From Bacteroidaceae bacterium (GTDB taxonomy: Bacteria > Bacteroidota > Bacteroidia > Bacteroidales > Bacteroidaceae): 64,000 nucleotides of DNA. The stretch lies in NCBI GenBank assembly GCA_024401215.1, contig JAKSLL010000002.1:43709-107708 (forward strand), in the 5' to 3' direction. Made by a program: the position numbers and the translations under genes. Positions 1-64,000 of the stretch are shown here, piece by piece. A model generated the notes under the pieces. The model had not been told where the DNA came from. It was given only the letters and a program-made list of their open reading frames with translations, and did not search any database. How positions within the stretch are numbered: position 1 is the first letter of the stretch; the number at the start of each line of letters is the position of its first letter.

Positions 1-836
1 GCTCTCTGACCATATCAGGAGAGTACAAGCTCACTCTCAACCTCAACGGCTTGAATTTGGCATCAAAGAAAGGCGCTGCCATCAATCTGCAATGCGGCAA
101 GAGAAATGCCATTGTGCTTTCAGAAGGTACCACAAACAGCATTTCTGACGCCACAGGAGGCGAACAGAAAGCGTGCCTTTACAGCAAGGGACATATAGAG
201 TTTGAAGGAGCAGGAACACTCAATGTTACAGGCAACTCTAACCATGCTATCGCTGCCAAAGAATACACACAGATTAAAAAGTCAACCGGCACTATCAATA
301 TCATAAAATCAGCAAATGACGCCATACATACAGGCCAGTATTTCCAAATGAATGGAGGCACATTGAATATTGATGGAAATACAACAAACGACGGTGTTCA
401 GGCTGAAATGACAAATGACCCTGCAGATGAGCACAACGGCGAAATAATCATAAAGGGTGGCAATATCAATATCACTCTCAACGGTGCTGAAGATGCCAAA
501 GCTATTAAGGCTGAAAAAGACATTAACATTAGTGGTGGCACATTCACTATCAATGCTAACAGCAATGGCTCAAGAGGTATCCAAACAGACGGAAACATAA
601 CTATCAGCGAACAGGATTCTCCTACAAACATCACAATCTATGCTACAGGCGGCAAATGCACAATAGCAGAAGATTCAGATGATCCACACAAATGTATGGG
701 TATAAAGGTTGACGGTGACTTAACTGTTAATGCAGGAACAATAGCTATCTACAATACTGGCAAGAAAGCAAAAGGCATTAAAGTTGGAGGTGAATACAAC
801 AACAACGGAGGCACCGTTAATGCTATTATTGAATAA
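1..836 (+). CDS. Carbohydrate-binding domain (DUF4353-type) protein, 3' part only
   Basis: C-terminal part of a probable secreted protein. The frame is open to the left edge (first full codon at 3), so the true start lies outside the window. The roughly 277 visible residues are short beta-strand repeats with Gly-Gly turns (GGTLNIDGN, GGNINITLNG, GGTFTIN), the pattern of the carbohydrate-binding family formerly called DUF4353, expected to form a parallel beta-helix. By eye it aligns with the central part of the protein at 9473-11116 (shared HAI.AKEY, GTINI and GIK blocks). Unlike that protein it ends in NAIIE with no dockerin tail. A strong terminator follows at 911-951. The ligand is unknown; a surface glycan-binding or adhesin role is inference. 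Confidence 0.75.
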   Translation, partial: SLTISGEYKLTLNLNGLNLASKKGAAINLQCGKRNAIVLSEGTTNSISDATGGEQKACLYSKGHIEFEGAGTLNVTGNSNHAIAAKEYTQIKKSTGTINIIKSANDAIHTGQYFQMNGGTLNIDGNTTNDGVQAEMTNDPADEHNGEIIIKGGNINITLNGAEDAKAIKAEKDINISGGTFTINANSNGSRGIQTDGNITISEQDSPTNITIYATGGKCTIAEDSDDPHKCMGIKVDGDLTVNAGTIAIYNTGKKAKGIKVGGEYNNNGGTVNAIIE

Positions 837-910
837 AACTCCAACATAACTCAACATATAGCATACAAAACGACATTAGCCATTGCTAAGCCAATGTCAA
901 TACATAATCA

Positions 911-951
911 ACAGATAAAAACCAATACAATGTGGTTTTTATCTGTTTTTT
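911..951 (+). terminator. Intrinsic terminator after the DUF4353 gene
   Basis: A perfect 14-bp stem (ACAGATAAAAACCA at 911-924 paired with 933-946) with an 8-nt loop is followed directly by a T run at 947-951. It lies 75 nt past the stop codon at 836. Confidence 0.9.
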
Positions 952-1108
952 ATATCCAATAACCATATATCAGTGTAAAACGCATAAAATCGGAAATATA
1001 CATTTGATTTTATTCTCTACTGATTTATGTATATATAAGTATTTGGAAACATTATTTCGACCTGACGGTTGAAAGATGTCAGACGCAACTGAAATTAGTA
1101 GCTAAGCA

Positions 1109-1135
1109 TTAATATGTCAGGAAATGACATATTAA
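1109..1135. repeat. Perfect 11-bp hairpin with GGAAA loop
   Basis: TTAATATGTCA (1109-1119) and its exact complement (1125-1135) enclose a GGAAA loop. It abuts the left end of the MITE-like element at 1134. There is no T run, so it is not a normal terminator. Role unknown. The rest of the gene-free stretch 952-1108 shows nothing recognisable. Confidence 0.6.
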
Positions 1136-1330
1136 GTAAGTAATCAAAATTATTTTTATATTTATCAAGAATTTAGAGAAAATAGAGATTTCATCTTTCA
1201 GTTTGTAGCAAACTGTTCTTTTTGATTCAGAATTAAATCGTTACGATTGGAATTAAGAGAAGCCATCCGGATGGCATTTCTCTCATTCTCTTCATTCTTG
1301 ATTATAAAAAATAATTTTGATCAGACACTT
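1134..1330. mobile_element. MITE-like element R2, copy 1
   Basis: About 197 bp with imperfect terminal inverted repeats: the left end begins near AAGTAAGTAATCAAAATTA and continues to TATCAAGAA; the right end is TTCTTGATTATAAAAAATAA continuing to TTTTGATC. Inside is a conserved hairpin built on the palindrome GCCATCCGGATGGC (1262-1275), flanked by GAGAA and TTTCTC. A longer copy lies at 15661-15946. It has no coding capacity, so if mobile it would need a transposase in trans. Confidence 0.7.
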
Positions 1331-1421
1331 AAACTAAATATCACAATGCATTTAGGTATGAAACAAACGATTATCGTATACATAAAGGCAACAATAACGA
1401 CGCAACGATGACATACACAAT

Positions 1422-1451
1422 AAAAAAACCGGTGAAGAAATCTTCACCGGT
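1422..1451 (-). terminator. Intrinsic terminator after micro-ORF 1
   Basis: On the minus strand ACCGGTGAAGA and TCTTCACCGGT form a near-perfect hairpin (1428-1451) followed by seven U (A run 1422-1428). It lies 31 nt past the stop codon of the 53-codon gene, which supports that small gene being real and the end of its operon. Confidence 0.9.
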
Positions 1452-1481
1452 CAATTATTTAGAGTTAATCAACAATTCTGA

Positions 1482-1643
1482 TTACCAAAGGTTACCATAC
1501 TCAGCTGAGTTAGACTCACTTTCGAATGCCTTTGCATCATTATCATCTCCGTCTTTACCATCAACAATGCTGATAGCCTGGAGGAATGCATTTACCTTAG
1601 CGTTGTTCTCCTTCATTTCAGGAGCAGTATAAAACTTTTTCAT
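1482..1643 (-). CDS. 53-residue micro-ORF ending YGNLW
   Basis: Small gene, 53 codons from the ATG at 1641-1643 to the TAA at 1482-1484. It starts MKKFYTAPEMKE, has an acidic middle (DGKDGDDND) and ends EYGNLW. No signal peptide or membrane segment is visible. It starts 29 nt after the stop of the secreted protein at 1673-3019 and is followed by a strong terminator, so it looks like the last gene of the 3733-to-1482 operon. A second peptide of the same build (MKKKSYVKPE start, YGNLW end) lies at 57835-58002, also just after a protein with the KVLVK tail. Short peptides starting MKK with a nearby Pro are common in Bacteroidales; their function is unknown to me. Confidence 0.8.
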   Translation of the reverse strand: MKKFYTAPEMKENNAKVNAFLQAISIVDGKDGDDNDAKAFESESNSAEYGNLW

Positions 1644-1672
1644 TTTTCCTAAAACTGTAAATTTAATTATAA

Positions 1673-3019
1673 TTACTTAACGAGAACTTTCTTAACTGAG
1701 CCGTCAGACATCTTGAGGATGTTAACACCCTTCTCAAGCTTCTTGTTCTGAGCACCAGCAGCATTGTAAATACCTTCGATTGAAGCAGAAGTGCTTGCAC
1801 CATTGATAGCAGTTGGATCTGCGTCATCAACGAAGATTTCGAGAGCCTTAGCCAAAGCTGAACCAGACTTAGCATAAGCCTTGAAAGCACCAGAGTTGAA
1901 GCTGCCATTGATACGGTTGAACTTGCCATCCTTAAGGTAGTAAGTGTTAGCATCTGTAACCTTAGTCTTAGCGTATGTACCTACGAGTTCTGCACCAGCA
2001 CCATCAACACCTGCAGCAGCAAGAGTTACATTATTTCCTGAATAAGAAATATTGCTTGCGCCAAGGTTCTCATAGATTGCAGGAGTACCAGCTGGAACTG
2101 AAGCTACCTTAGAAATAGTAATCTGACCAGCAGCTGCTTCAGAAATTGTGTAATACTGAACATTTGCATCAGAAGCAAGATCGAATGGAACACAAATTGT
2201 ACCATACTTAGCAGCAAGTGTTGAACGAGTATAAGAAACACTACCAAATACAATTGATGGATCTGGAACATTTGAAATACCTACTTCATCAGAAAGTTCA
2301 ATGCTTGCTTCGCTATTGTACTCAGGCACCTCATCAATGATAATCTCATTAGTAAGCTTTGACATATTAAGACTTGTTGAATATGCCTCACCATCATTAA
2401 GAGCCTTATTTACAAATGTTGGCAAATAACCTTCCACATCAAGTACAGACGAAACGCCATCCTTTTTCTCACCATATGTAAAGAAAGAAGTTACACAAGG
2501 GTAGTCAATACGCTTGATAGTTTGAGTACCATCTTGCATATAAACATTCTTAATATAGACAGGATATGTCTTACCCTCTACCAATTTGCTTTTATCTATC
2601 TTAAGATAAATCTTTGCAACAGGTCCCTCACCTACTAACATATTATCAGTACCAACTAACTGGAAGAACGCAAACTTATATCCATTAGAGTCAGTTTTGT
2701 AACTATGTGACAAAGTAGGGAAAACATTTTTTGTTGACTTACCTGACTTATATTTAAGACGACCGCCAAGTTCCTGATAATCATCTGTGAGGATATAAGG
2801 AACACCATCCTCACCATCTACAGTAACACCATCTGGCAAATAAATATCGCCACAAACTGCCGCTACTGGTAAATCATCATTTTTGATATTCATTTCAAGA
2901 TAAACATCATCTGGATCAAAGTCAACTGGAATATTGACAGGAGTTACAGACAAAACATCCTCCGCATATATTCCCATTGCAGCTGAAAGGAAAAATCCTA
3001 AAAATACTAATTTTTTCAT
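1673..3019 (-). CDS. Secreted cohesin-like protein with KVLVK tail
   Basis: 448 residues. A signal peptide (about residues 1-19, ending IYAED) leads into a domain of about 150 residues with the pattern of a cohesin-like beta-sandwich (DVYLEMNIKNDDLPVAAVCG and DIYLPDGV, then AKIYLKIDKSKL). The C-terminal 170 residues are a module (PFDLASD, VPAGTPAIY, LVGTY, YYLKDGKFNRI) that ends GIYNAAG and KKVLVK. The same module and tail end the 1213-residue protein at 58087-61728. The tail resembles sorting tails of Bacteroidetes surface proteins; whether it is used by type IX secretion is inference. The gene lies 21 nt after the cohesin/dockerin gene at 3041-3733 and just before micro-ORF 1, probably one operon. 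Confidence 0.75.
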   Translation of the reverse strand: MKKLVFLGFFLSAAMGIYAEDVLSVTPVNIPVDFDPDDVYLEMNIKNDDLPVAAVCGDIYLPDGVTVDGEDGVPYILTDDYQELGGRLKYKSGKSTKNVFPTLSHSYKTDSNGYKFAFFQLVGTDNMLVGEGPVAKIYLKIDKSKLVEGKTYPVYIKNVYMQDGTQTIKRIDYPCVTSFFTYGEKKDGVSSVLDVEGYLPTFVNKALNDGEAYSTSLNMSKLTNEIIIDEVPEYNSEASIELSDEVGISNVPDPSIVFGSVSYTRSTLAAKYGTICVPFDLASDANVQYYTISEAAAGQITISKVASVPAGTPAIYENLGASNISYSGNNVTLAAAGVDGAGAELVGTYAKTKVTDANTYYLKDGKFNRINGSFNSGAFKAYAKSGSALAKALEIFVDDADPTAINGASTSASIEGIYNAAGAQNKKLEKGVNILKMSDGSVKKVLVK

Positions 3020-3040
3020 ATTGCTATTCTTTTTTATTGT

Positions 3041-3733
3041 TTACTTACTAGTTCCAGCAGCTATATTCAATGTACGAAGAGCATCAGCTGTTTCGACCTT
3101 ACCATTGTTATCAACATCGGCATATACTGAAGAAGTAGTTGAGCCATTTGCCATGTTAAGAAGTCTAAGAGCATCTGCTGTTTCAACCTTACCATTCAAG
3201 TCAACATCACCTCTCTGATACCATTTAAGACTTGCATCTGCGAGAGACTTTGCAGTAAGATCACTCTGCTGTACAAACTTAACATTTTCAACCTTATAAG
3301 TTTCAAATGAAGATGCGTTGATATTACTTGAAGCAGCTAAAGTAATCTGATACAATACATCTCCTGATTTACCTACTATTGGTTCGTTTCCCAAGCTATA
3401 GCCAACAATGTGAAGAGTTGTACCAGAAAGATTGTACTCGAGCTTATAAGTTGCTGGATAAGTTGTAGAAACATTACTTTCATTCTTAATACTTACAGTT
3501 TTTGTACTTTCAAGTCGAGGTGTAACACGACATTTGTCTGCTGTTACTTTAACGCCAGAAGGAAGCTTAACATCCATAGAGAAAGCGATAAACTGTGTTG
3601 TATTAGTCAAAGCGACATTTACAACCCATGCATTGTCCTGTGCTGCACCTACAACTGAAGGTACAACAACATCCTGTGCGAGCGCTGCCATTGAGCTTAG
3701 CGCGAAAGCACCAATGAGTAAACCCTTTTTCAT
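3041..3733 (-). CDS. Secreted cohesin-like plus type I dockerin protein
   Basis: 230 residues. Signal peptide 1-20 (SSMAALAQ). Residues 30-150 read as a cohesin-like domain (VNVALTNTTQFIAFSMDVKL, LPSGVKV, GDVLYQITL). Residues 174-230 are a type I dockerin: two near-identical calcium loops, DVDLNGKVETADALRLLN (176-193) and DVDNNGKVETADALRTLN (206-223). Dockerins bind cohesins in cellulosomes; here the partner is unknown, but the next gene (1673-3019) carries another cohesin-like domain, so the two products may interact (inference). First gene of the operon; a promoter lies at 3844-3875. Confidence 0.8.
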   Translation of the reverse strand: MKKGLLIGAFALSSMAALAQDVVVPSVVGAAQDNAWVVNVALTNTTQFIAFSMDVKLPSGVKVTADKCRVTPRLESTKTVSIKNESNVSTTYPATYKLEYNLSGTTLHIVGYSLGNEPIVGKSGDVLYQITLAASSNINASSFETYKVENVKFVQQSDLTAKSLADASLKWYQRGDVDLNGKVETADALRLLNMANGSTTSSVYADVDNNGKVETADALRTLNIAAGTSK

Positions 3734-3843
3734 ATTATTTCAGATTTTAATTATTAATTATTCTCTCTTATATCGGATAGAGGGCTTCGTTTTTTGACCC
3801 AATATCTCATTCGTTTTATTCTTACTTCGTATAAAAACTCATG

Positions 3844-3875
3844 CAAAAGTAGGACTTTTTTTCGCTACAAACAAA
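3844..3875 (-). promoter_or_regulatory. Promoter for the cohesin/dockerin operon
   Basis: Minus-strand TTTG (3872-3875), 20-nt spacer, TACTTTTG (3844-3851). This matches the Bacteroidetes TTTG/TAnnTTTG consensus and gives a 5' leader of about 105 nt. Confidence 0.7.
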
Positions 3876-3987
3876 TAAATCCTTAAAATTATTTTAAAAT
3901 CGTTCATTTTTTTACGAATTGTGCCTGCTTTTGTTGTTATATATGGGGGATTTTGAATAAAGTCGCCGTGCAGAACAAGTTTACGGA

Positions 3988-6900
3988 CTATTTTATCATT
4001 ATCTTACCAACTTTGCCGCTTGCGTACTTTGCTACATACACACCAGGGCGGAGGTTTTTGACGGTATTCCCTACATACAATCCACTCATATTATAGTATC
4101 CTACACACAAATCTTTTTGTTTTAGAGATGTTATGCCTGTAGCCTCTCTTTCAACGGTAAGTTTGACCGGTGTCTGGCACGTTCCAAGCACATCAGACAC
4201 AAAATCCATCTCCTCTATTATATAATATGTGTAACCATCAGCATCTTCTAGTTCAAACGTCAGGGGTTCACCACCTTCTCCATACATAGTGATATATACA
4301 ACACCATCTATGCATTCACCCTCACCTCGGCACTCACCATCGGAGTAAGCAGCAACATGATACTCGCCTGAGGCGAGCAGTTCGTCAGCAGCATCTATCT
4401 TTGCAATAACACCCATCACATTAGGGTAGGCATGGCGATCGTAATCAAAATGTTGGAAAGACACATTTCTACTTTTTGCAAGGTTCATCATCTGTGGCTC
4501 TACTTCAGAAGGCTGGACAAACTTTATTGCCTTAGCGCTCATCGACCTATACATGAATCCTTCGCCTGATGACAGAGTGCGGAGCGTACCTGCCCACCCT
4601 CTTCCACTTGAATACTGTGAAATACCTATCTGTCCGACAATCATATCCCCATCTTCAAGGAGCGAACCCTCCAAAGCGTCAGAGAGCGATTGCTCTGACT
4701 TGCAAGGATAGCCAATCCAATTCCAACCTTTCTTCAGAGCGACAACTTTAGCCGATGTCAATGTACCATCCACACGAAATGGATGCTCCTCGCTCACATT
4801 CACCTTGTAGAGTGTTGATGGTTTAAGCGAAGTGAGAGGTCCCACCATAGTTTTCTTTTTGGTATCATAGACCGACTCTAATGTCTGACCCACTATTCTC
4901 GTAGCATAACCTTCGAAGACATTGATGGAGAAAGGTGATGCCAAAGGGTGAGATATCCAGTTCCAGCCATTAGAGAGGCTAAAAGGGAATGTCTCAACCA
5001 CATCCATATAACCGTTATCCTCTCCTACCTTCTTGTCATAAGAGATAAGGGAGTTAGGTTTGCCTATTGTAGGCCTATTCATCACGTAGAATGTGTCGCC
5101 TCCGTCAGGATAGCGCCCGCATGACTGATTGTAGGCATGAGCTTTATAAGTGATGGCATCAGCAAAACGCACAAACTCTGGATGAGCAGCGAAATAAGAG
5201 AAGTTGTTGTTGATGAAATCCTCTGACGACGTGATGATGACCTTCTTGTCGTCAGCATTCTTAAGAGCAAAAGTGGCATGTGGCTGGGTTGCCGCTATCA
5301 TGCCGTCTGCCCAGATGACAAGGAATCCGTGAGGTTCGATAACAGTGTTGACAGCAGGATTTGCCTCAATCTTATACATAGTAGGATCCTTCTCGCTATC
5401 GCTGATATACAAGCCTGCAACATCAAGAGGTGTGTCTGTCGTATTGTAGAGCTCTATCCAGTCTTCCTTCTTAAAATACTCATTAATATAAATATCATTT
5501 CCAGCGCCAACCTCATTTATCTTGATCGGCGTTGTTGATGATGCAAGCAGATTGTCATCATCCTGCTGCGCATACATTGCAACAAGATTATACTCGCTGA
5601 AAGAAAGAGGATACTCAGGCGATGTGCTGACGATGCCATTAGCTGATGACGACTTATAGAGGAGCGCAGCATCCCAATACATCGCTGAGGCTGAGTTCTC
5701 TGCAAGGTGTACTTCCACAGCAATTATATTCTTCCCTTTAACAAACAATGACTTAGGGAGTATTGCTGATCCAAATTCACACTTCTGAGAGACATTCTTT
5801 ATTGCATGAGAAGAATAGCTGACTGTGCCATCTGCCATATTATGGCGTAACGCCTCTTTTCCATTCACATACACAACAAAACCGTCAGCATAGCCAAAAC
5901 TGAGTTTGAGGTCGGATGTTATCTGCGAAGCATCAAGGTTGAAAGTCTTAGAGAAATAAGCTGTCTTTGCGTCGTCCTTCAGAACTGTCTTTGACGCCTT
6001 AGCACTACAGAAAGGCGCAGGGCTCTCACGGTAAGAGTCCATATTTGACTTCCATATTGAACCGGTCAATGCTCCTGCATCATAATATCTCCAGTTGGAA
6101 TTAGTGCCAAATACATCCACATACGCATCGCTTGACGGACTTCTCCAGCCCACAAAATCATAACCAGCAGGAGCGACAGCCTTAACCGTCACTGGTGGAT
6201 ACAACGTGCCACTGAACTTGTCTGTTGGCACTTCTATGCCATTTATGAGAAGCTTTGCCCCCTCAACATTACTGCTCAAGCTAACTGTCTGAGGATTCTT
6301 AAGCGACAGGAAAGTTGACATTGTAGATATGAGAGAAGACTGGCGGTTTGCCGTAAGAGCTGCTCTCAAGAAATCAGCAGAAGGGGTTGCATCACCAGGT
6401 CTTATTGTATATTCTCCATTCTCATCCGAAAGGTCGAAGTTCGTGTCCTGCTCCTGCTCGCCATTGCCTTTCTTATATTCTTTCACCATCTCAAGCTTAA
6501 GTCCTTGATTCATCTTCGCGCAAAGTTCGTCAATGATAGCCTTGCATCTTGATGGTTCAAACACGCTGCCCGTAATGATGCAATAAGAATCAACAAATTT
6601 CTTTCTGAACGTCTCATTGTTGAGCATGTTGAGGAATATAGTCACAAACTCTATCTTCTGCTGAATCTGCTTCTCATTGAAGTCGTTGCCATCAGGATCA
6701 ACACCTAAAAGAGGCTTAAAGAGATGGTCATGCTTGTCCATGAGATTGTTGAACGGGAATGTAGTGACGAGACATCCGTCGAGGTCGAAGAGGACGAAGT
6801 GGAACCTTCCATCATCATGTCCATTAGAGACATCCTTTCTGGCGCGGAAACCCTTGACATTATTCTGAGGCCAGTCTGTGCCTCCAAGGTACAGTTCAAC

Positions 6901-9297
6901 ACACATATAATTAATATACTCGTCGATGTCAACAATATTGTCGCATATATCCTTATATATAGCATCGTTGGCAACGCCCTTGCTCTTTTCAAGCCATTCG
7001 AGGAACTTGTCCTTTGTGCCGAACTTCTGGATGTAAGCAGAGTCAGGGCTCATCTCAAACTGGTCGAGATAGGAGTTGCTTATTCCATAGTTTGAATATG
7101 CATAATTGCGGTTGTTAGGCTCACGCATATTGAGCACTCCATGATAGTTTCCGTTGACAAACACATGGACAGGTTCCCATGCCTGAGTGTCGATATAGAG
7201 TCCGGAACGCTTCACTATCTCCTGCAAAGCCACATCCTTAAATCTGTACAAGTGGTCATTACCTGCATTTCTGAGTTGAAGAACCTGATTCTTGATATAA
7301 GGCTTCTCTGAGAAGAATGGATAATCCAAGAACTTCTTTCCATACAAAGAATTTGCCTTGATTTTGAATGAGTGAGGATCCCAAGCGCGGCTCCATCCTC
7401 CACACATCTCAAGGTCAACCTCCTGATTGTAGGCCATGATATTATATCTGCCGCTTCCGTCTTTCTTTATATACTCGAAGTTGACAGGGCGCTCCCAGTC
7501 CATATTCCAGTTGCAGTTATATTTCTTTCCATTGCCAGGACGTCCGTTATCTGTGCCCTTAACAAACAATCCCATCTCATCGCTGTAGAGATTCTTGTTT
7601 TCTGTCACAACAGAGACAACAGAGAACACATAATCCTTATCCTTCTTGATATAAGAGCGTGTCACGACTTCACTTGGGATGTACCCTTCCTGGAAAAGTC
7701 GGAAACGGTAAGTCGCAGTATTTGTCACAGTGAAAGAGCCGTTGGTACTCTTCTGTCCGTTTGTGAGCGTTGGTGTTGAGCCGTCAGTTGTGTACATCAA
7801 AGTCTGTCCTGCTGGAATTGTGACTTTCACACTGAGACTTCCTGTGAAAAGCTGCGCATCTGTATTAACAACAGGCGCATCAATCTGAGTATTCACCCAA
7901 ACACTGGCATTATTTGAAGCAAGCGGTGAAGGTGTAGAGGTAACGCCCCATATTCCAGCACCATCTACCTTGCGAGCATAAGATGTACGTCTTATTGCCG
8001 CAGGATAAGCGAATCGTGTGACTTCTTTCTTTTGTGAATCGCAGATAATGATTGTGCCGCCATCAAGGTCGAGTTTGAAATCTATCTGATTGCGTGCGTC
8101 TCCGTAGAATGAGTTATGGTCAAACCACAAATTGAGGAATCCACCAGCATGGATTATGCCGAAATCTTTGCGCAGATGAAATTCATGACCCTTATGGTCC
8201 ATTATATAGCACCCTCCAAGGTCAACACCTTTATCACTCGGATTGTACAATTCCACCCATCCACCATAATTGAAAGAAGGGTCAACAAACTGATCTATAT
8301 TTGAAGCCTGTATCTCGTTGATAATGACATTTGAAGAAGATACTGTAGAAGAAGACACTGTAACCGTGCAGCTTGCTGACAAACCAGAAATCTCATCACG
8401 GCAAGTCACCTTTGCTGTTCCGTTAGATAAGGCTTTCACAACACCCTCCGTGCTGACAGAAGCCACGCTCTTGTTGTCAACCGTCCACACAAACTTCTTG
8501 CTTTCAACTGTCTCAGGATTAGTGATAATCCCCAGCTTACTGCTTTCGCCGACAATAAGATTCACCATGCTCTTCTCAAACTTCAAACTCTGGAGTTTCG
8601 TTGTCTTGCCCTCGTACTCGAGAGTCCAGCTGTCGAAAGCTGTCACATCGGCATTGACCTTCGTGTCGGTCTTCACGCCGAATCTGATACGACCGTCAGT
8701 AACCTCAAACTCGACATAATTGTGGTAACGGCCAAGAGTATTGAAGAAGTAGTCTATTGAAGATGCTGACTCAGGGAAATAAAACTCGCCGTCTTCTGTT
8801 ACAGAACCAGCAACATTTGTTTTCACTCCACCCAGCATAATGCTCATGAGAGGCACGCTGCTGTTGTTTGCATAAAGTTCGGCATTGAGAGATTCTGAAT
8901 CATATTCATGCTTGAAGGATGCAGAATTGAAGGATCCACAACGATAATACCCCTGAACACCTAATCTGTATTTTCCATTTGGGACACCTGTGACCTCCTG
9001 ATAAGCTTCAAATACGGTACCTGCAGATTTGTTCTTGTTTGTGAAAATAAGAACTCCGCTTTGAACTTCTGCCACCGACACAGACACAGACTTTTTCACT
9101 GTCCATCCGTTGCTTGTGCCATCTGCATAACTTGAATTTACAATGTAAGAGCCAGTAACATCGCTCCACTCCGTTGCCGATACAGATACGCTTACTGCTA
9201 TAAAGAAGAAAAGCAGCAAGAAACTATGCATCAAGCAATGGCTTTTTATATAATTCTTAGAACATAGACTCATGTTAACACGTTGTATTTTTCGCAT
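3988..9297 (-). CDS. Giant secreted CotH-kinase / lamin-tail / Ig2 protein
   Basis: 1769 residues from ATG 9297. ATGs at 9273 and 9231 give shorter n-regions; the hydrophobic signal runs from about residue 24 to 40, so 9231 is a serious alternative. Domains in order: a ligand-binding-like module (45-235, also in the protein at 58087-61728); bacterial Ig-like group 2 (236-315, ending SASCTVTV); lamin-tail domain (322-430, INEIQASN and WVELYNPSD); chitobiase C-terminal-like domain (about 470-545, MYTTDGSTPT); CotH domain (about 560-960, with CGGWSRAWDPHSFKI, HVFVNGNYHGVLNMREPNN and FVLFDLDGCL); a second lamin tail (INEVGAGND, DWIELYNTTDTPLDVAGLYI); and a C-terminal tail (YYNMSGLYVG, PGVYVAKY, KIMIK) typical of type IX-sorted proteins. 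CotH domains in spore coats are protein kinases; activity here is untested. Probably cell-surface. Confidence 0.85.
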   Translation of the reverse strand: MRKIQRVNMSLCSKNYIKSHCLMHSFLLLFFFIAVSVSVSATEWSDVTGSYIVNSSYADGTSNGWTVKKSVSVSVAEVQSGVLIFTNKNKSAGTVFEAYQEVTGVPNGKYRLGVQGYYRCGSFNSASFKHEYDSESLNAELYANNSSVPLMSIMLGGVKTNVAGSVTEDGEFYFPESASSIDYFFNTLGRYHNYVEFEVTDGRIRFGVKTDTKVNADVTAFDSWTLEYEGKTTKLQSLKFEKSMVNLIVGESSKLGIITNPETVESKKFVWTVDNKSVASVSTEGVVKALSNGTAKVTCRDEISGLSASCTVTVSSSTVSSSNVIINEIQASNIDQFVDPSFNYGGWVELYNPSDKGVDLGGCYIMDHKGHEFHLRKDFGIIHAGGFLNLWFDHNSFYGDARNQIDFKLDLDGGTIIICDSQKKEVTRFAYPAAIRRTSYARKVDGAGIWGVTSTPSPLASNNASVWVNTQIDAPVVNTDAQLFTGSLSVKVTIPAGQTLMYTTDGSTPTLTNGQKSTNGSFTVTNTATYRFRLFQEGYIPSEVVTRSYIKKDKDYVFSVVSVVTENKNLYSDEMGLFVKGTDNGRPGNGKKYNCNWNMDWERPVNFEYIKKDGSGRYNIMAYNQEVDLEMCGGWSRAWDPHSFKIKANSLYGKKFLDYPFFSEKPYIKNQVLQLRNAGNDHLYRFKDVALQEIVKRSGLYIDTQAWEPVHVFVNGNYHGVLNMREPNNRNYAYSNYGISNSYLDQFEMSPDSAYIQKFGTKDKFLEWLEKSKGVANDAIYKDICDNIVDIDEYINYMCVELYLGGTDWPQNNVKGFRARKDVSNGHDDGRFHFVLFDLDGCLVTTFPFNNLMDKHDHLFKPLLGVDPDGNDFNEKQIQQKIEFVTIFLNMLNNETFRKKFVDSYCIITGSVFEPSRCKAIIDELCAKMNQGLKLEMVKEYKKGNGEQEQDTNFDLSDENGEYTIRPGDATPSADFLRAALTANRQSSLISTMSTFLSLKNPQTVSLSSNVEGAKLLINGIEVPTDKFSGTLYPPVTVKAVAPAGYDFVGWRSPSSDAYVDVFGTNSNWRYYDAGALTGSIWKSNMDSYRESPAPFCSAKASKTVLKDDAKTAYFSKTFNLDASQITSDLKLSFGYADGFVVYVNGKEALRHNMADGTVSYSSHAIKNVSQKCEFGSAILPKSLFVKGKNIIAVEVHLAENSASAMYWDAALLYKSSSANGIVSTSPEYPLSFSEYNLVAMYAQQDDDNLLASSTTPIKINEVGAGNDIYINEYFKKEDWIELYNTTDTPLDVAGLYISDSEKDPTMYKIEANPAVNTVIEPHGFLVIWADGMIAATQPHATFALKNADDKKVIITSSEDFINNNFSYFAAHPEFVRFADAITYKAHAYNQSCGRYPDGGDTFYVMNRPTIGKPNSLISYDKKVGEDNGYMDVVETFPFSLSNGWNWISHPLASPFSINVFEGYATRIVGQTLESVYDTKKKTMVGPLTSLKPSTLYKVNVSEEHPFRVDGTLTSAKVVALKKGWNWIGYPCKSEQSLSDALEGSLLEDGDMIVGQIGISQYSSGRGWAGTLRTLSSGEGFMYRSMSAKAIKFVQPSEVEPQMMNLAKSRNVSFQHFDYDRHAYPNVMGVIAKIDAADELLASGEYHVAAYSDGECRGEGECIDGVVYITMYGEGGEPLTFELEDADGYTYYIIEEMDFVSDVLGTCQTPVKLTVEREATGITSLKQKDLCVGYYNMSGLYVGNTVKNLRPGVYVAKYASGKVGKIMIK

Positions 9298-9341
9298 AGC
9301 AATGGCTCACCCATTGTCATGTATTTCATTCTATTCAATTA

Positions 9342-9349
9342 CAAAGATA
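9342..9349 (-). promoter_or_regulatory. -7 promoter element of the CotH gene
   Basis: Minus-strand TATCTTTG, matching TAnnTTTG. No clean TTTG is seen 19-21 nt upstream. It places the transcript start near 9336, compatible with any of the three candidate start codons. Confidence 0.5.
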
Positions 9350-9472
9350 GCATCAAATTATGTTATAACATAATATCATGCGTATTTTTCTTCAGGAATG
9401 GTAAAAAATCCCATTCTTATAGACATTATGTCGCTATTCAAATTTGCAAAATCATGTATGGGCGAACCTGCA

Positions 9473-11116
9473 TTACTTACCATTGAGGAGGTTTATCAAC
9501 AAGCCAACATCAGCAATGTTTACTACGGAGTCTGCATTTATGTCACCTAAAGCTTTGTTTACAGCCTTACCTGTTATCATGTTCACAAGCGCATACACAT
9601 CTGCCACATTCACATAACCGTCTTCGTTGACATCGCCAAGAAGAGTGTCTGCTGCCTGGAAAGACAAGACTACAGGCTGTGAGTACGAACCCACCATGTT
9701 GGAAGCCGAGAACTTCACAGCAAGACTTGAAGTGAGTGAATACTCCTTTGCTGTCAGATAGTCATAAACCTTAAATGTGACTGAGCTCTGTGATGTGGAA
9801 TTGCTGTGCACACGAATATAGTTGTCGGAAGCAACACCAATACATGTTGTTCCTGAGAAAGCACCAACAACATACCTTGTATCGTCATCAACATCCACTC
9901 CGTTCTTTCGGAGCTGAATGACAACAGACATGTCATGTCTATACTTCTCACAGCTAAACACCCAAGGAGCACGACTGATATTGATGTTACCGCCCAGCAC
10001 ATGCTCTGTGCCGTCTGTATGATATGGATTCTCTATATTTCCGTAAGCCTTGATTGTTATCTCACCAGCATTGCGATAGATATCATTGTCGGCACTCACC
10101 GCTCTGGCGTTTGTCTCAACTGTTCCGTCTGTGGCTTTGATATCGTTACAGCTCACATCTATATTGCATTCTGTGCCAGCGAAAGTAATATAGCCACCTT
10201 CAAGAACCATTCCATTTGATCTTTTCTTGCCCTTTATGCCTTTTGCACCATTGCCTTCAACAGTCATCTGAATCACTCCACCGCTGAGAATAGCATTATA
10301 ACATGCACGCATTCCCTCACCCCTCGAACTCTCAACATTGATATTGACAATACCATCAGACATGTATATCACACTATCGCATTTCAAACCAACACTTTCG
10401 GCAGCCGTCACATTGGCATTAATAACACCACCTTTGATACTCATTATTCCATAATCGTCAGAGTCGATGCAATCACCTTGCACGCCATTGATATTTAGAA
10501 CTCCTCCATTGATTTGGAAATAGCGATGTTCATTGTCTGGCTTTCCCTTACCACAGTGGATGCCATCGCCAACTGCAGTAAGAATATTTATTGTGCCTGC
10601 TGTCTTCTTCAGTTTCAGATACTCTTTTGCATAAATTGCGTGACCTGTCCTGCCACTCACATTCAGCACACCAGCACCATCAAATTCTGGATGCCCGGAA
10701 AAATACATAGCACCTTTATGAACACCAGCCACACCATCAACAAGTGTGTTTACTGTGCCTTCATCAACAATCACATCAATACGCTTACCGCAGTCAACAG
10801 ATATTGCCGCTTTGTCAGAACTTGTGATGCTGACACCTGCAAGCTCGATTTTCATCTTATAGCTTGCCCTGATAGAAAGCGACCCATTAGTAGTTGAACC
10901 TGTAAGCTTATACACATATTCCTCAGCATTAGTAGCCGACAGCAATACAACATCCGCTCCATTAACCGTAGCCATAACAGCCGCCGTGGTTGGTATTTTC
11001 ACCTCGGCAGTAGCACCTTTGTAATTGACGGTAATGATATCCCCCTCAGTTGCAAATGCGTCAACGGAGAATACTGATAAAATTATAATGATGAAAAAAT
11101 GTGCTAATGTTTTCAT
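9473..11116 (-). CDS. Secreted DUF4353-type beta-helix protein with dockerin
   Basis: 547 residues. Signal peptide about 1-22 (ending VDAFA). Residues 30-390 form a repeat-rich carbohydrate-binding DUF4353-type domain (AAISVDCGKRIDVIVDEG, AGVLNVSGRTGHAIYAKEYL, GGVLNING, GGVINANV), a likely parallel beta-helix. Residues 395-490 are a further beta domain. Residues 492-547 are a type I dockerin with two loops (DVNEDGYVNVADVYALVN and DINADSVVNIADVGLLIN). It shares its core with the partial protein at 1-836. The dockerin links it to the cohesin-like proteins at 1673-3733 (inference). The leader carries an R1 repeat between promoter and start. Confidence 0.85.
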   Translation of the reverse strand: MKTLAHFFIIIILSVFSVDAFATEGDIITVNYKGATAEVKIPTTAAVMATVNGADVVLLSATNAEEYVYKLTGSTTNGSLSIRASYKMKIELAGVSITSSDKAAISVDCGKRIDVIVDEGTVNTLVDGVAGVHKGAMYFSGHPEFDGAGVLNVSGRTGHAIYAKEYLKLKKTAGTINILTAVGDGIHCGKGKPDNEHRYFQINGGVLNINGVQGDCIDSDDYGIMSIKGGVINANVTAAESVGLKCDSVIYMSDGIVNINVESSRGEGMRACYNAILSGGVIQMTVEGNGAKGIKGKKRSNGMVLEGGYITFAGTECNIDVSCNDIKATDGTVETNARAVSADNDIYRNAGEITIKAYGNIENPYHTDGTEHVLGGNINISRAPWVFSCEKYRHDMSVVIQLRKNGVDVDDDTRYVVGAFSGTTCIGVASDNYIRVHSNSTSQSSVTFKVYDYLTAKEYSLTSSLAVKFSASNMVGSYSQPVVLSFQAADTLLGDVNEDGYVNVADVYALVNMITGKAVNKALGDINADSVVNIADVGLLINLLNGK

Positions 11117-11188
11117 ACTATTCCGAATTATTCAAAGCCAGATCTTGCGAGTCGACTGATTTATGACAACATAAATAAGCCTATTAAA

Positions 11189-11228
11189 GCAACTTGCTCG
11201 TTTTGGGGAGTTAAAGTGGAGCTTGTAT
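11189..11228 (-). repeat. R1 repeat (short form) in 5' leader
   Basis: Short copy of the dispersed R1 family (GCAACTTGCTCG, then GGAGTTAAAGTGGAGCTTG). It begins about 18 nt past the -7 box at 11247-11254 and lies inside the leader of the 9473-11116 gene. Orientation relative to transcription is the same as for the copies at 14572 and 26882. Confidence 0.7.
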
Positions 11229-11246
11229 AAGCCAATAATAATTTCA

Positions 11247-11254
11247 CAAAGATA
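11247..11254 (-). promoter_or_regulatory. -7 promoter element of the DUF4353/dockerin gene
   Basis: Minus-strand TATCTTTG, matching TAnnTTTG, about 130 nt before the start codon. No clear -33 TTTG. The stretch 11255-11402 shows nothing else recognisable. Confidence 0.5.
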
Positions 11255-11402
11255 CACTAAAATTAAATAACACATTCATTTTTGTTAAACAAAGCGAACT
11301 TTCAGAACAATCTAAATGATTTTTTTTGACATTTGACAAACTTACAGCCACAGAAATAGCACAAGCATTGACAGGACTGAAAAAACAAATACAAAACGAT
11401 AT

Positions 11403-11455
11403 CTCCTCTTTAACTACACTTTAACTCTCCAAACTGAGCATGCGACAGTTGAATT
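11403..11455 (+). repeat. R1 repeat (half copy) overlapping a stop codon
   Basis: CTCCTCTTTAACTACACTTT continuing to GTTGAATTA, matching one half of the long R1 copies at 27811 and 32838. Its end supplies the first two bases of the TAA stop (11454-11456) of the DUF3108 gene. Confidence 0.65.
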
Positions 11456-12278
11456 ACTTCATTATTGAGGTTTGCGGATTGCGTAAACCTTTGCCTCTAA
11501 CAAAGAATGCTTTAGCAGAGCCAAATTTCAAGAAAAAGTCTATTCTGACTGGCAGATGATTTAGATCGTCAGTAACATAGAAACGCAACAGTTCCTTATC
11601 GGAAGCTCCCTCCTCGTAGTCAAGCAATGAGAACACAAGGCATCGGTATGTCCTGCCATCATTGGCTTTCCACTGCTTTTTGCCTTTATATATGAGGGTC
11701 TGCTGTTCAACCTTCTTGCCTGTTGTCATCGGGAATAAAATCTTCTGCCCTACTTTATAATCAGCAGGATTGAACGAACGAGCAAGGGAGAGGATGGACA
11801 GCATGTCGTAATTGCATTCGTTAGACTCAAAATGATGTTCTGACCATTCGCCATGTCGGTTGAGATAATTCTGCTTAACATGGCTTTTACCGTTCGGATA
11901 GGAGTACCACACCTCATCAACGGTGTAATTCTTCCCTTCGTATGCCCCTTTACGAAAATACAAAGGCGTAAGCTGAGGAGTTATATAGCTGATAAGAGTG
12001 TCGCGCATAGTGAAAAATGCGTCACATTTCTTATTGCTTGTAAAAAGCAAGTCATTACGCAACGCTGCCTGCCCATTGTAGTTTTGGGATTTTATTGTAT
12101 AGTGCGCCTCACCGCATTTCACCCATACAAATTTCCAATTAAAATACAAGTCGTAAGTGATGTCCTCACCTGCTTGAAATGCCTTGTTTACGGTACTGCA
12201 TTGTGCATAAGTCCTGCAAACAGAACAGAACATCAAGAAAGGCATCAAAAACATTAACACATTGTTTCTCACTTTCAT
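11454..12278 (-). CDS. DUF3108 family exported protein
   Basis: 274 residues. N-terminal signal (about 1-25, MFCSVCRTYAQ). The rest matches the pattern of DUF3108 proteins: GEDITYDLYFNWKFVWVKCG near the start, YFRKGAYEGKNYTVDEVWY in the middle, and a conserved end (LRFYVTDDLNHLPVRIDFFL, KFGSAKAFF). Function of the family is unknown; it is usually periplasmic or outer-membrane associated in Bacteroidetes. R1 repeats lie directly on both sides (12299-12420 upstream, 11403-11455 downstream). No TAnnTTTG promoter is visible just upstream, so it may be read through from 12665. Confidence 0.8.
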   Translation of the reverse strand: MKVRNNVLMFLMPFLMFCSVCRTYAQCSTVNKAFQAGEDITYDLYFNWKFVWVKCGEAHYTIKSQNYNGQAALRNDLLFTSNKKCDAFFTMRDTLISYITPQLTPLYFRKGAYEGKNYTVDEVWYSYPNGKSHVKQNYLNRHGEWSEHHFESNECNYDMLSILSLARSFNPADYKVGQKILFPMTTGKKVEQQTLIYKGKKQWKANDGRTYRCLVFSLLDYEEGASDKELLRFYVTDDLNHLPVRIDFFLKFGSAKAFFVRGKGLRNPQTSIMK

Positions 12279-12298
12279 AAAGCTAAAGGTTATTTGAA

Positions 12299-12420
12299 TA
12301 CAAGTTTCGCTCCACTTGTTGTGGAGTTAAAGTGTAGTTAAAGAGAAGTTGAAGTGACAAATGTCCGTATATGGCAAACATCCCTTTAACTCCGAACAAA
12401 GTGAGGATGGAGTCCTCTCC
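12299..12420. repeat. R1 repeat (long form, partial)
   Basis: Begins CAAGTTTCGCTCCACTTGTT, includes the hairpin CTCCAC-TTGTT-GTGGAG and tandem GTTAAAG units (AGTTAAAGTGT, AGTTAAAGAGA), then diverges after about 100 nt from the copies at 27811 and 32838. It starts about 20 nt upstream of the DUF3108 start codon. Confidence 0.75.
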
Positions 12421-12443
12421 ATATAGCCCATAGAGGGGGCTTT

Positions 12444-12665
12444 TTATTCTATTGAATCAAGGAAAGCAGAGTCGATGACAAACACAATGCTGTCGGTTGC
12501 CGCGTCATTGCCGCCATCTGGCTGCTGTACAAAAGGATTGTCAGTCTTATTGAATGACAAGTAGAGAAAAGCAAAAACACAACCTATGACTATGATGCCA
12601 AGAAAGAACATGCCAAACATCATATACTGATTTAGTTTTGCCGCTTTATTATTTTTCAGACTCAT
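12444..12665 (-). CDS. Small single-pass membrane protein
   Basis: 73 residues from ATG 12665. A basic N-terminus (KNNKAAKLNQ) is followed by one membrane helix (about 15-37, FGMFFLGIIVIGCVFAFLYL) and an acidic tail ending SAFLDSIE, so N-in, C-out is expected. No family recognised. It follows the S41 protease on the same strand after 166 nt that contain a 14-bp inverted repeat, and precedes the DUF3108 gene. A role linked to the protease is possible but unsupported by sequence. Confidence 0.6.
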   Translation of the reverse strand: MSLKNNKAAKLNQYMMFGMFFLGIIVIGCVFAFLYLSFNKTDNPFVQQPDGGNDAATDSIVFVIDSAFLDSIE

Positions 12666-12698
12666 ATCGTATTCCTTTATTAAGAGGGTTAAGAACTA

Positions 12699-12781
12699 AA
12701 CTTTCCCACCCTATTTTTTCTTTTATCATGATAATAAATAAAATAATCGCTCTATAGAGGCTTTCGAAGGGTGGAAAAGTT
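12699..12781. repeat. Inverted repeat downstream of the S41 protease gene
   Basis: AACTTTCCCACCCT (from 12699) and AGGGTGGAAAAGTT (ending 12781) pair over 14 bp with one mismatch. The enclosed sequence holds the palindromes CTCTATAGAG and TATCATGATA. It may end or attenuate transcription from the protease gene; no clean T run follows the outer stem. Confidence 0.5.
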
Positions 12782-12831
12782 GAATTAAGAAGCGTTCGAA
12801 TCCATTCTGGGTGCTACCGCTGCATGATATC

Positions 12832-14493
12832 CTACTTGTTTGGCTTCAGCTGACGCGCATATTCAGCAGGATTGCCAAGCAGTTCAACAGCTTTCTCCAC
12901 ATCCACGTCTCCCTTGAGAGACTCCTCTACAGCACCTGCCTGGAAATAATACCTTTTCACTATCTCCTGCGCCATAATCTTGAGGATGTCCTCCTTATGT
13001 CGGTCAAATTCTCTGTCAAGATTATGAGCGAGTTTCTTCTCTAATGCTTCAAATTCTGGCTTAGCGTCTTCGTAGTAGCCTTCAAACTCCGCAGTCTTCT
13101 TAAGATCGGCAAGGCGTTTTTCACTCAACCTGTCATATTTGAATCCACCATCAATAGCCATCTTCTTAAACTCAGCATAGTCCTCCTCGGTGATGACAAA
13201 GTCTTTGACAGCAGGTATAACAGCATGACTCTGGCTGTACTTTGTGCCCCAGTCTGTAAGGATGTCGTCAGACGAGAGATAATAGACAATATTCGCCAAT
13301 GTGTCATGCTTCATCACAACATCCGGCATGATGCCGCTGCCCTCAATGACTTCACGTCCAGCAGCGGTATAGAATTTCTTATACTGAACACTGTCTGCTG
13401 CAGCTCTCTTTCCCGTCTTGTAGTAATACTCTGCATCTTGGCGCTTCTTCTTATAGTCGATAGCCTGGATACATCTGCCTGACGGGATATAATACTTTGC
13501 CGTTGTGAGTTTTATGCTGCTGTTATAAGGCAGTTCACGAGGACTTTGAACAAGTCCTTTGCCAAATGTTTTTGTGCCTACCACTACCGCTCTGTCCAAA
13601 TCCTGAAGTGAACCAGAAAGGATTTCAGCAGCACTTGCTGTACTTCCATTGACAAGAACAGCAAGAGGAATCTCCAAGTCAAGAGGTTCATTTCTTGTCA
13701 CATAAGTATTGTTGGAAGCCGTTAGCTTACCCCTTGTCTCGACGATAGTCAACCCCTTAGGTACAAAGAGATTAACAATATCAACAGCCTCGCTCAAGAG
13801 TCCCCCTCCATTGCCACGAAGGTCAATAACGATACTCTTTGCGCCCTTCTCCTTCAGAGAAATGATGTTCTTGCGGATTTCCTTAGCACATCCTTCTGTA
13901 AACTGCGTGAAACTTATATAACCCGTCTCACCAACAAGTCCGCAATAAGGAATAGCATCAACCTTGATGTTGCGACGAGTGATTTTGAAGTCACGAGTCT
14001 TTGATTCGTTTGGTCGCTGCACACGAAGCACGAAAGTGGTGCCCGGCTCGCCACGAAGAAGATTGCTGACTTCACTCACAGCCATGCCTTTCAAGTCTTT
14101 ACTGTCGATTTTCAAAAGCACGTCTCCAGACTTCAGTCCTACTTCTGCTGCTGGCATGCCAGCATAAGGCTCGCTAATGATTACCGTCGAATCCTTCCTC
14201 ATGCGTATGATGGAGCCTATTCCACCATATTTGCCAGTAGTCATCATCTTCAAGTCGCCCATATCCTCTTCCGGATAAAACTCCGTGTATGGGTCAAGAC
14301 TCTCAAGCATGGCATCAATGCCTATGCGAAGTGTCTTGCTGGCTTCGAGAGAATCGACATAGAAAAGGTCAAGCTGACGATAAAGACTATTGAAAATATC
14401 AAGATTCTTTGAGACTTCAAAGTTATGTTCTTGCTGAGCGCTTGCTGGAAGCAAACCAATAAGAGCAAGTATTATGACAAAGATTTTTTTCAT
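12832..14493 (-). CDS. S41 family C-terminal processing peptidase
   Basis: 553 residues from ATG 14493, preceded by AAAGG; an in-frame GTG at 14520 would add 9 residues before the signal peptide and is less likely. Signal peptide about 1-19 (GLLPASAQ). A PDZ domain (about 92-160, EVGLKSGDVLLKID) precedes the S41 serine protease domain. The catalytic Ser is in NGSTASAAEI (about S287) and the Lys in GTKTFGKGLVQ (about K312); DLRGNGGG is conserved. Cleaves exported proteins near their C-termini in the periplasm. Length is normal for CtpA-like enzymes. The leader contains an R1 repeat; xerD is divergent. Confidence 0.93.
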   Translation of the reverse strand: MKKIFVIILALIGLLPASAQQEHNFEVSKNLDIFNSLYRQLDLFYVDSLEASKTLRIGIDAMLESLDPYTEFYPEEDMGDLKMMTTGKYGGIGSIIRMRKDSTVIISEPYAGMPAAEVGLKSGDVLLKIDSKDLKGMAVSEVSNLLRGEPGTTFVLRVQRPNESKTRDFKITRRNIKVDAIPYCGLVGETGYISFTQFTEGCAKEIRKNIISLKEKGAKSIVIDLRGNGGGLLSEAVDIVNLFVPKGLTIVETRGKLTASNNTYVTRNEPLDLEIPLAVLVNGSTASAAEILSGSLQDLDRAVVVGTKTFGKGLVQSPRELPYNSSIKLTTAKYYIPSGRCIQAIDYKKKRQDAEYYYKTGKRAAADSVQYKKFYTAAGREVIEGSGIMPDVVMKHDTLANIVYYLSSDDILTDWGTKYSQSHAVIPAVKDFVITEEDYAEFKKMAIDGGFKYDRLSEKRLADLKKTAEFEGYYEDAKPEFEALEKKLAHNLDREFDRHKEDILKIMAQEIVKRYYFQAGAVEESLKGDVDVEKAVELLGNPAEYARQLKPNK

Positions 14494-14571
14494 TACCTTT
14501 TTTGATGATTCAAGCTTCACTTTCGCGGCTATATGGTCGCTACGCTTTTAGAAATGTGAAACTTGTATGTT

Positions 14572-14640
14572 TTATTCAACTTTCTCAAGTTTGCAACTTG
14601 CTCGTTTGGGGGAGTCAAAGTGGAGCATGCGAAACTTGTA
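14572..14640 (-). repeat. R1 repeat (short form) in leader of S41 gene
   Basis: TATTCAACTTTCTCAAGTTT, then GCAACTTGCTC, GGGAGTCAAAGTGGAGCATG and CGAAACTTGTA. It contains the hairpin CAAGTT-tgc-AACTTG and starts 19 nt past the -7 box at 14660-14667. Confidence 0.75.
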
Positions 14641-14659
14641 TCTTTTAATTAATCTACGA

Positions 14660-14667
14660 CAAAATTA
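14660..14667 (-). promoter_or_regulatory. -7 promoter element of the S41 peptidase gene
   Basis: Minus-strand TAATTTTG, matching TAnnTTTG. Leader about 160 nt to ATG 14493. Back to back with the xerD promoter. Confidence 0.45.
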
Positions 14668-14731
14668 GGGAAAAAAGTTTGAACAATGATTATCTTAAAG
14701 CAAAAACTTACCAAATGAAAGAAACTTTAAC

Positions 14732-14739
14732 TATCTTTG
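14732..14739 (+). promoter_or_regulatory. -7 promoter element of xerD
   Basis: TATCTTTG ends only 4 nt before the xerD ATG at 14744. With the usual 5-7 nt to the start point, transcription would begin at or inside the start codon, that is a leaderless or nearly leaderless mRNA. Confidence 0.55.
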
Positions 14740-14743
14740 TCAC

Positions 14744-15670
14744 ATGAACACTAAAGAACAAGAAATATTAACACGAAGATATTACCAATATCTGAAACTT
14801 GAGAAAGGAAGTTCGCCAAACACCGTCGAGGCATATATGCGCGATTTGGACAAGTTTCTCCGTTTCTGCAGCGGGGAAGGGATAGACTTTCTTGACATCC
14901 GTCTTGAGGATATCCACAGCTTCTCTGCATTGATGTACGACCTCGGCATCAATCCGACATCCCTCTCGCGCATCCTCTCAGGCGTGCGCAGTTTCTATCA
15001 TTTCCTTGTCATAAGCGAGGTGCTTGAAAACAACCCTACCGAACTGATGGAATTTCCTAAGAAGCCACAGCATCTGCCTGATGTGCTGTCGGTGGAGGAG
15101 GTGGATACCATAGAGTCTGCCATCGACCTCAGCGAACCTGAAGGGCAAAGAAACAAAGCCATCATCGAAACACTCTTCAGCTGCGGACTCCGCGTAAGCG
15201 AACTTATAAATCTGAAGATAAGCCACACGTTCTTCGACGATGAGTTTATACAGGTCGAAGGCAAGGGTTCCAAACAGCGCCTGGTGCCAATATCTGAAAA
15301 TGCCATCAAAGAAATCAAACTGTACTATTTAGACAGGAACCTTCTTGACATCCCCGAGAAATACCAAGATTATGTGTTTGTCAGCAGAAGAAGGAAAAAG
15401 CCCCTAACAAGAGTTATGGTTTTTCTTATGATAAAGAACCTTGTTGAGAAGGCAGGCATAAAAAAAGAGGTGTCGCCACACACTTTCAGACATTCGTTTG
15501 CCACTTCCCTGCTTGAAGGAGGAGCAAACCTGAGAGCTATACAGGCAATGCTTGGTCACGAGTCGATTGCCACGACACAGATTTACACTCACATAGACAC
15601 CACTCATCTGCGTGAGGAGATTCTTGAACATCACCCTCGAAATATGAAATCACAAGGTTTAAGTAGGTAA
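14744..15670 (+). CDS. xerD: Tyrosine recombinase XerD
   Basis: 308 residues, normal Xer length. N-terminal SAM-like core-binding domain (about 5-95) and C-terminal catalytic domain. Catalytic residues are visible: R150 (SCGLRVSEL), K174 (GKGSKQR), H246 and R249 (SPHTFRHSFAT), H272 (MLGHESI) and Y281 (QIYTHID). Resolves chromosome dimers at dif with a XerC partner; the alternative is another Xer-like integrase, but length and lack of a mobile-element context favour the housekeeping enzyme. Its last codons (Ser-Arg-stop) lie inside the left end of MITE-like element R2 copy 2. Confidence 0.92.
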   Translation: MNTKEQEILTRRYYQYLKLEKGSSPNTVEAYMRDLDKFLRFCSGEGIDFLDIRLEDIHSFSALMYDLGINPTSLSRILSGVRSFYHFLVISEVLENNPTELMEFPKKPQHLPDVLSVEEVDTIESAIDLSEPEGQRNKAIIETLFSCGLRVSELINLKISHTFFDDEFIQVEGKGSKQRLVPISENAIKEIKLYYLDRNLLDIPEKYQDYVFVSRRRKKPLTRVMVFLMIKNLVEKAGIKKEVSPHTFRHSFATSLLEGGANLRAIQAMLGHESIATTQIYTHIDTTHLREEILEHHPRNMKSQGLSR

Positions 15671-15946
15671 TCAAAATTATTTTATATTTATCAAGAACCG
15701 TCAGCTCGGCGTAGCCAATTTAGAGAACCTCGAAGAACTCGGCGTAGCCAAATTAGAGATTTCTTCTCTTAGTTTGTAGCAAACAGTTCTTTTTGATTTA
15801 GAATTAAATCGTTACGATTGGAATTAAGAGAAGCCATCCAGATGGCATTTCTCTCATTATCTTCATTGGCTGCACCGAGGCTAAAGGTTCTTGATTATAA
15901 AAATAATTTTGACCAGATACTTATAAAACTAATTTTGATCACCTAC
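15661..15946. mobile_element. MITE-like element R2, copy 2
   Basis: About 286 bp. Left end GTAGGTAATCAAAATTA and right end TAATTTTGATCACCTAC are inverted repeats with one mismatch; inner inverted repeats (TATCAAGAA / TTCTTGAT) match copy 1 at 1134-1330. The conserved core holds the GCCATC-CAGATGGC hairpin. Relative to copy 1 it has an insert of about 60 nt containing CTCGGCGTAGCCAA twice, and a further insert near GGCTGCACCGAGGC. Its left end provides the xerD stop codon (15668-15670). Confidence 0.75.
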
Positions 15947-15963
15947 ATAACAGCAGGCATCAT

Positions 15964-18063
15964 CTATTTCTTGTGAAGATTCTGCGCTCTTTCTGCATTC
16001 TTGTTCTTTACCGATTTAGCCTTGTCCGGCTTCTGTTTTGTTATCTTTCCTGGTTTCTGTTTAGGCAAAGGCAGCAAGGTAGGATTCCAATCCTCACTAA
16101 ATTCCCAATTTGCCTTTGTCACAATTGGACGTGAGAAATAATAAACAGGTTCGGGCTGAATCTGCTGGTCATAATCTCCTGTGTCCCATTTTCCATTGCC
16201 ATTCTTGTCATAGAAGAGGCGCATGTAGTAGGTCGTAGGATTGAGGAAATAGAAGTCAGCCTTCCCATCTTTCGCTTTTACTGTCTTGACAGGTTTATCG
16301 CTACCGTCAAGAAGCTGCACAACAGCTGTTGTGTCAGCATTCTGCAATGACACAAAGAGAGTGGCATAAGACTCAAGAGCCTTAACCTTGACAGTACGCT
16401 TTATCGCTTCGTTCCTTCTACCATAGATATTTACAAAAGCCGCAGTATCAATTTCAATGAGATATGCAGAGTCTGGCTCCCATTCAGCATACAAACGATA
16501 ATGTTTTGTACTACCATCAACCTTTCTGAAAAGGAAGGCTGAAGGCACATACAGCGAATCGACCTTCACGCTGAAATGTATCTTCGAGATGTCAACAGAG
16601 TCAAGAGGCATTTCAAACTCGAAGTCAACATTCTTGTCCGGATCCATTGAAGAGTTTGTCTTTATATTCACCTCTATAAACTCCTCAGGCATAGGTGGGA
16701 TAACGAGATCCTCATCTTCCCCACGCTTTTTCTTCTTCTTTGAGGACTTCTTATCTCCTTCTGCTTGTGATGCCAGCTCTTCATCTTCACCTTCTTCAAG
16801 TTCTGCTTTCTGAGCATCTCTCTTAGCAGCCCTGCGTTCTTCTTTTGCTTTCTGCTTGCATTCCTTCACCCACTCCTCATATCGCTCTTGCTGCTGCTTA
16901 GCAAGTCTTGCCTTTGTCAGTTTAGACACGAGAGAAAGAGTGTCCGACACCAACGAGAGATTACCTGTCGTGTCAGTAGCAAAATAGTCGAGCTGCACCA
17001 CGAGAGTGTCAATATTATAAATAAGCGAATCTCTTATCCAGTATGTCAGCGTGTCATTCTTTGCCGACGACTCAATGACAAACGCATCTTCCGAATCGAA
17101 ATTCAGTCCTTTAACAAACGGAAGCGTATCGCTTGGAGCTGTAAAATACAAAGAGAACTGTTCTAATATAGGTCTCTCAGATTTAATAAGATACCTGTCT
17201 TGCTTTTCTGAATCAAAAGCAAGAAGCACAATATCATCAGGATAGAAATGAGTGTAACGGACAGTCTTTATCGAGTCATAATAAATACTGTCATGCCACA
17301 CCGTGTCTCGTCGGATATCTGGCTGACTTGATGTTTCAAGTATGCGGCTTGAGAAAGCGATCTTCTCTGCTTTCTGGTCATAGATATAATTCTGATTCTT
17401 ATCCTGCAAGGCATACGCTCTGTATGCGCCAGGCGAAAGACCCTTTATCACGAAATGTCCGCGGCTGTCGGTGCGAGAGATGCGTTCAAAAGGCACAGTC
17501 CTGAACACAGAATCAGGCAGTTCTTTTACATCTGCAGCATCAGAGTCGCCAACCTTATACAAACCTACAAGGATGCCCTTTATTGGTTCAAGGTTCTCAG
17601 CCTCAAGCACATTGCCTGAGACCTGGAATGTGTCAACTCTTTCGCCTGTGGAAAAAGTGAACGCATAGTCACCATAAGGGTTGCCCTCGTTGTTATCCAC
17701 TATTGCATCTGCAAAGTCGATGGTATAAGTCATGTTTGGCTTCAATGAGTCAAGAAGCGTGACTGTCACTTTCTTTCCATTAGCCTCAATTTCCGGCTGC
17801 TCTATCTGTGGAGGAGAAACAATGACTTTCTCTTGCGCATTCTCAATCTTTACAATCTCGTCAAACTCCAAAACAACCTTCTTGACTCCTTTGACCTTAG
17901 AGGAGCCAAATTTAGGAGTTGTGCTGACAATCCTTGGCGGAGTCTCGTCATACGGACCACCGTCAGGAGTGCCCATATTGGCACAAGCAACCAGCAGCAG
18001 CACAAATGCCGCTACTAATGCTATATGAATATAATAAAAAGAAGAACGAGATTTACTATTCAT
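15964..18063 (-). CDS. SbsA-like Ig domain lipoprotein
   Basis: 699 residues from ATG 18063 (a GTG at 18072 is in frame but less likely). Lipoprotein signal with lipobox LVAC (Cys27). Residues about 40-145 are a bacterial Ig-like domain of the SbsA/Big_5 type (PPRIVSTTP, VVLEFDEIV, MTYTIDFADAIVDNNEGN, YAFTFSTG). Two further beta domains follow: a prealbumin-like stretch (GHFVIKGLSPGAYRAYALQD) and a C-terminal one. In between, about 400-460, is a highly charged coiled-coil-like segment (KKKKKRGEDED). It lies 15 nt after the GH3-like gene, same operon. Probably an outer-membrane lipoprotein; function unknown. Confidence 0.8.
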   Translation of the reverse strand: MNSKSRSSFYYIHIALVAAFVLLLVACANMGTPDGGPYDETPPRIVSTTPKFGSSKVKGVKKVVLEFDEIVKIENAQEKVIVSPPQIEQPEIEANGKKVTVTLLDSLKPNMTYTIDFADAIVDNNEGNPYGDYAFTFSTGERVDTFQVSGNVLEAENLEPIKGILVGLYKVGDSDAADVKELPDSVFRTVPFERISRTDSRGHFVIKGLSPGAYRAYALQDKNQNYIYDQKAEKIAFSSRILETSSQPDIRRDTVWHDSIYYDSIKTVRYTHFYPDDIVLLAFDSEKQDRYLIKSERPILEQFSLYFTAPSDTLPFVKGLNFDSEDAFVIESSAKNDTLTYWIRDSLIYNIDTLVVQLDYFATDTTGNLSLVSDTLSLVSKLTKARLAKQQQERYEEWVKECKQKAKEERRAAKRDAQKAELEEGEDEELASQAEGDKKSSKKKKKRGEDEDLVIPPMPEEFIEVNIKTNSSMDPDKNVDFEFEMPLDSVDISKIHFSVKVDSLYVPSAFLFRKVDGSTKHYRLYAEWEPDSAYLIEIDTAAFVNIYGRRNEAIKRTVKVKALESYATLFVSLQNADTTAVVQLLDGSDKPVKTVKAKDGKADFYFLNPTTYYMRLFYDKNGNGKWDTGDYDQQIQPEPVYYFSRPIVTKANWEFSEDWNPTLLPLPKQKPGKITKQKPDKAKSVKNKNAERAQNLHKK

Positions 18064-18078
18064 TGCTGCCACACAATA

Positions 18079-19605
18079 TCACTTGTTCATTTCAAGCAAT
18101 TCGTCAATATACTGTCTTGAGTTGCTAAGACGAGGTATCTTATGCTGACCTCCAAGCTTACCTTTGCCTTTCAGCCATTCATCAAACAAGCCCGGACGTG
18201 CAACAATTATCTCAAGAGGCTGCAAAGTTATATCCTTATGGCGCTTAGCCTCATAGTCAGAGTTTATGCCTTGGAGCGAACGGTCAAGAATTGTGGCAAA
18301 CTCATTTACATCAGCAGGCATCTTGGCAAAATCAATAACCCACTGATGACGACACTTAGCATTGCTGTCCATAAAGATTGGCGCAGCGGTGTAGTCTTTC
18401 ACCTGAGCTCCGGTAGCTACGCATGCCTGAAGCAGTCCTTTCTCTGCATTATCAACAATAAGCTCCTCACCAAAGGCATTGATAAAGTGCTTTGTTCGTC
18501 CAGTGATACAGAATTTATAAGGATTTTTCTGTGAGAACTTCACAGTATCACCTATCATATATCTCCAAAGACCACAGCTTGTGCTGATAATCATTGCATA
18601 GTTCACGCCAGGCTCAACCTCCCAGAGAGGCACCACCTTTGACTCATCAATAGGATAACCGTTTGCATCAAGATTATCCATCGGACAGAACTCGTAGAAC
18701 ACTCCATAGTCAATCATAAGGAGCATATTAGGGTCGCTCAAATCGTTCTGTATTCCAAAGAAGCCCTCGCTTGCATTATATGTCTCCACATAGTGCATAT
18801 TTGGCAGTCCGATGATATTCTTATACTGGTCGCGGTAAGGAGTGAATGCCACACCTCCATGGAAGAACACCTCAAGGTTTGGCCACACTTCATCCAATCT
18901 GTCAACGCCTTTAAGTTCCATCACACGGTTAAGCACACTGAGCATCCATGATGGCACACCGCTGATATTTGTGATATTCATATCCATAGCAGCATGAGCT
19001 ATCTTGTCGCGCTTCTCCTCAAAATCGCTGAGAAGGGCTATGTTCTTTTTCGGAACACGAATCATATTTGCTGCTGTTGGGATGTTCTCAATAAGAATTG
19101 CGCTGAGGTCGCCAACAAGACTATTTGGAGTGTTGAGGTTTGGTGCATGGCTGCCACCAAGAATAAGTCCCTTTCCTGAAAAGAAGTTACTCTTCGGATT
19201 GATATGGAGATAACTTACGACACAATCCGTACCTCCCTTGTAGTGTATAGTCTTCAAGCCTTCGCCGCTCACCGGGATGAACTTGCTCTTGTCATTTGTT
19301 GTGCCTGATGACTTTGCGTACCAACGCACAACACCTGGCCAGAGAATGTTTGCTTTGCCCTCACGCATTGACTGTATATAACCTTTGAGTTCCTCATAAG
19401 TGTTCACATGAACATTCTTACAGAAATCCTCATAGGATTCAATACTATCATAGTTATGATTCTTACCCCATTCAGTCTTTTTTCCCTGACGAACAAGGTG
19501 TCGGAATATTTTCAACTGGATATCCTGAGCACGAGTTGCATATTTCTCAATCTGCTTCTGTCGCCTTGAGAAATACATCTTATTTAGAAAACCTGTAGTA
19601 TTCAT
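18079..19605 (-). CDS. GH3 auxin-responsive promoter family protein
   Basis: 508 residues. Matches the bacterial branch of the GH3 family: an ATP/AMP-binding loop (KSSGTTNDKSKFIPVS, about 98-113), VETYNASEGFFGIQ in the middle and a C-terminal TGRTKHFINAFGEEL adenylation motif. GH3 enzymes adenylate carboxylic acids and join them to amino acids; the substrate in Bacteroidetes is unknown. Cotranscribed with the downstream Ig lipoprotein gene. Promoter at 19630-19660. Confidence 0.88.
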   Translation of the reverse strand: MNTTGFLNKMYFSRRQKQIEKYATRAQDIQLKIFRHLVRQGKKTEWGKNHNYDSIESYEDFCKNVHVNTYEELKGYIQSMREGKANILWPGVVRWYAKSSGTTNDKSKFIPVSGEGLKTIHYKGGTDCVVSYLHINPKSNFFSGKGLILGGSHAPNLNTPNSLVGDLSAILIENIPTAANMIRVPKKNIALLSDFEEKRDKIAHAAMDMNITNISGVPSWMLSVLNRVMELKGVDRLDEVWPNLEVFFHGGVAFTPYRDQYKNIIGLPNMHYVETYNASEGFFGIQNDLSDPNMLLMIDYGVFYEFCPMDNLDANGYPIDESKVVPLWEVEPGVNYAMIISTSCGLWRYMIGDTVKFSQKNPYKFCITGRTKHFINAFGEELIVDNAEKGLLQACVATGAQVKDYTAAPIFMDSNAKCRHQWVIDFAKMPADVNEFATILDRSLQGINSDYEAKRHKDITLQPLEIIVARPGLFDEWLKGKGKLGGQHKIPRLSNSRQYIDELLEMNK

Positions 19606-19629
19606 ATTGAAGGTGTATTATTTGCTTTG

Positions 19630-19660
19630 CAAAGTTACGGAATAAATAATTAAAAAGCAA
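19630..19660 (-). promoter_or_regulatory. Promoter of the GH3-lipoprotein operon
   Basis: Minus-strand TTG (19658-19660), 20-nt spacer, TAACTTTG (19630-19637). Short leader of about 20 nt. Confidence 0.7.
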
Positions 19661-19720
19661 CATCAAATACGATAAGTAAGCAGGTGTTCAAGATTATGAA
19701 CAGCAACTTATCCTGATGTG

Positions 19721-20575
19721 TCAGCTTTTGCTTCCTTCCGCCTCATTTTGCAGGCTTACATTCTTATTCTTAGCGTTCTTGAGTACCAAAACTATCTCCT
19801 TTCCCTTCCTTATCTTCTTCAGCACTTGACTGGCGGCATTCTGGTCACTCTCCTTCTTACTATATCCATCCCCCACACCACAAGGTATGCCTTCTATCAA
19901 AATCTGGGAATGGAACATCGGAACTTTGCTGTTATTGGCATCACGCATTTCCTTGTGTATAAATTCAAACTTATACTGATACTTTTGACACCATTCTATA
20001 AGGGCGCTCTTGAAGTTTTCTTCCAGTTCCGCAACTTTATCAATATTGATATAATGCTTGAAAACTTTGTCTTCCAAGAATCTATAGCAATAGTCATATC
20101 CGCGGTCCAGATAAATAGCTCCAAAGAAAGCTTCAAAAGCGTTTCCGTTCATAAAACTATTATGACCTGTGGTTACTGCACCAGTATGCTGAATTAGTTT
20201 GTCAAGACCGATGTTAACAGCCAAATTGTTCAACGACTTGCGACACACTATCTTGCTTCTCAAATTAGTGAGAAAACCTTCCTGCTTCCTGCCATAATGC
20301 TTATACAGAATATCTGCCACTATGGCTCCAAGCACGGCATCGCCAAGAAATTCCAGCCTCTCATTATTCAAGTATGACTCACGCGACGCTGCAGCTTTTT
20401 CTCCCTTCCCTCTATGCACCTCACGTTCGTGGTAAGCCACAGATTTATGCATAAGAGCCAGTTTATACAAACTTATATTATGGGGATAAAAGCCTAAAAT
20501 CTCTTTAAGTTGTAAAAAAGGCTTCTTTTCAGTGACGAAAAGAAGCCTAATTGTATCTATTAGATTTGAAATCAC
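19721..20575 (-). CDS. rnc: Ribonuclease III
   Basis: 284 residues, start GTG at 20575, one base after the fabF stop; no closer ATG exists. N-terminal RNase III domain with the signature NERLEFLGDAVLG (71-83; acidic residues E74, D79) and the second acidic site NAFEAFFGAIYLD (E148 region). C-terminal double-stranded RNA-binding domain (about 187-257). Cuts double-stranded RNA in rRNA and mRNA processing. Third gene of acpP-fabF-rnc, an order usual in Bacteroidetes. Slightly long because of a basic N-terminal extension and a charged tail. Confidence 0.95.
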   Translation of the reverse strand: MISNLIDTIRLLFVTEKKPFLQLKEILGFYPHNISLYKLALMHKSVAYHEREVHRGKGEKAAASRESYLNNERLEFLGDAVLGAIVADILYKHYGRKQEGFLTNLRSKIVCRKSLNNLAVNIGLDKLIQHTGAVTTGHNSFMNGNAFEAFFGAIYLDRGYDYCYRFLEDKVFKHYINIDKVAELEENFKSALIEWCQKYQYKFEFIHKEMRDANNSKVPMFHSQILIEGIPCGVGDGYSKKESDQNAASQVLKKIRKGKEIVLVLKNAKNKNVSLQNEAEGSKS

Positions 20576-20576
20576 C

Positions 20577-21842
20577 TTAATCCTGGTATTTCTTGAAGAT
20601 TACACTCGCATTGTGTCCACCGAAACCGAATGTGTTGCTGAGAGCAGCACGAACAGTACGCTGCTGAGCCTGATTGAATGTGTAATTGAGATTATAGTCA
20701 ATCTCAGGATCCTGATCATCGTCAGCATGGTTGATTGTTGGAGGAACAATGTCGTTCTTAACTGAAAGAATGCTGATAATAGCTTCAACAGCACCAGCAG
20801 CACCAAGAAGGTGTCCAGTCATAGACTTTGTTGAGCTGATGTTGAGTTTGTAAGCTGCATCACCAAACAAATCCTTGATAGCCTTAGACTCAGAAATGTC
20901 ACCAACATGAGTAGATGTACCGTGAACATTAATGTAGTCGATATCTTCAGGATTGAGCCCTGCGTCCTTGAGCGCGCGCTGCATAACGAGCTTTGCTCCA
21001 AGACCTTCTGGGTGTGTTGCAGTGATGTGGTAAGCATCTGCAGACATACCTGCACCTACCATCTCAGCATATATCTTTGCTCCACGAGCCTTAGCATGCT
21101 CAAGCTCTTCAAGAATCAAGATTCCAGCACCTTCACCCATGACGAAACCGTCACGGCTTGCACTGAATGGGCGGCTTGCCTTCTCTGGCTCGTCGTTGCG
21201 AGTAGAGAGAGCCTTCATAGCGTTGAAACCTCCAACACCTGATGCCCAGATAGCAGCCTCTGCACCACCAGTTACGATAGCATTAGCCTTTCCGAGACGG
21301 ATAAGGTTGAATGCATCAGCAAGTGCATTTGATGATGATGCGCATGCAGAAGTTGTTGTATAGTTAGGACCGTGGAATCCATACTGAATTGAGATATGGC
21401 CAGCAGCGATATCTGCAATCATCTTAGGGATGAAGAATGGATTGAACTTAGGACCGAGCTGAGGACCATTGAGAGCATAATCACCTGCCTCATCCTCAAA
21501 AGTCTTAATACCACCAATACCTACACCAAGCACAACACCAATCTCGTTCTTGTCAACAACCTCAAGATTCAACTGAGAATCCTCAATTGCCATCTTTGCT
21601 GCTGCAAGAGCATACTGAGTGTAAAGGTCCATCTTGCGTGCTTCCTTGCGGTCGATGTAATCAGCGCAGTTGAAACCTTTAACTTCACATGCGAACTGAG
21701 TCTTGAACTGTGAAGCGTCGAAATGTGTAATAGGACCAGCACCACTCTTTCCTGCCTTGAGATTCTCCCAAGACTCCTCAACAGTATTGCCAAGTGGAGT
21801 AAGCGCTCCAAGTCCTGTTACTACAACTCTCTTTAATTCCAT
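20577..21842 (-). CDS. fabF: Beta-ketoacyl-ACP synthase II
   Basis: 421 residues, full length. Condenses malonyl-ACP with acyl-ACP in fatty acid elongation. Catalytic Cys167 (TSACASSSN), His308 (VHGTSTHVGD) and His344 with Lys339 (TKSMTGHLLGAAG) are present, as is the C-terminal SNTFGFGGHNASV. Starts 2 nt after acpP, one base before rnc. Confidence 0.97.
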   Translation of the reverse strand: MELKRVVVTGLGALTPLGNTVEESWENLKAGKSGAGPITHFDASQFKTQFACEVKGFNCADYIDRKEARKMDLYTQYALAAAKMAIEDSQLNLEVVDKNEIGVVLGVGIGGIKTFEDEAGDYALNGPQLGPKFNPFFIPKMIADIAAGHISIQYGFHGPNYTTTSACASSSNALADAFNLIRLGKANAIVTGGAEAAIWASGVGGFNAMKALSTRNDEPEKASRPFSASRDGFVMGEGAGILILEELEHAKARGAKIYAEMVGAGMSADAYHITATHPEGLGAKLVMQRALKDAGLNPEDIDYINVHGTSTHVGDISESKAIKDLFGDAAYKLNISSTKSMTGHLLGAAGAVEAIISILSVKNDIVPPTINHADDDQDPEIDYNLNYTFNQAQQRTVRAALSNTFGFGGHNASVIFKKYQD

Positions 21843-21844
21843 AA

Positions 21845-22081
21845 TTACTTAGCGTTAGCCTCAATGTAAGCGATAGCATCACCTACAGTAGCGATCTTCT
21901 CAGCCTGATCGTCAGGAATATTGATACCGAAAGCCTTCTCGAATTCCATGATGAGCTCTACTGTGTCGAGAGAGTCAGCACCAAGGTCGTTTGTGAAAGA
22001 TGCTTCTGGCTTTACTTCTGCCTCGTCAACGTTGAGCTTCTCAACGATGATAGATTTTACTCTTGATTCAATTTCAGACAT
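21845..22081 (-). CDS. acpP: Acyl carrier protein
   Basis: 78 residues. Acidic four-helix carrier with the phosphopantetheine attachment site Ser37 in [12 protein letters not shown]. First gene of acpP-fabF-rnc. Carries growing acyl chains in fatty acid synthesis. Promoter at 22174-22206. Confidence 0.98.
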
Positions 22082-22173
22082 AATCTAATTTTTTTAATGT
22101 TAATGAATTATTTTCGTTTTCAATTTAGTTCAATTGATAGAACATGACTATCCACTATCGCAGAAAATCGGTG

Positions 22174-22206
22174 CAAAGGTATAAAATTATCTTTTAATCT
22201 TGCAAC
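22174..22206 (-). promoter_or_regulatory. Promoter of acpP-fabF-rnc
   Basis: Minus-strand TTG (22203-22205), 21-nt spacer, TACCTTTG (22174-22181). Leader about 85 nt. Confidence 0.65.
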
Positions 22207-22324
22207 ATTATTCACACAAATTGCAATAATAATGCACAAATATGTACTCGAGTGTGCAAAAATCAGTGTTTGCGACAAAAAAAACGCAATTCACTTTACA
22301 ATTTGTGCACCAAATGCTACTGCA

Positions 22325-24130
22325 TCAATCTTCTCTATTTGCACGTTTTCTTTCAAGGTGGTCAAGAATAATCTTGCGGATGCGCATGCTCTTTGGAGTA
22401 ACTTCAACATACTCATCCTCTTTGATATACTCAAGAGCTTCCTCAAGCGAAAGAACTACAGGAGGGATGATACGAGCTTTCTCGTCAGTACCACTTGCGC
22501 GCACATTTGTGAGCTGCTTTGCCTTTGTCACATTTATCACAAGGTCTATCTCATGAATATGCTCGCCCACAACTTGTCCCGCATAGACATTATCCTGAGG
22601 GAAGATGAAGAACTTACCACGGTCCTGAAGCTTATCCATTGAATAGGCGAAAGCAGTACCTGCCTCAAGCGCTACGAGCGAACCATTAGAGCGTCGAGTA
22701 ATCTCACCCTTATATGGCTGATAATTCTTGAAGCGATGAGCCATGATTGCCTCTCCCTGACTTGCAGTAAGCACATTAGTACGGAGACCGATGATGCCTC
22801 GTGAAGGAATCTCAAATTCTATGTTCACACGTTCGCCCTGAGCTTCCATGCTTAACATCTCGCCCTTGCGTCGAGTAACCATATCTATCATCTTGCTTGA
22901 GAACTCCTCAGGAACATTGATTGTAAGTTCTTCTATCGGCTCACACTTCTCACCGTTTATCTCTTTCATGATAACCTGTGGCTGACCTACCTGAAGCTCG
23001 TAGCCCTCGCGGCGCATTGTCTCGATAAGCACAGAGATGTGAAGCACGCCTCGGCCGCTAACGACCCACGAATCCGTGCTGTCGTCCTTCTGCTCTACAC
23101 GAAGTGCGAGGTTCTTCTCGAGTTCCTTCTGGAGACGCTCATTGATATGGCGGCTTGTACAGAATTTACCCTCTTTGCCGAAGAATGGAGAGTTGTTGAT
23201 AGTAAAGAGCATTGACATTGTTGGCTCATCAATGCTGATAGTAGGGAGAGCCTCTGGAGCTTCAAAATCACAGATAGAATCTCCGATTTCAAAGTTTGAC
23301 AGACCAACCACCGCACAGATGTCGCCTGAAGACACCTCCTGAGTTGTGCAATGTCCCATACCTTCAAATGTGTGGAGTTCCTTGATTTTTGTCTTCTCCT
23401 GACTTCCGTCACGATGTATGATTGTGATATTCTGACCAGACTTCAATGTACCGCGGTGTACGCGTCCAACAGCAATACGGCCAGTATAAGTAGAATAGTC
23501 AAGGCTGGTGATGAGCATCTGTGGTGTGCCATCAAGACGTTCTGGCGCAGGAATCTTTTCGAGGATGACATCAAGAAGATAAGTGATATCGGATGTTGGA
23601 TTTGAAAAGTCAGGTCCCATCCATCCGTTCTTTGCTGAGCCATACACAACAGGGAAGTCAAGCTGCTCCTCTGTGGCGTTAAGCGAGAACATAAGGTCGA
23701 ACACCATTTCGTACACCTCCTCTGGGCGGCAGTTTGGCTTGTCCACCTTATTGACAACAACGACAGGCTTCAACCCGATTTCGAGTGCCTTCTGGAGCAC
23801 AAAACGTGTCTGAGGCATTGGACCCTCAAAGGCATCAACAAGAAGGATGCAACCGTCTGCCATATTAAGCACACGCTCCACCTCACCTCCAAAGTCAGAG
23901 TGTCCTGGAGTGTCAATCACATTGATTTTTGTGCCTTTATAATTGATAGACACATTCTTTGAGAGAATTGTTATTCCACGCTCACGCTCGAGCTCATTGT
24001 TATCCAAAATCAAATCTCCTGTCTGCTGATTCTCACGGAAGAGATTGCCAGCAAGCAACATCTTATCGACCAATGTTGTCTTTCCGTGGTCGACATGCGC
24101 AATAATTGCAATGTTTCTAATATCCTGCAT
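22325..24130 (-). CDS. typA: Translational GTPase TypA/BipA
   Basis: 601 residues from ATG 24130 ([20 protein letters not shown]); an upstream in-frame ATG at 24163 would add 11 residues unlike the family. GTPase domain with G1 [10 protein letters not shown]3 [11 protein letters not shown] and G4 NKVDK; then domain II, EF-G-like domains III and V ([29 protein letters not shown]) and the BipA-specific C-terminus ([18 protein letters not shown]). Binds the 70S ribosome and helps growth under stress. Monocistronic; promoter at 24234. Confidence 0.96.
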
Positions 24131-24233
24131 CGTATAAATAGTAATGATGGGAAAAGCATGCATGTAAAACTCACACTTGGAAACGTCTTACACTTATGCA
24201 CCCTTCCCTCTTTCAAAAATTCGAATTCGGCTG

Positions 24234-24241
24234 CAAAGTTA
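24234..24241 (-). promoter_or_regulatory. -7 promoter element of typA
   Basis: Minus-strand TAACTTTG. Its -33 region lies at the edge of the R3-like repeat end at 24263-24290, so that repeat sits just upstream of or inside the promoter. Confidence 0.55.
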
Positions 24242-24262
24242 ACTCTTTTTTTCCATTGTAGC

Positions 24263-24290
24263 ACTAACTAATGGTAAAATAATAACTCCC
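24263..24290. repeat. R3-like single repeat end
   Basis: ACTAACTAATGGTAAAATAA followed by TAACTCC closely matches the terminal repeat of the R3 element at 50656-50846. Only one end is recognisable here. Confidence 0.5.
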
Positions 24291-24327
24291 CAAAGTTTTA
24301 TTCACGACGTTTATCCCGATAATGCAT

Positions 24328-24365
24328 AAAAAAACCGCGGCAATCCATATTGGATATGCTGCGGT
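24328..24365 (-). terminator. Intrinsic terminator of rpsO
   Basis: Minus-strand hairpin: ACCGCAGCATATCCA pairs with TGGATTGCCGCGGT (one bulge, one mismatch; 24334-24365), followed by seven U. It lies 24 nt past the rpsO stop codon. Confidence 0.88.
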
Positions 24366-24388
24366 AACTTGACCTTGTCTGCCAGTAA

Positions 24389-24658
24389 TTACTTACGGAG
24401 ACCAAGAGCCTTAACGATTGCACGGTAACGCTCGATGTCCTTCTTCTTGAGATAAGAGAGGAAGCGACGACGCTGACCTACGAGCTTTACAAGGGCACGG
24501 TTAGTTGAGTAGTCCTTGTGGTTTGCCTTTACGTGCTCAGTAAGATGCTGAATACGGAAAGAGAGAAGTGCGATCTGGCTCTCGCAAGAACCTGTGTCAG
24601 TAGCAGAAGCACCATACTGTGCGAAGATTTCTGCCTTCTTTGCTGAATCGAGATACAT
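24389..24658 (-). CDS. rpsO: 30S ribosomal protein S15
   Basis: 89 residues, exact family length. Diagnostic helices and GSCESQIALLSFRIQHLTEH and LVGQRRRFLSYLKKKD motifs that bind 16S rRNA and support S6/S18 assembly. Monocistronic, with its own promoter (24748) and terminator. Confidence 0.98.
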   Translation of the reverse strand: MYLDSAKKAEIFAQYGASATDTGSCESQIALLSFRIQHLTEHVKANHKDYSTNRALVKLVGQRRRFLSYLKKKDIERYRAIVKALGLRK

Positions 24659-24747
24659 AATGTAATGTGTGTTAAATTAATATTATACGTTGTCCGCCGC
24701 ACTGATATTTTTTTCAGCTAAATTGTCAGCTCAGCGGAAATCGGGTA

Positions 24748-24755
24748 CAAAGTTA
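24748..24755 (-). promoter_or_regulatory. -7 promoter element of rpsO
   Basis: Minus-strand TAACTTTG, giving a leader of about 85 nt. A CTTG lies 23 nt upstream, a weak -33. Confidence 0.5.
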
Positions 24756-24871
24756 TGACTTTTATTTGTATTATGGCACAAGAAAAACTAAAAAAAGCTT
24801 TCAGACACATGTTTTCCCATCACAAAAGCGCTACAAATATTGAATTTGTACCCTCCACATTGAAAAAACCG

Positions 24872-25774
24872 TTATTTTTCTGCTGCATTCTGCCTTCTCA
24901 ACCATTCCTCCTTTGTGCGGCTCCACCTCTTATGGCTCCAAAGCCACATCTCAGGGTGCTGCAGTACATCCTCCTCAAGAAGACGGAAATACCAGTTTGT
25001 CAGTTCATTCTCTGGCAGGCTTGCAGGATGGTCTTCCATGACCACCACCTCCAGTCTGTAATAGCCACGCTTCGGCCTGCTCATCCTTCCGTACGTAACA
25101 AACGCATCAAGCTTGCGCGCTATCTGCTCACATCCAGTAAAAACTGCTGTGTCATGATTCAGGAATGGTATGAAATGGTGTATGCTGTTCCACTTTGGCT
25201 GCTGGTCGCTTATGAAACCAATAGTGTAATTCTTACCTTCACGCTTCAAGCTTATCATCTTGCGGAGCGTCTCTTTCATTTCGACACTCACACCGCCATA
25301 CTGACCACGAAGATCAAGAAACAGCTGATTCATTATCTTGTCATAGATATGGTGATAAATCTGCCCCGACGTAGCCCATGGCTGCATCCAATAGTTTATT
25401 GACGCTATCCACTCCCAATTTCCGAAATGGCTCAGATACATGAAATGCATCGTCTGACCAGCATCATACCTCTCCTTCAGCTTCTCAAGACCGACAAATG
25501 TCATTCGGCGCATCATCTCTTCCTTCGACATTGACAGCATCTTCACATCCTCGACAAAATTATCGCAAAACTGATGATAGAACTTCCTCTCAATGTCAGC
25601 AATCTCCTTGGCTGATTTCTCAGGGAATGCGCTCACCAGATTGTCATGCACCACCTTCTTGCGATAGAAATGACGCATAAATAGTGACACGAAATCGCTA
25701 AAGGCATAAAGCACTGGGAATGGAAGCAAACTTACTGCATAAAGCAAGCTTTTTACAAACTTGTATTTTGTCAT
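24872..25774 (-). CDS. Lipid A biosynthesis-type lysophospholipid acyltransferase
   Basis: 300 residues. N-terminal hydrophobic segment (about 10-35) and the acyltransferase motif HFGNWEW (His116 with Glu121, H-x4-E) of the LpxL/HtrB family, followed by GQIYHHIYDKIMNQLF and SDQQP blocks. Adds a secondary acyl chain to lipid A at the inner membrane. It follows a GT9 heptosyltransferase-like gene by 47 nt on the same strand, so both likely work in lipopolysaccharide assembly. Confidence 0.9.
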   Translation of the reverse strand: MTKYKFVKSLLYAVSLLPFPVLYAFSDFVSLFMRHFYRKKVVHDNLVSAFPEKSAKEIADIERKFYHQFCDNFVEDVKMLSMSKEEMMRRMTFVGLEKLKERYDAGQTMHFMYLSHFGNWEWIASINYWMQPWATSGQIYHHIYDKIMNQLFLDLRGQYGGVSVEMKETLRKMISLKREGKNYTIGFISDQQPKWNSIHHFIPFLNHDTAVFTGCEQIARKLDAFVTYGRMSRPKRGYYRLEVVVMEDHPASLPENELTNWYFRLLEEDVLQHPEMWLWSHKRWSRTKEEWLRRQNAAEK

Positions 25775-25821
25775 TCAATACCGTGTGTTACACATTATTA
25801 TATATATAGCAGCAATCTTTC

Positions 25822-26871
25822 TTACTTGCCTATAAGGCTGAGCAATCTCTTCACCACATCCTCAGGAGCCATATCCATACATCTCAAATCCCCATACTGG
25901 CATGGCTTGTTTCCATAAATAGAGCATGGGCGGCATGGCAGGTCAAGCTGCATCTCGCTCTCCTCCTTCTGTCCGAATCCCGAAAATCCCGCCTTCGGAT
26001 GCGTTGCGCCCCAAATGGAGAGAACAGGGGTGCCAAATATTGACGCGATATGCATATTGGCAGAATCCATCGAAATCATGATATCGAGCTTTGACATGAG
26101 GAGCATCTCATTATACAAGCCTCCAAGTTTGTCAAATGTGCAAATCACATTCTCTGATGTCCACTTACGCATTTCATCCACCTCATTCTGACCTGAGCCG
26201 AAAAGAAACACCTTGAAGCCTTTAGCTGCAAGAGCCTCAACAACCTTCTGCATCTTGTCTGTCGGATAGACTTTCTGAGGATGAGCGGCAAAAGGAGCTA
26301 CACCAACCCACACATCACCAATCTGTTTACGTCCAGAAACAGCATATACCGGCTTGAAATCTTCCGAACGCAAGTCAGGGCTCACTTTTTTAGACAAATC
26401 CAATTCAAATCCAAGAGCGCGGAACACGTCAGCATACCTCTGCATCATAGGTTTGAGAGGCTTATGTGTCTGACCGCATCCAATAAGCTCTTTTTTCTCT
26501 TCACGTCCTTTGTCGATAGACACGACTCTTGTGCCATTCATCAAGAAGCATGTACGGAGATATTTTGTTCGCAGCACATCATGGATATCTGCCACAGCAT
26601 CAAAATTACTGTCACGCAGCGAATTGTATAATTTGGTAAGTCCGATTATGCCATCATTTTCGTCAAAGTCAATACCCTTAACCTGCACATTCGCTGGCAA
26701 CCAGCTGAACAAAGGTGCAAGTTTAGTACGAGTGAGAACTGTAATACGAAGACTTGGATGCTGAGATGCGAGAGCGTATATGACAGGTACTGTCATAGCA
26801 ACATCACCCATCGCACTGAATCTCATGATGAGCAAACGCTTAATTTCTGTCTTTTTCTTGATGCCAAGCAT
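25822..26871 (-). CDS. Glycosyltransferase family 9 (heptosyltransferase-like)
   Basis: 349 residues from ATG 26871. The frame extends to a TTG at 26898, but that codon lies in the R1 repeat and is not a likely start. N-terminal RFSAMGDVAMTVPVIYAL and C-terminal SMDSANMHIASIFGTPVLSIWGATHP are classic GT9 motifs; PCRPCSIYGNKPCQYGDLRCM is a Cys-rich stretch near the end. Transfers heptose or a related sugar to the lipopolysaccharide core. Operon with the acyltransferase at 24872. The leader carries an R1 repeat. Confidence 0.9.
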   Translation of the reverse strand: MLGIKKKTEIKRLLIMRFSAMGDVAMTVPVIYALASQHPSLRITVLTRTKLAPLFSWLPANVQVKGIDFDENDGIIGLTKLYNSLRDSNFDAVADIHDVLRTKYLRTCFLMNGTRVVSIDKGREEKKELIGCGQTHKPLKPMMQRYADVFRALGFELDLSKKVSPDLRSEDFKPVYAVSGRKQIGDVWVGVAPFAAHPQKVYPTDKMQKVVEALAAKGFKVFLFGSGQNEVDEMRKWTSENVICTFDKLGGLYNEMLLMSKLDIMISMDSANMHIASIFGTPVLSIWGATHPKAGFSGFGQKEESEMQLDLPCRPCSIYGNKPCQYGDLRCMDMAPEDVVKRLLSLIGK

Positions 26872-26881
26872 ATTGATTATA

Positions 26882-26951
26882 CTATTCAACTTTCTCAAGT
26901 TTGCAACTTGCTCAGTTCAGGTAATTAAAGTGGAGCTTGCGAAACTTGTAT
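26882..26951 (-). repeat. R1 repeat (short form) in leader of GT9 gene
   Basis: TATTCAACTTTCTCAAGTTT, GCAACTTGCTC, AATTAAAGTGGAGCTTGCG, AAACTTGTA. Nearly identical to 14572-14640. Starts 17 nt past the -7 box at 26969 and ends 11 nt before the start codon. Confidence 0.78.
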
Positions 26952-26968
26952 TATACCATTTTAAAATA

Positions 26969-27000
26969 CAAAGATAGTGCTTTTAGATAGATTCAGCAAA
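26969..27000 (-). promoter_or_regulatory. Promoter of the GT9-acyltransferase operon
   Basis: Minus-strand TTTG (26997-27000), 20-nt spacer, TATCTTTG (26969-26976): a full match to the Bacteroidetes consensus. Confidence 0.8.
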
Positions 27001-27041
27001 CTTTTCATTATTTTTGCACATTTTTAACGACGGTGATGCCA

Positions 27042-27049
27042 TAACTTTG
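27042..27049 (+). promoter_or_regulatory. Orphan -7-like element facing a gene-free region
   Basis: TAACTTTG on the plus strand with TTTG 25 nt upstream (27013-27016), a spacer longer than usual. No ORF follows for about 1.1 kb, only hairpins and repeats, so if active it would make a non-coding RNA. Confidence 0.25.
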
Positions 27050-27118
27050 CAGGATTTGATACGACGAGGGGAACTTGCTTTATATTCACTTAGCGTGAAT
27101 GCAGTCATGCAGTTGGCG

Positions 27119-27159
27119 TGACTAACATTATTCACACAGCATGACTGACATTATTCACA
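27119..27159. repeat. Tandem 18-mer in intergenic island
   Basis: TGACTAACATTATTCACA (27119-27136) and TGACTGACATTATTCACA (27142-27159), one mismatch, period 23 nt. Small hairpins lie around it (TTCAC-ttagc-GTGAA just upstream). Confidence 0.6.
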
Positions 27160-27329
27160 AGAACTGAATAACCGTATTCAGTTAGCGAGACATTTTTGTC
27201 AAACAAGAACACAGTTTTTGATTGTTATGTGGTAATGGATACGACCTGTGTGGTTGACAAAAAACATAAATCCACACCTTTAGAACATGTACTCATCTGT
27301 TTGTAAGATTTATTTGCGTAAACGGAATA

Positions 27330-27347
27330 CCACAACACTTATTGTGG
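27330..27347. repeat. Hairpin in intergenic island
   Basis: CCACAA-cactta-TTGTGG, followed on the plus strand by a T-rich stretch (GGTTTATTTTTG). It could weakly end a plus-strand transcript. Confidence 0.4.
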
Positions 27348-27408
27348 CGAGGATTGGTTTATTTTTGTTTACACTTTAACCGCCAGAATAAAATGAATTT
27401 TGCAACTA

Positions 27409-27557
27409 ACTCATCACTCGTCACAATACGCCTGTAAACAACTGAAATTAAAGCCTTTAGCACCGTGACAAGTCATTCACGACTCGTCACACACTCGTCA
27501 CACTCCTATAGCTCGGATTTACAGGAAGTTAAAGGCCGTTTGTGACGAGTGATGAGT
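27409..27557. repeat. 150-bp inverted-repeat element with CTCGTCAC motifs
   Basis: Perfect 18-bp arms: ACTCATCACTCGTCACAA (27409-27426) and its complement (27540-27557). Inside, CCTGTAAA (27431) pairs with TTTACAGG (27518). CTCGTCAC occurs three times forward (27417, 27483, 27494) and once inverted (27542). It has no coding capacity. It may be a MITE or a multi-site binding array. Confidence 0.7.
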
Positions 27558-27579
27558 GTTTTAAAGAGACCCTCCCCTG

Positions 27580-27598
27580 CCCTCCCTGTGAGGGAGGG
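27580..27598. repeat. GC-rich inverted repeat CCCTCCCT-gtg-AGGGAGGG
   Basis: Perfect 8-bp arms with a 3-nt loop, standing out from AT-rich surroundings. Only one copy was noticed in the window. Confidence 0.5.
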
Positions 27599-27810
27599 GG
27601 ACGCCATGCGGAATGATGGCCCGCTTTCTTAGAATAGGCTCTAAAAAGAGCCAAATGAATATGTTAGATATACCCAACAATTATTTCGCCAATTCCATAT
27701 GCCCATTACTGCTGATAATAAAATGACAAGTAGGCACATCGATGTTACTACAATCCACGAATTTATGATTGAACAATTTTTTGTTAGACAGAATATCCTT
27801 ATTGATTATA

Positions 27811-27993
27811 TATTCAACTTTAGCAAGTATGCAATTTGCTCGTTTTGAGGAGTTAAAGTGGAGTTAAAGAGGAGTTATCGCTTCGCTCGGAGTTAAAGAG
27901 ACGTTTGCCATGTCAGACATTTGTCACTTTAACTACCCTTTAACTTCTCTTTAACTACCCTTTAACTACACAACAAGTGGAGCGAAACTTGCA
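27811..27993. repeat. R1 repeat (full-length copy)
   Basis: About 183 bp from TATTCAACTTTAGCAAGTAT to GCGAAACTTGCATTA. The reverse complement matches the copy at 32838-33003 along its whole length. It contains several 11-nt units of the type AGTTAAAGNGN, read on the minus strand. It lies upstream of the Rpn gene promoter and marks the end of the gene-poor island; 27600-27810 shows nothing else recognisable. Confidence 0.8.
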
Positions 27994-28102
27994 TTAGTTT
28001 TATAATATATGCGCTCTATTTTGATGCAGATTTCTAACTCACACACTTTCTAGTAGAACCATAAAAAATAACCATAAGTTCATATTTATTTGTCAAAGAA
28101 AA

Positions 28103-28134
28103 TTTGGTGCGTAGCAGACGAATAACTATCTTTG
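28103..28134 (+). promoter_or_regulatory. Promoter of the Rpn-family gene
   Basis: TTTG (28103-28106), 20-nt spacer, TATCTTTG (28127-28134), with a Shine-Dalgarno AAAGGAGG at 28148-28155, 5 nt before ATG 28161. The promoter overlaps the in-frame TTG at 28104, which rules that codon out as the start. Confidence 0.8.
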
Positions 28135-28160
28135 CACAAAATACAAGAAAGGAGGCAGTT

Positions 28161-29072
28161 ATGGCAAATCCAGAGACATTTCAGGCACGTTATCTCAATC
28201 CTCTGACAGATTTCGGATTCAAGACGATATTCGGTCAGAAGGACATCATGATGGCATTCCTCAACGACCTGCTTGAGCCTAAGTCGCCCATCGCCGAGCT
28301 CACATTCATCGACAAGGAGATAGGTGCTGAGGTGCAGTCGCTCAGAGGCGTTGTGTATGACATGTTCTGCACCACGGAGGATGGCGAGGAGTTTATCGTC
28401 GAGATGCAGAACAAGAGCCAGCAGTTCTTCTCCGACCGCATCATATACTACCTCTCGCGCTCCGTGTCGATGCAGGTTGAGAAGAACATGGACGACGAGC
28501 GTTGGAACTACAAGCTTCGCCCTGTATATGGGATCTTCCTCCTCAACTTCCACATGAAGGGATTCGAGCCTCGCTCCGTCCGCAGAATAGAGATGAAAGT
28601 GAGCGAGACGAACGAGACCTTCACCGACAAAATCAGGGCTTTCACCCTCGAGCTGCCGTCGTTCAAGAATCAGCCCGAGAGCATTGCGAAAACAAAAATT
28701 GAGTATTGGCTTTATAACTTAGCAAATATGGAACACATGACATCACAGCTGCCTTTCCAGAATGAGCAGCCAATCTTCAACAGGGTCGGCAACATTTCTG
28801 AGATTGCCCACATGACGAAGGAGGAGAGGATAAAGTATAATGTCAGCCTCGACACCTTCAGAACCAGCTATGCCATCATGCTGAATGAGAGAGCGGAGGG
28901 GGTAGCAGAAGGTATGGAGAAAGGAAGAGAGGAAGGGAGAGAGGAAGAGCGCAAGAAGGCACATAAAGAGAAACTTGCTAGCGCCCGTTCATTAAAGTCT
29001 CTCGGCAGTCTTACTATCAAGCAGATAGCAAATGCATTGGGACTGACAGATAAAGAAGTGGAGGAAGCGTAA
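28161..29072 (+). CDS. Rpn family recombination-promoting nuclease / PD-(D/E)XK transposase-like protein
   Basis: 303 residues. N-terminus (YLNPLTDFGFKTIFGQ, FLNDLL) and the nuclease core (VVYDMFCTTEDGEEFIVEMQ, an acidic-x-Gln variant of the D/E-x-K motif) are those of the Rpn/PDDEXK_2 family. The C-terminus is a charged helix (GMEKGREEGREEERKK) followed by a helix-turn-helix-like end (LTIKQIANALGLTDKEVEE). Rpn proteins are DNA endonucleases that raise RecA-independent recombination in E. coli; here the role is inferred. The gene is GC-richer than its neighbours and sits between repeat clusters, suggesting transfer. Its AGGAGG site is unusual for this genome. Confidence 0.88.
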   Translation: MANPETFQARYLNPLTDFGFKTIFGQKDIMMAFLNDLLEPKSPIAELTFIDKEIGAEVQSLRGVVYDMFCTTEDGEEFIVEMQNKSQQFFSDRIIYYLSRSVSMQVEKNMDDERWNYKLRPVYGIFLLNFHMKGFEPRSVRRIEMKVSETNETFTDKIRAFTLELPSFKNQPESIAKTKIEYWLYNLANMEHMTSQLPFQNEQPIFNRVGNISEIAHMTKEERIKYNVSLDTFRTSYAIMLNERAEGVAEGMEKGREEGREEERKKAHKEKLASARSLKSLGSLTIKQIANALGLTDKEVEEA

Positions 29073-29276
29073 AAAAATTAGAGTCAAGAATTGATTTGTT
29101 TAGCCAGGCAACTTATTTGATGGGCACAAACTTGCACTGCTGCTTGTCCAAACTTGTGCTCGTTATGTTCTATGTGGTCACATGAAATGAATAGCAATAA
29201 TGCTAAAATATAACATCTATTTCTCATAAATTATTTGAAGCTGTACGATTGGTATCTCTTGCACAAAACGCCAATT

Positions 29277-29360
29277 AAGAAAACAAAAGAAAACAGATCC
29301 ATTTGCAGTCATACAAATTAAGTATTGCGTGCAACGATTACGGTTTTCTTTTGTTTTCTT
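29277..29360. repeat. Perfect 18-bp inverted repeat between Rpn gene and pyrH
   Basis: AAGAAAACAAAAGAAAAC (29277-29294) and its exact complement (29343-29360) with a 48-nt loop. Weaker similarity continues outside the arms (CGCCAATTA before, TAACTGGCG after). A T run follows the right arm, so a plus-strand transcript from the Rpn gene could end here; the oligo(A/G) arms are unusual for a terminator. The rest of 29073-29447 holds nothing recognisable. Confidence 0.65.
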
Positions 29361-29447
29361 TTTTTTACCTTGTTTTTCTAACTGGCGCAAAGCGCATAAT
29401 ACAACGGAAAAGTACAGGTCGAATAATTTAATCAGACACTTTACACA

Positions 29448-30158
29448 TCAATTATGAACAAGTGTACCTATTTCCTCGCCCTCCATCACCTTCTTCAGGT
29501 TGCCTAGGATGTCCATGTTGAACACATAGATTGGGAGGTCATTCTGCATGCACATCGCAGTTGCTGTGATGTCCATCACCTTCAAACCTTGTGAGATGAC
29601 ATCAGCATAAGTGATGTCATGGTATTTAACAGCAGTTGGATCCTTCTCTGGATCAGCAGTATACACACCGTCCACACGAGTACCCTTCAGCATCACATCG
29701 GCTTCGATTTCAATGCCTCTCAATGATGAACCTGTGTCTGTAGTGAAATATGGAGACCCTGTGCCTGCACTCATAATCACCACCTCACCATTCTCCATCG
29801 CCTCGATAGCCTTCCACTTGCTGTAGAATTCGCCTATAGGCTCCATGCGGATAGCAGTAAGCACCCTGTTTTTCTGTCCAATAGCACCAAGGGCAGAAGA
29901 GAGGGCAAGAGAGTTGATGACTGTGGCGCACATGCCCATTTGATCTCCCTTGACACGGTCAAAACCTTTGCCAGCACCACTCAATCCTCGGAAGATGTTG
30001 CCACCTCCGATTACTATGCCAATCTGCACGCCCATCTCGGCTATCTCCTTAATCTGCTGCGCATACTCATTAAGGCGTTCAACATTTATACCTTGCTTCT
30101 GTTCGCCAGCAAGACTCTCACCAGAAAGTTTTAGAAGTATTCTCTTAAATTTTGCCAT
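29448..30158 (-). CDS. pyrH: UMP kinase
   Basis: 236 residues, hexameric amino-acid-kinase-type UMP kinase (UMP + ATP to UDP + ADP). Motifs: KLSGESL near the N-terminus, GGGNIFRG (51-58), SAGTGSPYFTTDT, and ADVMLKGTRVDGVYTADP. It faces away from pyrE, another pyrimidine gene, across a 200-bp region that holds both promoters. Confidence 0.97.
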   Translation of the reverse strand: MAKFKRILLKLSGESLAGEQKQGINVERLNEYAQQIKEIAEMGVQIGIVIGGGNIFRGLSGAGKGFDRVKGDQMGMCATVINSLALSSALGAIGQKNRVLTAIRMEPIGEFYSKWKAIEAMENGEVVIMSAGTGSPYFTTDTGSSLRGIEIEADVMLKGTRVDGVYTADPEKDPTAVKYHDITYADVISQGLKVMDITATAMCMQNDLPIYVFNMDILGNLKKVMEGEEIGTLVHN

Positions 30159-30186
30159 TTGCTTAAAATTTTACCATTACGTAAGT

Positions 30187-30217
30187 CAAAGGTAGGGTTT
30201 CTTTTTATCATAGACAA
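30187..30217 (-). promoter_or_regulatory. Promoter of pyrH
   Basis: Minus-strand TTG (30215-30217), 20-nt spacer, TACCTTTG (30187-30194). Leader about 25 nt. Confidence 0.7.
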
Positions 30218-30320
30218 TAAAATATAATCGAAAGTTTCATTTTTAGTTAATGTTTCATCAAATATGAACGCTCCATCTTAGTTTTTTCACTTTTCACTTT
30301 CCACTTTTATCCGAATTTAT

Positions 30321-30328
30321 TACCTTTG
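30321..30328 (+). promoter_or_regulatory. -7 promoter element of pyrE operon
   Basis: TACCTTTG, 31 nt before the pyrE ATG. The -33 region has no clean TTTG. It lies just after the short imperfect direct repeat TTTTTCACTTTTCACTTTCC. Confidence 0.55.
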
Positions 30329-30358
30329 CAAAAACAACTAAAATAAAAATACACAATT

Positions 30359-30991
30359 ATGAAAACTTTAGAGAAGATTTTTGCAGCAAAGCTGCTGAAC
30401 ATAAAAGCTATCAAACTTCAGCCAGAGAACCCATTCACATGGGCTAGCGGATGGAAATCACCTTTCTACTGCGACAACAGAAAGACACTCAGCTACCCAG
30501 ATCTTCGCAGCTTTGTCAAGCTTGAAATCTGCCGTGTCATCCTTGAGAACTTCCAAGATGTTGATGCAATAGCAGGTGTTGCTACAGGTGCTATTCCACA
30601 AGGCGCGCTTGTTGCTGACGCTCTCAACCTGCCGTTTGTTTATGTACGCAGCAAACCAAAGGACCACGGACTTGAGAACCTCATCGAAGGCGAGCTCAAG
30701 CCAGGTATGAAAGTTGTTGTTGTAGAAGATCTCATCTCAACTGGAGGCTCTTCACTCAAAGCTGTGGAGGCTATCCGCAACAACGGATGCGAGGTCATCG
30801 GTATGGTGGCAAGCTACACTTATGGCTTTGATGTTGCAAAGAAGGCATTCAGCGACGCAAAGGTGAAGCTTGTAACTCTCACAAACTACGAAGCTGTGCT
30901 TGAGGTGGCACTTAAGACTGGCTACATCACAGAAAGTCAGATTCCTGTCTTGAACGAATGGCGTGCTAACCCTTCACAGTGGCTTGGATAA
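30359..30991 (+). CDS. pyrE: Orotate phosphoribosyltransferase
   Basis: 210 residues. Makes OMP from orotate and PRPP in pyrimidine synthesis. The PRPP loop VVVVEDLISTGGSS is at about 119-132; FTWASGWKSPFYCDNRKTLSYP is the usual N-terminal motif (read in two parts: FTWASGWKSPFYCDN and RKTLSYP). First gene of pyrE-SRPBCC-argH. Confidence 0.97.
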   Translation: MKTLEKIFAAKLLNIKAIKLQPENPFTWASGWKSPFYCDNRKTLSYPDLRSFVKLEICRVILENFQDVDAIAGVATGAIPQGALVADALNLPFVYVRSKPKDHGLENLIEGELKPGMKVVVVEDLISTGGSSLKAVEAIRNNGCEVIGMVASYTYGFDVAKKAFSDAKVKLVTLTNYEAVLEVALKTGYITESQIPVLNEWRANPSQWLG

Positions 30992-31023
30992 GTAATAAGT
31001 AATACACATGTCACTTATTTATT

Positions 31024-31482
31024 ATGAAATTTGAAAGTTCTATCAAACCAGTAAACGCAAGCCAGAATGCTGTATATTCAAAAGTATCTGACTTGACGAA
31101 TCTTTCTGTTATCAAGGAGAGATTCAACGATGACGCTTTCCGTGAGAGGATACCAGAAGACAAGATAGAGGAAGTGCGCAAGGCTGTCGAAGCGATGGAG
31201 TTCACAAAAGACACTCTCAGTTTCCAGGCTGGTCCTGTTGGCAACATCGCTGTTCAGATTGTTGACAGAGAGCCAGAGAAGTGCGTAAAATTCTCTTCTA
31301 CCAACTCTCCAATTCCATTTAGCCTGTGGATTCAAATGCTCCCAACAGGCGAATATACAAGCAAGATAAAAGTCACTATTGATGCCAACATAAACATCTT
31401 TATGAAAGCCATGCTTGAGAAACCACTCAAGGAAGGCGTAGAAAAGTTTGCTGATATGCTGGCAATCCTTCCGTACAACTAA
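31024..31482 (+). CDS. SRPBCC family protein
   Basis: 152 residues with the length and pattern of a START/SRPBCC ligand-binding fold: an N-terminal strand (MKFESSIKPVNASQNAVYSK), a central beta sheet (FSLWIQMLPTGEYTSKIKVTI) and a long C-terminal helix (KEGVEKFADMLAILPYN). Ligand unknown. It sits 32 nt after pyrE and 9 nt before argH, an arrangement I recall as common in Prevotella and Bacteroides. Confidence 0.8.
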   Translation: MKFESSIKPVNASQNAVYSKVSDLTNLSVIKERFNDDAFRERIPEDKIEEVRKAVEAMEFTKDTLSFQAGPVGNIAVQIVDREPEKCVKFSSTNSPIPFSLWIQMLPTGEYTSKIKVTIDANINIFMKAMLEKPLKEGVEKFADMLAILPYN

Positions 31483-31491
31483 TTCACCAAT

Positions 31492-32832
31492 ATGGCAGAT
31501 AAATTGTGGACAAAGAATGTCCAAATGACAGAGGAGATAGAGAAATTCACCGTAGGCAGAGATCGCGAAATGGATTTATATCTCGCTAAGTATGATGTGC
31601 TTGGCTCTATGGCTCACATCACTATGCTTCAATCCATCAACCTTCTCACAGCCGACGAACTGGAGGCGCTCCTCAAGGAGTTGAAACTCATCTATGCACA
31701 GGCAGAGAAAGGCGAGTTTGTCATAGAGGAGGGCGTAGAGGATGTCCACTCGCAGGTGGAGATGCTTCTCACACGAAAACTCGGCGACATCGGCAAGAAG
31801 ATTCATTCTGGAAGATCACGCAACGACCAGGTGCTGGTTGACTTGAAGCTTTTTATCCGTGACCAGATAAAAGAACTCGCTGGCTTGGTGAAAAACCTCT
31901 TCGACGAGCTCATAGAGCAGTCCAACCGATATAAGGATGTCCTCATGCCAGGCTACACACACCTTCAGGTGGCAATGCCAAGCAGTTTCGGACTTTGGTT
32001 TGGAGCATACGCAGAAGGACTTGTCGATGACATGCAATACCTGCAGGCGGCTTGGAAAATCACAAACCGCAATCCTCTTGGCTCGGCAGCAGGATATGGC
32101 AGCAGCTTCCCTCTCAACCGTCAGATGACGACAGACCTCCTTGGATTCGACTCCATGGACTATAATGTTGTCTATGCACAAATGGGACGCGGAAAGACAG
32201 AGCGCAATGTGGCGTTCTCTATGGCATCTATTGCAGGAACATTGGCAAAGCTCGCTTTCGATGCGTGTATGTTCAACTCTCAGAATTTCAACTTTGTGAA
32301 GCTTCCTGCTGACTGCACCACAGGTTCATCCATCATGCCTCACAAAAAGAATCCTGACGTGTTTGAGCTCACTCGCGCAAAGTGCAACAAACTGCAGGCG
32401 CTCCCTGTCACCGTGACAATGATAATGAACAACCTGCCAGTAGGTTATTTCCGCGACCTTCAAATCATCAAGGAGGTGTTCCTCCCTGCTTTCGATGACT
32501 TGAAGGACTGTCTCCAAATGGCAGCATACATAATAAATAAGATGAAGGTCAACGAGAATATTCTCGACAACCCAATCTATGACCCAATGTTCTCTGTGGA
32601 GGAGGTAAACCTGCTTGCTGCTAACGGAATGCCATTCCGTGACGCCTACAAGAAGGTAGGACTCGACATCGAAGCAGGGAACTTCACACCAAACAAGGAC
32701 ATCCACCACACTCACGAAGGTTCTATAGGAAACCTTTGCAATGACAAGATTCAAGCCCTCATGGACGAAGCCGTGGCTGGATTCAAGTTTGAGAAGATGG
32801 AGACAGCAGTTGCTAACCTCTTGAAAGATTAA
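31492..32832 (+). CDS. argH: Argininosuccinate lyase
   Basis: 446 residues. Fumarase/aspartase superfamily signature GSSIMPHKKNPD (from about 278), HSGRSRNDQV for substrate binding, and TRKLGDIGKKIHSGRSRN. Splits argininosuccinate into arginine and fumarate. Full length. Last gene of the pyrE transcript; an R1 repeat starts 6 nt past its stop. Confidence 0.95.
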   Translation: MADKLWTKNVQMTEEIEKFTVGRDREMDLYLAKYDVLGSMAHITMLQSINLLTADELEALLKELKLIYAQAEKGEFVIEEGVEDVHSQVEMLLTRKLGDIGKKIHSGRSRNDQVLVDLKLFIRDQIKELAGLVKNLFDELIEQSNRYKDVLMPGYTHLQVAMPSSFGLWFGAYAEGLVDDMQYLQAAWKITNRNPLGSAAGYGSSFPLNRQMTTDLLGFDSMDYNVVYAQMGRGKTERNVAFSMASIAGTLAKLAFDACMFNSQNFNFVKLPADCTTGSSIMPHKKNPDVFELTRAKCNKLQALPVTVTMIMNNLPVGYFRDLQIIKEVFLPAFDDLKDCLQMAAYIINKMKVNENILDNPIYDPMFSVEEVNLLAANGMPFRDAYKKVGLDIEAGNFTPNKDIHHTHEGSIGNLCNDKIQALMDEAVAGFKFEKMETAVANLLKD

Positions 32833-32837
32833 GAAAT

Positions 32838-33003
32838 ACAAGTTTCGCAAGCTCCACTTGTTGTGGAGTTAAAGTGTTGTTAAAGAGAAGTTAAAGTGAC
32901 AAATGCCTGTATATGACAAACGCCCATTTAACTCCGAGTGAAGCGATAACTCCCCTTTAGCTTCTAAAACTGAGAAAGTTGCAAACTTGAGAAAGTTGAA
33001 TTA
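32838..33003. repeat. R1 repeat (full-length copy)
   Basis: About 166 bp filling the whole gap between argH and the aldo/keto reductase gene: begins ACAAGTTTCGC, hairpin CTCCAC-TTGTT-GTGGAG, tandem GTTAAAG units, ends GAGAAAGTTGAATTA just before ATG 33008. Inverted relative to 27811-27993. Confidence 0.8.
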
Positions 33004-33007
33004 AGAA

Positions 33008-33982
33008 ATGATATACAAATATTGCGGACATAGCGGAGTACAACTCCCAATCCTATCATTAGGACTTTGGCACAACTTCGGAAGCGTTGACGACTTTTCT
33101 GTGGCAACACAGATGGTTGTCAAGGCTTTTGATGCCGGTATCGTGCATTTTGACTTGGCGAACAATTATGGCCCAGTACCAGGAAGCGCAGAAAGCAATT
33201 TCGGACGCATACTGAAGAATGAGCTTGCGAGCCACCGCGACGAGATGTTCATCTCATCTAAAGCAGGTCATGACATGTGGCCTGGAGTGTATGGTGACGG
33301 CTCAAGCCGCAAAAACCTCATTGCAAGCTGCAATCAGAGTTTGAAACGCTGCGGTCTGGAATATTTCGACATTTTTTATTCACATAGATACGACGGAGTG
33401 ACTCCTGTGGAGGAGACTATGCAGGCGCTCATAGACATAGTAAGACAGGGAAAAGCCCTCTATGCAGGAATATCCAAATACCCTCCTCATCTGCAGCAGA
33501 AATGCTATGACATCCTCAAGGAAGCAAAAGTGCCTTGCCTGCTCAGCCAATACAGGTCCTCCATGCTTGACCCTGCAGCAAAAAACAAGAATTTCCAAAT
33601 CGCAGCAGACAACGGCAGCGGCATTATCTGCTTCTCTCCACTTGCCCAAGGATTGCTCACTGGCAAGTATGACAATGGAATACCTGAGGGAAGCCGTGCA
33701 GCAAGAAGCACAGGATTCCTGCAGGCATCACAAGTCACACCTGAGCGTGTGGAAGCAGTAAAGAAGCTCGCACTTATCGCCAAACGCCGCGGTCAGAGCA
33801 TCGCGCAGATGGCTCTCGCCTGGATATTAGACGACGAAAGAGTCACCTCATGCATTATCGGCACATCATCCGTATCACAGCTCGAAGACAATATTGGCAC
33901 TCTCAACAACCTCTCTTTCTCTGAGGAGGAGCGAATGGAAATCAACTCTATCATCTCAAATCCTGCAATTTGGTTCGAATGA
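33008..33982 (+). CDS. Aldo/keto reductase (YghZ-like)
   Basis: 324 residues, TIM-barrel NADPH-dependent reductase. Catalytic tetrad visible: Asp49, Tyr54 (DLANNYG), Lys85 (SSKAG) and His126 (YSHRYD). PVPGSAESNFG and MWPGVYGDGSSRKN resemble E. coli YghZ, which reduces L-glyceraldehyde 3-phosphate and methylglyoxal, and the Kv beta-subunit branch. Substrate here is inference. Its stop overlaps the next start (ATGA). Confidence 0.9.
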   Translation: MIYKYCGHSGVQLPILSLGLWHNFGSVDDFSVATQMVVKAFDAGIVHFDLANNYGPVPGSAESNFGRILKNELASHRDEMFISSKAGHDMWPGVYGDGSSRKNLIASCNQSLKRCGLEYFDIFYSHRYDGVTPVEETMQALIDIVRQGKALYAGISKYPPHLQQKCYDILKEAKVPCLLSQYRSSMLDPAAKNKNFQIAADNGSGIICFSPLAQGLLTGKYDNGIPEGSRAARSTGFLQASQVTPERVEAVKKLALIAKRRGQSIAQMALAWILDDERVTSCIIGTSSVSQLEDNIGTLNNLSFSEEERMEINSIISNPAIWFE

Positions 33983-34527
33983 AAAGAGTATTCATCAGCA
34001 TACTTACCATTTGCGCCGTCGCCATGACGCTTTTATCCACATACAGTTGTGATGACGAATTGAATTCCACATATTCAAATGCAAATCCCGTAAGATGCCA
34101 TTTTCTTGTCGTACAATATCAGGAATTATTCAATGTTGTTGGCAACTATGGACAATATGCAACAATAAAGCCACTCGCCAACACCATTACCATGTCGTGT
34201 GCAGCAAGCAAAAACACCTATAATCTTGATGCTACACAAAAATATTTTGACTTCGGTCTTGGAGGCTTGATTGTAGGTACAAACTACGACGGAGATTATC
34301 GCGCATACGACCTTGCTTGTCCGAACTGCAACAGGAAAGACACTCGCCTGACAATCTCCAATGATGGTTTCGCCACTTGTCCCGACAACAAATGCCACAT
34401 CAAATACAACCTTAATTATGACGGCATTATAACATCCGTGCCAGATGAATGCCGACACAGCAAGCCAAGAGCTCTGCTGCGATACAGGGTAGTTTATGAC
34501 GGGATGAACTTGAGCATCTATAACTAA
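33979..34527 (+). CDS. Cys-rich lipoprotein with a metal-site-like segment
   Basis: 182 residues from ATG 33979, which overlaps the reductase stop (ATGA) and indicates translational coupling. Lipoprotein signal with Cys24 (STYSC). Residues about 100-150 contain CPNC, then about 16 residues, then CPDNKCH and later ECRH, a spacing like a zinc ribbon or a Rieske-like site in which the two His are replaced by Cys. No family is recognised with confidence. A Rieske-fold electron-transfer or metal-binding lipoprotein is possible; pairing with the reductase is inference. Confidence 0.65.
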   Translation: MKRVFISILTICAVAMTLLSTYSCDDELNSTYSNANPVRCHFLVVQYQELFNVVGNYGQYATIKPLANTITMSCAASKNTYNLDATQKYFDFGLGGLIVGTNYDGDYRAYDLACPNCNRKDTRLTISNDGFATCPDNKCHIKYNLNYDGIITSVPDECRHSKPRALLRYRVVYDGMNLSIYN

Positions 34528-34528
34528 T

Positions 34529-34583
34529 ACAAGTTTCGCTCCACTTATTGTGGAGTTAAAGGGTAGGTAAAGTGGCGAATGCA
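34529..34583. repeat. R1 repeat (truncated copy)
   Basis: ACAAGTTTCGCTCCACTTAT, then hairpin partner GTGGAG, GTTAAAGGGTAG and GTAAAGTGGCGAATG. Starts immediately after the lipoprotein stop codon and leads into the flippase gene. Confidence 0.7.
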
Positions 34584-34621
34584 AAACATAAATCTCATAA
34601 AGAAGATTAAGAAAGCACGAA

Positions 34622-36088
34622 ATGGCTGAAGACTTAAAGCAAAAAACGACAAAAGGCATTGTATGGTCTTTCATCAACAACAGCACCACCCAACTGCTCA
34701 ATGCCATTTTTGGAATTGTACTTCTCAACATCTTAGGTCGTGCCGATTATGGTATGGTCGGCATTCTCACCGCATTTAGTCTTGTGGCAAACTCTATACA
34801 AAACAGCGGTTTCGTCACAGCATTGATAAACAAGAAAGATGCGACACACCTCGACTACAACTCTGTTTTCTGGTTTAACATCAGTGTAAGTCTCTGCTTA
34901 TACATCATACTGTTTTTCTGCGCTCCATTCATTGCAGACTACTACAACGAGCCTGTATTGAAAGACCTTGCCCGCTACTATTTCCTCGGATTCTTCATCG
35001 CAGCATTCAGCATCGTTCCAAGAGCGATATTGCAGAAACAGATAAAACAGAGAGAGCTTGCTGTCATGGGCTTAATCTCGCTTATCGTTTCTGGCACAAC
35101 AGGCATTATCATGGCATGTAACGACATGACCTTTTGGGGAATTGCCACACAAACAATGACATTCAACCTTATGGTCAGCATTCTCAGCTGGATATTGTCA
35201 CGGTGGAAACCTTCATTTAAGTTTTCTTCAAAGCCAATCAGGGAGATGTTTGTCTTTTCAAGCAAGATGCTCGTTACAGACATCTTCAATCAGATAAACA
35301 ACAATATCTTCTCGCTCGTATTAGGAAAAATATACACAAAGGTAGAAGTAGGCACTTATAATCAAGCAAACAAATGGAACACCATGGGGCACTCTACAAT
35401 AACAGGTGTTATTCAAGGAGTTGCACAACCTACATTTGTTCAAGTTGGTGATGATATGGAACGACTCAGAAGAGCTTTCAGCAAGATGCTCCGCTTTACG
35501 AGTTTAGTCTCCTTTCCTGTGATGTTTGGTCTTTCGCTTGTAGCCCACGAATTCATTATGATGCTGGCAAAAGACGAATGGGAGTCATCTGCTCATCTTA
35601 TGCATTATCTCTGCGTTGGCGGAGCTTTTCTGCCAATAGCAACACTTTATTTCAACCTCATAATCTCAAGGGGGAAGTCTGATGTCTATATGTGGAACAT
35701 CATCGCGCAAGGACTCTCCATCATTGGTTCGATACTTGTGGTACACGCTCTCGGAGGTGGCATTGACGAGATGATAATAAGCTATGTTTGCATTGTCATA
35801 GCATGGATAGGAATATGGCATATCTTCCTCTATCAGGAGATACGCTATTCCTTCCTTTCTGCTCTTAAAGACATCACCCCTTTCTGCCTTACGGCAGCAG
35901 TAGCAATGGTAGCCACCTATTTCATCACACTGCCATTTACAGATTTTGAACCAACAAGAATAAACTATGCCATTTTGCTATTCTCGCGAGTACTGCTCGC
36001 TGCAACTATCTATTTAGGCATACTTTGGCTTTTTGGTGCTAATTTTCTTAAAGAATGCATAGGATATCTCTTAAAAAAGAAAAAATAG
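34622..36088 (+). CDS. Oligosaccharide flippase (Wzx/MOP family)
   Basis: 488 residues, about 14 predicted membrane helices. N-terminus MAEDLKQKTTKGIVWSFINN and NAIFGIVLLNILGRADYGMVG are typical of the lipopolysaccharide biosynthesis (Polysacc_synt_3/WzxC) branch of the MOP exporters, which move lipid-linked glycans across the inner membrane. No glycosyltransferases adjoin it, so the glycan is unknown; the operons at 47-54 kb are candidates. The fumarase promoter overlaps its stop codon. Confidence 0.88.
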   Translation: MAEDLKQKTTKGIVWSFINNSTTQLLNAIFGIVLLNILGRADYGMVGILTAFSLVANSIQNSGFVTALINKKDATHLDYNSVFWFNISVSLCLYIILFFCAPFIADYYNEPVLKDLARYYFLGFFIAAFSIVPRAILQKQIKQRELAVMGLISLIVSGTTGIIMACNDMTFWGIATQTMTFNLMVSILSWILSRWKPSFKFSSKPIREMFVFSSKMLVTDIFNQINNNIFSLVLGKIYTKVEVGTYNQANKWNTMGHSTITGVIQGVAQPTFVQVGDDMERLRRAFSKMLRFTSLVSFPVMFGLSLVAHEFIMMLAKDEWESSAHLMHYLCVGGAFLPIATLYFNLIISRGKSDVYMWNIIAQGLSIIGSILVVHALGGGIDEMIISYVCIVIAWIGIWHIFLYQEIRYSFLSALKDITPFCLTAAVAMVATYFITLPFTDFEPTRINYAILLFSRVLLAATIYLGILWLFGANFLKECIGYLLKKKK

Positions 36089-36089
36089 T

Positions 36090-36120
36090 TTTGATTAAAA
36101 GAAAGAATTATCTAACTTTG
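36090..36120 (+). promoter_or_regulatory. Promoter of fumarase
   Basis: TTTG (36090-36093), 19-nt spacer, TAACTTTG (36113-36120): a full consensus match. The leader of about 125 nt has the hairpin TTATCTG-caaaga-CAGATAA (36173-36192) and a weaker GGCG/CGCC stem upstream of it. Confidence 0.82.
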
Positions 36121-36250
36121 CATAGTGACATAGGCGAATTCCACCATTTGAAATCCGCCTTGTAAAAACCTGTTATCTGCAAAGACAGATAATAATTGAA
36201 AAACAACGAGAAAGAAACTGAATAAACAATAAAATAAAATCTAAACATTT

Positions 36251-37903
36251 ATGGCTCAAGCACCAGATTTCAAGTACGCTCCTATGTTCCAGGTGGGCAA
36301 GGACGAGACAGAATACAGACTGTTGACAAAAGAAGGAGTTAGCGTTAGCGAATTTGAAGGTCACGAAATTGTGAAGGTTTCAAAAGAAGCTCTCACATTG
36401 CTCGCTCAACAAGCTTTCCACGATGTAGAGTTCATGCTTCGCCGTGAGCACAACCTTCAGGTTGCAAAGATTCTTAAGGATCCTGAGGCATCAGAAAACG
36501 ACAAGTATGTAGCACTTCAGTTCCTCCGTAATGCTGACACTGCAGCAAAGGGCATTCTTCCTTTCTGCCAGGACACAGGTACAGCGATTATCCATGGTGA
36601 GAAAGGCCAGCAGGTATGGACAGGCTTCGAGGATGAAGAGGCTCTCTCACTCGGTGTGTTCAACACATACACACAGGACAACCTCCGCTATTCTCAGAAC
36701 GCTCCTCTCAACATGTACGATGAGGTGAACACTAAGTGCAACCTCCCTGCTCAGATTGACATCGAGGCAACAGAGGGTGCAGAATACAAGTTCGTTATGG
36801 TTGCCAAAGGTGGAGGTTCTGCCAACAAGACATATTTCTACCCAATGACAAAGGCAACAATCCAGAATGAAGGCACACTCCTGCCTTTCCTTGTTGAAGA
36901 GATGAAGCACCTCGGCACTGCTGCTTGTCCTCCATATCACATCGCATTCGTTATCGGAGGCACTTCTGCAGAGAAGAACCTTCTCACTGTAAAGCTTGCC
37001 TCTATCAAATATTACGACAATCTCCCTACTACTGGCGACGAGACTGGTCGTGCATTCCGCGATATCGACCTCGAGGAGAAACTTCTCAAGGAGGCTTATA
37101 AGATTGGTCTTGGTGCGCAGTTTGGAGGAAAGTATCTTGCTCACGACATCCGTGTCATCCGTCTGCCACGTCATGGTGCATCTTGTCCTATTGGTATGGG
37201 AGTCAGCTGTTCTGCCGACCGCAACATCAAGGCAAAGATTAACAAGGATGGTATCTGGTTGGAGAAGATGGATTCAAATCCTGCAGAACTTATTCCAGCA
37301 GAATATGCTAAGCCAGGCGAAGGCAACAACAGCATTGTCATCGACCTTGACAAGGGCATGGACGCTGTTCGTGCAGAACTCACAAAATACCCAGTATCCA
37401 CTCGTGTCAACCTCAAGGGAACAATCATCGTTGGTCGTGACATCGCCCATGCAAAGATTAAGGCTCGCCTTGATGCTGGAGAAGGTATTCCACAGTACCT
37501 CAAAGACCACCCAATCCTCTATGCTGGACCAGCAAAGACTCCAGAAGGATACCCTTGCGGTTCTATGGGCCCTACAACTGCAGGTCGTATGGATCCATAC
37601 GTTGATGAGTTCCAGGCTAACGGAGGATCACTTGTAATGATTGCCAAGGGTAACCGCTCTCAGCAAGTTACCGACGCATGCAAGAAGCACGGTGGCTTCT
37701 ACCTCGGCACAATCGGCGGTGTAGCTGCAGTTCTCTCTCAGAGCTCTATCAAGAGCATCGAGTGCGTTGAATACCCTGAACTTGGCATGGAGGCTGTATG
37801 GAAGATAAAGGTTGAAGATTTCCCTGCATTCATTCTTGTTGATGACAAGGGCAACGATTTCTTCAAGCAGCTCAAGCCATGCACAGGATGCACAATTCTA
37901 TAA
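36251..37903 (+). CDS. fumB: Class I fumarate hydratase (Fe-S)
   Basis: 550 residues, fused alpha and beta parts as in class I fumarases. Fe-S ligands likely Cys106 ([11 protein letters not shown]), a Cys in [10 protein letters not shown] and one in [13 protein letters not shown]. The C-terminal beta part has GPTTAGRMD and [16 protein letters not shown]. Interconverts fumarate and malate; in Prevotella-like anaerobes it serves the reductive branch to succinate. Symbol is by family; fumA is an equally valid label. Confidence 0.93.
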
Positions 37904-37912
37904 TTGCAATAC

Positions 37913-38209
37913 ATGCGCTGGTTCGAAGTAAATTTATATAAGATTCTAAACGAAGCAGGAGAAGAAGGACTGCGCATAAACAATATCGTTCGGAACATCT
38001 GCAATATGGAGCCTTCGCTTTTTGGCGAAAGGCATCCATATGCTGAAGCTTGGAAAGAGGTTTATCAGTTTCTACGCTCAGAATCAGAAAAACCAAACTC
38101 TCCTTATCAGTATGTCATTGACAAAAAAACAGGAAACGCCAAAAGAGGCTATTTCTCTATCGACAAGAAAAAAATCGTCGAAGACTTGCAGATGAAATTT
38201 GATTTTTAG
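37913..38209 (+). CDS. Small winged-helix-like hypothetical protein
   Basis: 98 residues from ATG 37913, 9 nt after the fumarase stop. Starts MRWFEVNLYKILNEAGEEGL, then INNIVRNICN, a pattern like the DNA-binding helix of HARE-type winged helices; ends with GYFSIDKKKIVEDLQMKFDF. No family recognised. It is followed by frr after 27 nt, so it may be cotranscribed with frr-rsgA. Confidence 0.65.
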   Translation: MRWFEVNLYKILNEAGEEGLRINNIVRNICNMEPSLFGERHPYAEAWKEVYQFLRSESEKPNSPYQYVIDKKTGNAKRGYFSIDKKKIVEDLQMKFDF

Positions 38210-38236
38210 TACAAACTCTAAATACAACATAATAAT

Positions 38237-38797
38237 ATGGAAGATGTAAAAAAATACATCAATGACGCAGAAGAGTCAATGGAGATGGCGTCTATGCATC
38301 TCGAAGAGGCTCTCAGCCGTATCCGCGCAGGTCGCGCCAATGTACACATCCTTGACGAAATCCGTGTCGATTCTTACGGAAGTCATGTTCCACTCAGCAA
38401 TGTCGCATCACTCAACACTCCTGATGCTCGTTCAATCACAATCAAGCCTTGGGACAAGAACATGCTTCGTGTCATAGAAAAGGCTATCATCGACTCTTCT
38501 GTCGGCATCATGCCTGAAAACAATGGTGAGATTATCCGCCTTGGAATACCTGCCCTCACAGAAGACCGTCGTAAAGACCTCACAAAGCAATGCGCAAAAG
38601 AAGCAGAGAACGCAAAGGTTTCTGTTCGCAACGCTCGCCGCGACGCTATCGACAAATTAAAGAAGTCTATCAAGAATGGCACTCCTGAAGATGTAGAAAA
38701 GGACTCTGAAGAAAAGGTTCAGAAGATTCACGACAAGTACATCAAAACTATTGATGCCATGCTTGAGGCTAAGAACAAGGAAATCATGACCGTATAA
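38237..38797 (+). CDS. frr: Ribosome recycling factor
   Basis: 186 residues, exact family length. Conserved LSRIRAGRANVHILDEIRVD near the N-terminus and the C-terminal helix (KYIKTIDAMLEAKNKEIMTV). Splits post-termination ribosomes with EF-G. Its stop overlaps the rsgA start by one base (TAATG). Confidence 0.97.
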   Translation: MEDVKKYINDAEESMEMASMHLEEALSRIRAGRANVHILDEIRVDSYGSHVPLSNVASLNTPDARSITIKPWDKNMLRVIEKAIIDSSVGIMPENNGEIIRLGIPALTEDRRKDLTKQCAKEAENAKVSVRNARRDAIDKLKKSIKNGTPEDVEKDSEEKVQKIHDKYIKTIDAMLEAKNKEIMTV

Positions 38798-39768
38798 TGC
38801 ACGGACTTGTAATACGAAACACTGGCTACAGCTATACAGTTAAAACTGATGCGGGGGAAGTCTTTGAATGCAAAGTCAAAGGCAACTTCCGCATTCGTGG
38901 TATTCGAACAACAAACCCTGTAGCAATTGGGGATAGAGTTGAATTTATCCCTCAAGAAGGAGACTCAAGTATTGAGCAGGCAACACAAGGGCTTATCACA
39001 GCACTTGACGACAGAACCAACTACATCATTCGCAAGTCAACAAACTTGTCTAAGCAGTCACACATCATTGCTGCAAATGTTGACATGTGTTTTCTTATCG
39101 TCACCGTCACTCACCCTGAAACATCATTGACGTTTATTGACCGCTTCCTCGCTTCAGCAGAAGCATACAGCGTACCTGTAACACTCATATTCAACAAAAT
39201 TGATTTAGCAGTAAAAGCCGCCGATGATACTGAGATAGATTGGCATGAATACCTGAACAGCGTTGTAAACCTTTATGAAAATATCGGTTATCAATGCAGG
39301 AAGATTTCCGCAAAAACAGGTGAGGGTGTTGAAGAACTGCGTGAGGAGATAAGAGGGAAAATCGTCTGTCTGTCAGGCAACAGCGGTGTAGGCAAGTCAA
39401 CACTCATAAACACATTATACCCAAATCTTAAACTCAAGACAAATGAGATAAGCGATGCTTATAACACAGGTAAGCATACCACCACTTTCTCCGAAATGTA
39501 TGAAACAGATTCGGGCTATCTTATAGACACTCCTGGAATAAAAGGATTTGGCACCTTCGACATGAAGAAGGAAGAGATAAGCCACTACTTCAAAGAGATA
39601 TTCCACTTCTCATCCGAGTGTCGCTTCAACAACTGCACACATACGCATGAGCCACATTGCGCTGTACGCGAAGCCGTTGAACGACATGACATCTCCGAAT
39701 CCCGATATAACTCGTATCTATCAATGTTAGATGATGAAAAAGAAGAAAAGTATAGAACTGCTTTCTAA
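38797..39768 (+). CDS. rsgA: Ribosome small-subunit-dependent GTPase RsgA
   Basis: 323 residues. N-terminal OB fold, then a circularly permuted GTPase domain: G4 NKID (133-136) before G1 GNSGVGKST (194-202), then G3 DTPG (244-247). C-terminal zinc site C275, C280, a His in THTH and C288. Late 30S maturation factor. It overlaps frr by one base and the TPR gene by 38 nt. Confidence 0.96.
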   Translation: MHGLVIRNTGYSYTVKTDAGEVFECKVKGNFRIRGIRTTNPVAIGDRVEFIPQEGDSSIEQATQGLITALDDRTNYIIRKSTNLSKQSHIIAANVDMCFLIVTVTHPETSLTFIDRFLASAEAYSVPVTLIFNKIDLAVKAADDTEIDWHEYLNSVVNLYENIGYQCRKISAKTGEGVEELREEIRGKIVCLSGNSGVGKSTLINTLYPNLKLKTNEISDAYNTGKHTTTFSEMYETDSGYLIDTPGIKGFGTFDMKKEEISHYFKEIFHFSSECRFNNCTHTHEPHCAVREAVERHDISESRYNSYLSMLDDEKEEKYRTAF

Positions 39769-40585
39769 ATTATCTTTTATTGCTTTACTTTCTTTCGCCA
39801 TTCCAGCAAATGCCAATGCTCAAAGCTATGAGGAATACATAGAAATAGGCATTAACGCTGCCAGGGAAAACAAATATGCGGAAGCAGAAACAGCATTCAA
39901 GAATGCTCTGAAACTCAAACCAGATGACTACAGGAATGCACTCATATACGCTAATATCGGCCATATCTACAATTCAAAAGGAGAGAGTGTAAAAGCCATC
40001 TCATATTATGACACCGCTCTGGGAATGGCTCCGCTGAATGTTCCGATACTTAAAGCAAGAGGGGATCTTCTCATGTCAATGGGCGTCTATAATAAAGCAC
40101 TTGTTGACTACGGAAATATCATTGATGTGGCGCCAAACAATATAGAAGCGCTGCAATGCAGGGCACTATGCCACCAAAGGACGCTTAACTACTCACAAGC
40201 GATTGCTGACTATAACAAAATACTCTCATTAGAGCCAGACAACTATATCGCCTTATGCGGAACCGCTCTGGTACTCCAAAAAACCAACAAGCAGCAAGAA
40301 GCTTTGACTCGCATATCGCTGCTTATTGACAAATTCCCTGAAAAGGCCGAACTGTATTCTATGAGAGCAGAGATTGAGACGGAATTAAATCATCCAGAAC
40401 TCTCAATAATAGATTTAGACAAAGGAGTATCATTAGAACCAGAGAACACCAACATGCTCCTTACCCGTGCATACTGCCATCTTAAACTGGGCAATAAGAG
40501 CCTTGCAAAACAGGACTTTGAGCAAGTGATATCTCTTGGCATTCCGCGAGGGCAATTAAAAGAAGAATTAAAGAAATGCAAGTAA
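39731..40585 (+). CDS. Secreted TPR repeat protein
   Basis: 284 residues. Signal peptide (about 1-30, AIPANANAQ) after a Lys-rich start. Residues 32-280 are seven or so tetratricopeptide repeats (AETAFKNALKLKPDDY, KAISYYDTALGMAPLN, ALVDYGNIIDVAPNN, AIADYNKILSLEPDN). Probably periplasmic protein-protein scaffold; partner unknown. The start overlaps the 3' end of rsgA by 38 nt, which forces the two genes to share sequence in different frames. Confidence 0.88.
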   Translation: MMKKKKSIELLSKLSFIALLSFAIPANANAQSYEEYIEIGINAARENKYAEAETAFKNALKLKPDDYRNALIYANIGHIYNSKGESVKAISYYDTALGMAPLNVPILKARGDLLMSMGVYNKALVDYGNIIDVAPNNIEALQCRALCHQRTLNYSQAIADYNKILSLEPDNYIALCGTALVLQKTNKQQEALTRISLLIDKFPEKAELYSMRAEIETELNHPELSIIDLDKGVSLEPENTNMLLTRAYCHLKLGNKSLAKQDFEQVISLGIPRGQLKEELKKCK

Positions 40586-40684
40586 CGGATTTATTACCCA
40601 TAAATGCATTTCACTGATGTTCGGAATTAACATGTACATATAAACAATATTGACTACTGCATTTTTTCGGACACAACTAACTAA

Positions 40685-40716
40685 GTAACGTGTAAAAATA
40701 ATTTCTTACACGTTAC
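40685..40716. repeat. Perfect 11-bp inverted repeat upstream of hflX
   Basis: GTAACGTGTAA (40685-40695) and TTACACGTTAC (40706-40716) around a 10-nt loop, ending 18 nt before the hflX ATG. No T run, so it is not an ordinary terminator; operator or mRNA leader hairpin is possible. The left flank (ACTAACTAAGTAACGTGTAA) resembles the R3 terminal repeat. Confidence 0.65.
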
Positions 40717-40734
40717 CAAAACACTACGGTAGAG

Positions 40735-42282
40735 ATGAAAGAATTTGTAATATCTGAGGCAAAAGTTGAAACAGCAATACTCGTTGGACTTGTTACTCCA
40801 AACCAAAATGAAAAGAAGACAAACGAGTATCTTGACGAACTTGAGTTTCTCGCTGAAACAGCAGGAGCTAAAGTCATTCGCCGTTATACTCAAAAGGTTA
40901 ACGGACCAAGCAGCGTGACTTATTTAGGAACAGGAAAGCTTGAAGAAATTGCTCAATTCATAAAAGAGAAACAAGATGAAGTTGACGCATATTGGGAAGA
41001 GCAGATTGCCCTTGGAAACCCATATCAGGCAAGCATCGTGACTGGCACAAAAGCTCGCCACGGAGATGAATATGAAACAGATGACGACCCAGAAGCCTGG
41101 AGGGGACATAAAGGAAGAAAACAGAAGAAACTCGAAAAACTTCTGAAAAATCAAGAAGTAAAACATGAAGACATTCCTCAGCCTGTTGGAATGGTCATCT
41201 TTGATGACGAACTCTCTGCTAAGCAGATCCGCAATATAGAACAAGTTCTGCAAATCAAGATTCTCGACAGAACGAGCCTCATACTTGACATTTTTGCAAT
41301 GAGAGCGCAGACAGCAGCAGCAAAGACACAAGTTGAACTTGCGCAGTATCGCTATATGCTTCCACGACTGACACGACTCTGGACACACCTCGAACGACAG
41401 CGAGGAGGTAGCGTCGGCCTTCGCGGACCGGGTGAGACTCAGCTTGAGATGGACCAACGAATCATTCGCCATCGCATCTCCCTTCTTAAAGAACGTCTTG
41501 TGGAAATCGACCAGCAGAAGACGACACAAAGAAAAAGCCGCGGACGCTTGATACGAGTTGCGCTTGTTGGATACACTAACGTAGGAAAGTCCACTCTTAT
41601 GAATCTTTTAGCAAAGAGTGATATCTTTGCAGAGAACAAACTTTTCGCCACACTCGACACTACTGTGAGGAAAGTAATTATCGACAACCTCCCTTTCCTC
41701 CTATCAGATACTGTAGGATTTATCAGAAAACTCCCTACAGACCTTGTCGAGTCATTCAAAAGCACTCTTGACGAGGTGCGTGAAGCAGACCTTCTTCTGC
41801 ATGTTGTTGACATCAGCCACCCTGAGTTTGAAGATCAGATAAAAGTTGTAGAGAAGACACTCGCTGACCTCGGCTGTGCCGACAAGCCTCAAATTGTTGT
41901 ATTCAACAAAATTGACGCTTATAAATGGGTGGAAAAAGATTCTGACGACCTTACTCCACGCACAAAAGAAAACATTCCGCTTGACGAACTTATGAACACC
42001 TGGATGGCAAAACTTGGTTCTGTGGCAGATAAAAACTCTGATACAGAGACAAAGGCATCTAGCATAAAATCGTTCAAGGTAAATGAAGACATAGAAATTA
42101 AACCTACTGCAGTAGAGAAAGGTGCTATGCTTGGCACATTCTTTATCTCTGCCCGCGAAAAGACGAATATCGATGATTTCAAAGAGATGCTGTACAAGAA
42201 GGTCAGAGAAATGCATGTACAGAAATACCCTTATAACGACTTCTTGTATTCTAATTACGACGAAAATGGAGAGATAAAATAA
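40735..42282 (+). CDS. hflX: Ribosome-associated GTPase HflX
   Basis: 515 residues. N-terminal HflX domain, central [15 protein letters not shown] (228-242), then GTPase domain with G1 GYTNVGKST (279-287), G3 DTVGF and G4 NKID. HflX splits stalled 70S ribosomes under heat stress. Odd: residues about 84-148, between the GKLEEI strand and VIFDDELS, hold an insertion of roughly 60 residues rich in charged residues ([15 protein letters not shown]) that ordinary HflX lacks. It overlaps the DUF4954 start by one base. Confidence 0.94.
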
Positions 42283-44045
42283 TGAGACAGCTTGAAGACA
42301 TTGAAATTGCTCAACTTGAAGAGCGAGGATGCTGGGCCGAAGAATGGACTGACATCTGGGTTGACGAAGCATTCTCTGCTTCGCAGATGACTAATGTACA
42401 GATGTATGGACATGTAGAGATTGGCAACATGAGTGGCTCGATTGAGGTTGAAGAGGGATTCCTCCGCAGATGCTCAATAAGAAACTCCACCCTCCGCAAT
42501 ATCATAATTGGAGACGATTGCCTAATTGAAAATGTGCGAGGCTACATCTCTAATTATCAGATAGGAGACAGATGTTACATCTCGAATGTCGGGATAATCT
42601 CTGCACAAGAAGGCACAACCTTCGGCAATGGTACGACCATCTCTGTCCTGAACGAAGGCGGAGAAGGAAATATCATACTCTTCGATGGTCTCAATGCTCA
42701 GATAGCATGGATGATGGTCAACTTCGACTGTGTACGCAAACTTGTCAAAGCCAACATCGGATACGAATACGGCATTATTGGCAGCAACACAAGAATTGTT
42801 GGCGTTAAAAATATCATCAACACAAAGATATGCGAATGCTGTGAGATAACAGACAGCAGCCGACTTGACAACTGCACCATCCTCAGCACAGATGATGCTT
42901 CCACACTCATTGGAAGCGATGTCATAATAGAGAATTCCATTGTTGCTGCTGGAGCAAGTGTCACCGACGGAGCAAAAGTTGACAACTGCTTCATTGGCGA
43001 ATCAGTACACGTCGGAAAAGGATTCTCTGCCGAAGCAAGTGTATTCTTCGCAAATTCATATATGGACAATGGAGAGGCATGTGCCGCATTTTGTGGTCCA
43101 TTCTCTACAAGCCATCACAAGAGCACTCTGCTCATCGGCGGTGCATTCTCATTCTATAACGCAGGAAGCAATACAAACCAAAGCAATCATGCCTACAAGA
43201 TGGGACCAATCCACTGGGGCACACTTGACAGAGGAAGCAAGACTGCAAGTGGAAGCCATATATTATGGCCTGCACACATAGGCAGTTTTTCGATGGTGAT
43301 GGGAAAAATACAAAGCCACCCTACTGTGCAGAAACTTCCGTTCTCCTATATCATAGCAGATGGCAAAGAAACATGGCTCGTTCCAGGCATAAACATCAAG
43401 ACTGTCGGCACTTGGAGAGATGTTAATAAATGGCCGAAAAGAGATAATCGCCCGTTGTCCTCTCGAAGCGACATCATCAACTTCTCCTTCCCAAATCCGT
43501 TTATCATACAGAATGTCATAGAAGGGAAGAGCATCCTTGAAAAGTTGCAGAAGAAAAGTCCTTCCAACACAGAAGTATATGAATACCATGGATGTAAAAT
43601 CAAGCGTTCCTCACTCATCAAAGGTCTGCAGTATTATGATTTAATCATTATGCTATTCCTATACGAATGCTTTGCTAACAACAAAACAGAAACGGAGGAG
43701 GCATCTGGCAGCAGATGGGTTGACATGATGGGGCTTTTAACACCTAAAAGCGAATTAGACAGCATCATAAGAGATATTGAGAATCACAGCATCTGCAATA
43801 TCAACGAACTCAAAGAGATTCTTCAGCAAATACATGTCATCTATAAACAGAATGAGCAGGCTTATGCTAATTTCGTCATGCAGAACTGCGGCAACAGCAT
43901 GTTCATAGACAAAGACCACTGGATGGCAAAGGCAGAAGAAGCGCATAACCTGTGGCTGAAGATGGTGAAGGATGATGCTGAAAAAGAATATCAACTCGGT
44001 GATGTAGATGAAAGTTATCTACGCGAATTTCTGGAAAAGATTTAA
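42282..44045 (+). CDS. DUF4954 family left-handed beta-helix protein
   Basis: 587 residues. The central part has isoleucine/valine-rich hexapeptide-like repeats (NSTLRNIIIGDDCLIENV, ISNVGIISAQEGTTFG, VIIENSIVAAGASVTDGAKV) of a left-handed beta-helix, as in sugar-nucleotide acyl- or nucleotidyltransferases; HAYKMGPIHWGTLDRG is a family block. The C-terminal 150 residues are helical. Known only from Bacteroidetes as DUF4954; activity unknown. The start overlaps the hflX stop by one base; the M16 peptidase follows after 9 nt. Confidence 0.85.
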   Translation: MRQLEDIEIAQLEERGCWAEEWTDIWVDEAFSASQMTNVQMYGHVEIGNMSGSIEVEEGFLRRCSIRNSTLRNIIIGDDCLIENVRGYISNYQIGDRCYISNVGIISAQEGTTFGNGTTISVLNEGGEGNIILFDGLNAQIAWMMVNFDCVRKLVKANIGYEYGIIGSNTRIVGVKNIINTKICECCEITDSSRLDNCTILSTDDASTLIGSDVIIENSIVAAGASVTDGAKVDNCFIGESVHVGKGFSAEASVFFANSYMDNGEACAAFCGPFSTSHHKSTLLIGGAFSFYNAGSNTNQSNHAYKMGPIHWGTLDRGSKTASGSHILWPAHIGSFSMVMGKIQSHPTVQKLPFSYIIADGKETWLVPGINIKTVGTWRDVNKWPKRDNRPLSSRSDIINFSFPNPFIIQNVIEGKSILEKLQKKSPSNTEVYEYHGCKIKRSSLIKGLQYYDLIIMLFLYECFANNKTETEEASGSRWVDMMGLLTPKSELDSIIRDIENHSICNINELKEILQQIHVIYKQNEQAYANFVMQNCGNSMFIDKDHWMAKAEEAHNLWLKMVKDDAEKEYQLGDVDESYLREFLEKI

Positions 44046-44054
44046 TCCATAAAT

Positions 44055-46952
44055 ATGAAAAAACTTATAATCGGATTTTTATCGCTGATGACATCATTCA
44101 ATGTCAATGCACAGCGAACTTATGAATCTGTTGACGGAGATGCCATGCAAGTACGCATCTACACTCTTGCCAACGGACTCAAAATATACCTTTCTGCCAA
44201 TCAGGAGGAGCCACGAGTAACAGCACATATCGCTGTAAACACAGGCCATCGAAACGATCCTGCAGAAACAACAGGCCTTGCTCACTATCTCGAGCATCTT
44301 ATGTTTAAGGGTTCAAAGAGTTTTGGAACAATAAACTATGAAAAGGAAAAGTCTTATCTCGACCAAATAACAAAACTTTATGAGGAGCATTATAAGCTCA
44401 CCGACCCCTCTGCACGCAAAGCAAAGTACCATGAGATAGACTCTGTAAGCCAGATCGCAGCTCAGTATAACATACCAAATGAATACGACAAACTTGTCGC
44501 CTCAATCGGATGTGAAGGGTCTAATGCCTACACTTCTTTCGACATAACATGCTACACAGAGAATGTCCCATCAAATGAAATAGAGAACTGGGCTAAAATA
44601 CAAAGCGACCGCTTTCAAAACTTAGTGATACGCGGTTTCCACACAGAACTTGAAGCGGTATATGAAGAAAAGAACATTTCTCTTGCAAATGACAACAACA
44701 AGCAGTTTGATGCATTGATGAGCAAGATGTTCCCTTCTCACTCATACGGCACACAGACGACAATTGGCACACAAGAGCATTTGAAAAATCCTTCCATAGT
44801 TAATATTCTTAACTATTACAACAAATACTACAAGCCAAACAACATCGCCATCTGCATGTCTGGCGACCTTGATTATGAAAAGACTGTGGATATCATCGAC
44901 AAGTATTTTGGAGAATGGCAAGCGGGCAACGACGTGTCGCCACGCCAGTTCCCTCAGCAGCCTATTCTCACAGCTCCTGTTGATACTGCGGTTGTTGGAT
45001 TAGAGCAAGAAAGCATCATGTTAGGATGGAGAATGAAAGGCGCAGCCGACATACAGAATGACACCCTGAAGCTTGTACAAAACATTCTTTACAACAACAA
45101 GGCTGGTCTTATTGACCTCAATATCAACCAAAAGATGAAGGCGCAAGGCGCAAGTGCCGAACTTCTTTCCTTAAAAGATTATAGCACCATCATATTATAT
45201 GGGGCGCCTAAAGAAGGACAAAGTCTGGATGATGTGAAAAGCTTGCTTCTTGGCGAAATTGGCAAACTCAAAGAAGGTGATTTTGATGAGAACCTGCTCT
45301 CCGCTATTGTCAACAACATGAAGCTTGAATATAACAAAGACATTGAAAGCAATGCGACGCGAACAAACATGCTTGTTGACTCATACATCAATGGCGGAAC
45401 ATGGAAAGATGACGTTCAACAGATTGAGCGCATCAGCAAGATAACAAAAGCTGATGTCATGAAATTTGCAAAGCAATATCTTACTGATGGATATGTCTGT
45501 TCACGCAAACTGTTGGGAGAAGATACGAACATCAAGAAAATTGACAAACCGGAGATAACACCAATACCAACAAACAGGGATCTGCACAGCGCTTTCCTTG
45601 ATGAAATTGTTTCAAGCACTGTAGAGCCTATTCAGCCTAAATTTGTTGACTTCAACACCGAACTGAATTTTGGAGAGATAAACAGCAATATGCCATTCAT
45701 CTACAAGCAGAATACTGTAAATGACTTGTTCTCCCTGACTTTCCGATATGAGTTCGGCACACAAGCCGACAACCGCTACGACATAGCATCTTACTATCAG
45801 AGCCTTCTTGGCACAGACCAACTGACGAACGAGGATATACAAAAGAAATTCTATGCTCTTGCATGTGATTACAGCATCAATGTATATGATGATGCAATCT
45901 GCTATACAGTATCTGGTCTGAACGAGAATCTTGACAAGGCTCTTCAACTCGCTGAGGATGTTATCAACCATGCAAAGAGTGAGCGTAAAATCTACGACGA
46001 CATGGTGGATCAGATTCTGAAATATCGCGACGACTGCAAGAAAGAGCAGCGTATATGCTCAAGCGCCCTAAAGGATTACACACTCTACGGCAGCTATAAT
46101 CCGACAACAAACATTATGACAGAGCAGCAGCTTAGAGATGCCAACCCTCAAACGCTTCTTGACTTACTCAAAGGACTCTCCTCCATAGAACATACCATCA
46201 TCTATTACGGACCGTCTTCTGAAGCAGATGTCGCTTCTATCGTAGGCAGCCATCATAAGACAGAAGCAACGCTCTCACAAGCACCGGTGAATAAACCTTA
46301 CGAGTTTACGACAACTCCAACAAATGAGATTATCATCGCTCCTTATGACGCCAAAAACATATATATGTACAAGCTTCATAATGAGAATCGCCAGTGGAAT
46401 ACAGAAGAGGACGCCACGAGATGCCTGTTCAACGAATACTTCGGCGGCGGCATGAACACTATCGTATTCCAAGAACTTCGCGAGGCAAGAGGATTGGCAT
46501 ATTCTGCAGCCGCCATTTATGCCAGACCTGGAAAAAGGAACGAACCAGAGTATGTGTTAGAATACATCATATCACAGAACGACAAGATGAAAGATTGCAT
46601 CAGCGTGTTCAATGATATAACTAACAATATGCCAGAAAGCGAATCTGCATTCCAACTTTCCAAACAAAACATTGAGAAAAGCCTTCAATGCCGCCGTATC
46701 ACAAAGGGCAATGTCATAAACTATTATTTCACCATGAAAAAACTTGGCATAGACTATGACATCCAGGAATCCATTTACAACGCCCTCTCACCACTCACAC
46801 TCCAAGACATCAAGAATTTTGAGAATGAGACAATGAAAAACAAAACTTGGCGTTATGCTATTCTTGGAGATGAGAAAGAGTTAGACATGAACTATCTCAA
46901 AACAATAGGCAATGTAAAACACCTTACATTAAAGGACATCTTTGGTTACTAA
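44055..46952 (+). CDS. M16 family zinc metallopeptidase
   Basis: 965 residues with signal peptide (1-20, SFNVNAQ). Double-length M16 protease: active N-terminal half with inverted zinc motif H77-x2-E80-H81 (AHYLEHLMF) and downstream Glu in ELEAVYEEKN; the C-terminal half lacks a second zinc motif and has the R/Y pair region (FQELREARGLAYSA). Pitrilysin-like, periplasmic, degrades peptides. Last gene of hflX-DUF4954-M16; a long hairpin follows its stop. Confidence 0.92.
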   Translation: MKKLIIGFLSLMTSFNVNAQRTYESVDGDAMQVRIYTLANGLKIYLSANQEEPRVTAHIAVNTGHRNDPAETTGLAHYLEHLMFKGSKSFGTINYEKEKSYLDQITKLYEEHYKLTDPSARKAKYHEIDSVSQIAAQYNIPNEYDKLVASIGCEGSNAYTSFDITCYTENVPSNEIENWAKIQSDRFQNLVIRGFHTELEAVYEEKNISLANDNNKQFDALMSKMFPSHSYGTQTTIGTQEHLKNPSIVNILNYYNKYYKPNNIAICMSGDLDYEKTVDIIDKYFGEWQAGNDVSPRQFPQQPILTAPVDTAVVGLEQESIMLGWRMKGAADIQNDTLKLVQNILYNNKAGLIDLNINQKMKAQGASAELLSLKDYSTIILYGAPKEGQSLDDVKSLLLGEIGKLKEGDFDENLLSAIVNNMKLEYNKDIESNATRTNMLVDSYINGGTWKDDVQQIERISKITKADVMKFAKQYLTDGYVCSRKLLGEDTNIKKIDKPEITPIPTNRDLHSAFLDEIVSSTVEPIQPKFVDFNTELNFGEINSNMPFIYKQNTVNDLFSLTFRYEFGTQADNRYDIASYYQSLLGTDQLTNEDIQKKFYALACDYSINVYDDAICYTVSGLNENLDKALQLAEDVINHAKSERKIYDDMVDQILKYRDDCKKEQRICSSALKDYTLYGSYNPTTNIMTEQQLRDANPQTLLDLLKGLSSIEHTIIYYGPSSEADVASIVGSHHKTEATLSQAPVNKPYEFTTTPTNEIIIAPYDAKNIYMYKLHNENRQWNTEEDATRCLFNEYFGGGMNTIVFQELREARGLAYSAAAIYARPGKRNEPEYVLEYIISQNDKMKDCISVFNDITNNMPESESAFQLSKQNIEKSLQCRRITKGNVINYYFTMKKLGIDYDIQESIYNALSPLTLQDIKNFENETMKNKTWRYAILGDEKELDMNYLKTIGNVKHLTLKDIFGY

Positions 46953-47000
46953 ATACAATTATGGGGCACACCACAATGCTGGCATGCCCCATAATTGTAT
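46953..47000. terminator. 16-bp hairpin between convergent operons
   Basis: ATACAATTATGGGGCA (46953-46968) pairs perfectly with 46985-47000 around a 16-nt loop, starting at the M16 stop codon. It lies between convergent transcripts (M16 and the glycosyltransferase at 47082). There is no U tract on either side, so termination is inferred from position and stability. Confidence 0.6.
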
Positions 47001-47081
47001 ATGCAGGAAGGCATTTATATCTCACTCGTTCACACACATTTTCTATTGCAACCTACATTGCTGTCCGACAAATACATCTAC

Positions 47082-48017
47082 CTATTTGAACATCTTATAG
47101 ATTGCCCTTACAATCTTTCCAAGAGGTGTGTAACGAATACCCCAATCCTTAATTGCCTCAGCAAAAAGAGCCTCTCTGCGTTCATCTTTTTGTGGGGAAT
47201 CCACCTTAGTCAACACAAGAGGAGACTGCATTGGCTCACAATCAAAAGCATAATGCTGCAAGATATCAAAAGCATGAAAATGAGTGCCATTCTTTAATCC
47301 TATATTACGAACAAGGGTATGAGAAGGAGTAAGACAAAGGCCGCCAGCTTTGTATATTGCCAACTCCCAGCATATATCCCATGGAATAGGATTCTTGTCA
47401 AGACTTTTCAAGCAAGGGAATACGCCTCCATATTGAATCGCAGCAACATCATCGTCTGTCATGCCTTCCAAGGCTTCTTCTCTGGTCTTATAATGTCTGA
47501 AATATTCAATCCAGCGGTCACGCCAAGTACCCCACCCCCAGCCAGACATGTGCGGAGTGAAATAAAAAGGAGCCTCATCATGACTTAACCCAACAAGGTT
47601 GGTAAATCCTGCCACATGCATCACCCTCTTCACATCCTTATACATGTCAAACGCGTCATTCATGTATTGGAGATAATAAGGAGAAGTACAGATATCATCT
47701 TCAAGCACAATGATACGGTCATGATGCATAAACACCTCCATTATGCCCTGAGTGATATTCTTTTCGAGATAGAAATTAGATTTCCGTTCAATGATAGTCA
47801 TTGACTTCAACGCCCCAGTAAGCTCAATGCTCTTCTTTACATCATGCAGATAGGAACGCACCTCATTAACCCTCATCCACGAATCGTCATCTTTACCACC
47901 ATCGCTGAACACATACAAGTCAGTCTCTCTTGCTAACGTATTTGCAAGGAGATGCTCCAAAGTCTTTTGTGTATTGTCTGCACGGTTATATACGAATAAC
48001 GCAACTGGTGAAAGCAT
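47082..48017 (-). CDS. GNT-I-like / GT-A glycosyltransferase
   Basis: 311 residues. N-terminus PVALFVYNRADNTQKTLEHL and a metal-binding EDD (106-108, IIVLEDDICTSPYYL) with GWGWGTWRDRW mark a GT-A fold transferase of the type seen in Bacteroidetes glycan clusters. Donor and acceptor unknown. Last gene of the TarI-like, epimerase, LicD, GT operon, 2 nt after licD. Confidence 0.82.
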   Translation of the reverse strand: MLSPVALFVYNRADNTQKTLEHLLANTLARETDLYVFSDGGKDDDSWMRVNEVRSYLHDVKKSIELTGALKSMTIIERKSNFYLEKNITQGIMEVFMHHDRIIVLEDDICTSPYYLQYMNDAFDMYKDVKRVMHVAGFTNLVGLSHDEAPFYFTPHMSGWGWGTWRDRWIEYFRHYKTREEALEGMTDDDVAAIQYGGVFPCLKSLDKNPIPWDICWELAIYKAGGLCLTPSHTLVRNIGLKNGTHFHAFDILQHYAFDCEPMQSPLVLTKVDSPQKDERREALFAEAIKDWGIRYTPLGKIVRAIYKMFK

Positions 48018-48019
48018 AA

Positions 48020-48838
48020 TTACGAAAGTTCTGCCACAGGGATATCAAGACTCTCCGCATAGAAGAGCGCATGAATCTTACGTTTATCTTCTGGCGGCAT
48101 AGTCATATAGTCATTATAAATATTTCTTGTGTATTGATCAGGCTTTGCTGGTCCGAGGAAAGTCTCACCTTCAAACTGTATAGGCTTAACCGGGAAGATG
48201 TCATCATAACGATGAAGCACTCCATATCCATTGCATTCTATCTGATTACTGAAATACACATTCTTGGAGCGAGTGTGGTAAACAAAAAGCCAAAGTGCCT
48301 TAAACCACGCCCTTTTCGCTCCGAACCAGAAAAGCTCCACAGCAGAACGCAAAGAATAATAGTGCTTCGCCTTAAGTATCCCATCGGCACGACAATAGCC
48401 TTTTGTTATTGTCTTACACAATTTACGTGATATATTAGGATATGGCTCAAGCGGGAATATATCCACAAACAAACCTTTAGGATAAGGCTGTCCGAAATCA
48501 TCACCCGCCTCAACAAGAAAAGAGTTCAAATCACGAACCTTCAGCATAGGCAGACGAGAAGGGTCTTCATCTGGCGATTGCAGATAAAGCCAATCAGGAA
48601 GTTCACGCCTTGCCGCTTCAACAAATCGTGGTATGTCGGAACGCCTCATAGCAATGTCTATGTCATCATCCCAAGGGATGAAACCTCCGTGGCGCATCGC
48701 ACCAATCATAGACCCACCATCCAGCCAATAATCTATATTATTATTGACACAAATCTTATGAATCTCCTTCATTATCGCCAGCTCTTTCAACTGAACAGCA
48801 CGAAGGTGATCCTTCATATATGTTTTTATATCACTCAT
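48020..48838 (-). CDS. LicD family phosphotransferase
   Basis: 272 residues from ATG 48838, whose ATGA overlaps the epimerase stop; an in-frame ATG at 48901 is less likely. LicD signature WLDGGSMIGAMRHGGFIPWD and DDDIDIAMRR (38-66), a nucleotidyltransferase-fold catalytic site. LicD proteins move a phospho-alcohol (phosphocholine, or phospho-ribitol in fukutin relatives) from a CDP donor to a glycan. The TarI-like enzyme in the same operon could make the CDP donor. Confidence 0.88.
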   Translation of the reverse strand: MSDIKTYMKDHLRAVQLKELAIMKEIHKICVNNNIDYWLDGGSMIGAMRHGGFIPWDDDIDIAMRRSDIPRFVEAARRELPDWLYLQSPDEDPSRLPMLKVRDLNSFLVEAGDDFGQPYPKGLFVDIFPLEPYPNISRKLCKTITKGYCRADGILKAKHYYSLRSAVELFWFGAKRAWFKALWLFVYHTRSKNVYFSNQIECNGYGVLHRYDDIFPVKPIQFEGETFLGPAKPDQYTRNIYNDYMTMPPEDKRKIHALFYAESLDIPVAELS

Positions 48839-49851
48839 CTCTTTGACTCTTCCATTATCGTGCATTCCATATTCTCCCTCATGGAACGCATTGGTTTCCA
48901 ACCTAAAGATTCAAGTTTGGCTGTGGAGAACACCGACTTAGTCACCATGTTATAGCCTGCTTTCTCTGCATCAGACGGCAACTGCATAATAACCTTTCTT
49001 CCGCCTATCTGCGCAATCATCTCTGCTAATTCTCGAATACTTATATTAGAATCGGCATCTGCGATATTGTAAGCCTCTCCACTCTTGCCTTTCAGCATGA
49101 CATAAAGCATGGCCGACACGCAGTCAACCACATAGCACCACGAACGAAACTGGCTACCTGTGCTCTTCATCACAATATCTTCACCATTAAGCACATTTCT
49201 TATGAACTGTGCATACACACGATTATCTGCTTCCGTAAAATAAGGTCCGTATGTATGTGAAGGGCGAACAACAACCGTCTCAACGCCATATTCTGCAGCG
49301 TATGCCGCACATAATGTCTCAGAAGCCCGCTTGCTGCTTGGATAACTACTACGGGGAAGCATAGGGTTAACATAGCCACTGTAATCTTCCTCAAACACCC
49401 TGCCATCACCCTCTCCATACACCTCGCCGCTGCTCACATACAGGAAACGCTGAAGCCCATGCTCTATTCCATAATCTATGAGATTGCTTACTCCAATGAA
49501 GTTTGCCTTCATAACCTCTACTGGACTATTTGCAAAGAAGTTAGGACTGGCATTGCTTGCCGCATGTATGATGTACTGATAGTTCACATCGCCTTGAAGA
49601 GGCTGCATCACATCGTATGGCACAAAATGAAAAGCCTTGTCATCTGCGTAAGCGGAAAAGCGCTTCATTGCTCTTTCTCTATTGCGACCACAGGCATAAA
49701 CATTATATCGCCTGTCTTTCCTTGCCATAAGCATATCCACCAGGCAAGAGCCTATCAGACCTGTAGCCCCAGTAACAAGGATGTTACAACCATCAAGCTT
49801 CATCCACGGAAGATTCTCCGCAGCCTTCTCTATGTCATCTCTGTATGCCAT
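48835..49851 (-). CDS. NAD-dependent epimerase/dehydratase
   Basis: 338 residues from ATG 49851, preceded by AGGAGG (49855-49860); a GTG at 49872 would overlap the upstream gene and is less likely. Extended SDR: NILVTGATGLIGSCLVDML for NAD binding, and YVSSGEVYGEG with YPSSKRASE (Tyr-x3-Lys). Substrate unknown, presumably a sugar nucleotide. Middle gene of the operon with tight spacing on both sides. Confidence 0.88.
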   Translation of the reverse strand: MAYRDDIEKAAENLPWMKLDGCNILVTGATGLIGSCLVDMLMARKDRRYNVYACGRNRERAMKRFSAYADDKAFHFVPYDVMQPLQGDVNYQYIIHAASNASPNFFANSPVEVMKANFIGVSNLIDYGIEHGLQRFLYVSSGEVYGEGDGRVFEEDYSGYVNPMLPRSSYPSSKRASETLCAAYAAEYGVETVVVRPSHTYGPYFTEADNRVYAQFIRNVLNGEDIVMKSTGSQFRSWCYVVDCVSAMLYVMLKGKSGEAYNIADADSNISIRELAEMIAQIGGRKVIMQLPSDAEKAGYNMVTKSVFSTAKLESLGWKPMRSMRENMECTIMEESKR

Positions 49852-49859
49852 GCCCCTCC

Positions 49860-50576
49860 TTATTTCAACCACTCATCTTTCTGAGTATGCATGAGAGCTT
49901 TAAGAATTTCAAGGTCTTCGACTGTCGTTATCTTGATGTTCTTCTCCGACCCTGGAACAATATGCATTTCTCTGCCACCCACTTCTGCTATCAAGGTGCA
50001 GGAAGCCACACTATTCTCTATGCCCTTTCTCTTAGCCTCTTCATGGACCTCAATAATATTTCCAAGACGGAATGTCTGCGGAGTCTGAGTGCGGATAAGG
50101 CTATCACGCGGTATGCTCGCTGTAGAAGAGAATCCATCAAGACTCTCAAGAATCGCCTCACGGCATTTTATGCCAGTAATGGCATAGCCATAAGCTTTAC
50201 ATATTGCAATGTTGCTGCTTATAATATCCTGACTGAGTAGAGGGCGCACAGAATCATGCACAAGCACAAGGTCGTCATCACCACACCCTTCTTCCTTCAA
50301 TCCATAAATTCCGTTATGAATAGACTCCATGCCTGTCTCGCCACCAGGAAATATCCATTTCAACTTGTCGATGACAAACTGGTTTGCATAGGCTTGAAGC
50401 ACAGTCTCCCAGCCATTCAAACACACCACAGCTATTGCATCAATATCAGGATGCTTCTGGAAGCATTTCATTGTGTGTATGATGATGGGGCATCCATCCA
50501 CATGCATGAACTGCTTTGGTATATCCTGTCCCATGCGGTTTCCTGCCCCGCCAGCTATAAGGAGTGCTATATTCAT
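49860..50576 (-). CDS. IspD/TarI family cytidylyltransferase, TarI-like
   Basis: 238 residues. AGGAGNRMGQDIPKQF (8-23) binds CTP; the active-site block is HDSVRPL (107-113). True IspD normally has HDAARP, while TarI/Bcs1 polyol-phosphate enzymes have HDAVRP, so this reads as TarI-like. Context with LicD also favours a CDP-polyol donor for surface glycan decoration over isoprenoid synthesis. First gene of the four-gene operon. No consensus promoter was found upstream. Confidence 0.82.
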   Translation of the reverse strand: MNIALLIAGGAGNRMGQDIPKQFMHVDGCPIIIHTMKCFQKHPDIDAIAVVCLNGWETVLQAYANQFVIDKLKWIFPGGETGMESIHNGIYGLKEEGCGDDDLVLVHDSVRPLLSQDIISSNIAICKAYGYAITGIKCREAILESLDGFSSTASIPRDSLIRTQTPQTFRLGNIIEVHEEAKRKGIENSVASCTLIAEVGGREMHIVPGSEKNIKITTVEDLEILKALMHTQKDEWLK

Positions 50577-50655
50577 CTTATAATTTCATTTGATGTTCAA
50601 AAACTAAATAAGTAGTACAAAGTAACTCATTATTTTCCAATTTACAAAGGAAACA

Positions 50656-50846
50656 ACTAAGTAATGGTAAAAAAATAACTTCCTAATGTTTTTGAGCAAT
50701 CAATATCAACAGCTTTGACTTGTCTTTTTGACGATTTTGCCCCAATTCATCAGTCATGATACCCGCATCACTCCCTCTTTATTAGGACAAAATAGCCTAA
50801 AAATACAAGCCAAATCTTCCGAAGTTATTATTTTCACCATTACTAA
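50656..50846. mobile_element. R3 MITE-like element
   Basis: About 190 bp bounded by 26-nt imperfect inverted repeats: left ACTAAGTAATGGTAAAAAAA then TAACTTC (50656-50682), right GAAGTTATTATTTTCACC then ATTACTAA (50821-50846). No ORF. The right end supplies the TAG stop (50843-50845) of the acyltransferase. A similar single end lies at 24263-24290. Confidence 0.65.
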
Positions 50847-51919
50847 ATTTTAGTCTTTCGTCCAAAGAGATACTCCTTCAATACAGGACTAATCCTCAAT
50901 ATATTGCTTACAAGCAGACAAAATCCTATTATCACTAATGCCACCGACACAGACAGCACAACATCAACCACAAAATTCGGCTGATTCTTGTTCAGCCACT
51001 CCCCCACCTGCGGCATTTTAGGCAGCAAGATGAAATGCAGCAGATAAATATCGAGTGTACGCGTACCTATATATTGAAGACCAGCACCTATGATTGTCGC
51101 CTTTGTGAAATGTTTCTGATATACACGAAAACACATCAGCACAATGCACATAAGAGAATACATCGCAAGGGTGTTCGGTATGTTTGTGAACTCCCCCCTA
51201 AGCGTATGCCATTTGAATAAGTCTGCGCAGCAAATCACCGCCACTGCAATGACCACGGGGAAAAACCATCTGCTGTCAAAGAGCCTCTGCACTCTATCCC
51301 AATAACGATGCACAATGTTACCTATCAGAAAGAAATGCATGAATTTCAGCGTCTCATAAAAGGAACTGTACATCATGAAATCTGTCTTATACCACTTGCC
51401 AACAGTATGAGGCAGATACAATGACAGATAAGAACATAATGTCAAAGTCCATAACACAACAATAGGTGCATGAGATTTCGTCTTCTGCCCTATAACAGCA
51501 AATATATAATATATGAGAAACATCTGCAGCAGCACCCATGTAAACCAGTAACCGCCCTTTGTCGGTGACTGCATGCTCTGCATGAAAGCATCCCAAAAAG
51601 GAAGCTTATTTCTGAATATCAGAAACACACATAGAAAAACTAATGCAGGCAAGACCTGCACCTTCACCTTCTTCCATGTCAATGAGAAGAAACTCTCAAC
51701 CGTCCATATCCAATTTGCCTTATAAGCAAGAAATCCAGAGACAAAGAAGAATAGCGGCATACGGAAAAGCACAAGAAATGGCAGCGAAGCAGACAGCTTC
51801 TCTGACTCACAGAAGCCGAACTGCGCTGTGTGGTATGCAACAACAAGAATCATTGTGAAACCACGCATGGCATCCAGCCATTCCATTCTATTCTGCTTGA
51901 CAGCTTTATCCATATTCAT
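50843..51919 (-). CDS. Acyltransferase family 3 membrane protein
   Basis: 358 residues, about 10 membrane helices. N-terminal WLDAMRGFTMILVVAYHTAQ is the acyltransferase-3 signature (Arg19, His30). Such proteins O-acetylate surface glycans or act like WecH/OafA. It overlaps the GT14 gene by 14 nt (or uses ATG 51913 with an 8-nt overlap). Last gene of the three-gene operon; its stop lies in an R3 element end. Confidence 0.88.
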   Translation of the reverse strand: MNMDKAVKQNRMEWLDAMRGFTMILVVAYHTAQFGFCESEKLSASLPFLVLFRMPLFFFVSGFLAYKANWIWTVESFFSLTWKKVKVQVLPALVFLCVFLIFRNKLPFWDAFMQSMQSPTKGGYWFTWVLLQMFLIYYIFAVIGQKTKSHAPIVVLWTLTLCSYLSLYLPHTVGKWYKTDFMMYSSFYETLKFMHFFLIGNIVHRYWDRVQRLFDSRWFFPVVIAVAVICCADLFKWHTLRGEFTNIPNTLAMYSLMCIVLMCFRVYQKHFTKATIIGAGLQYIGTRTLDIYLLHFILLPKMPQVGEWLNKNQPNFVVDVVLSVSVALVIIGFCLLVSNILRISPVLKEYLFGRKTKI

Positions 51920-52823
51920 GAAGTTTTTTCAGCATATCCACCAAACCGTCACTCTTTCCACTGACAAGCTTTCGTGTAAACATCCTGCCGCTCTCAACCA
52001 GCATGCTGAAATCCTCCTCATCCATAATTTTTATCACTGGCTCATAAATGATGAAATGCAGAGGAGTCAATGCAGCCAAACCAGGATATTCTCCCTCAAC
52101 TATCATGCACTTCTTCGCCCACTCAGGGCTATTAAATGCTATTGTCTGTATTATTGTTTCTGCCTGACCGAAAGAATCCACGAAATATCCACGAATCTCA
52201 GGTTTATTGGCATACATATTACATACATAAGCAGCAAGTTCTTCTGATATGCACCACCAGGCAGAGCCTTTGCAAAGTGACCATCGCTGCCCTTCCACTG
52301 TCAACCACAAAGGCTTCCGCATACCAAAAAACTTCTTAACTTTTCTGCAAACAATGCTAAGTCGCTGGTTTGACTTGTTACTCAAACCGCCAATAGAAAA
52401 AAATGGGCGAGCGATGCTATAAATATCTTTCTGCTGCCTGTTGATAGCCTCTGTGTCCATTCTCATCCCACACAATATCTCTCTGTCTCCCTGCTCTTCC
52501 AGCCATTGAACAATCTTGTCATTACTCCACAATGGATAGTCCATACCAGAAAGGAAGAAAATTCTATCAAAATGCACAGGATGCTCAACTGCAGTTTTTA
52601 TCAACGCCATCTGATAGTCAACCTCCAAGATTGTGCCCCATCTCACATCTACTCTTTCTTCAAGGAAATGCACATTGTCACCCCTAATAATAGAAACAAA
52701 AGGGGTGATATCTGATTTCTTATCTATATGAATGAAGAAATGAGCGTTTGTATGTAGCGCCTCAATTAGTCTTTTCAGCTGCGGCGCATCAGTATGAGCT
52801 GATATTAGATATGCTATGTTCAC
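51906..52823 (-). CDS. GT14 family N-acetylglucosaminyltransferase (core-2/I-branching type)
   Basis: 305 residues, start GTG 52823. MNIAYLISAHTDAPQLKRLI, FFIHIDKKSD, VRWGTILEVDYQMALI and IFFLSGMDYPLWS are the usual blocks of GT14 beta-1,6-GlcNAc-transferase relatives found in bacterial glycan clusters. Donor and acceptor unknown. Between two acyltransferase-3 genes. Confidence 0.88.
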   Translation of the reverse strand: MNIAYLISAHTDAPQLKRLIEALHTNAHFFIHIDKKSDITPFVSIIRGDNVHFLEERVDVRWGTILEVDYQMALIKTAVEHPVHFDRIFFLSGMDYPLWSNDKIVQWLEEQGDREILCGMRMDTEAINRQQKDIYSIARPFFSIGGLSNKSNQRLSIVCRKVKKFFGMRKPLWLTVEGQRWSLCKGSAWWCISEELAAYVCNMYANKPEIRGYFVDSFGQAETIIQTIAFNSPEWAKKCMIVEGEYPGLAALTPLHFIIYEPVIKIMDEEDFSMLVESGRMFTRKLVSGKSDGLVDMLKKLHEYG

Positions 52824-52835
52824 GTTTATAATGAA

Positions 52836-53921
52836 TTATTGTCCAACTGCCGTCTTCTTGAATCTACCACTCAACCATGGCACTTTCTCCACATGAGGCA
52901 CAAGCAATGTGCATATACCAAAAACAAACACCATCAGCACAATAAAATCATCCCATCTCCCATAGATGCTGTGTCCAAAACAGATGTGAGTGAAACGGTA
53001 AAACTGCAATATAGGGTAATGGGCAACAAAATACACCATTGAATGTTGACCTATATAGTTCACTACTGGCACTTTACATACTGGCAAATTTATCAAGAAA
53101 CCTGACAACCCGACCAAGATTATCATTGTATTGACAAACGCAGCTAAAGGACTGCCCTCAAACCTATTTGTCGCCATAACATATTCGCCATGCCACACAA
53201 TATTCAGCACGATAAAAGCGACAATAAGCACAGAGCACAACATCAGCGACCATTTACGACCGATTCTGTCGAGAATCCAATGCCAGGTACGTCCAAGGTT
53301 AAAGAAGAACACCCCCATAAACACATTGCCAAGACTCATTGGAAGCGGATTCTCTAACTTCCACATCCAATAGCTTATGAATGGGCATATCAACACCACA
53401 ACAGTCTGAAACACAGATATTGGCTTGATGATATGTATCTTCTTTATTAAATGCACGAGCACATACGCCGAGAAGAAGGAGAAAAGGAACCAAACAGGTT
53501 CATTGCCAAAGAATGAGCTGCTTCTCCACAAATGCTCCCACGACATCGGCTCTATCGGATGGTGATAACGCGCTATTTCGAATGGCAGATATATAGCATA
53601 AATGACAAAACCAATCGTCCCCCACACTACATACGGCGTGAGCAGCCTCTTCGCCTTGTCTGCAATGTAAGTCTTCGTGTCACCCGACACAGTCTTGTTG
53701 AAGTATCCAGCCTTGAAGAAGAAAAAACACATAAAGAAGAACGACCACCCCATAACTTCTGTCCACCAGGCATCATCCTTATGGCCACAAAAGGTAATGG
53801 TATGCAGACTTATCATGCGAATAATACATATTCCGCACAAGAAGTCAAAAGCATGATTACGACGTTTCTTTTTAGGCTGACTCTCACAAGCCATATCCTC
53901 TTTCTTAATTTGCTCTGTCAT
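52836..53921 (-). CDS. Acyltransferase family 3 membrane protein
   Basis: 361 residues, about 10 membrane helices after a charged N-terminus (residues 1-22). FDFLCGICIIRMISLH (25-40) fits the acyltransferase-3 signature with a His at 40, though the Arg lies in an atypical position. First gene of the operon; GT14 follows after 12 nt. Likely modifies a surface polysaccharide with an acyl group. Confidence 0.85.
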   Translation of the reverse strand: MTEQIKKEDMACESQPKKKRRNHAFDFLCGICIIRMISLHTITFCGHKDDAWWTEVMGWSFFFMCFFFFKAGYFNKTVSGDTKTYIADKAKRLLTPYVVWGTIGFVIYAIYLPFEIARYHHPIEPMSWEHLWRSSSFFGNEPVWFLFSFFSAYVLVHLIKKIHIIKPISVFQTVVVLICPFISYWMWKLENPLPMSLGNVFMGVFFFNLGRTWHWILDRIGRKWSLMLCSVLIVAFIVLNIVWHGEYVMATNRFEGSPLAAFVNTMIILVGLSGFLINLPVCKVPVVNYIGQHSMVYFVAHYPILQFYRFTHICFGHSIYGRWDDFIVLMVFVFGICTLLVPHVEKVPWLSGRFKKTAVGQ

Positions 53922-53969
53922 ATATTATTTTATTGCCAACTTTTTCTTACCAAGCTGTCATTTATCGTG

Positions 53970-53977
53970 CAAAGTTA
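53970..53977 (-). promoter_or_regulatory. -7 promoter element of acyltransferase-GT14 operon
   Basis: Minus-strand TAACTTTG, about 48 nt before the start codon; no clear -33. Confidence 0.5.
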
Positions 53978-54043
53978 AGAATTATAAAAAAAACTAACAC
54001 TAACAACACAACTATTTATCATTTTTATTCATTACACTCAAAC

Positions 54044-54138
54044 TTTCACTCGCTTAATCGTAACGGATGGCTTCACCGAAGTTACTCACGCTCGGAAAAA
54101 CATAAATAAATTTTGTTTTTCACTCGCTTAATCGTAAC
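54044..54138. repeat. 21-bp direct repeat upstream of metG
   Basis: The same 21 bases (core CACTCGCTTAATCGTAAC) occur at 54044-54064 and 54118-54138, 74 nt apart. The second copy ends inside the metG -7 box (TAACTTTG at 54135), the first does not continue into a promoter (TAACGGAT). Confidence 0.8.
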
Positions 54139-54142
54139 TTTG
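54112..54142 (+). promoter_or_regulatory. Promoter of metG
   Basis: TTTG (54112-54115), 19-nt spacer, TAACTTTG (54135-54142): a full consensus match, 26 nt before the ATG. Confidence 0.82.
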
Positions 54143-54168
54143 TACCCAAAATCTAAAATATCAAATAA

Positions 54169-56235
54169 ATGGAACAGAAGAATTTAAAAAGAACAACCGT
54201 AACTTCGGCGCTTCCTTATGCCAACGGACCTGTACATATAGGTCATCTTGCCGGCGTATATGTGCCTGCAGATATTTATGTGCGCTACCTCCGTCTGAAA
54301 GGTCGCGATGTGATGTTTATCGGCGGTTCAGATGAGCATGGTGTGCCTGTAACTATCCGCGCAAAGAAGGAAGGTTGCACTGTGCAGGATGTCGTTGACC
54401 GCTATCACGGCATCATAAAGAAGTCTTTCGAGGATTTCGGCATCAGTTTTGATGTATATTCACGCACTACAAGCAATACTCATCATAAGTTTGCATCTGA
54501 CTTTTTCAAGAAGCTTTACGAAGACGGAAAATTCATAGAGCAGACAACAGAGCAGTTCTACGACGAGGAGACTAAGCAGTTCCTCACCGACCGTAATATC
54601 AAGGGCGAATGTCCACGCTGCCATGCAGAAGGGGCATACGGCGACCAATGCGAGAAATGCGGCGCCACACTCTCTCCTGATGAACTTATCAATCCTGTGA
54701 ACGCTATCAATGGCAACCCGCTCGTGAAGAAGGCAACAAAGCATTGGTATCTCCCTCTCGACAATTACCAGGAATGGCTTGAGCAGTGGATTCTTAAGGA
54801 TCACACGGAGTGGAGAAGCAATGTCTATGGACAATGCAAGTCATGGCTCGACGGAGGTTTGAAGCCACGCGCTGTGACTCGCGACCTTGACTGGGGAATA
54901 CCTGTACCTGTAGAAGGAGCTGATGGCAAGGTGCTCTATGTATGGTTTGACGCACCTATCGGCTACATCTCGAATACGGTTGAACTTTGTGAGAACGAAC
55001 CTGAGAAGTGGGGCGATTGGAAGAAATGGTGGCAGGATGACGATACTCGCCTCATCCATTTCATCGGTAAAGACAATATCGTGTTCCACTGCATCGTGTT
55101 CCCTTCAATGCTTAAAGCTCACGGCGACTATATTCTCCCTGACAATGTGCCATCAAACGAATTCCTCAACCTTGAAGGCAACAAGATTTCTACATCAAAG
55201 AATTATGCTGTATGGCTCAATGAATATCTCGAAGAACTTCCTAACCGCCAGGATGAACTCCGCTATGTGCTCACAGCTAATGCTCCAGAGACTAAGGACA
55301 ACGATTTTACATGGGCAGACTTCCAGGCTCGATGCAACAATGAGCTTGTAGCTGTTTACGGCAATTTCGTAAATCGCGCCCTTCAGCTTACACAGAAATA
55401 TTACGACGGCATTGTGCCTGAATGTGGCGAACTGACAGAAACCGACAAGGCAACACTCGCAGAATTTGCCACAATCAAAGACAAGGTGGAAGCACTCCTT
55501 GAGGCATTCAAGTTCCGTGAGGCACAGAAAGAAGCTATGAATCTCGCACGCATTGGCAATAAGTACATTGCAGACGAAGAGCCTTGGAAGGTCATCAAGA
55601 CTGACCCTGAGCGTGTCAAGACTATAATCTACATCTCATTGCAGCTTACAGCCAACCTTGCTATTGCGTTCGAGCCTTTCCTCCCATTCTCATCTGCACG
55701 ACTCCGTGAGATGATATGCATGGATGAGCTCAACTGGGAAGACCTCGGCAAGACAGATCTTCTCCCTGCTGGCAAGCAGCTTGCAAAACCATCGCTCCTT
55801 TTCTCAAAGATTGAGGATGATGTCATAAAGTTCCAGATGGACAAGCTCGAAGCTACCATCAAGGCGAACGCTGAAGCAAGTGCAGAGGCAGCGCCAGTAA
55901 AAGAAACTATCGCCTTCGATGATTTCACAAAACTCGACATCCGTGTTGCCACCGTGCTTGAATGCGAACGTGTTCCAAAGATGAAGAAACTCCTTAAGTT
56001 CAAGCTTGACGACGGCACACCAAAAGGACGCACTATCATTAGCGGCATCGCTCAGTGGTACGAGCCTGAGCAGCTTGTTGGCAAGCAGGTGCTCTTTATC
56101 GCCAACCTTGCTCCTCGTGAATTTAAGAACGGACTTGTGAGTGAAGGTATGATTCTCTCTGCTGAGAATTTTGATGGCTCTATAGCTGTCACTACAGTAG
56201 AGCATAAGGTGAAGGGGGGAAGCCAGGTATGCTAA
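54169..56235 (+). CDS. metG: Methionyl-tRNA synthetase
   Basis: 688 residues. Class I synthetase with HIGH at 23-26 ([14 protein letters not shown]), a zinc knuckle ([18 protein letters not shown]) and KISTS at 339-343 in place of KMSKS. The C-terminal 110 residues are a fused tRNA-binding OB domain ([20 protein letters not shown]), as in the longer MetG type. Charges tRNA-Met. Monocistronic. Confidence 0.97.
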
Positions 56236-56262
56236 GCTGACAGCAGCAATAAGAAAGCAACT

Positions 56263-56310
56263 AAAAACAGCCTTCGTGCAGAATTTGCGCGAAGGCTGTT
56301 TTTGTGTTTT
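56263..56310. terminator. Bidirectional terminator between metG and pectinesterase
   Basis: AAAAACAGCCTTCG (56263-56276) pairs with CGAAGGCTGTTTTT (56290-56303). It has T runs to the right and the matching A run to the left, so it can stop both convergent transcripts. Confidence 0.88.
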
Positions 56311-56339
56311 AAGCAATACTCCTTTACTATCATCCAACT

Positions 56340-57677
56340 TTATCGGCGTGTGTAATACACGTCATTACTCCTTTCACCTAACCCACCGTAATAGTTTGCG
56401 CATCTGATGGCATAGCATGCGCCTTCTGCCGTGCCGCTTGGTATGGTGTAATGAGGCTCTGTAGTGAAAGCTACCACATCTCGATTCTTAACAACAGCAT
56501 AAAGACACGCCTCTTTCACATCATCCCAATATATCTGATTGCGATTCCTAACCTTAATTGTTGGAGGTTCCACCTGTGCAGCCTTTCTGTCAGGGTGCCA
56601 TCCAGGAAACACATTTTCAAGTTCATGCCTGTCAGCATCAGCCATCGACAGCTCCGGATTATAATCCACCTCTATAGTTGTATTACTGTTATCCTTGAAA
56701 TGCGTACGCCTCTCCTCGGTAGGAATGAGTTGGAAACCTGGGTCTATGCTCTCGTATTCTGCAAAGAGCTTAGGAATAGTGCCATGCATCTCTGTCCATC
56801 CAAGAGGGTTTGGAGCCAACTCCATATTAGTACAAATAAAAACAGCACGAGGAGCATTCTTCCAAGGTCGTCCAAGCATGTACTTGTTCGCCTGCTCTTT
56901 TGCGCCCCATATACGGCAAGAATTGAACACATATCCATAATCCCTGCCAGCCTCTGTTGCTGGTGCGCATATCACATCACCTTTGCCAGTATCACCACGC
57001 GAACGCAGCTCAATGTCACATCTGTTGAAGAAGATTGTGCCGCCGCCGCAGATGAAATCTACAGTACCTGCTATTGAGCAATCCTCAAGATATGTTGTGC
57101 CGCCGTCATTCGTATAATATGTGTCCTGAGTGCTTATCAAAGACAGATTCTTGAATATATTACCTCTGCAATTCTTCTCGTTTAGAGCTACAGAACGATT
57201 TGCAAAGGCATTGAAGTCATTCTTGAAGTTTGACCATAGTTCAAGATCCTGAATATATGTGCTGTCAGCACCATTGAGGAAGAGAGTAGAAGTGATGCTG
57301 ATGCCTTCGTGCTGAGGCTCAGTCTCTATCTGCGTGTTCTTCATCCCCTCACCTACAATGCTCGTGTTGGGAGCTGTGAGGATTGTCATAGGACTTGGTA
57401 TGCGCAGCTTCTTCCCATTTTCTGTTATTGTAATGGTGTCTCCTTCGCCACGAAGACGGTACATGCTTGACTTCACGAATATCCTAAATCTCTTAGACTT
57501 ATCCGCTCTCCTGTTTGCTGCTCTTACCGCATCAACAAAACTGCCATTTGTCGGCACAATGAAATCATATCTGAAACGTATTCGCCCCAGACTGTCTCTC
57601 TCGCTTTCACCATTTCCTGCAGCCATTGCAGACACAGAACAAAGAATGCTTAGAATTATGTATAGTATTTTATTCAT
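56340..57677 (-). CDS. Pectinesterase family protein
   Basis: 445 residues. Signal peptide 1-20 (CSVSAMAA). Right-handed beta-helix pectin methylesterase: STQDTYYTN (Asp185), VDFICGGGTIFF (Asp207) and LGRPWKNAPRAVF (Arg270, Trp272) match the catalytic set. The usual DFIFG is DFICG here. The last 90 residues form a small beta domain. De-esterifies pectin in the periplasm or at the surface. No promoter is visible just upstream, so it may be transcribed with the micro-ORF and 1213-residue gene. No other pectin genes lie in the window. Confidence 0.88.
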   Translation of the reverse strand: MNKILYIILSILCSVSAMAAGNGESERDSLGRIRFRYDFIVPTNGSFVDAVRAANRRADKSKRFRIFVKSSMYRLRGEGDTITITENGKKLRIPSPMTILTAPNTSIVGEGMKNTQIETEPQHEGISITSTLFLNGADSTYIQDLELWSNFKNDFNAFANRSVALNEKNCRGNIFKNLSLISTQDTYYTNDGGTTYLEDCSIAGTVDFICGGGTIFFNRCDIELRSRGDTGKGDVICAPATEAGRDYGYVFNSCRIWGAKEQANKYMLGRPWKNAPRAVFICTNMELAPNPLGWTEMHGTIPKLFAEYESIDPGFQLIPTEERRTHFKDNSNTTIEVDYNPELSMADADRHELENVFPGWHPDRKAAQVEPPTIKVRNRNQIYWDDVKEACLYAVVKNRDVVAFTTEPHYTIPSGTAEGACYAIRCANYYGGLGERSNDVYYTRR

Positions 57678-57732
57678 AGAAAATGTCGTAAGAACACCCC
57701 TAGATTAATTCATAACAGGGGATTTCACACAT

Positions 57733-57809
57733 AAGGGGATTGAAATTTGGAATGCTCCCAAGCAAAGAGAAAATCACATTTGCCAAGAGTTTCCAAAATT
57801 CAATCCCTT
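57733..57809. repeat. Long inverted repeat between pectinesterase and micro-ORF 2
   Basis: AAGGGGATTGAAATTTGGAA (57733-57752) pairs with TTCCAAAATTCAATCCCTT (57791-57809), about 18 of 20 positions with one bulge and a 38-nt loop. It begins 25 nt past the micro-ORF stop. It may be an attenuator or RNA-stability hairpin between the two genes. Confidence 0.6.
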
Positions 57810-57834
57810 AATTATATAATGTATTAACTACAAA

Positions 57835-58002
57835 TTACCAAAGATTGCCGTAAGTAGCGCCATCGGCAGCATCTGTGTCACGCTCCTTGCTAAGGACGTC
57901 TTTTGTAGAATCTGCCTGAGTGTCTGACATAGTCATCAAAAACGCTTCATTTCTTGCTTCCGCAATAGCCTGTTCAGGCTTAACATAAGACTTCTTTTTC
58001 AT
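57835..58002 (-). CDS. 55-residue micro-ORF ending YGNLW
   Basis: 55 codons from ATG 58002 (MKKKSYVKPEQAIAEARNEA) to TAA 57835. Acidic middle (KERDTDAADG) and the same ATYGNLW end as micro-ORF 1 (1482-1643). The longer frame from 58056 starts inside a hairpin and is not a likely start. It lies 84 nt after the stop of the 1213-residue secreted protein. No signal peptide or membrane segment. Function unknown. Confidence 0.75.
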   Translation of the reverse strand: MKKKSYVKPEQAIAEARNEAFLMTMSDTQADSTKDVLSKERDTDAADGATYGNLW

Positions 58003-58023
58003 TTTCTTATTTTTATTTATGCC

Positions 58024-58051
58024 GCAAGCATTCCTTTCACAAAATGCTTGC
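58024..58051 (-). repeat. 9-bp hairpin before micro-ORF 2
   Basis: GCAAGCATT (58024-58032) pairs exactly with AATGCTTGC (58043-58051), loop 10 nt. It ends 21 nt before the micro-ORF start. No T run. It may set the relative expression of the two genes. Confidence 0.5.
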
Positions 58052-58086
58052 AGCAAATATTATTATTACCTTTTACCAACAAATCA

Positions 58087-61000
58087 TTACTTAACAAGCA
58101 CCTTAACAGTCTTGCCATTAGCCATCTTAATGATGTTGATGCCCTTCTGGAGACCATTCTGCTTAGCGCCTGCAGCATTGTAGATTGCCTCTACGTTGCC
58201 GTTAGCAAGAGCGTTGATGCCTTCGATAGCAGTAGCTTCGCTTTCTGGGAAGAAGAATGCCTTTGCCTCTGAATTTACTCCATCAAGATATGCACGGTTT
58301 GCAGGCACAGTAATTGGGTCTGAAGAATCAACTCTGTAGAATGCGACACCATTGACACCATTCTGGAGAACATAACCACCAGTGATTTCTACTGGAGCGT
58401 AAACACCTGTAAGAAGGCCTGATGTGTAAGTAGCAGCTTCTGCCATGCTGACACCTATGAGAGTTTCTGTAACTGCTGTTTCAGAGAAGAGGAGTACAGG
58501 AGTGTTTGCAGCTATAGCGCCCTGCTCAGTAATTACAAGTTCATTCTCTCCACCAACACCATCAATAGTGTAAGCCTTAACACCTGTTGGGAGTTGTGCA
58601 TCGAATGGAGCCATGAATGTAGCGTACTTAGCGTCAGAAACAGCAAGTTCAACGTCAGTTGTTGGGAGTTCAGAAGAATCGAATGTTACTGATATGAGGT
58701 TTACGACAAACCAGTTAGCGCCCTTAGTCTTGTTCTGGATACCCATCTTGAGTACGCCGTCTTCCTTCACACCGCAAGTGAGTGTTGCAGTTTCAACAGT
58801 ACCTGCAGCGATAGATGTACGGTCATAAACTTCCATTGAGTATAGAGCGTCGTTAGCGAAGAGGTATGCACGGTTCTGACCTGTGAGAACCTCGAAACCA
58901 TCACGTGCACCAGTAGTTGAAGCACCACCACGAAGAACTATCGTATAAGTACCAGGCTTGAGACCTGTGATAGTCTTAGTCATCACATCACCTTCGAATG
59001 GAGCACCTGCAAAACGCTCAGGAGCACCTGGCATATCAGGACATGCCCACTCAGGAACTGTGCCTGACTGACCTACCCATGAGTTGTCAATACCTTCAAT
59101 CTGATAGCCACCAGTTGCAACTGCCTTAGCGGCGTTGTATGCAGCTTCGAATGGTGCTACCTCTGTAGCTGTCTTATCTGTGTAAGTAGCGAGAACTTGT
59201 GCATATAAACCAATAGCCTCTGTACCCTTGAGCTGTGCTGCCTTTTCGTTAATCTTAACGATTTCCTTGTAAACATTAGCTGAGTTTTCAACGGCAGCCT
59301 TAGTGCTGTTCATGTTGTTCAAAGCTGTCTGATAATATTCGTCGCTCTTACCATTGTTCTGAGCTGCTGTAGATGCGGCAGATACGGCATCAGCATAAGC
59401 CTGCTTAACAGCAGCATTAGCATCAACACCAGAAAGATCAGTTGCGTTAGCAACAGCTTCCTTAAGTGCTTCCTGAATTACGTTAACTGTAGATTCACCA
59501 TTGTAAACGAGCTTCACATTATCCATTACAGCCCAGTTACAGTTTGTGTTCTCAATCAAGAGACCGAGCTCAGTAGGACCACCTGTAGTGTTGAATGTGA
59601 ATTCGTATCTCTGTGGAGCTGCGCCTGTTGCATTGCAAGCATCAGACTTGAAGAGAACATCACTCTGAGCATAGACGTAGATACCTGTAACATCATCAAG
59701 AGAGGCGATGTAGCCATCCTGACCTACCTGCTGCTGAGTAGCGATGACATCAGCAGAGAGTGTGTATTCACCTGCAGGAAGATCTACTGTCTGATACAAC
59801 TTTCCGTTAGGGAGAACATAAGGTGCTGTGGCGCCTGACCACTGACCTGCCCAGCACTCCATGAACTGGTTGATTGGACCATAAGCTGAGTTGTTCTGGA
59901 AGCCATGGTTGAGCTTGCCAGTGAATGTGTCTGTCCAACCGCTGATGTTGCCGTCAAAGTTAGGGTTAACAAGAACTAAGTTTGTAACATCTGTACCAGG
60001 GATTGTCATCAGGTACAACTTGTTTGCATCCTTAGCATCTTCAGCTGCTTGCTTAAGAGCGTTCGTTGCAGCAATAAGTGCTTCTGCAGTTGTATTACTG
60101 AGATCTATTGTATTATCTGTGATTGCATTGTTAAGTGCTGTCTTTGCATCGTCTTTCATGTCAAGAACTTTTGCAGCAACAGCAGCATCCATTGCCTCGT
60201 TGTAAGCATTTACATATTCTGCAAGTTCAACTTCTGCAATTGTGACATCACCAAAATACTTAAGACCGAAGTTGTCGAAAATTACCCAGTCACCATCTAT
60301 CTTAGAGGTTTTCTTCATACCAATCTGGACTTCGCCAGATTCGCCAACAGAGAAAAGAAGAGTGTTGAGATAGTTGCCTGCTTCAAAATACTTAGCAGCA
60401 TCTACGTTTGAATTTGGAATGTAACCAGCAGAAGTATTTGTGCCAACATTGCCGATTTTACCTGCAGCTTCAGCGATACTCATAAATGGTACAGACGCTT
60501 CGCCTGCGTAAAGAAGAGCCTTGAGTTCTTCTGTGCCATTAGCATGAGCATCTGCAGCTCCTGCAGCACTACCAGCACGATAGAATCCGTAAGCAGAAAG
60601 AGCGTATGTACCCTTTGGAAGACCTGTGAGATTCTGGTTAACATCAATCGCTTCCATGTTCCATGCTTCTGCATTGGTGTTGTTGACAAGTGTATTGCCT
60701 GAACCTGTATCACCCGTGAACTTAGGCTGAGCATTGCCACCCCAGTTCTTAATATTATTCCATGCATTTCCTGAAGTGATGTTTACATCTTGAGCCAAGA
60801 AGTCTGGAGATTTGATGAAGTGTGTTGCATCAACAGGATTTGAAATTGTTGCTGCAGACATTCTTGCAGTAAGTTCTGCTGGAGAAAGAATCTCCCAATA
60901 AATACCATTGTCTGTTTCTGCTCCATTTACAGCAGGAAGTGAAGAGCCATCATAGCGATAGTATCCATTGCTTCCCTTGATTGTGTATGTTCCATCGCCA

Positions 61001-61728
61001 ACAGGAGCGATTTCCCATGTACCACTTTGGTCAGCGAAACCATCTGTTGGACGAAGAGCTGTAGTTGCGTTCTTACATCCAAGACTGATTGTGTAAGCTC
61101 CGTTGTTCAATGTAACATTTGCAGCAGCACCATGTTCAGTAAGAACAGAACGAGTACCCCAAGCTGCACCCCAAGCAACATATTTGCCTGATTCCACATT
61201 ACGGATGTAGTATGTGCCTGATGTCAAATAACCGAGAAAATCCACCTTGACATTGTGGCAATAGGCACCGCAATGAACGTAGAGGTCCTTAGGAGTACCA
61301 TCATACACATAAGTCCATGACACTTCGCCTTCACAACTGTTTGACTGTGTATCAAGTTCGCCAAGTACATTGCCTCCTATTGCGTCCTTAACACAAGCGG
61401 CAATGCCATTATAAGCTCCATATCCACACTTCTGCATTGTGATCTTAACACTTTCGGTTGCTGTGAACTTGAAAACATAGTGCGCCCAACCATGACCACC
61501 ATTATAACAAGGTCCATGAGCACCATCGTCAGTAGCTTCAACGCCAGCAGGCAAGACAGGAGTTTCCTGCTCCAAGTCGATTTCAAAACTTTGTAACTGA
61601 GCCCAAGATAAAGATGTCCCCATCACAAACAGGAACAATGCCAATAGCGCTTTGATTCTTTTCTTAGCAAAAGCACTACCACTGATAGCAGGCTTAGCTG
61701 CCAATGCGAGTAAATGTTTAGTTTTCAT
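58087..61728 (-). CDS. Large modular secreted protein with KVLVK tail
   Basis: 1213 residues. Unusually long signal peptide: a basic n-region of about 25 residues before the hydrophobic core (LLALFLFVMGTSLSWAQ), cleavage near 43. Then a beta domain (45-170), a ricin- or RICIN-like stretch (GTYYIRNVESGKYVAWG), a ligand-binding-like module (LTGLPKGTYALSAYGFYRAG, shared with the CotH protein), a helical FIVAR-like region (about 525-590), a second galactose-binding-like domain (GWTDTFTGKLNHGF), another helical region (about 770-870), a third beta domain, and the C-terminal module ending AIYNAAGAKQNGLQKGIN to KVLVK. Probably a surface glycan-binding protein; no catalytic site seen. Confidence 0.8.
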   Translation of the reverse strand: MKTKHLLALAAKPAISGSAFAKKRIKALLALFLFVMGTSLSWAQLQSFEIDLEQETPVLPAGVEATDDGAHGPCYNGGHGWAHYVFKFTATESVKITMQKCGYGAYNGIAACVKDAIGGNVLGELDTQSNSCEGEVSWTYVYDGTPKDLYVHCGAYCHNVKVDFLGYLTSGTYYIRNVESGKYVAWGAAWGTRSVLTEHGAAANVTLNNGAYTISLGCKNATTALRPTDGFADQSGTWEIAPVGDGTYTIKGSNGYYRYDGSSLPAVNGAETDNGIYWEILSPAELTARMSAATISNPVDATHFIKSPDFLAQDVNITSGNAWNNIKNWGGNAQPKFTGDTGSGNTLVNNTNAEAWNMEAIDVNQNLTGLPKGTYALSAYGFYRAGSAAGAADAHANGTEELKALLYAGEASVPFMSIAEAAGKIGNVGTNTSAGYIPNSNVDAAKYFEAGNYLNTLLFSVGESGEVQIGMKKTSKIDGDWVIFDNFGLKYFGDVTIAEVELAEYVNAYNEAMDAAVAAKVLDMKDDAKTALNNAITDNTIDLSNTTAEALIAATNALKQAAEDAKDANKLYLMTIPGTDVTNLVLVNPNFDGNISGWTDTFTGKLNHGFQNNSAYGPINQFMECWAGQWSGATAPYVLPNGKLYQTVDLPAGEYTLSADVIATQQQVGQDGYIASLDDVTGIYVYAQSDVLFKSDACNATGAAPQRYEFTFNTTGGPTELGLLIENTNCNWAVMDNVKLVYNGESTVNVIQEALKEAVANATDLSGVDANAAVKQAYADAVSAASTAAQNNGKSDEYYQTALNNMNSTKAAVENSANVYKEIVKINEKAAQLKGTEAIGLYAQVLATYTDKTATEVAPFEAAYNAAKAVATGGYQIEGIDNSWVGQSGTVPEWACPDMPGAPERFAGAPFEGDVMTKTITGLKPGTYTIVLRGGASTTGARDGFEVLTGQNRAYLFANDALYSMEVYDRTSIAAGTVETATLTCGVKEDGVLKMGIQNKTKGANWFVVNLISVTFDSSELPTTDVELAVSDAKYATFMAPFDAQLPTGVKAYTIDGVGGENELVITEQGAIAANTPVLLFSETAVTETLIGVSMAEAATYTSGLLTGVYAPVEITGGYVLQNGVNGVAFYRVDSSDPITVPANRAYLDGVNSEAKAFFFPESEATAIEGINALANGNVEAIYNAAGAKQNGLQKGINIIKMANGKTVKVLVK

Positions 61729-61850
61729 AAGTTAATAAAATTAGTTTTTCTGTATTATTCCGTATTGTTTTATTCAGTTGCACACCTACTCTTCTGCATG
61801 CCATAACGCATACAAACAAACAGTTTGAAGCAACTGCGGCATCAACATCT

Positions 61851-61883
61851 GCTATATGAACACAAACGAACACATCATATAGC
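61851..61883. repeat. Inverted repeat in the leader of the 1213-residue gene
   Basis: GCTATATGA (61851-61859) pairs with TCATATAGC (61875-61883), loop 15 nt, in a 5' leader of about 300 nt. The rest of 61729-62028 is AT-rich with no other feature recognised. Confidence 0.4.
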
Positions 61884-62028
61884 TTTCTAACCTGTGTACT
61901 GAATAATTAATTAGTTAATTTCTTTTTAGTGGAAAATTTCAATCACAATCTCAACAAAACACATCTTCAATTTTCAAGTATAGATAGTCCGTTCAGCATG
62001 TGTAATAAACTGTTATATAATATTGTGA

Positions 62029-62036
62029 CAAAGATA
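62029..62036 (-). promoter_or_regulatory. -7 promoter element of the 1213-residue gene
   Basis: Minus-strand TATCTTTG. It implies a leader of about 300 nt, long for this window. The -33 match is poor (TTG only 14 nt upstream). Confidence 0.5.
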
Positions 62037-62196
62037 CAAAAAAAACATTACAATTAACTCTATTTTTCACCTTTTTATGAAAAATATTGCCATAATCCCT
62101 TATCACACAGCAAAAAAAGAGGCAAAAAAGAGGCACAAAGATTAAAACATCCCCTTTTTCAAGAAAGCACCTACGAGGATGAACACAACTTCACCC

Positions 62197-62405
62197 TTAT
62201 TTGCCAACCAAGCTGACATGCGTTACGAGGCAACGGCACCTCTCATCCTGTGCTTTCCTCGCCATAAGCACACGCTGGCGTATGACTGTGCTTGACTCAC
62301 CCTTTGGAGCTTTCGCAATATCATCGAAAGGGACATTCTCCACCTCTACTTGGATGTCTATTCGATTGACAAAAATGTGGTCCGGCGAATGTGTCCAAGT
62401 TGTAC
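62197..62405 (-). pseudogene. Decayed comM/yifB (Mg chelatase-like AAA ATPase) fragment
   Basis: No start codon and at least two frame breaks. The longest open piece (about 62373 to 62197, minus) reads NRIDIQVEVENVPFDDIAK, then KGESSTVIRQRVLMARKAQ, then DERC. This matches the ISGPLLDRIDIQ...GESS..IR.RV..AR..Q block of ComM/YifB. Just upstream, out of frame, the DNA still resembles the SGPLLD codons (CGCCGGACCAC). ComM is a helicase for natural transformation in other bacteria. The 250-nt antisense ORF here is a shadow. The fragment lies beside the Rhs locus, so the functional gene, if any, is elsewhere. Confidence 0.72.
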
Positions 62406-62496
62406 TACCTCACTGTAATTCTCAGAATAAAGTTTCCCACCATACAATATGATTATCAGTTTGATTCATATCTGCTTCTGATTTTTTGTTTATAAA

Positions 62497-63105
62497 TTAT
62501 TGTTTGGCGCATTCCTTAAGATGAATCTCTAACGTATCTTTTAGACTTTCATCAAAAAGATAATATTCATTTGCTCTTTCTACATTGTGAGCCAGATTAA
62601 AAATATGCATCGTACTATCTTTTAGAACATATTTATGTTTATTTGTGTCGTAAACAAAGATGAGAGAATCCGAATATGGTATAATTTTGACAGATGATGG
62701 CAAATCGCCTTTTATGATTCTGCGCTTCACCCAATCTTTGGGTGCTTTTGGATGCTTGTCTCTTTCTTCTGGAGGAAACAAATCTTGAAATTCCATTTCG
62801 TCTCTGATGTATATAGTATCTTTAGTAAAAATGAATGATATTACATCCCATGAACTATTATATACAAATAGGGTGGATACATTTTTGTTGTCATCCTTCC
62901 GTTTAAAGCCAAAGGCAAGAATACTGTCGTGCTCAACTTCTGTAAATACAATTTCGTATCCAACTGACTTAATGTCTGCAACGAGTGTGCGGTTAAATGT
63001 GTGATACTTACCATACAGTAGTAAAAGCAAGTATATGAGTCCTGATATAATTATTATTGCTAAAGGAGCGAACAGACATCCTTTAAAACACGACCTACTT
63101 TTCAT
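62497..63105 (-). CDS. Membrane-anchored putative immunity protein of the Rhs toxin
   Basis: 202 residues from ATG 63105, which overlaps the toxin stop as ATGA; an in-frame ATG at 63123 would overlap by 22 nt. One membrane helix (about 11-31, FAPLAIIIISGLIYLLLLLY) after a basic N-terminus, so the remaining 170 residues are probably periplasmic. The soluble part is mixed alpha/beta with many charged residues (FKRKDDNKN, FPPEERDKHPKAPKDWVKRR). No family recognised. Immunity function is inferred from the coupled position directly after an Rhs C-terminal toxin domain. Confidence 0.7.
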   Translation of the reverse strand: MKSRSCFKGCLFAPLAIIIISGLIYLLLLLYGKYHTFNRTLVADIKSVGYEIVFTEVEHDSILAFGFKRKDDNKNVSTLFVYNSSWDVISFIFTKDTIYIRDEMEFQDLFPPEERDKHPKAPKDWVKRRIIKGDLPSSVKIIPYSDSLIFVYDTNKHKYVLKDSTMHIFNLAHNVERANEYYLFDESLKDTLEIHLKECAKQ

Positions 63106-64000
63106 CTTGTTAAATAATTCCATAAAGACGTTGCAGCACTTCCAAGCGAGCGACTTAAATTAGACAACTTTTGTGAAGACGTTGTGTTATTATTGCCTAA
63201 ACGCCATCCATAATATTCTGCATTTCTTGTAGATTTGCTTTCGATTTCACCTTGATAAGCATCAAAAGCAATTCTGGTAGCTGTCCATGGCATCCCATTA
63301 GCCCCTGCAACATATCCCGCAGCAATATTGCCAATGTCTCTAGCAGAAGTTATAATAGTTTTACCATTACCGTTGACACCTATAGGCATTCCTCTATAAA
63401 TATCAATACCATTTATTGGATGATTGGTTCCATTTGTTACCTTAAAGTCATAAGGTTGATTATTACGGGCATTTAACATATAATCGTCTATCATAGGAGG
63501 ATTATTGGAAATCAAATTCGATAGGAATCGATCACCACTACTATCGTTCACATCTATAATACTTCCTACTTGCCAACTACCACCACCCTTTGTATCTGTA
63601 TTATAAAAAGAAGTCATTGAAGTAGATACACCAATGGAACCTGTTGGAACAAAGACACCATCTTTGTTGAATGATCCGACATAAATATTTCTATCTTTGT
63701 CATCAAGATTGCCACCAACAACTTGATATTGTCCTTCTGCATGATTTATTACCCATGTACTTCTTCCATCTGGATCTATAGCATTAACAGGATTTCCTCC
63801 ACAATAACTATACGGACTCAAGTGATAATAACTTTCTGCATGAGGATCAATGGTTGTGAACATAGCCTTAGCATTCTCGCTGATACTATCTTGTCGGAGT
63901 ATGTTACCTTCTGCATCATACAATGTTGCCAGACCTTTATTCAGGTCAAAGTCTGCATAAAAGTTTGCGCCATTAGGTGATTGTATTCCTACACGGTATA
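63102..64000 (-). CDS. Rhs repeat-associated polymorphic toxin, C-terminal part
   Basis: Runs off the right edge; 298 residues visible, first full codon at 63998. The start shows Rhs core sequence (YRVGIQSPNG, FYADFDLNKGLATLYDAEGN, YYHLSPYSYCGGNPVNAID) ending at the core boundary DPDGR near 63762. The next 219 residues (63102-63761) are the variable toxin tip. Its second half has PYDFKVTNG, SARDIGNIAAGYVAGANGMP and EYYGWRLGNN; the RDIGN.AAGYV...NG block reminds me of the toxin-44 (Ntox44) group of predicted nucleases, but I cannot confirm this. An immunity-like gene follows with ATGA overlap. Confidence 0.85.
   Translation of the reverse strand, partial: YRVGIQSPNGANFYADFDLNKGLATLYDAEGNILRQDSISENAKAMFTTIDPHAESYYHLSPYSYCGGNPVNAIDPDGRSTWVINHAEGQYQVVGGNLDDKDRNIYVGSFNKDGVFVPTGSIGVSTSMTSFYNTDTKGGGSWQVGSIIDVNDSSGDRFLSNLISNNPPMIDDYMLNARNNQPYDFKVTNGTNHPINGIDIYRGMPIGVNGNGKTIITSARDIGNIAAGYVAGANGMPWTATRIAFDAYQGEIESKSTRNAEYYGWRLGNNNTTSSQKLSNLSRSLGSAATSLWNYLTR

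What the first reader, a model, noticed from the sequence alone, without database searches (positions are those of the whole stretch)
62497..64000. Rhs toxin tip with a translationally coupled, membrane-anchored partner: candidate new toxin-immunity pair
The Rhs core ends at DPDGR (about 63762) and is followed by a 219-residue variable tip; the next gene starts in the toxin stop codon (ATGA at 63102-63105). The partner has one membrane helix and a probable periplasmic domain with no family I recognise. Polymorphic-toxin knowledge says the gene just after the tip is usually the immunity protein. A membrane-anchored periplasmic partner suggests protection at or outside the inner membrane, unlike cytoplasmic immunity to a nuclease. 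If the tip really is toxin-44-like (RDIGN...AAGYV), this location would be unexpected.
Basis: partly seen in the sequence, partly recalled or inferred. Interest (0 to 1): 0.75.

Follow-up and report, generated by a model that had tools for sequence, protein, structure and literature searches.

The report
Rhs toxin tip with membrane-anchored immunity partner
A gut-type bacterium carries the tail end of a large contact weapon whose presumed toxic tip is followed by a small membrane-anchored gene that most likely protects the bacterium and its kin; the tip belongs to a barely described toxin family that may attack the cell envelope rather than nucleic acid.

Summary
The Rhs core ends at 63762, followed by a 219-residue tip; the partner starts in the tip's stop codon (ATGA, 63102-63105) and has one N-terminal membrane helix. 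The contig end cuts the Rhs gene. The tip belongs to a real family: 49 loci in named genomes of Bacteroidota and Treponema. The next gene carries a membrane helix, signal or lipobox in 40 of 45 loci. Partners fall into 16 sequence clusters; none of 11 scanned reached a Pfam cut-off. This supports a toxin-immunity pair meeting at the periplasmic face. But such a partner is not unexpected: 30 of 39 other Rhs tips of the order have one, as do all four Ntox44 proteins found. This family more often has a strong helix (26 of 45 against 4 of 39; threshold chosen afterwards). Ntox44 membership is not met (14.4 against 24 bits; one motif missing), though a distant link is likely. Papers call Ntox44 a nuclease, one listing it as characterised; the anchored partners sit poorly with that. 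A lipid-head-group (lipocone) enzyme is my boldest reading, but its sequence test failed. Structure prediction never started.

The parts
63762..63998 (-). C-terminal end of the Rhs core, ending in DPDGR; cut by the contig end
63105..63761 (-). 219-aa presumed toxin tip; C-terminal half carries YDFK, YRGM, SARDIGNxxAG, W...R..FD, E...T..A...G...G
63102..63105 (-). ATGA overlap of tip stop and partner start
62497..63105 (-). partner gene, 202 aa, N-terminal membrane helix and predicted periplasmic domain; presumed immunity protein

Best explanation
This is the exchangeable end of an Rhs polymorphic toxin: a 219-aa presumed antibacterial tip and, overlapping its stop codon, its immunity gene. Long carrier proteins of this tip family have signal-peptide-like N-termini, so the toxin probably passes through the producer's own periplasm (seen in relatives; inferred here, because the contig ends). 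In a target cell the tip most likely acts from the periplasmic side on the cell envelope (membrane lipid or lipid-linked wall precursor) rather than on cytoplasmic nucleic acid (inferred). The partner, held in the inner membrane by one helix with its domain in the periplasm, binds and blocks the tip there (inferred). Behind one conserved tip the partners have been replaced, or have diverged beyond recognition, many times, yet nearly always as membrane-tethered or exported proteins (shown by prediction).
For: Direct reading of both genes. 49 loci with the tip in named genomes and 10 genomes besides our own of 393 in the order (the three weakest doubtful; several genomes appear in both searches). 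Next gene anchored in 40 of the 45 loci with a next ORF, of 47 examined; 45 of 46 partners collected (5 of 49 loci left out as having none); 16 clusters without blastp matches between them at E 1e-4 over more than 60 residues. Strong helix without lipobox 26 of 45 against 4 of 39 behind other Rhs tips. Eight of 8 carriers over 800 aa with a closed 5' end have a signal-like N-terminus, judged by eye. Orphan homologue near Imm-NTF2-2. No His or Cys is conserved in the tip; conserved polar residues are D105, K107, R123, R141, D142, N145, R163, D167, E174. Published parallel: Tox-Act1 is toxic in the periplasm and not in the cytoplasm, and its immunity protein has two membrane helices (PMC12994826, passages).
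Against: Nothing here shows toxicity, binding or compartment. Exported partners are common behind other Rhs tips of the order (30 of 39; 40 of 45 here; Fisher P 0.16), so anchoring alone says little about this toxin's target. A producer that exports its toxin might need a periplasmic guard whatever the final target. A 2022 paper lists Ntox44, the nearest named family, among characterised nuclease domains (PMC9635880, passage); the work that it cites is not held. One tip (L042) has no anchored gene behind it; L055 and L078 look degraded; L057 and L035 had no ORF in range (L035 has one 369 bases on). The conservation of R141, D142, G144 and N145 in the 49 loci is partly built in, because the scan used that motif; in the 7 tips found without it they are also invariant. 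Whether the strong helices stay uncleaved was not predicted with a dedicated tool.
Confidence: 0.65

Rival explanations
1. The tip is a cytoplasmic nuclease, as papers say of Ntox44, and the partner stops it at the membrane on entry or guards the producer during export.
For: Papers name Ntox44 an RNase or nuclease: predicted or labelled so in PMC9134191, PMC12165300 and PMC6079546; listed among characterised nuclease domains in PMC9635880; called characterised in other systems in PMC7790226 (passages). Anchored partners are general behind Rhs tips of this order. Conserved D, K and R residues would suit a nuclease.
Against: The 2012 survey passage gives Ntox44 as all-alpha with three motifs and no listed immunity. 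No conserved His. 4 of 4 Ntox44 proteins found here have anchored or signal-bearing next genes. A cytoplasmic enzyme would need a guard in the producer's cytoplasm before export. This tip is not shown to be Ntox44 at all.
Confidence: 0.2
2. The tip is a non-enzymatic, membrane-active (pore or lipid-binding) toxin.
For: Membrane-tethered partners with strong helices.
Against: Many invariant polar residues look enzymatic, and no long hydrophobic stretch is apparent by eye in the tip.
Confidence: 0.09
3. The partner is not immunity but an export or assembly helper of the Rhs protein.
For: Close coupling to the tip gene.
Against: Partners differ widely behind the same tip, and an orphan copy lies near an immunity gene without the tip; a helper should follow the Rhs core instead.
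Confidence: 0.06

Closest known systems
Ntox44 / Bacterial toxin 44 (PF15607)
   Same: DxK and GNxxxG motifs in the same order; profile comparison score 24.3, above all 150 column-shuffled versions; three of the four found sit behind an Rhs core; anchored or signal-bearing next gene in 4 of 4.
   Different: Window tip scores 14.4 bits against a cut-off of 24; 7 of 41 members match at E below 1, best 0.0044. hhalign probability only 4.1%, E 0.01. No conserved DxxxD. A conserved N-terminal half of about 90 residues.
Lipocone toxins (prok-SAA, Min-Wnt, prok-TelC; PMC12419801: abstract, sections 5, 7, 9, 29, 37 and passages seen)
   Same: Polymorphic toxin tips whose immunity proteins, in that paper, are all membrane or lipoproteins of several unrelated folds; polar active site; by eye ARxxGN...G..W...D and A(E/Q)xxG recall serum amyloid A.
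   Different: hhalign against SAA from solved structures is not above chance (96 of 150 shuffles score as high); a DUF2585 hit in one of 41 members only (E 0.094).
Tox-Act1 / Imm-Act1 (PMC12994826, passages seen)
   Same: Membrane-helix immunity protein next to a toxin that works from the periplasm.
   Different: Tox-Act1 is an NlpC/P60 enzyme needing His and Cys; this tip has no conserved His or Cys.
BaCT / BaCTic of TANFOR proteins in Bacteroidetes (PMC7073777, passages seen)
   Same: Polymorphic toxin of Bacteroidota with its immunity gene directly behind it.
   Different: BaCT is a DNase and 57 of 65 of its partners group together; here 46 partners form 16 clusters (other clustering method).

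Membership tests
Rhs polymorphic toxin | Rhs-associated core ending in a DPxGR-like motif before a variable tip | tested here: met
   TIGR03696 positions 44-75 of 76 at 26.9 bits, under the cut-off of 32.5 because the contig ends there; many relatives show the core before the tip
Rhs polymorphic toxin | variable C-terminal domain with a small gene directly behind it | tested here: met
   immunity function itself not tested
Rhs polymorphic toxin | long repeat region and export signal in the same gene | not testable with these tools
   contig ends at the window's edge; 8 of 8 closed long relatives have a signal-like N-terminus by eye
Ntox44 (PF15607) | Pfam gathering score of 24 bits | tested here: not met
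   14.4 bits, E 0.052
Ntox44 (PF15607) | motifs DxK and GNxxxG | tested here: met
   D105 39 of 41, K107, G144, N145, G149 41 of 41 (GN partly built into the scan); motif list from the passage of PMC3482391
Ntox44 (PF15607) | motif DxxxD | tested here: not met
   no two Asp four apart among the columns kept in 75% or more of the 41
Ntox44 (PF15607) | all-alpha fold | not tested
   structure queue full in all 32 attempts
Lipocone, SAA-Wnt clade | sequence profile similarity to SAA | tested here: not met
   score 10.4, 96 of 150 shuffled profiles as high; weak test, since the SAA profile held three close sequences
Lipocone, SAA-Wnt clade | sNxxGR motif in helix 4 | tested here: inconclusive
   by eye the family shows A(E/Q)xxGxxxG where it might lie; no model to say whether that is helix 4
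Lipocone, SAA-Wnt clade | four-helix cone with a polar active site | not tested
   no model obtained
known immunity families | match to a Pfam, NCBIfam or PADLOC model | tested here: not met
   P0001: 0 families in each

The most novel reading that the evidence does not exclude
The SARDIGN tips and true Ntox44 are one superfamily of periplasmic enzymes that cut or swap lipid head groups (a diverged lipocone branch related to serum amyloid A and Wnt), so the nuclease label of Ntox44 is wrong, and many different membrane-tethered proteins have evolved to block them.
Probability: 0.14. Interest if true: 0.75.

Novelty: new variant of a known kind. Interest (0 to 1): 0.45.

Why it matters
It gives a compact, testable toxin-immunity pair whose tip fits no curated family model above its cut-off and whose partner fits none at all. 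The genomic setting suggests that toxins near Ntox44 act at the cell envelope and not on nucleic acid, against their usual label; a simple compartment test would decide. One conserved tip met by 16 clusters of nearly always tethered or exported partners is a clear case of immunity turnover under what looks like a fixed compartment rule.

Tried and rejected
Remnant of the tip in genome G150 (L008 15010-15270, 'RSARDIG', still written as a remnant in notebook entry 1): rejected; it lies in repeat-like DNA and the set of tips found nothing in L008 or L009 at E 0.01. Anchored partner as a special mark of this tip: rejected after the control with other Rhs tips (40 of 45 against 30 of 39, Fisher P 0.16). 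Serum amyloid A relationship by profile: not supported; PF00277 in 198 genomes of the phylum gave 8 weak hits and none over its cut-off. Tip or partner in plasmids: none; in viral contigs: none. Tip profile in solved structures: nothing better than E 0.5. N-terminal half of the tip alone: 3 of 99 genomes, our own, one member of the family and one weak hit (E 0.008, not followed). The first control scan (5 usable of 30) missed loci on the reverse strand and was replaced. There 11 of 30 loci were unusable; of 23 more, 2 had no core found and one (L122) no next ORF; cores were found by a text pattern, and one control tip (L088, 29 aa) is doubtful. Papers on the tip or on Ntox44's activity: searches; no experiment on Ntox44 was seen, and the two works most likely to hold one are not held.

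Full report
What is there. On the minus strand the window ends inside an Rhs gene. The open frame 63998-63102 ends the Rhs core with DPDGR (R codon ends at 63762) and continues for 219 codons to TGA at 63104-63102. ATG at 63105 overlaps that stop (ATGA) and opens a 202-residue gene to 62497. An upstream in-frame ATG at 63123 exists, but the clear homologue starts at the residue that matches 63105. The contig stops with the window (length 107708), so the rest of the Rhs protein is unknown. The assembly is listed as 93.55% complete with 7.04% contamination. No tool named the organism.

The tip family. A search of 393 genomes of the order found the C-terminal 129 residues in 11, our own included (the three weakest, E 7e-4 to 0.004, are doubtful). 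With an alignment of 7 of the 8 clear ones a pattern scan of one genome for each of 84,980 species gave 49 loci: mostly Bacteroidota, and several Treponema; some are the same records as. I aligned 41 sequences, the window's and 40 of the 49 whose tip was near complete. Conservation runs through both halves: V4, F52, I69, F79, Y94, F106, K107, R123, G124, A140, R141, D142, G144, N145, A148 and G149 are invariant. Because searched with ARD[IV]GN[IVY][ASG]A, part of this is built in, but the 7 tips found without that motif show R141, D142, G144 and N145 invariant too. No His or Cys is conserved.

Relation to Ntox44. Pfam Ntox44 matches the window tip at 14.4 bits, E 0.052, cut-off 24, and 7 of 41 members at E below 1, best 0.0044. 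The 2012 survey describes Ntox44 as all-alpha with DxK, GNxxxG and DxxxD (PMC3482391, passage). The first two are met, the third is not. Ntox44 proteins over Pfam's cut-off turned up in 2 of 149 genomes of the order and 2 of 395 of the phylum; three of the four have an Rhs core in the same frame, L113 shows none. Their profile against ours gives hhalign score 24.3, E 0.01, probability 4.1%, with GN in register; 0 of 150 column-shuffled versions score as high. So a distant relationship is likely, and membership is not met.

The partner. It matches nothing in Pfam, NCBIfam or PADLOC. In 301 genomes of the family one other has a homologue (G150, 43% identity); two doubtful fragments appear in 393 of the order; a pattern scan of the named genomes confirmed none. 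In G150 it lies at the end of a run of small genes, several with signal-like N-termini by eye, with one gene between it and a Pfam Imm-NTF2-2 immunity gene (E 8.7e-18). That genome holds one Rhs core match about 100 kb away and no such tip. This is what an orphan immunity gene looks like.

The partners across the family. I took the first ORF of at least 60 aa starting between 60 bases before and 250 bases after the tip stop (a much longer overlapping ORF was preferred), and called it anchored if it had a lipobox or a hydrophobic N-terminal stretch (Kyte-Doolittle mean of 1.7 or more over 17 residues near the start). This rule does not tell a membrane helix from a cleaved signal. Of 47 loci examined, 45 had such an ORF and 40 were anchored. 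The five others: L042 (no plausible partner), L049 (tip broken, a lipoprotein gene follows further on), L051 (a lipoprotein-like start that the rule missed), L055 and L078 (degraded). Taking one partner from 44 of the 49 loci (L042, L055, L057, L075 and L078 left out as having none; those of L035, L049 and L077 picked by hand further downstream) plus the window and G150 gives 46 partners in 16 clusters (blastp E 1e-4, more than 60 residues). 45 of 46 are anchored and every cluster has anchored members. The clusters may still share a remote ancestor: only the window's cluster was compared with the others by profile, with no convincing match. The window partner, its G150 homologue and nine partners from other clusters reach no Pfam cut-off.

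The control. Is such a partner special? I drew Rhs core matches from 60 genomes of the order. Of 30 loci 19 were usable and 14 anchored; of 23 more stretches (20 from these genomes, 3 from our own) 20 had a readable tip end and a next ORF, and 16 were anchored. Together 30 of 39, against 40 of 45, Fisher P 0.16. A difference remains in kind: a strong helix (2.2 or more, no lipobox) in 26 of 45 against 4 of 39. That threshold was chosen after seeing the data and related partners are counted apart, so this is suggestive only; strong helices occur in 11 of the 16 clusters.

Export of the carrier. Of nine relatives with an ORF over 800 aa, eight have a closed 5' end, and all eight show a signal-peptide-like stretch near the start, judged by eye. 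If the window's Rhs protein is alike, the toxin passes through the producer's own periplasm. That alone could explain why partners are exported, and it is the main caveat to reading the target from the partner's place.

What the tip may do. Papers give Ntox44 as a predicted RNase or as a nuclease (PMC9134191, PMC12165300, PMC6079546; passages); PMC9635880 lists it among characterised nuclease domains and PMC7790226 calls it characterised in other systems (passages). The works cited were not held, so I cannot say what was shown. Against that, the next genes of all four Ntox44 proteins here are anchored or signal-bearing. The lipocone paper (PMC12419801; abstract, sections 5, 7, 9, 29, 37 and passages) describes polymorphic toxin tips that attack lipid head groups and says that their diverse immunity proteins are all membrane or lipoproteins. 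By eye the core ARDIGN...G..W...R..FDA and A(E/Q)xxG recalls serum amyloid A, a member of that superfamily. The test was negative: hhalign score 10.4, with 96 of 150 shuffled profiles as high (the SAA profile had three close sequences, so the test is weak). A hit to DUF2585, a lipocone family by that paper, occurs in one of 41 members at E 0.094. I keep this as the boldest reading at 0.14. The structure job that could settle it was never accepted (32 attempts, last).

Verdict. A genuine Rhs tip with a most likely immunity partner at the inner membrane; a tip family near Ntox44 without a fitting model and a partner family without any; ordinary in layout for this order; of some interest because it speaks against a nuclease role and because one tip meets so many kinds of tethered partner.

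Noticed in passing
window 62200-62388 (-): 63-codon fragment like the C-terminal part of a ComM/Mg-chelatase protein (PF13335 E 0.0055, below cut-off) directly behind the partner; may mark the edge of the inserted cassette (the name ComM is recalled).
   Followed up: partly
window 58087-61728 (-): 1213-aa protein with a signal-like start and only a sub-threshold DUF5013 match; its C-terminus resembles, from recall, a type IX secretion sorting tail.
   Followed up: no
L083-L112 and L115-L137 (control loci): 30 of 39 other Rhs tips of the order are followed by lipoprotein, signal-bearing or membrane genes: most Rhs weapons of this order may act on, or be guarded in, the periplasm.
   Followed up: partly
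L008 12772-19577 (genome G150): Run of small genes, several with signal-like starts, including Imm-NTF2-2 and the partner homologue, a few kilobases from what I read as a CRISPR-Cas operon (proteins listed): a likely orphan-immunity array.
   Followed up: partly
L053, L055, L056, L059, L063: The tip family also occurs in Treponema; partners of four of these five loci form a cluster of their own, with three hydrophobic stretches in the three whose table I saw (L056, L059, L063).
   Followed up: no
L135 and L136 (own genome, contigs C153 and C191): Two Rhs tips of the same genome, not of this family, also have lipobox-bearing next genes.
   Followed up: no
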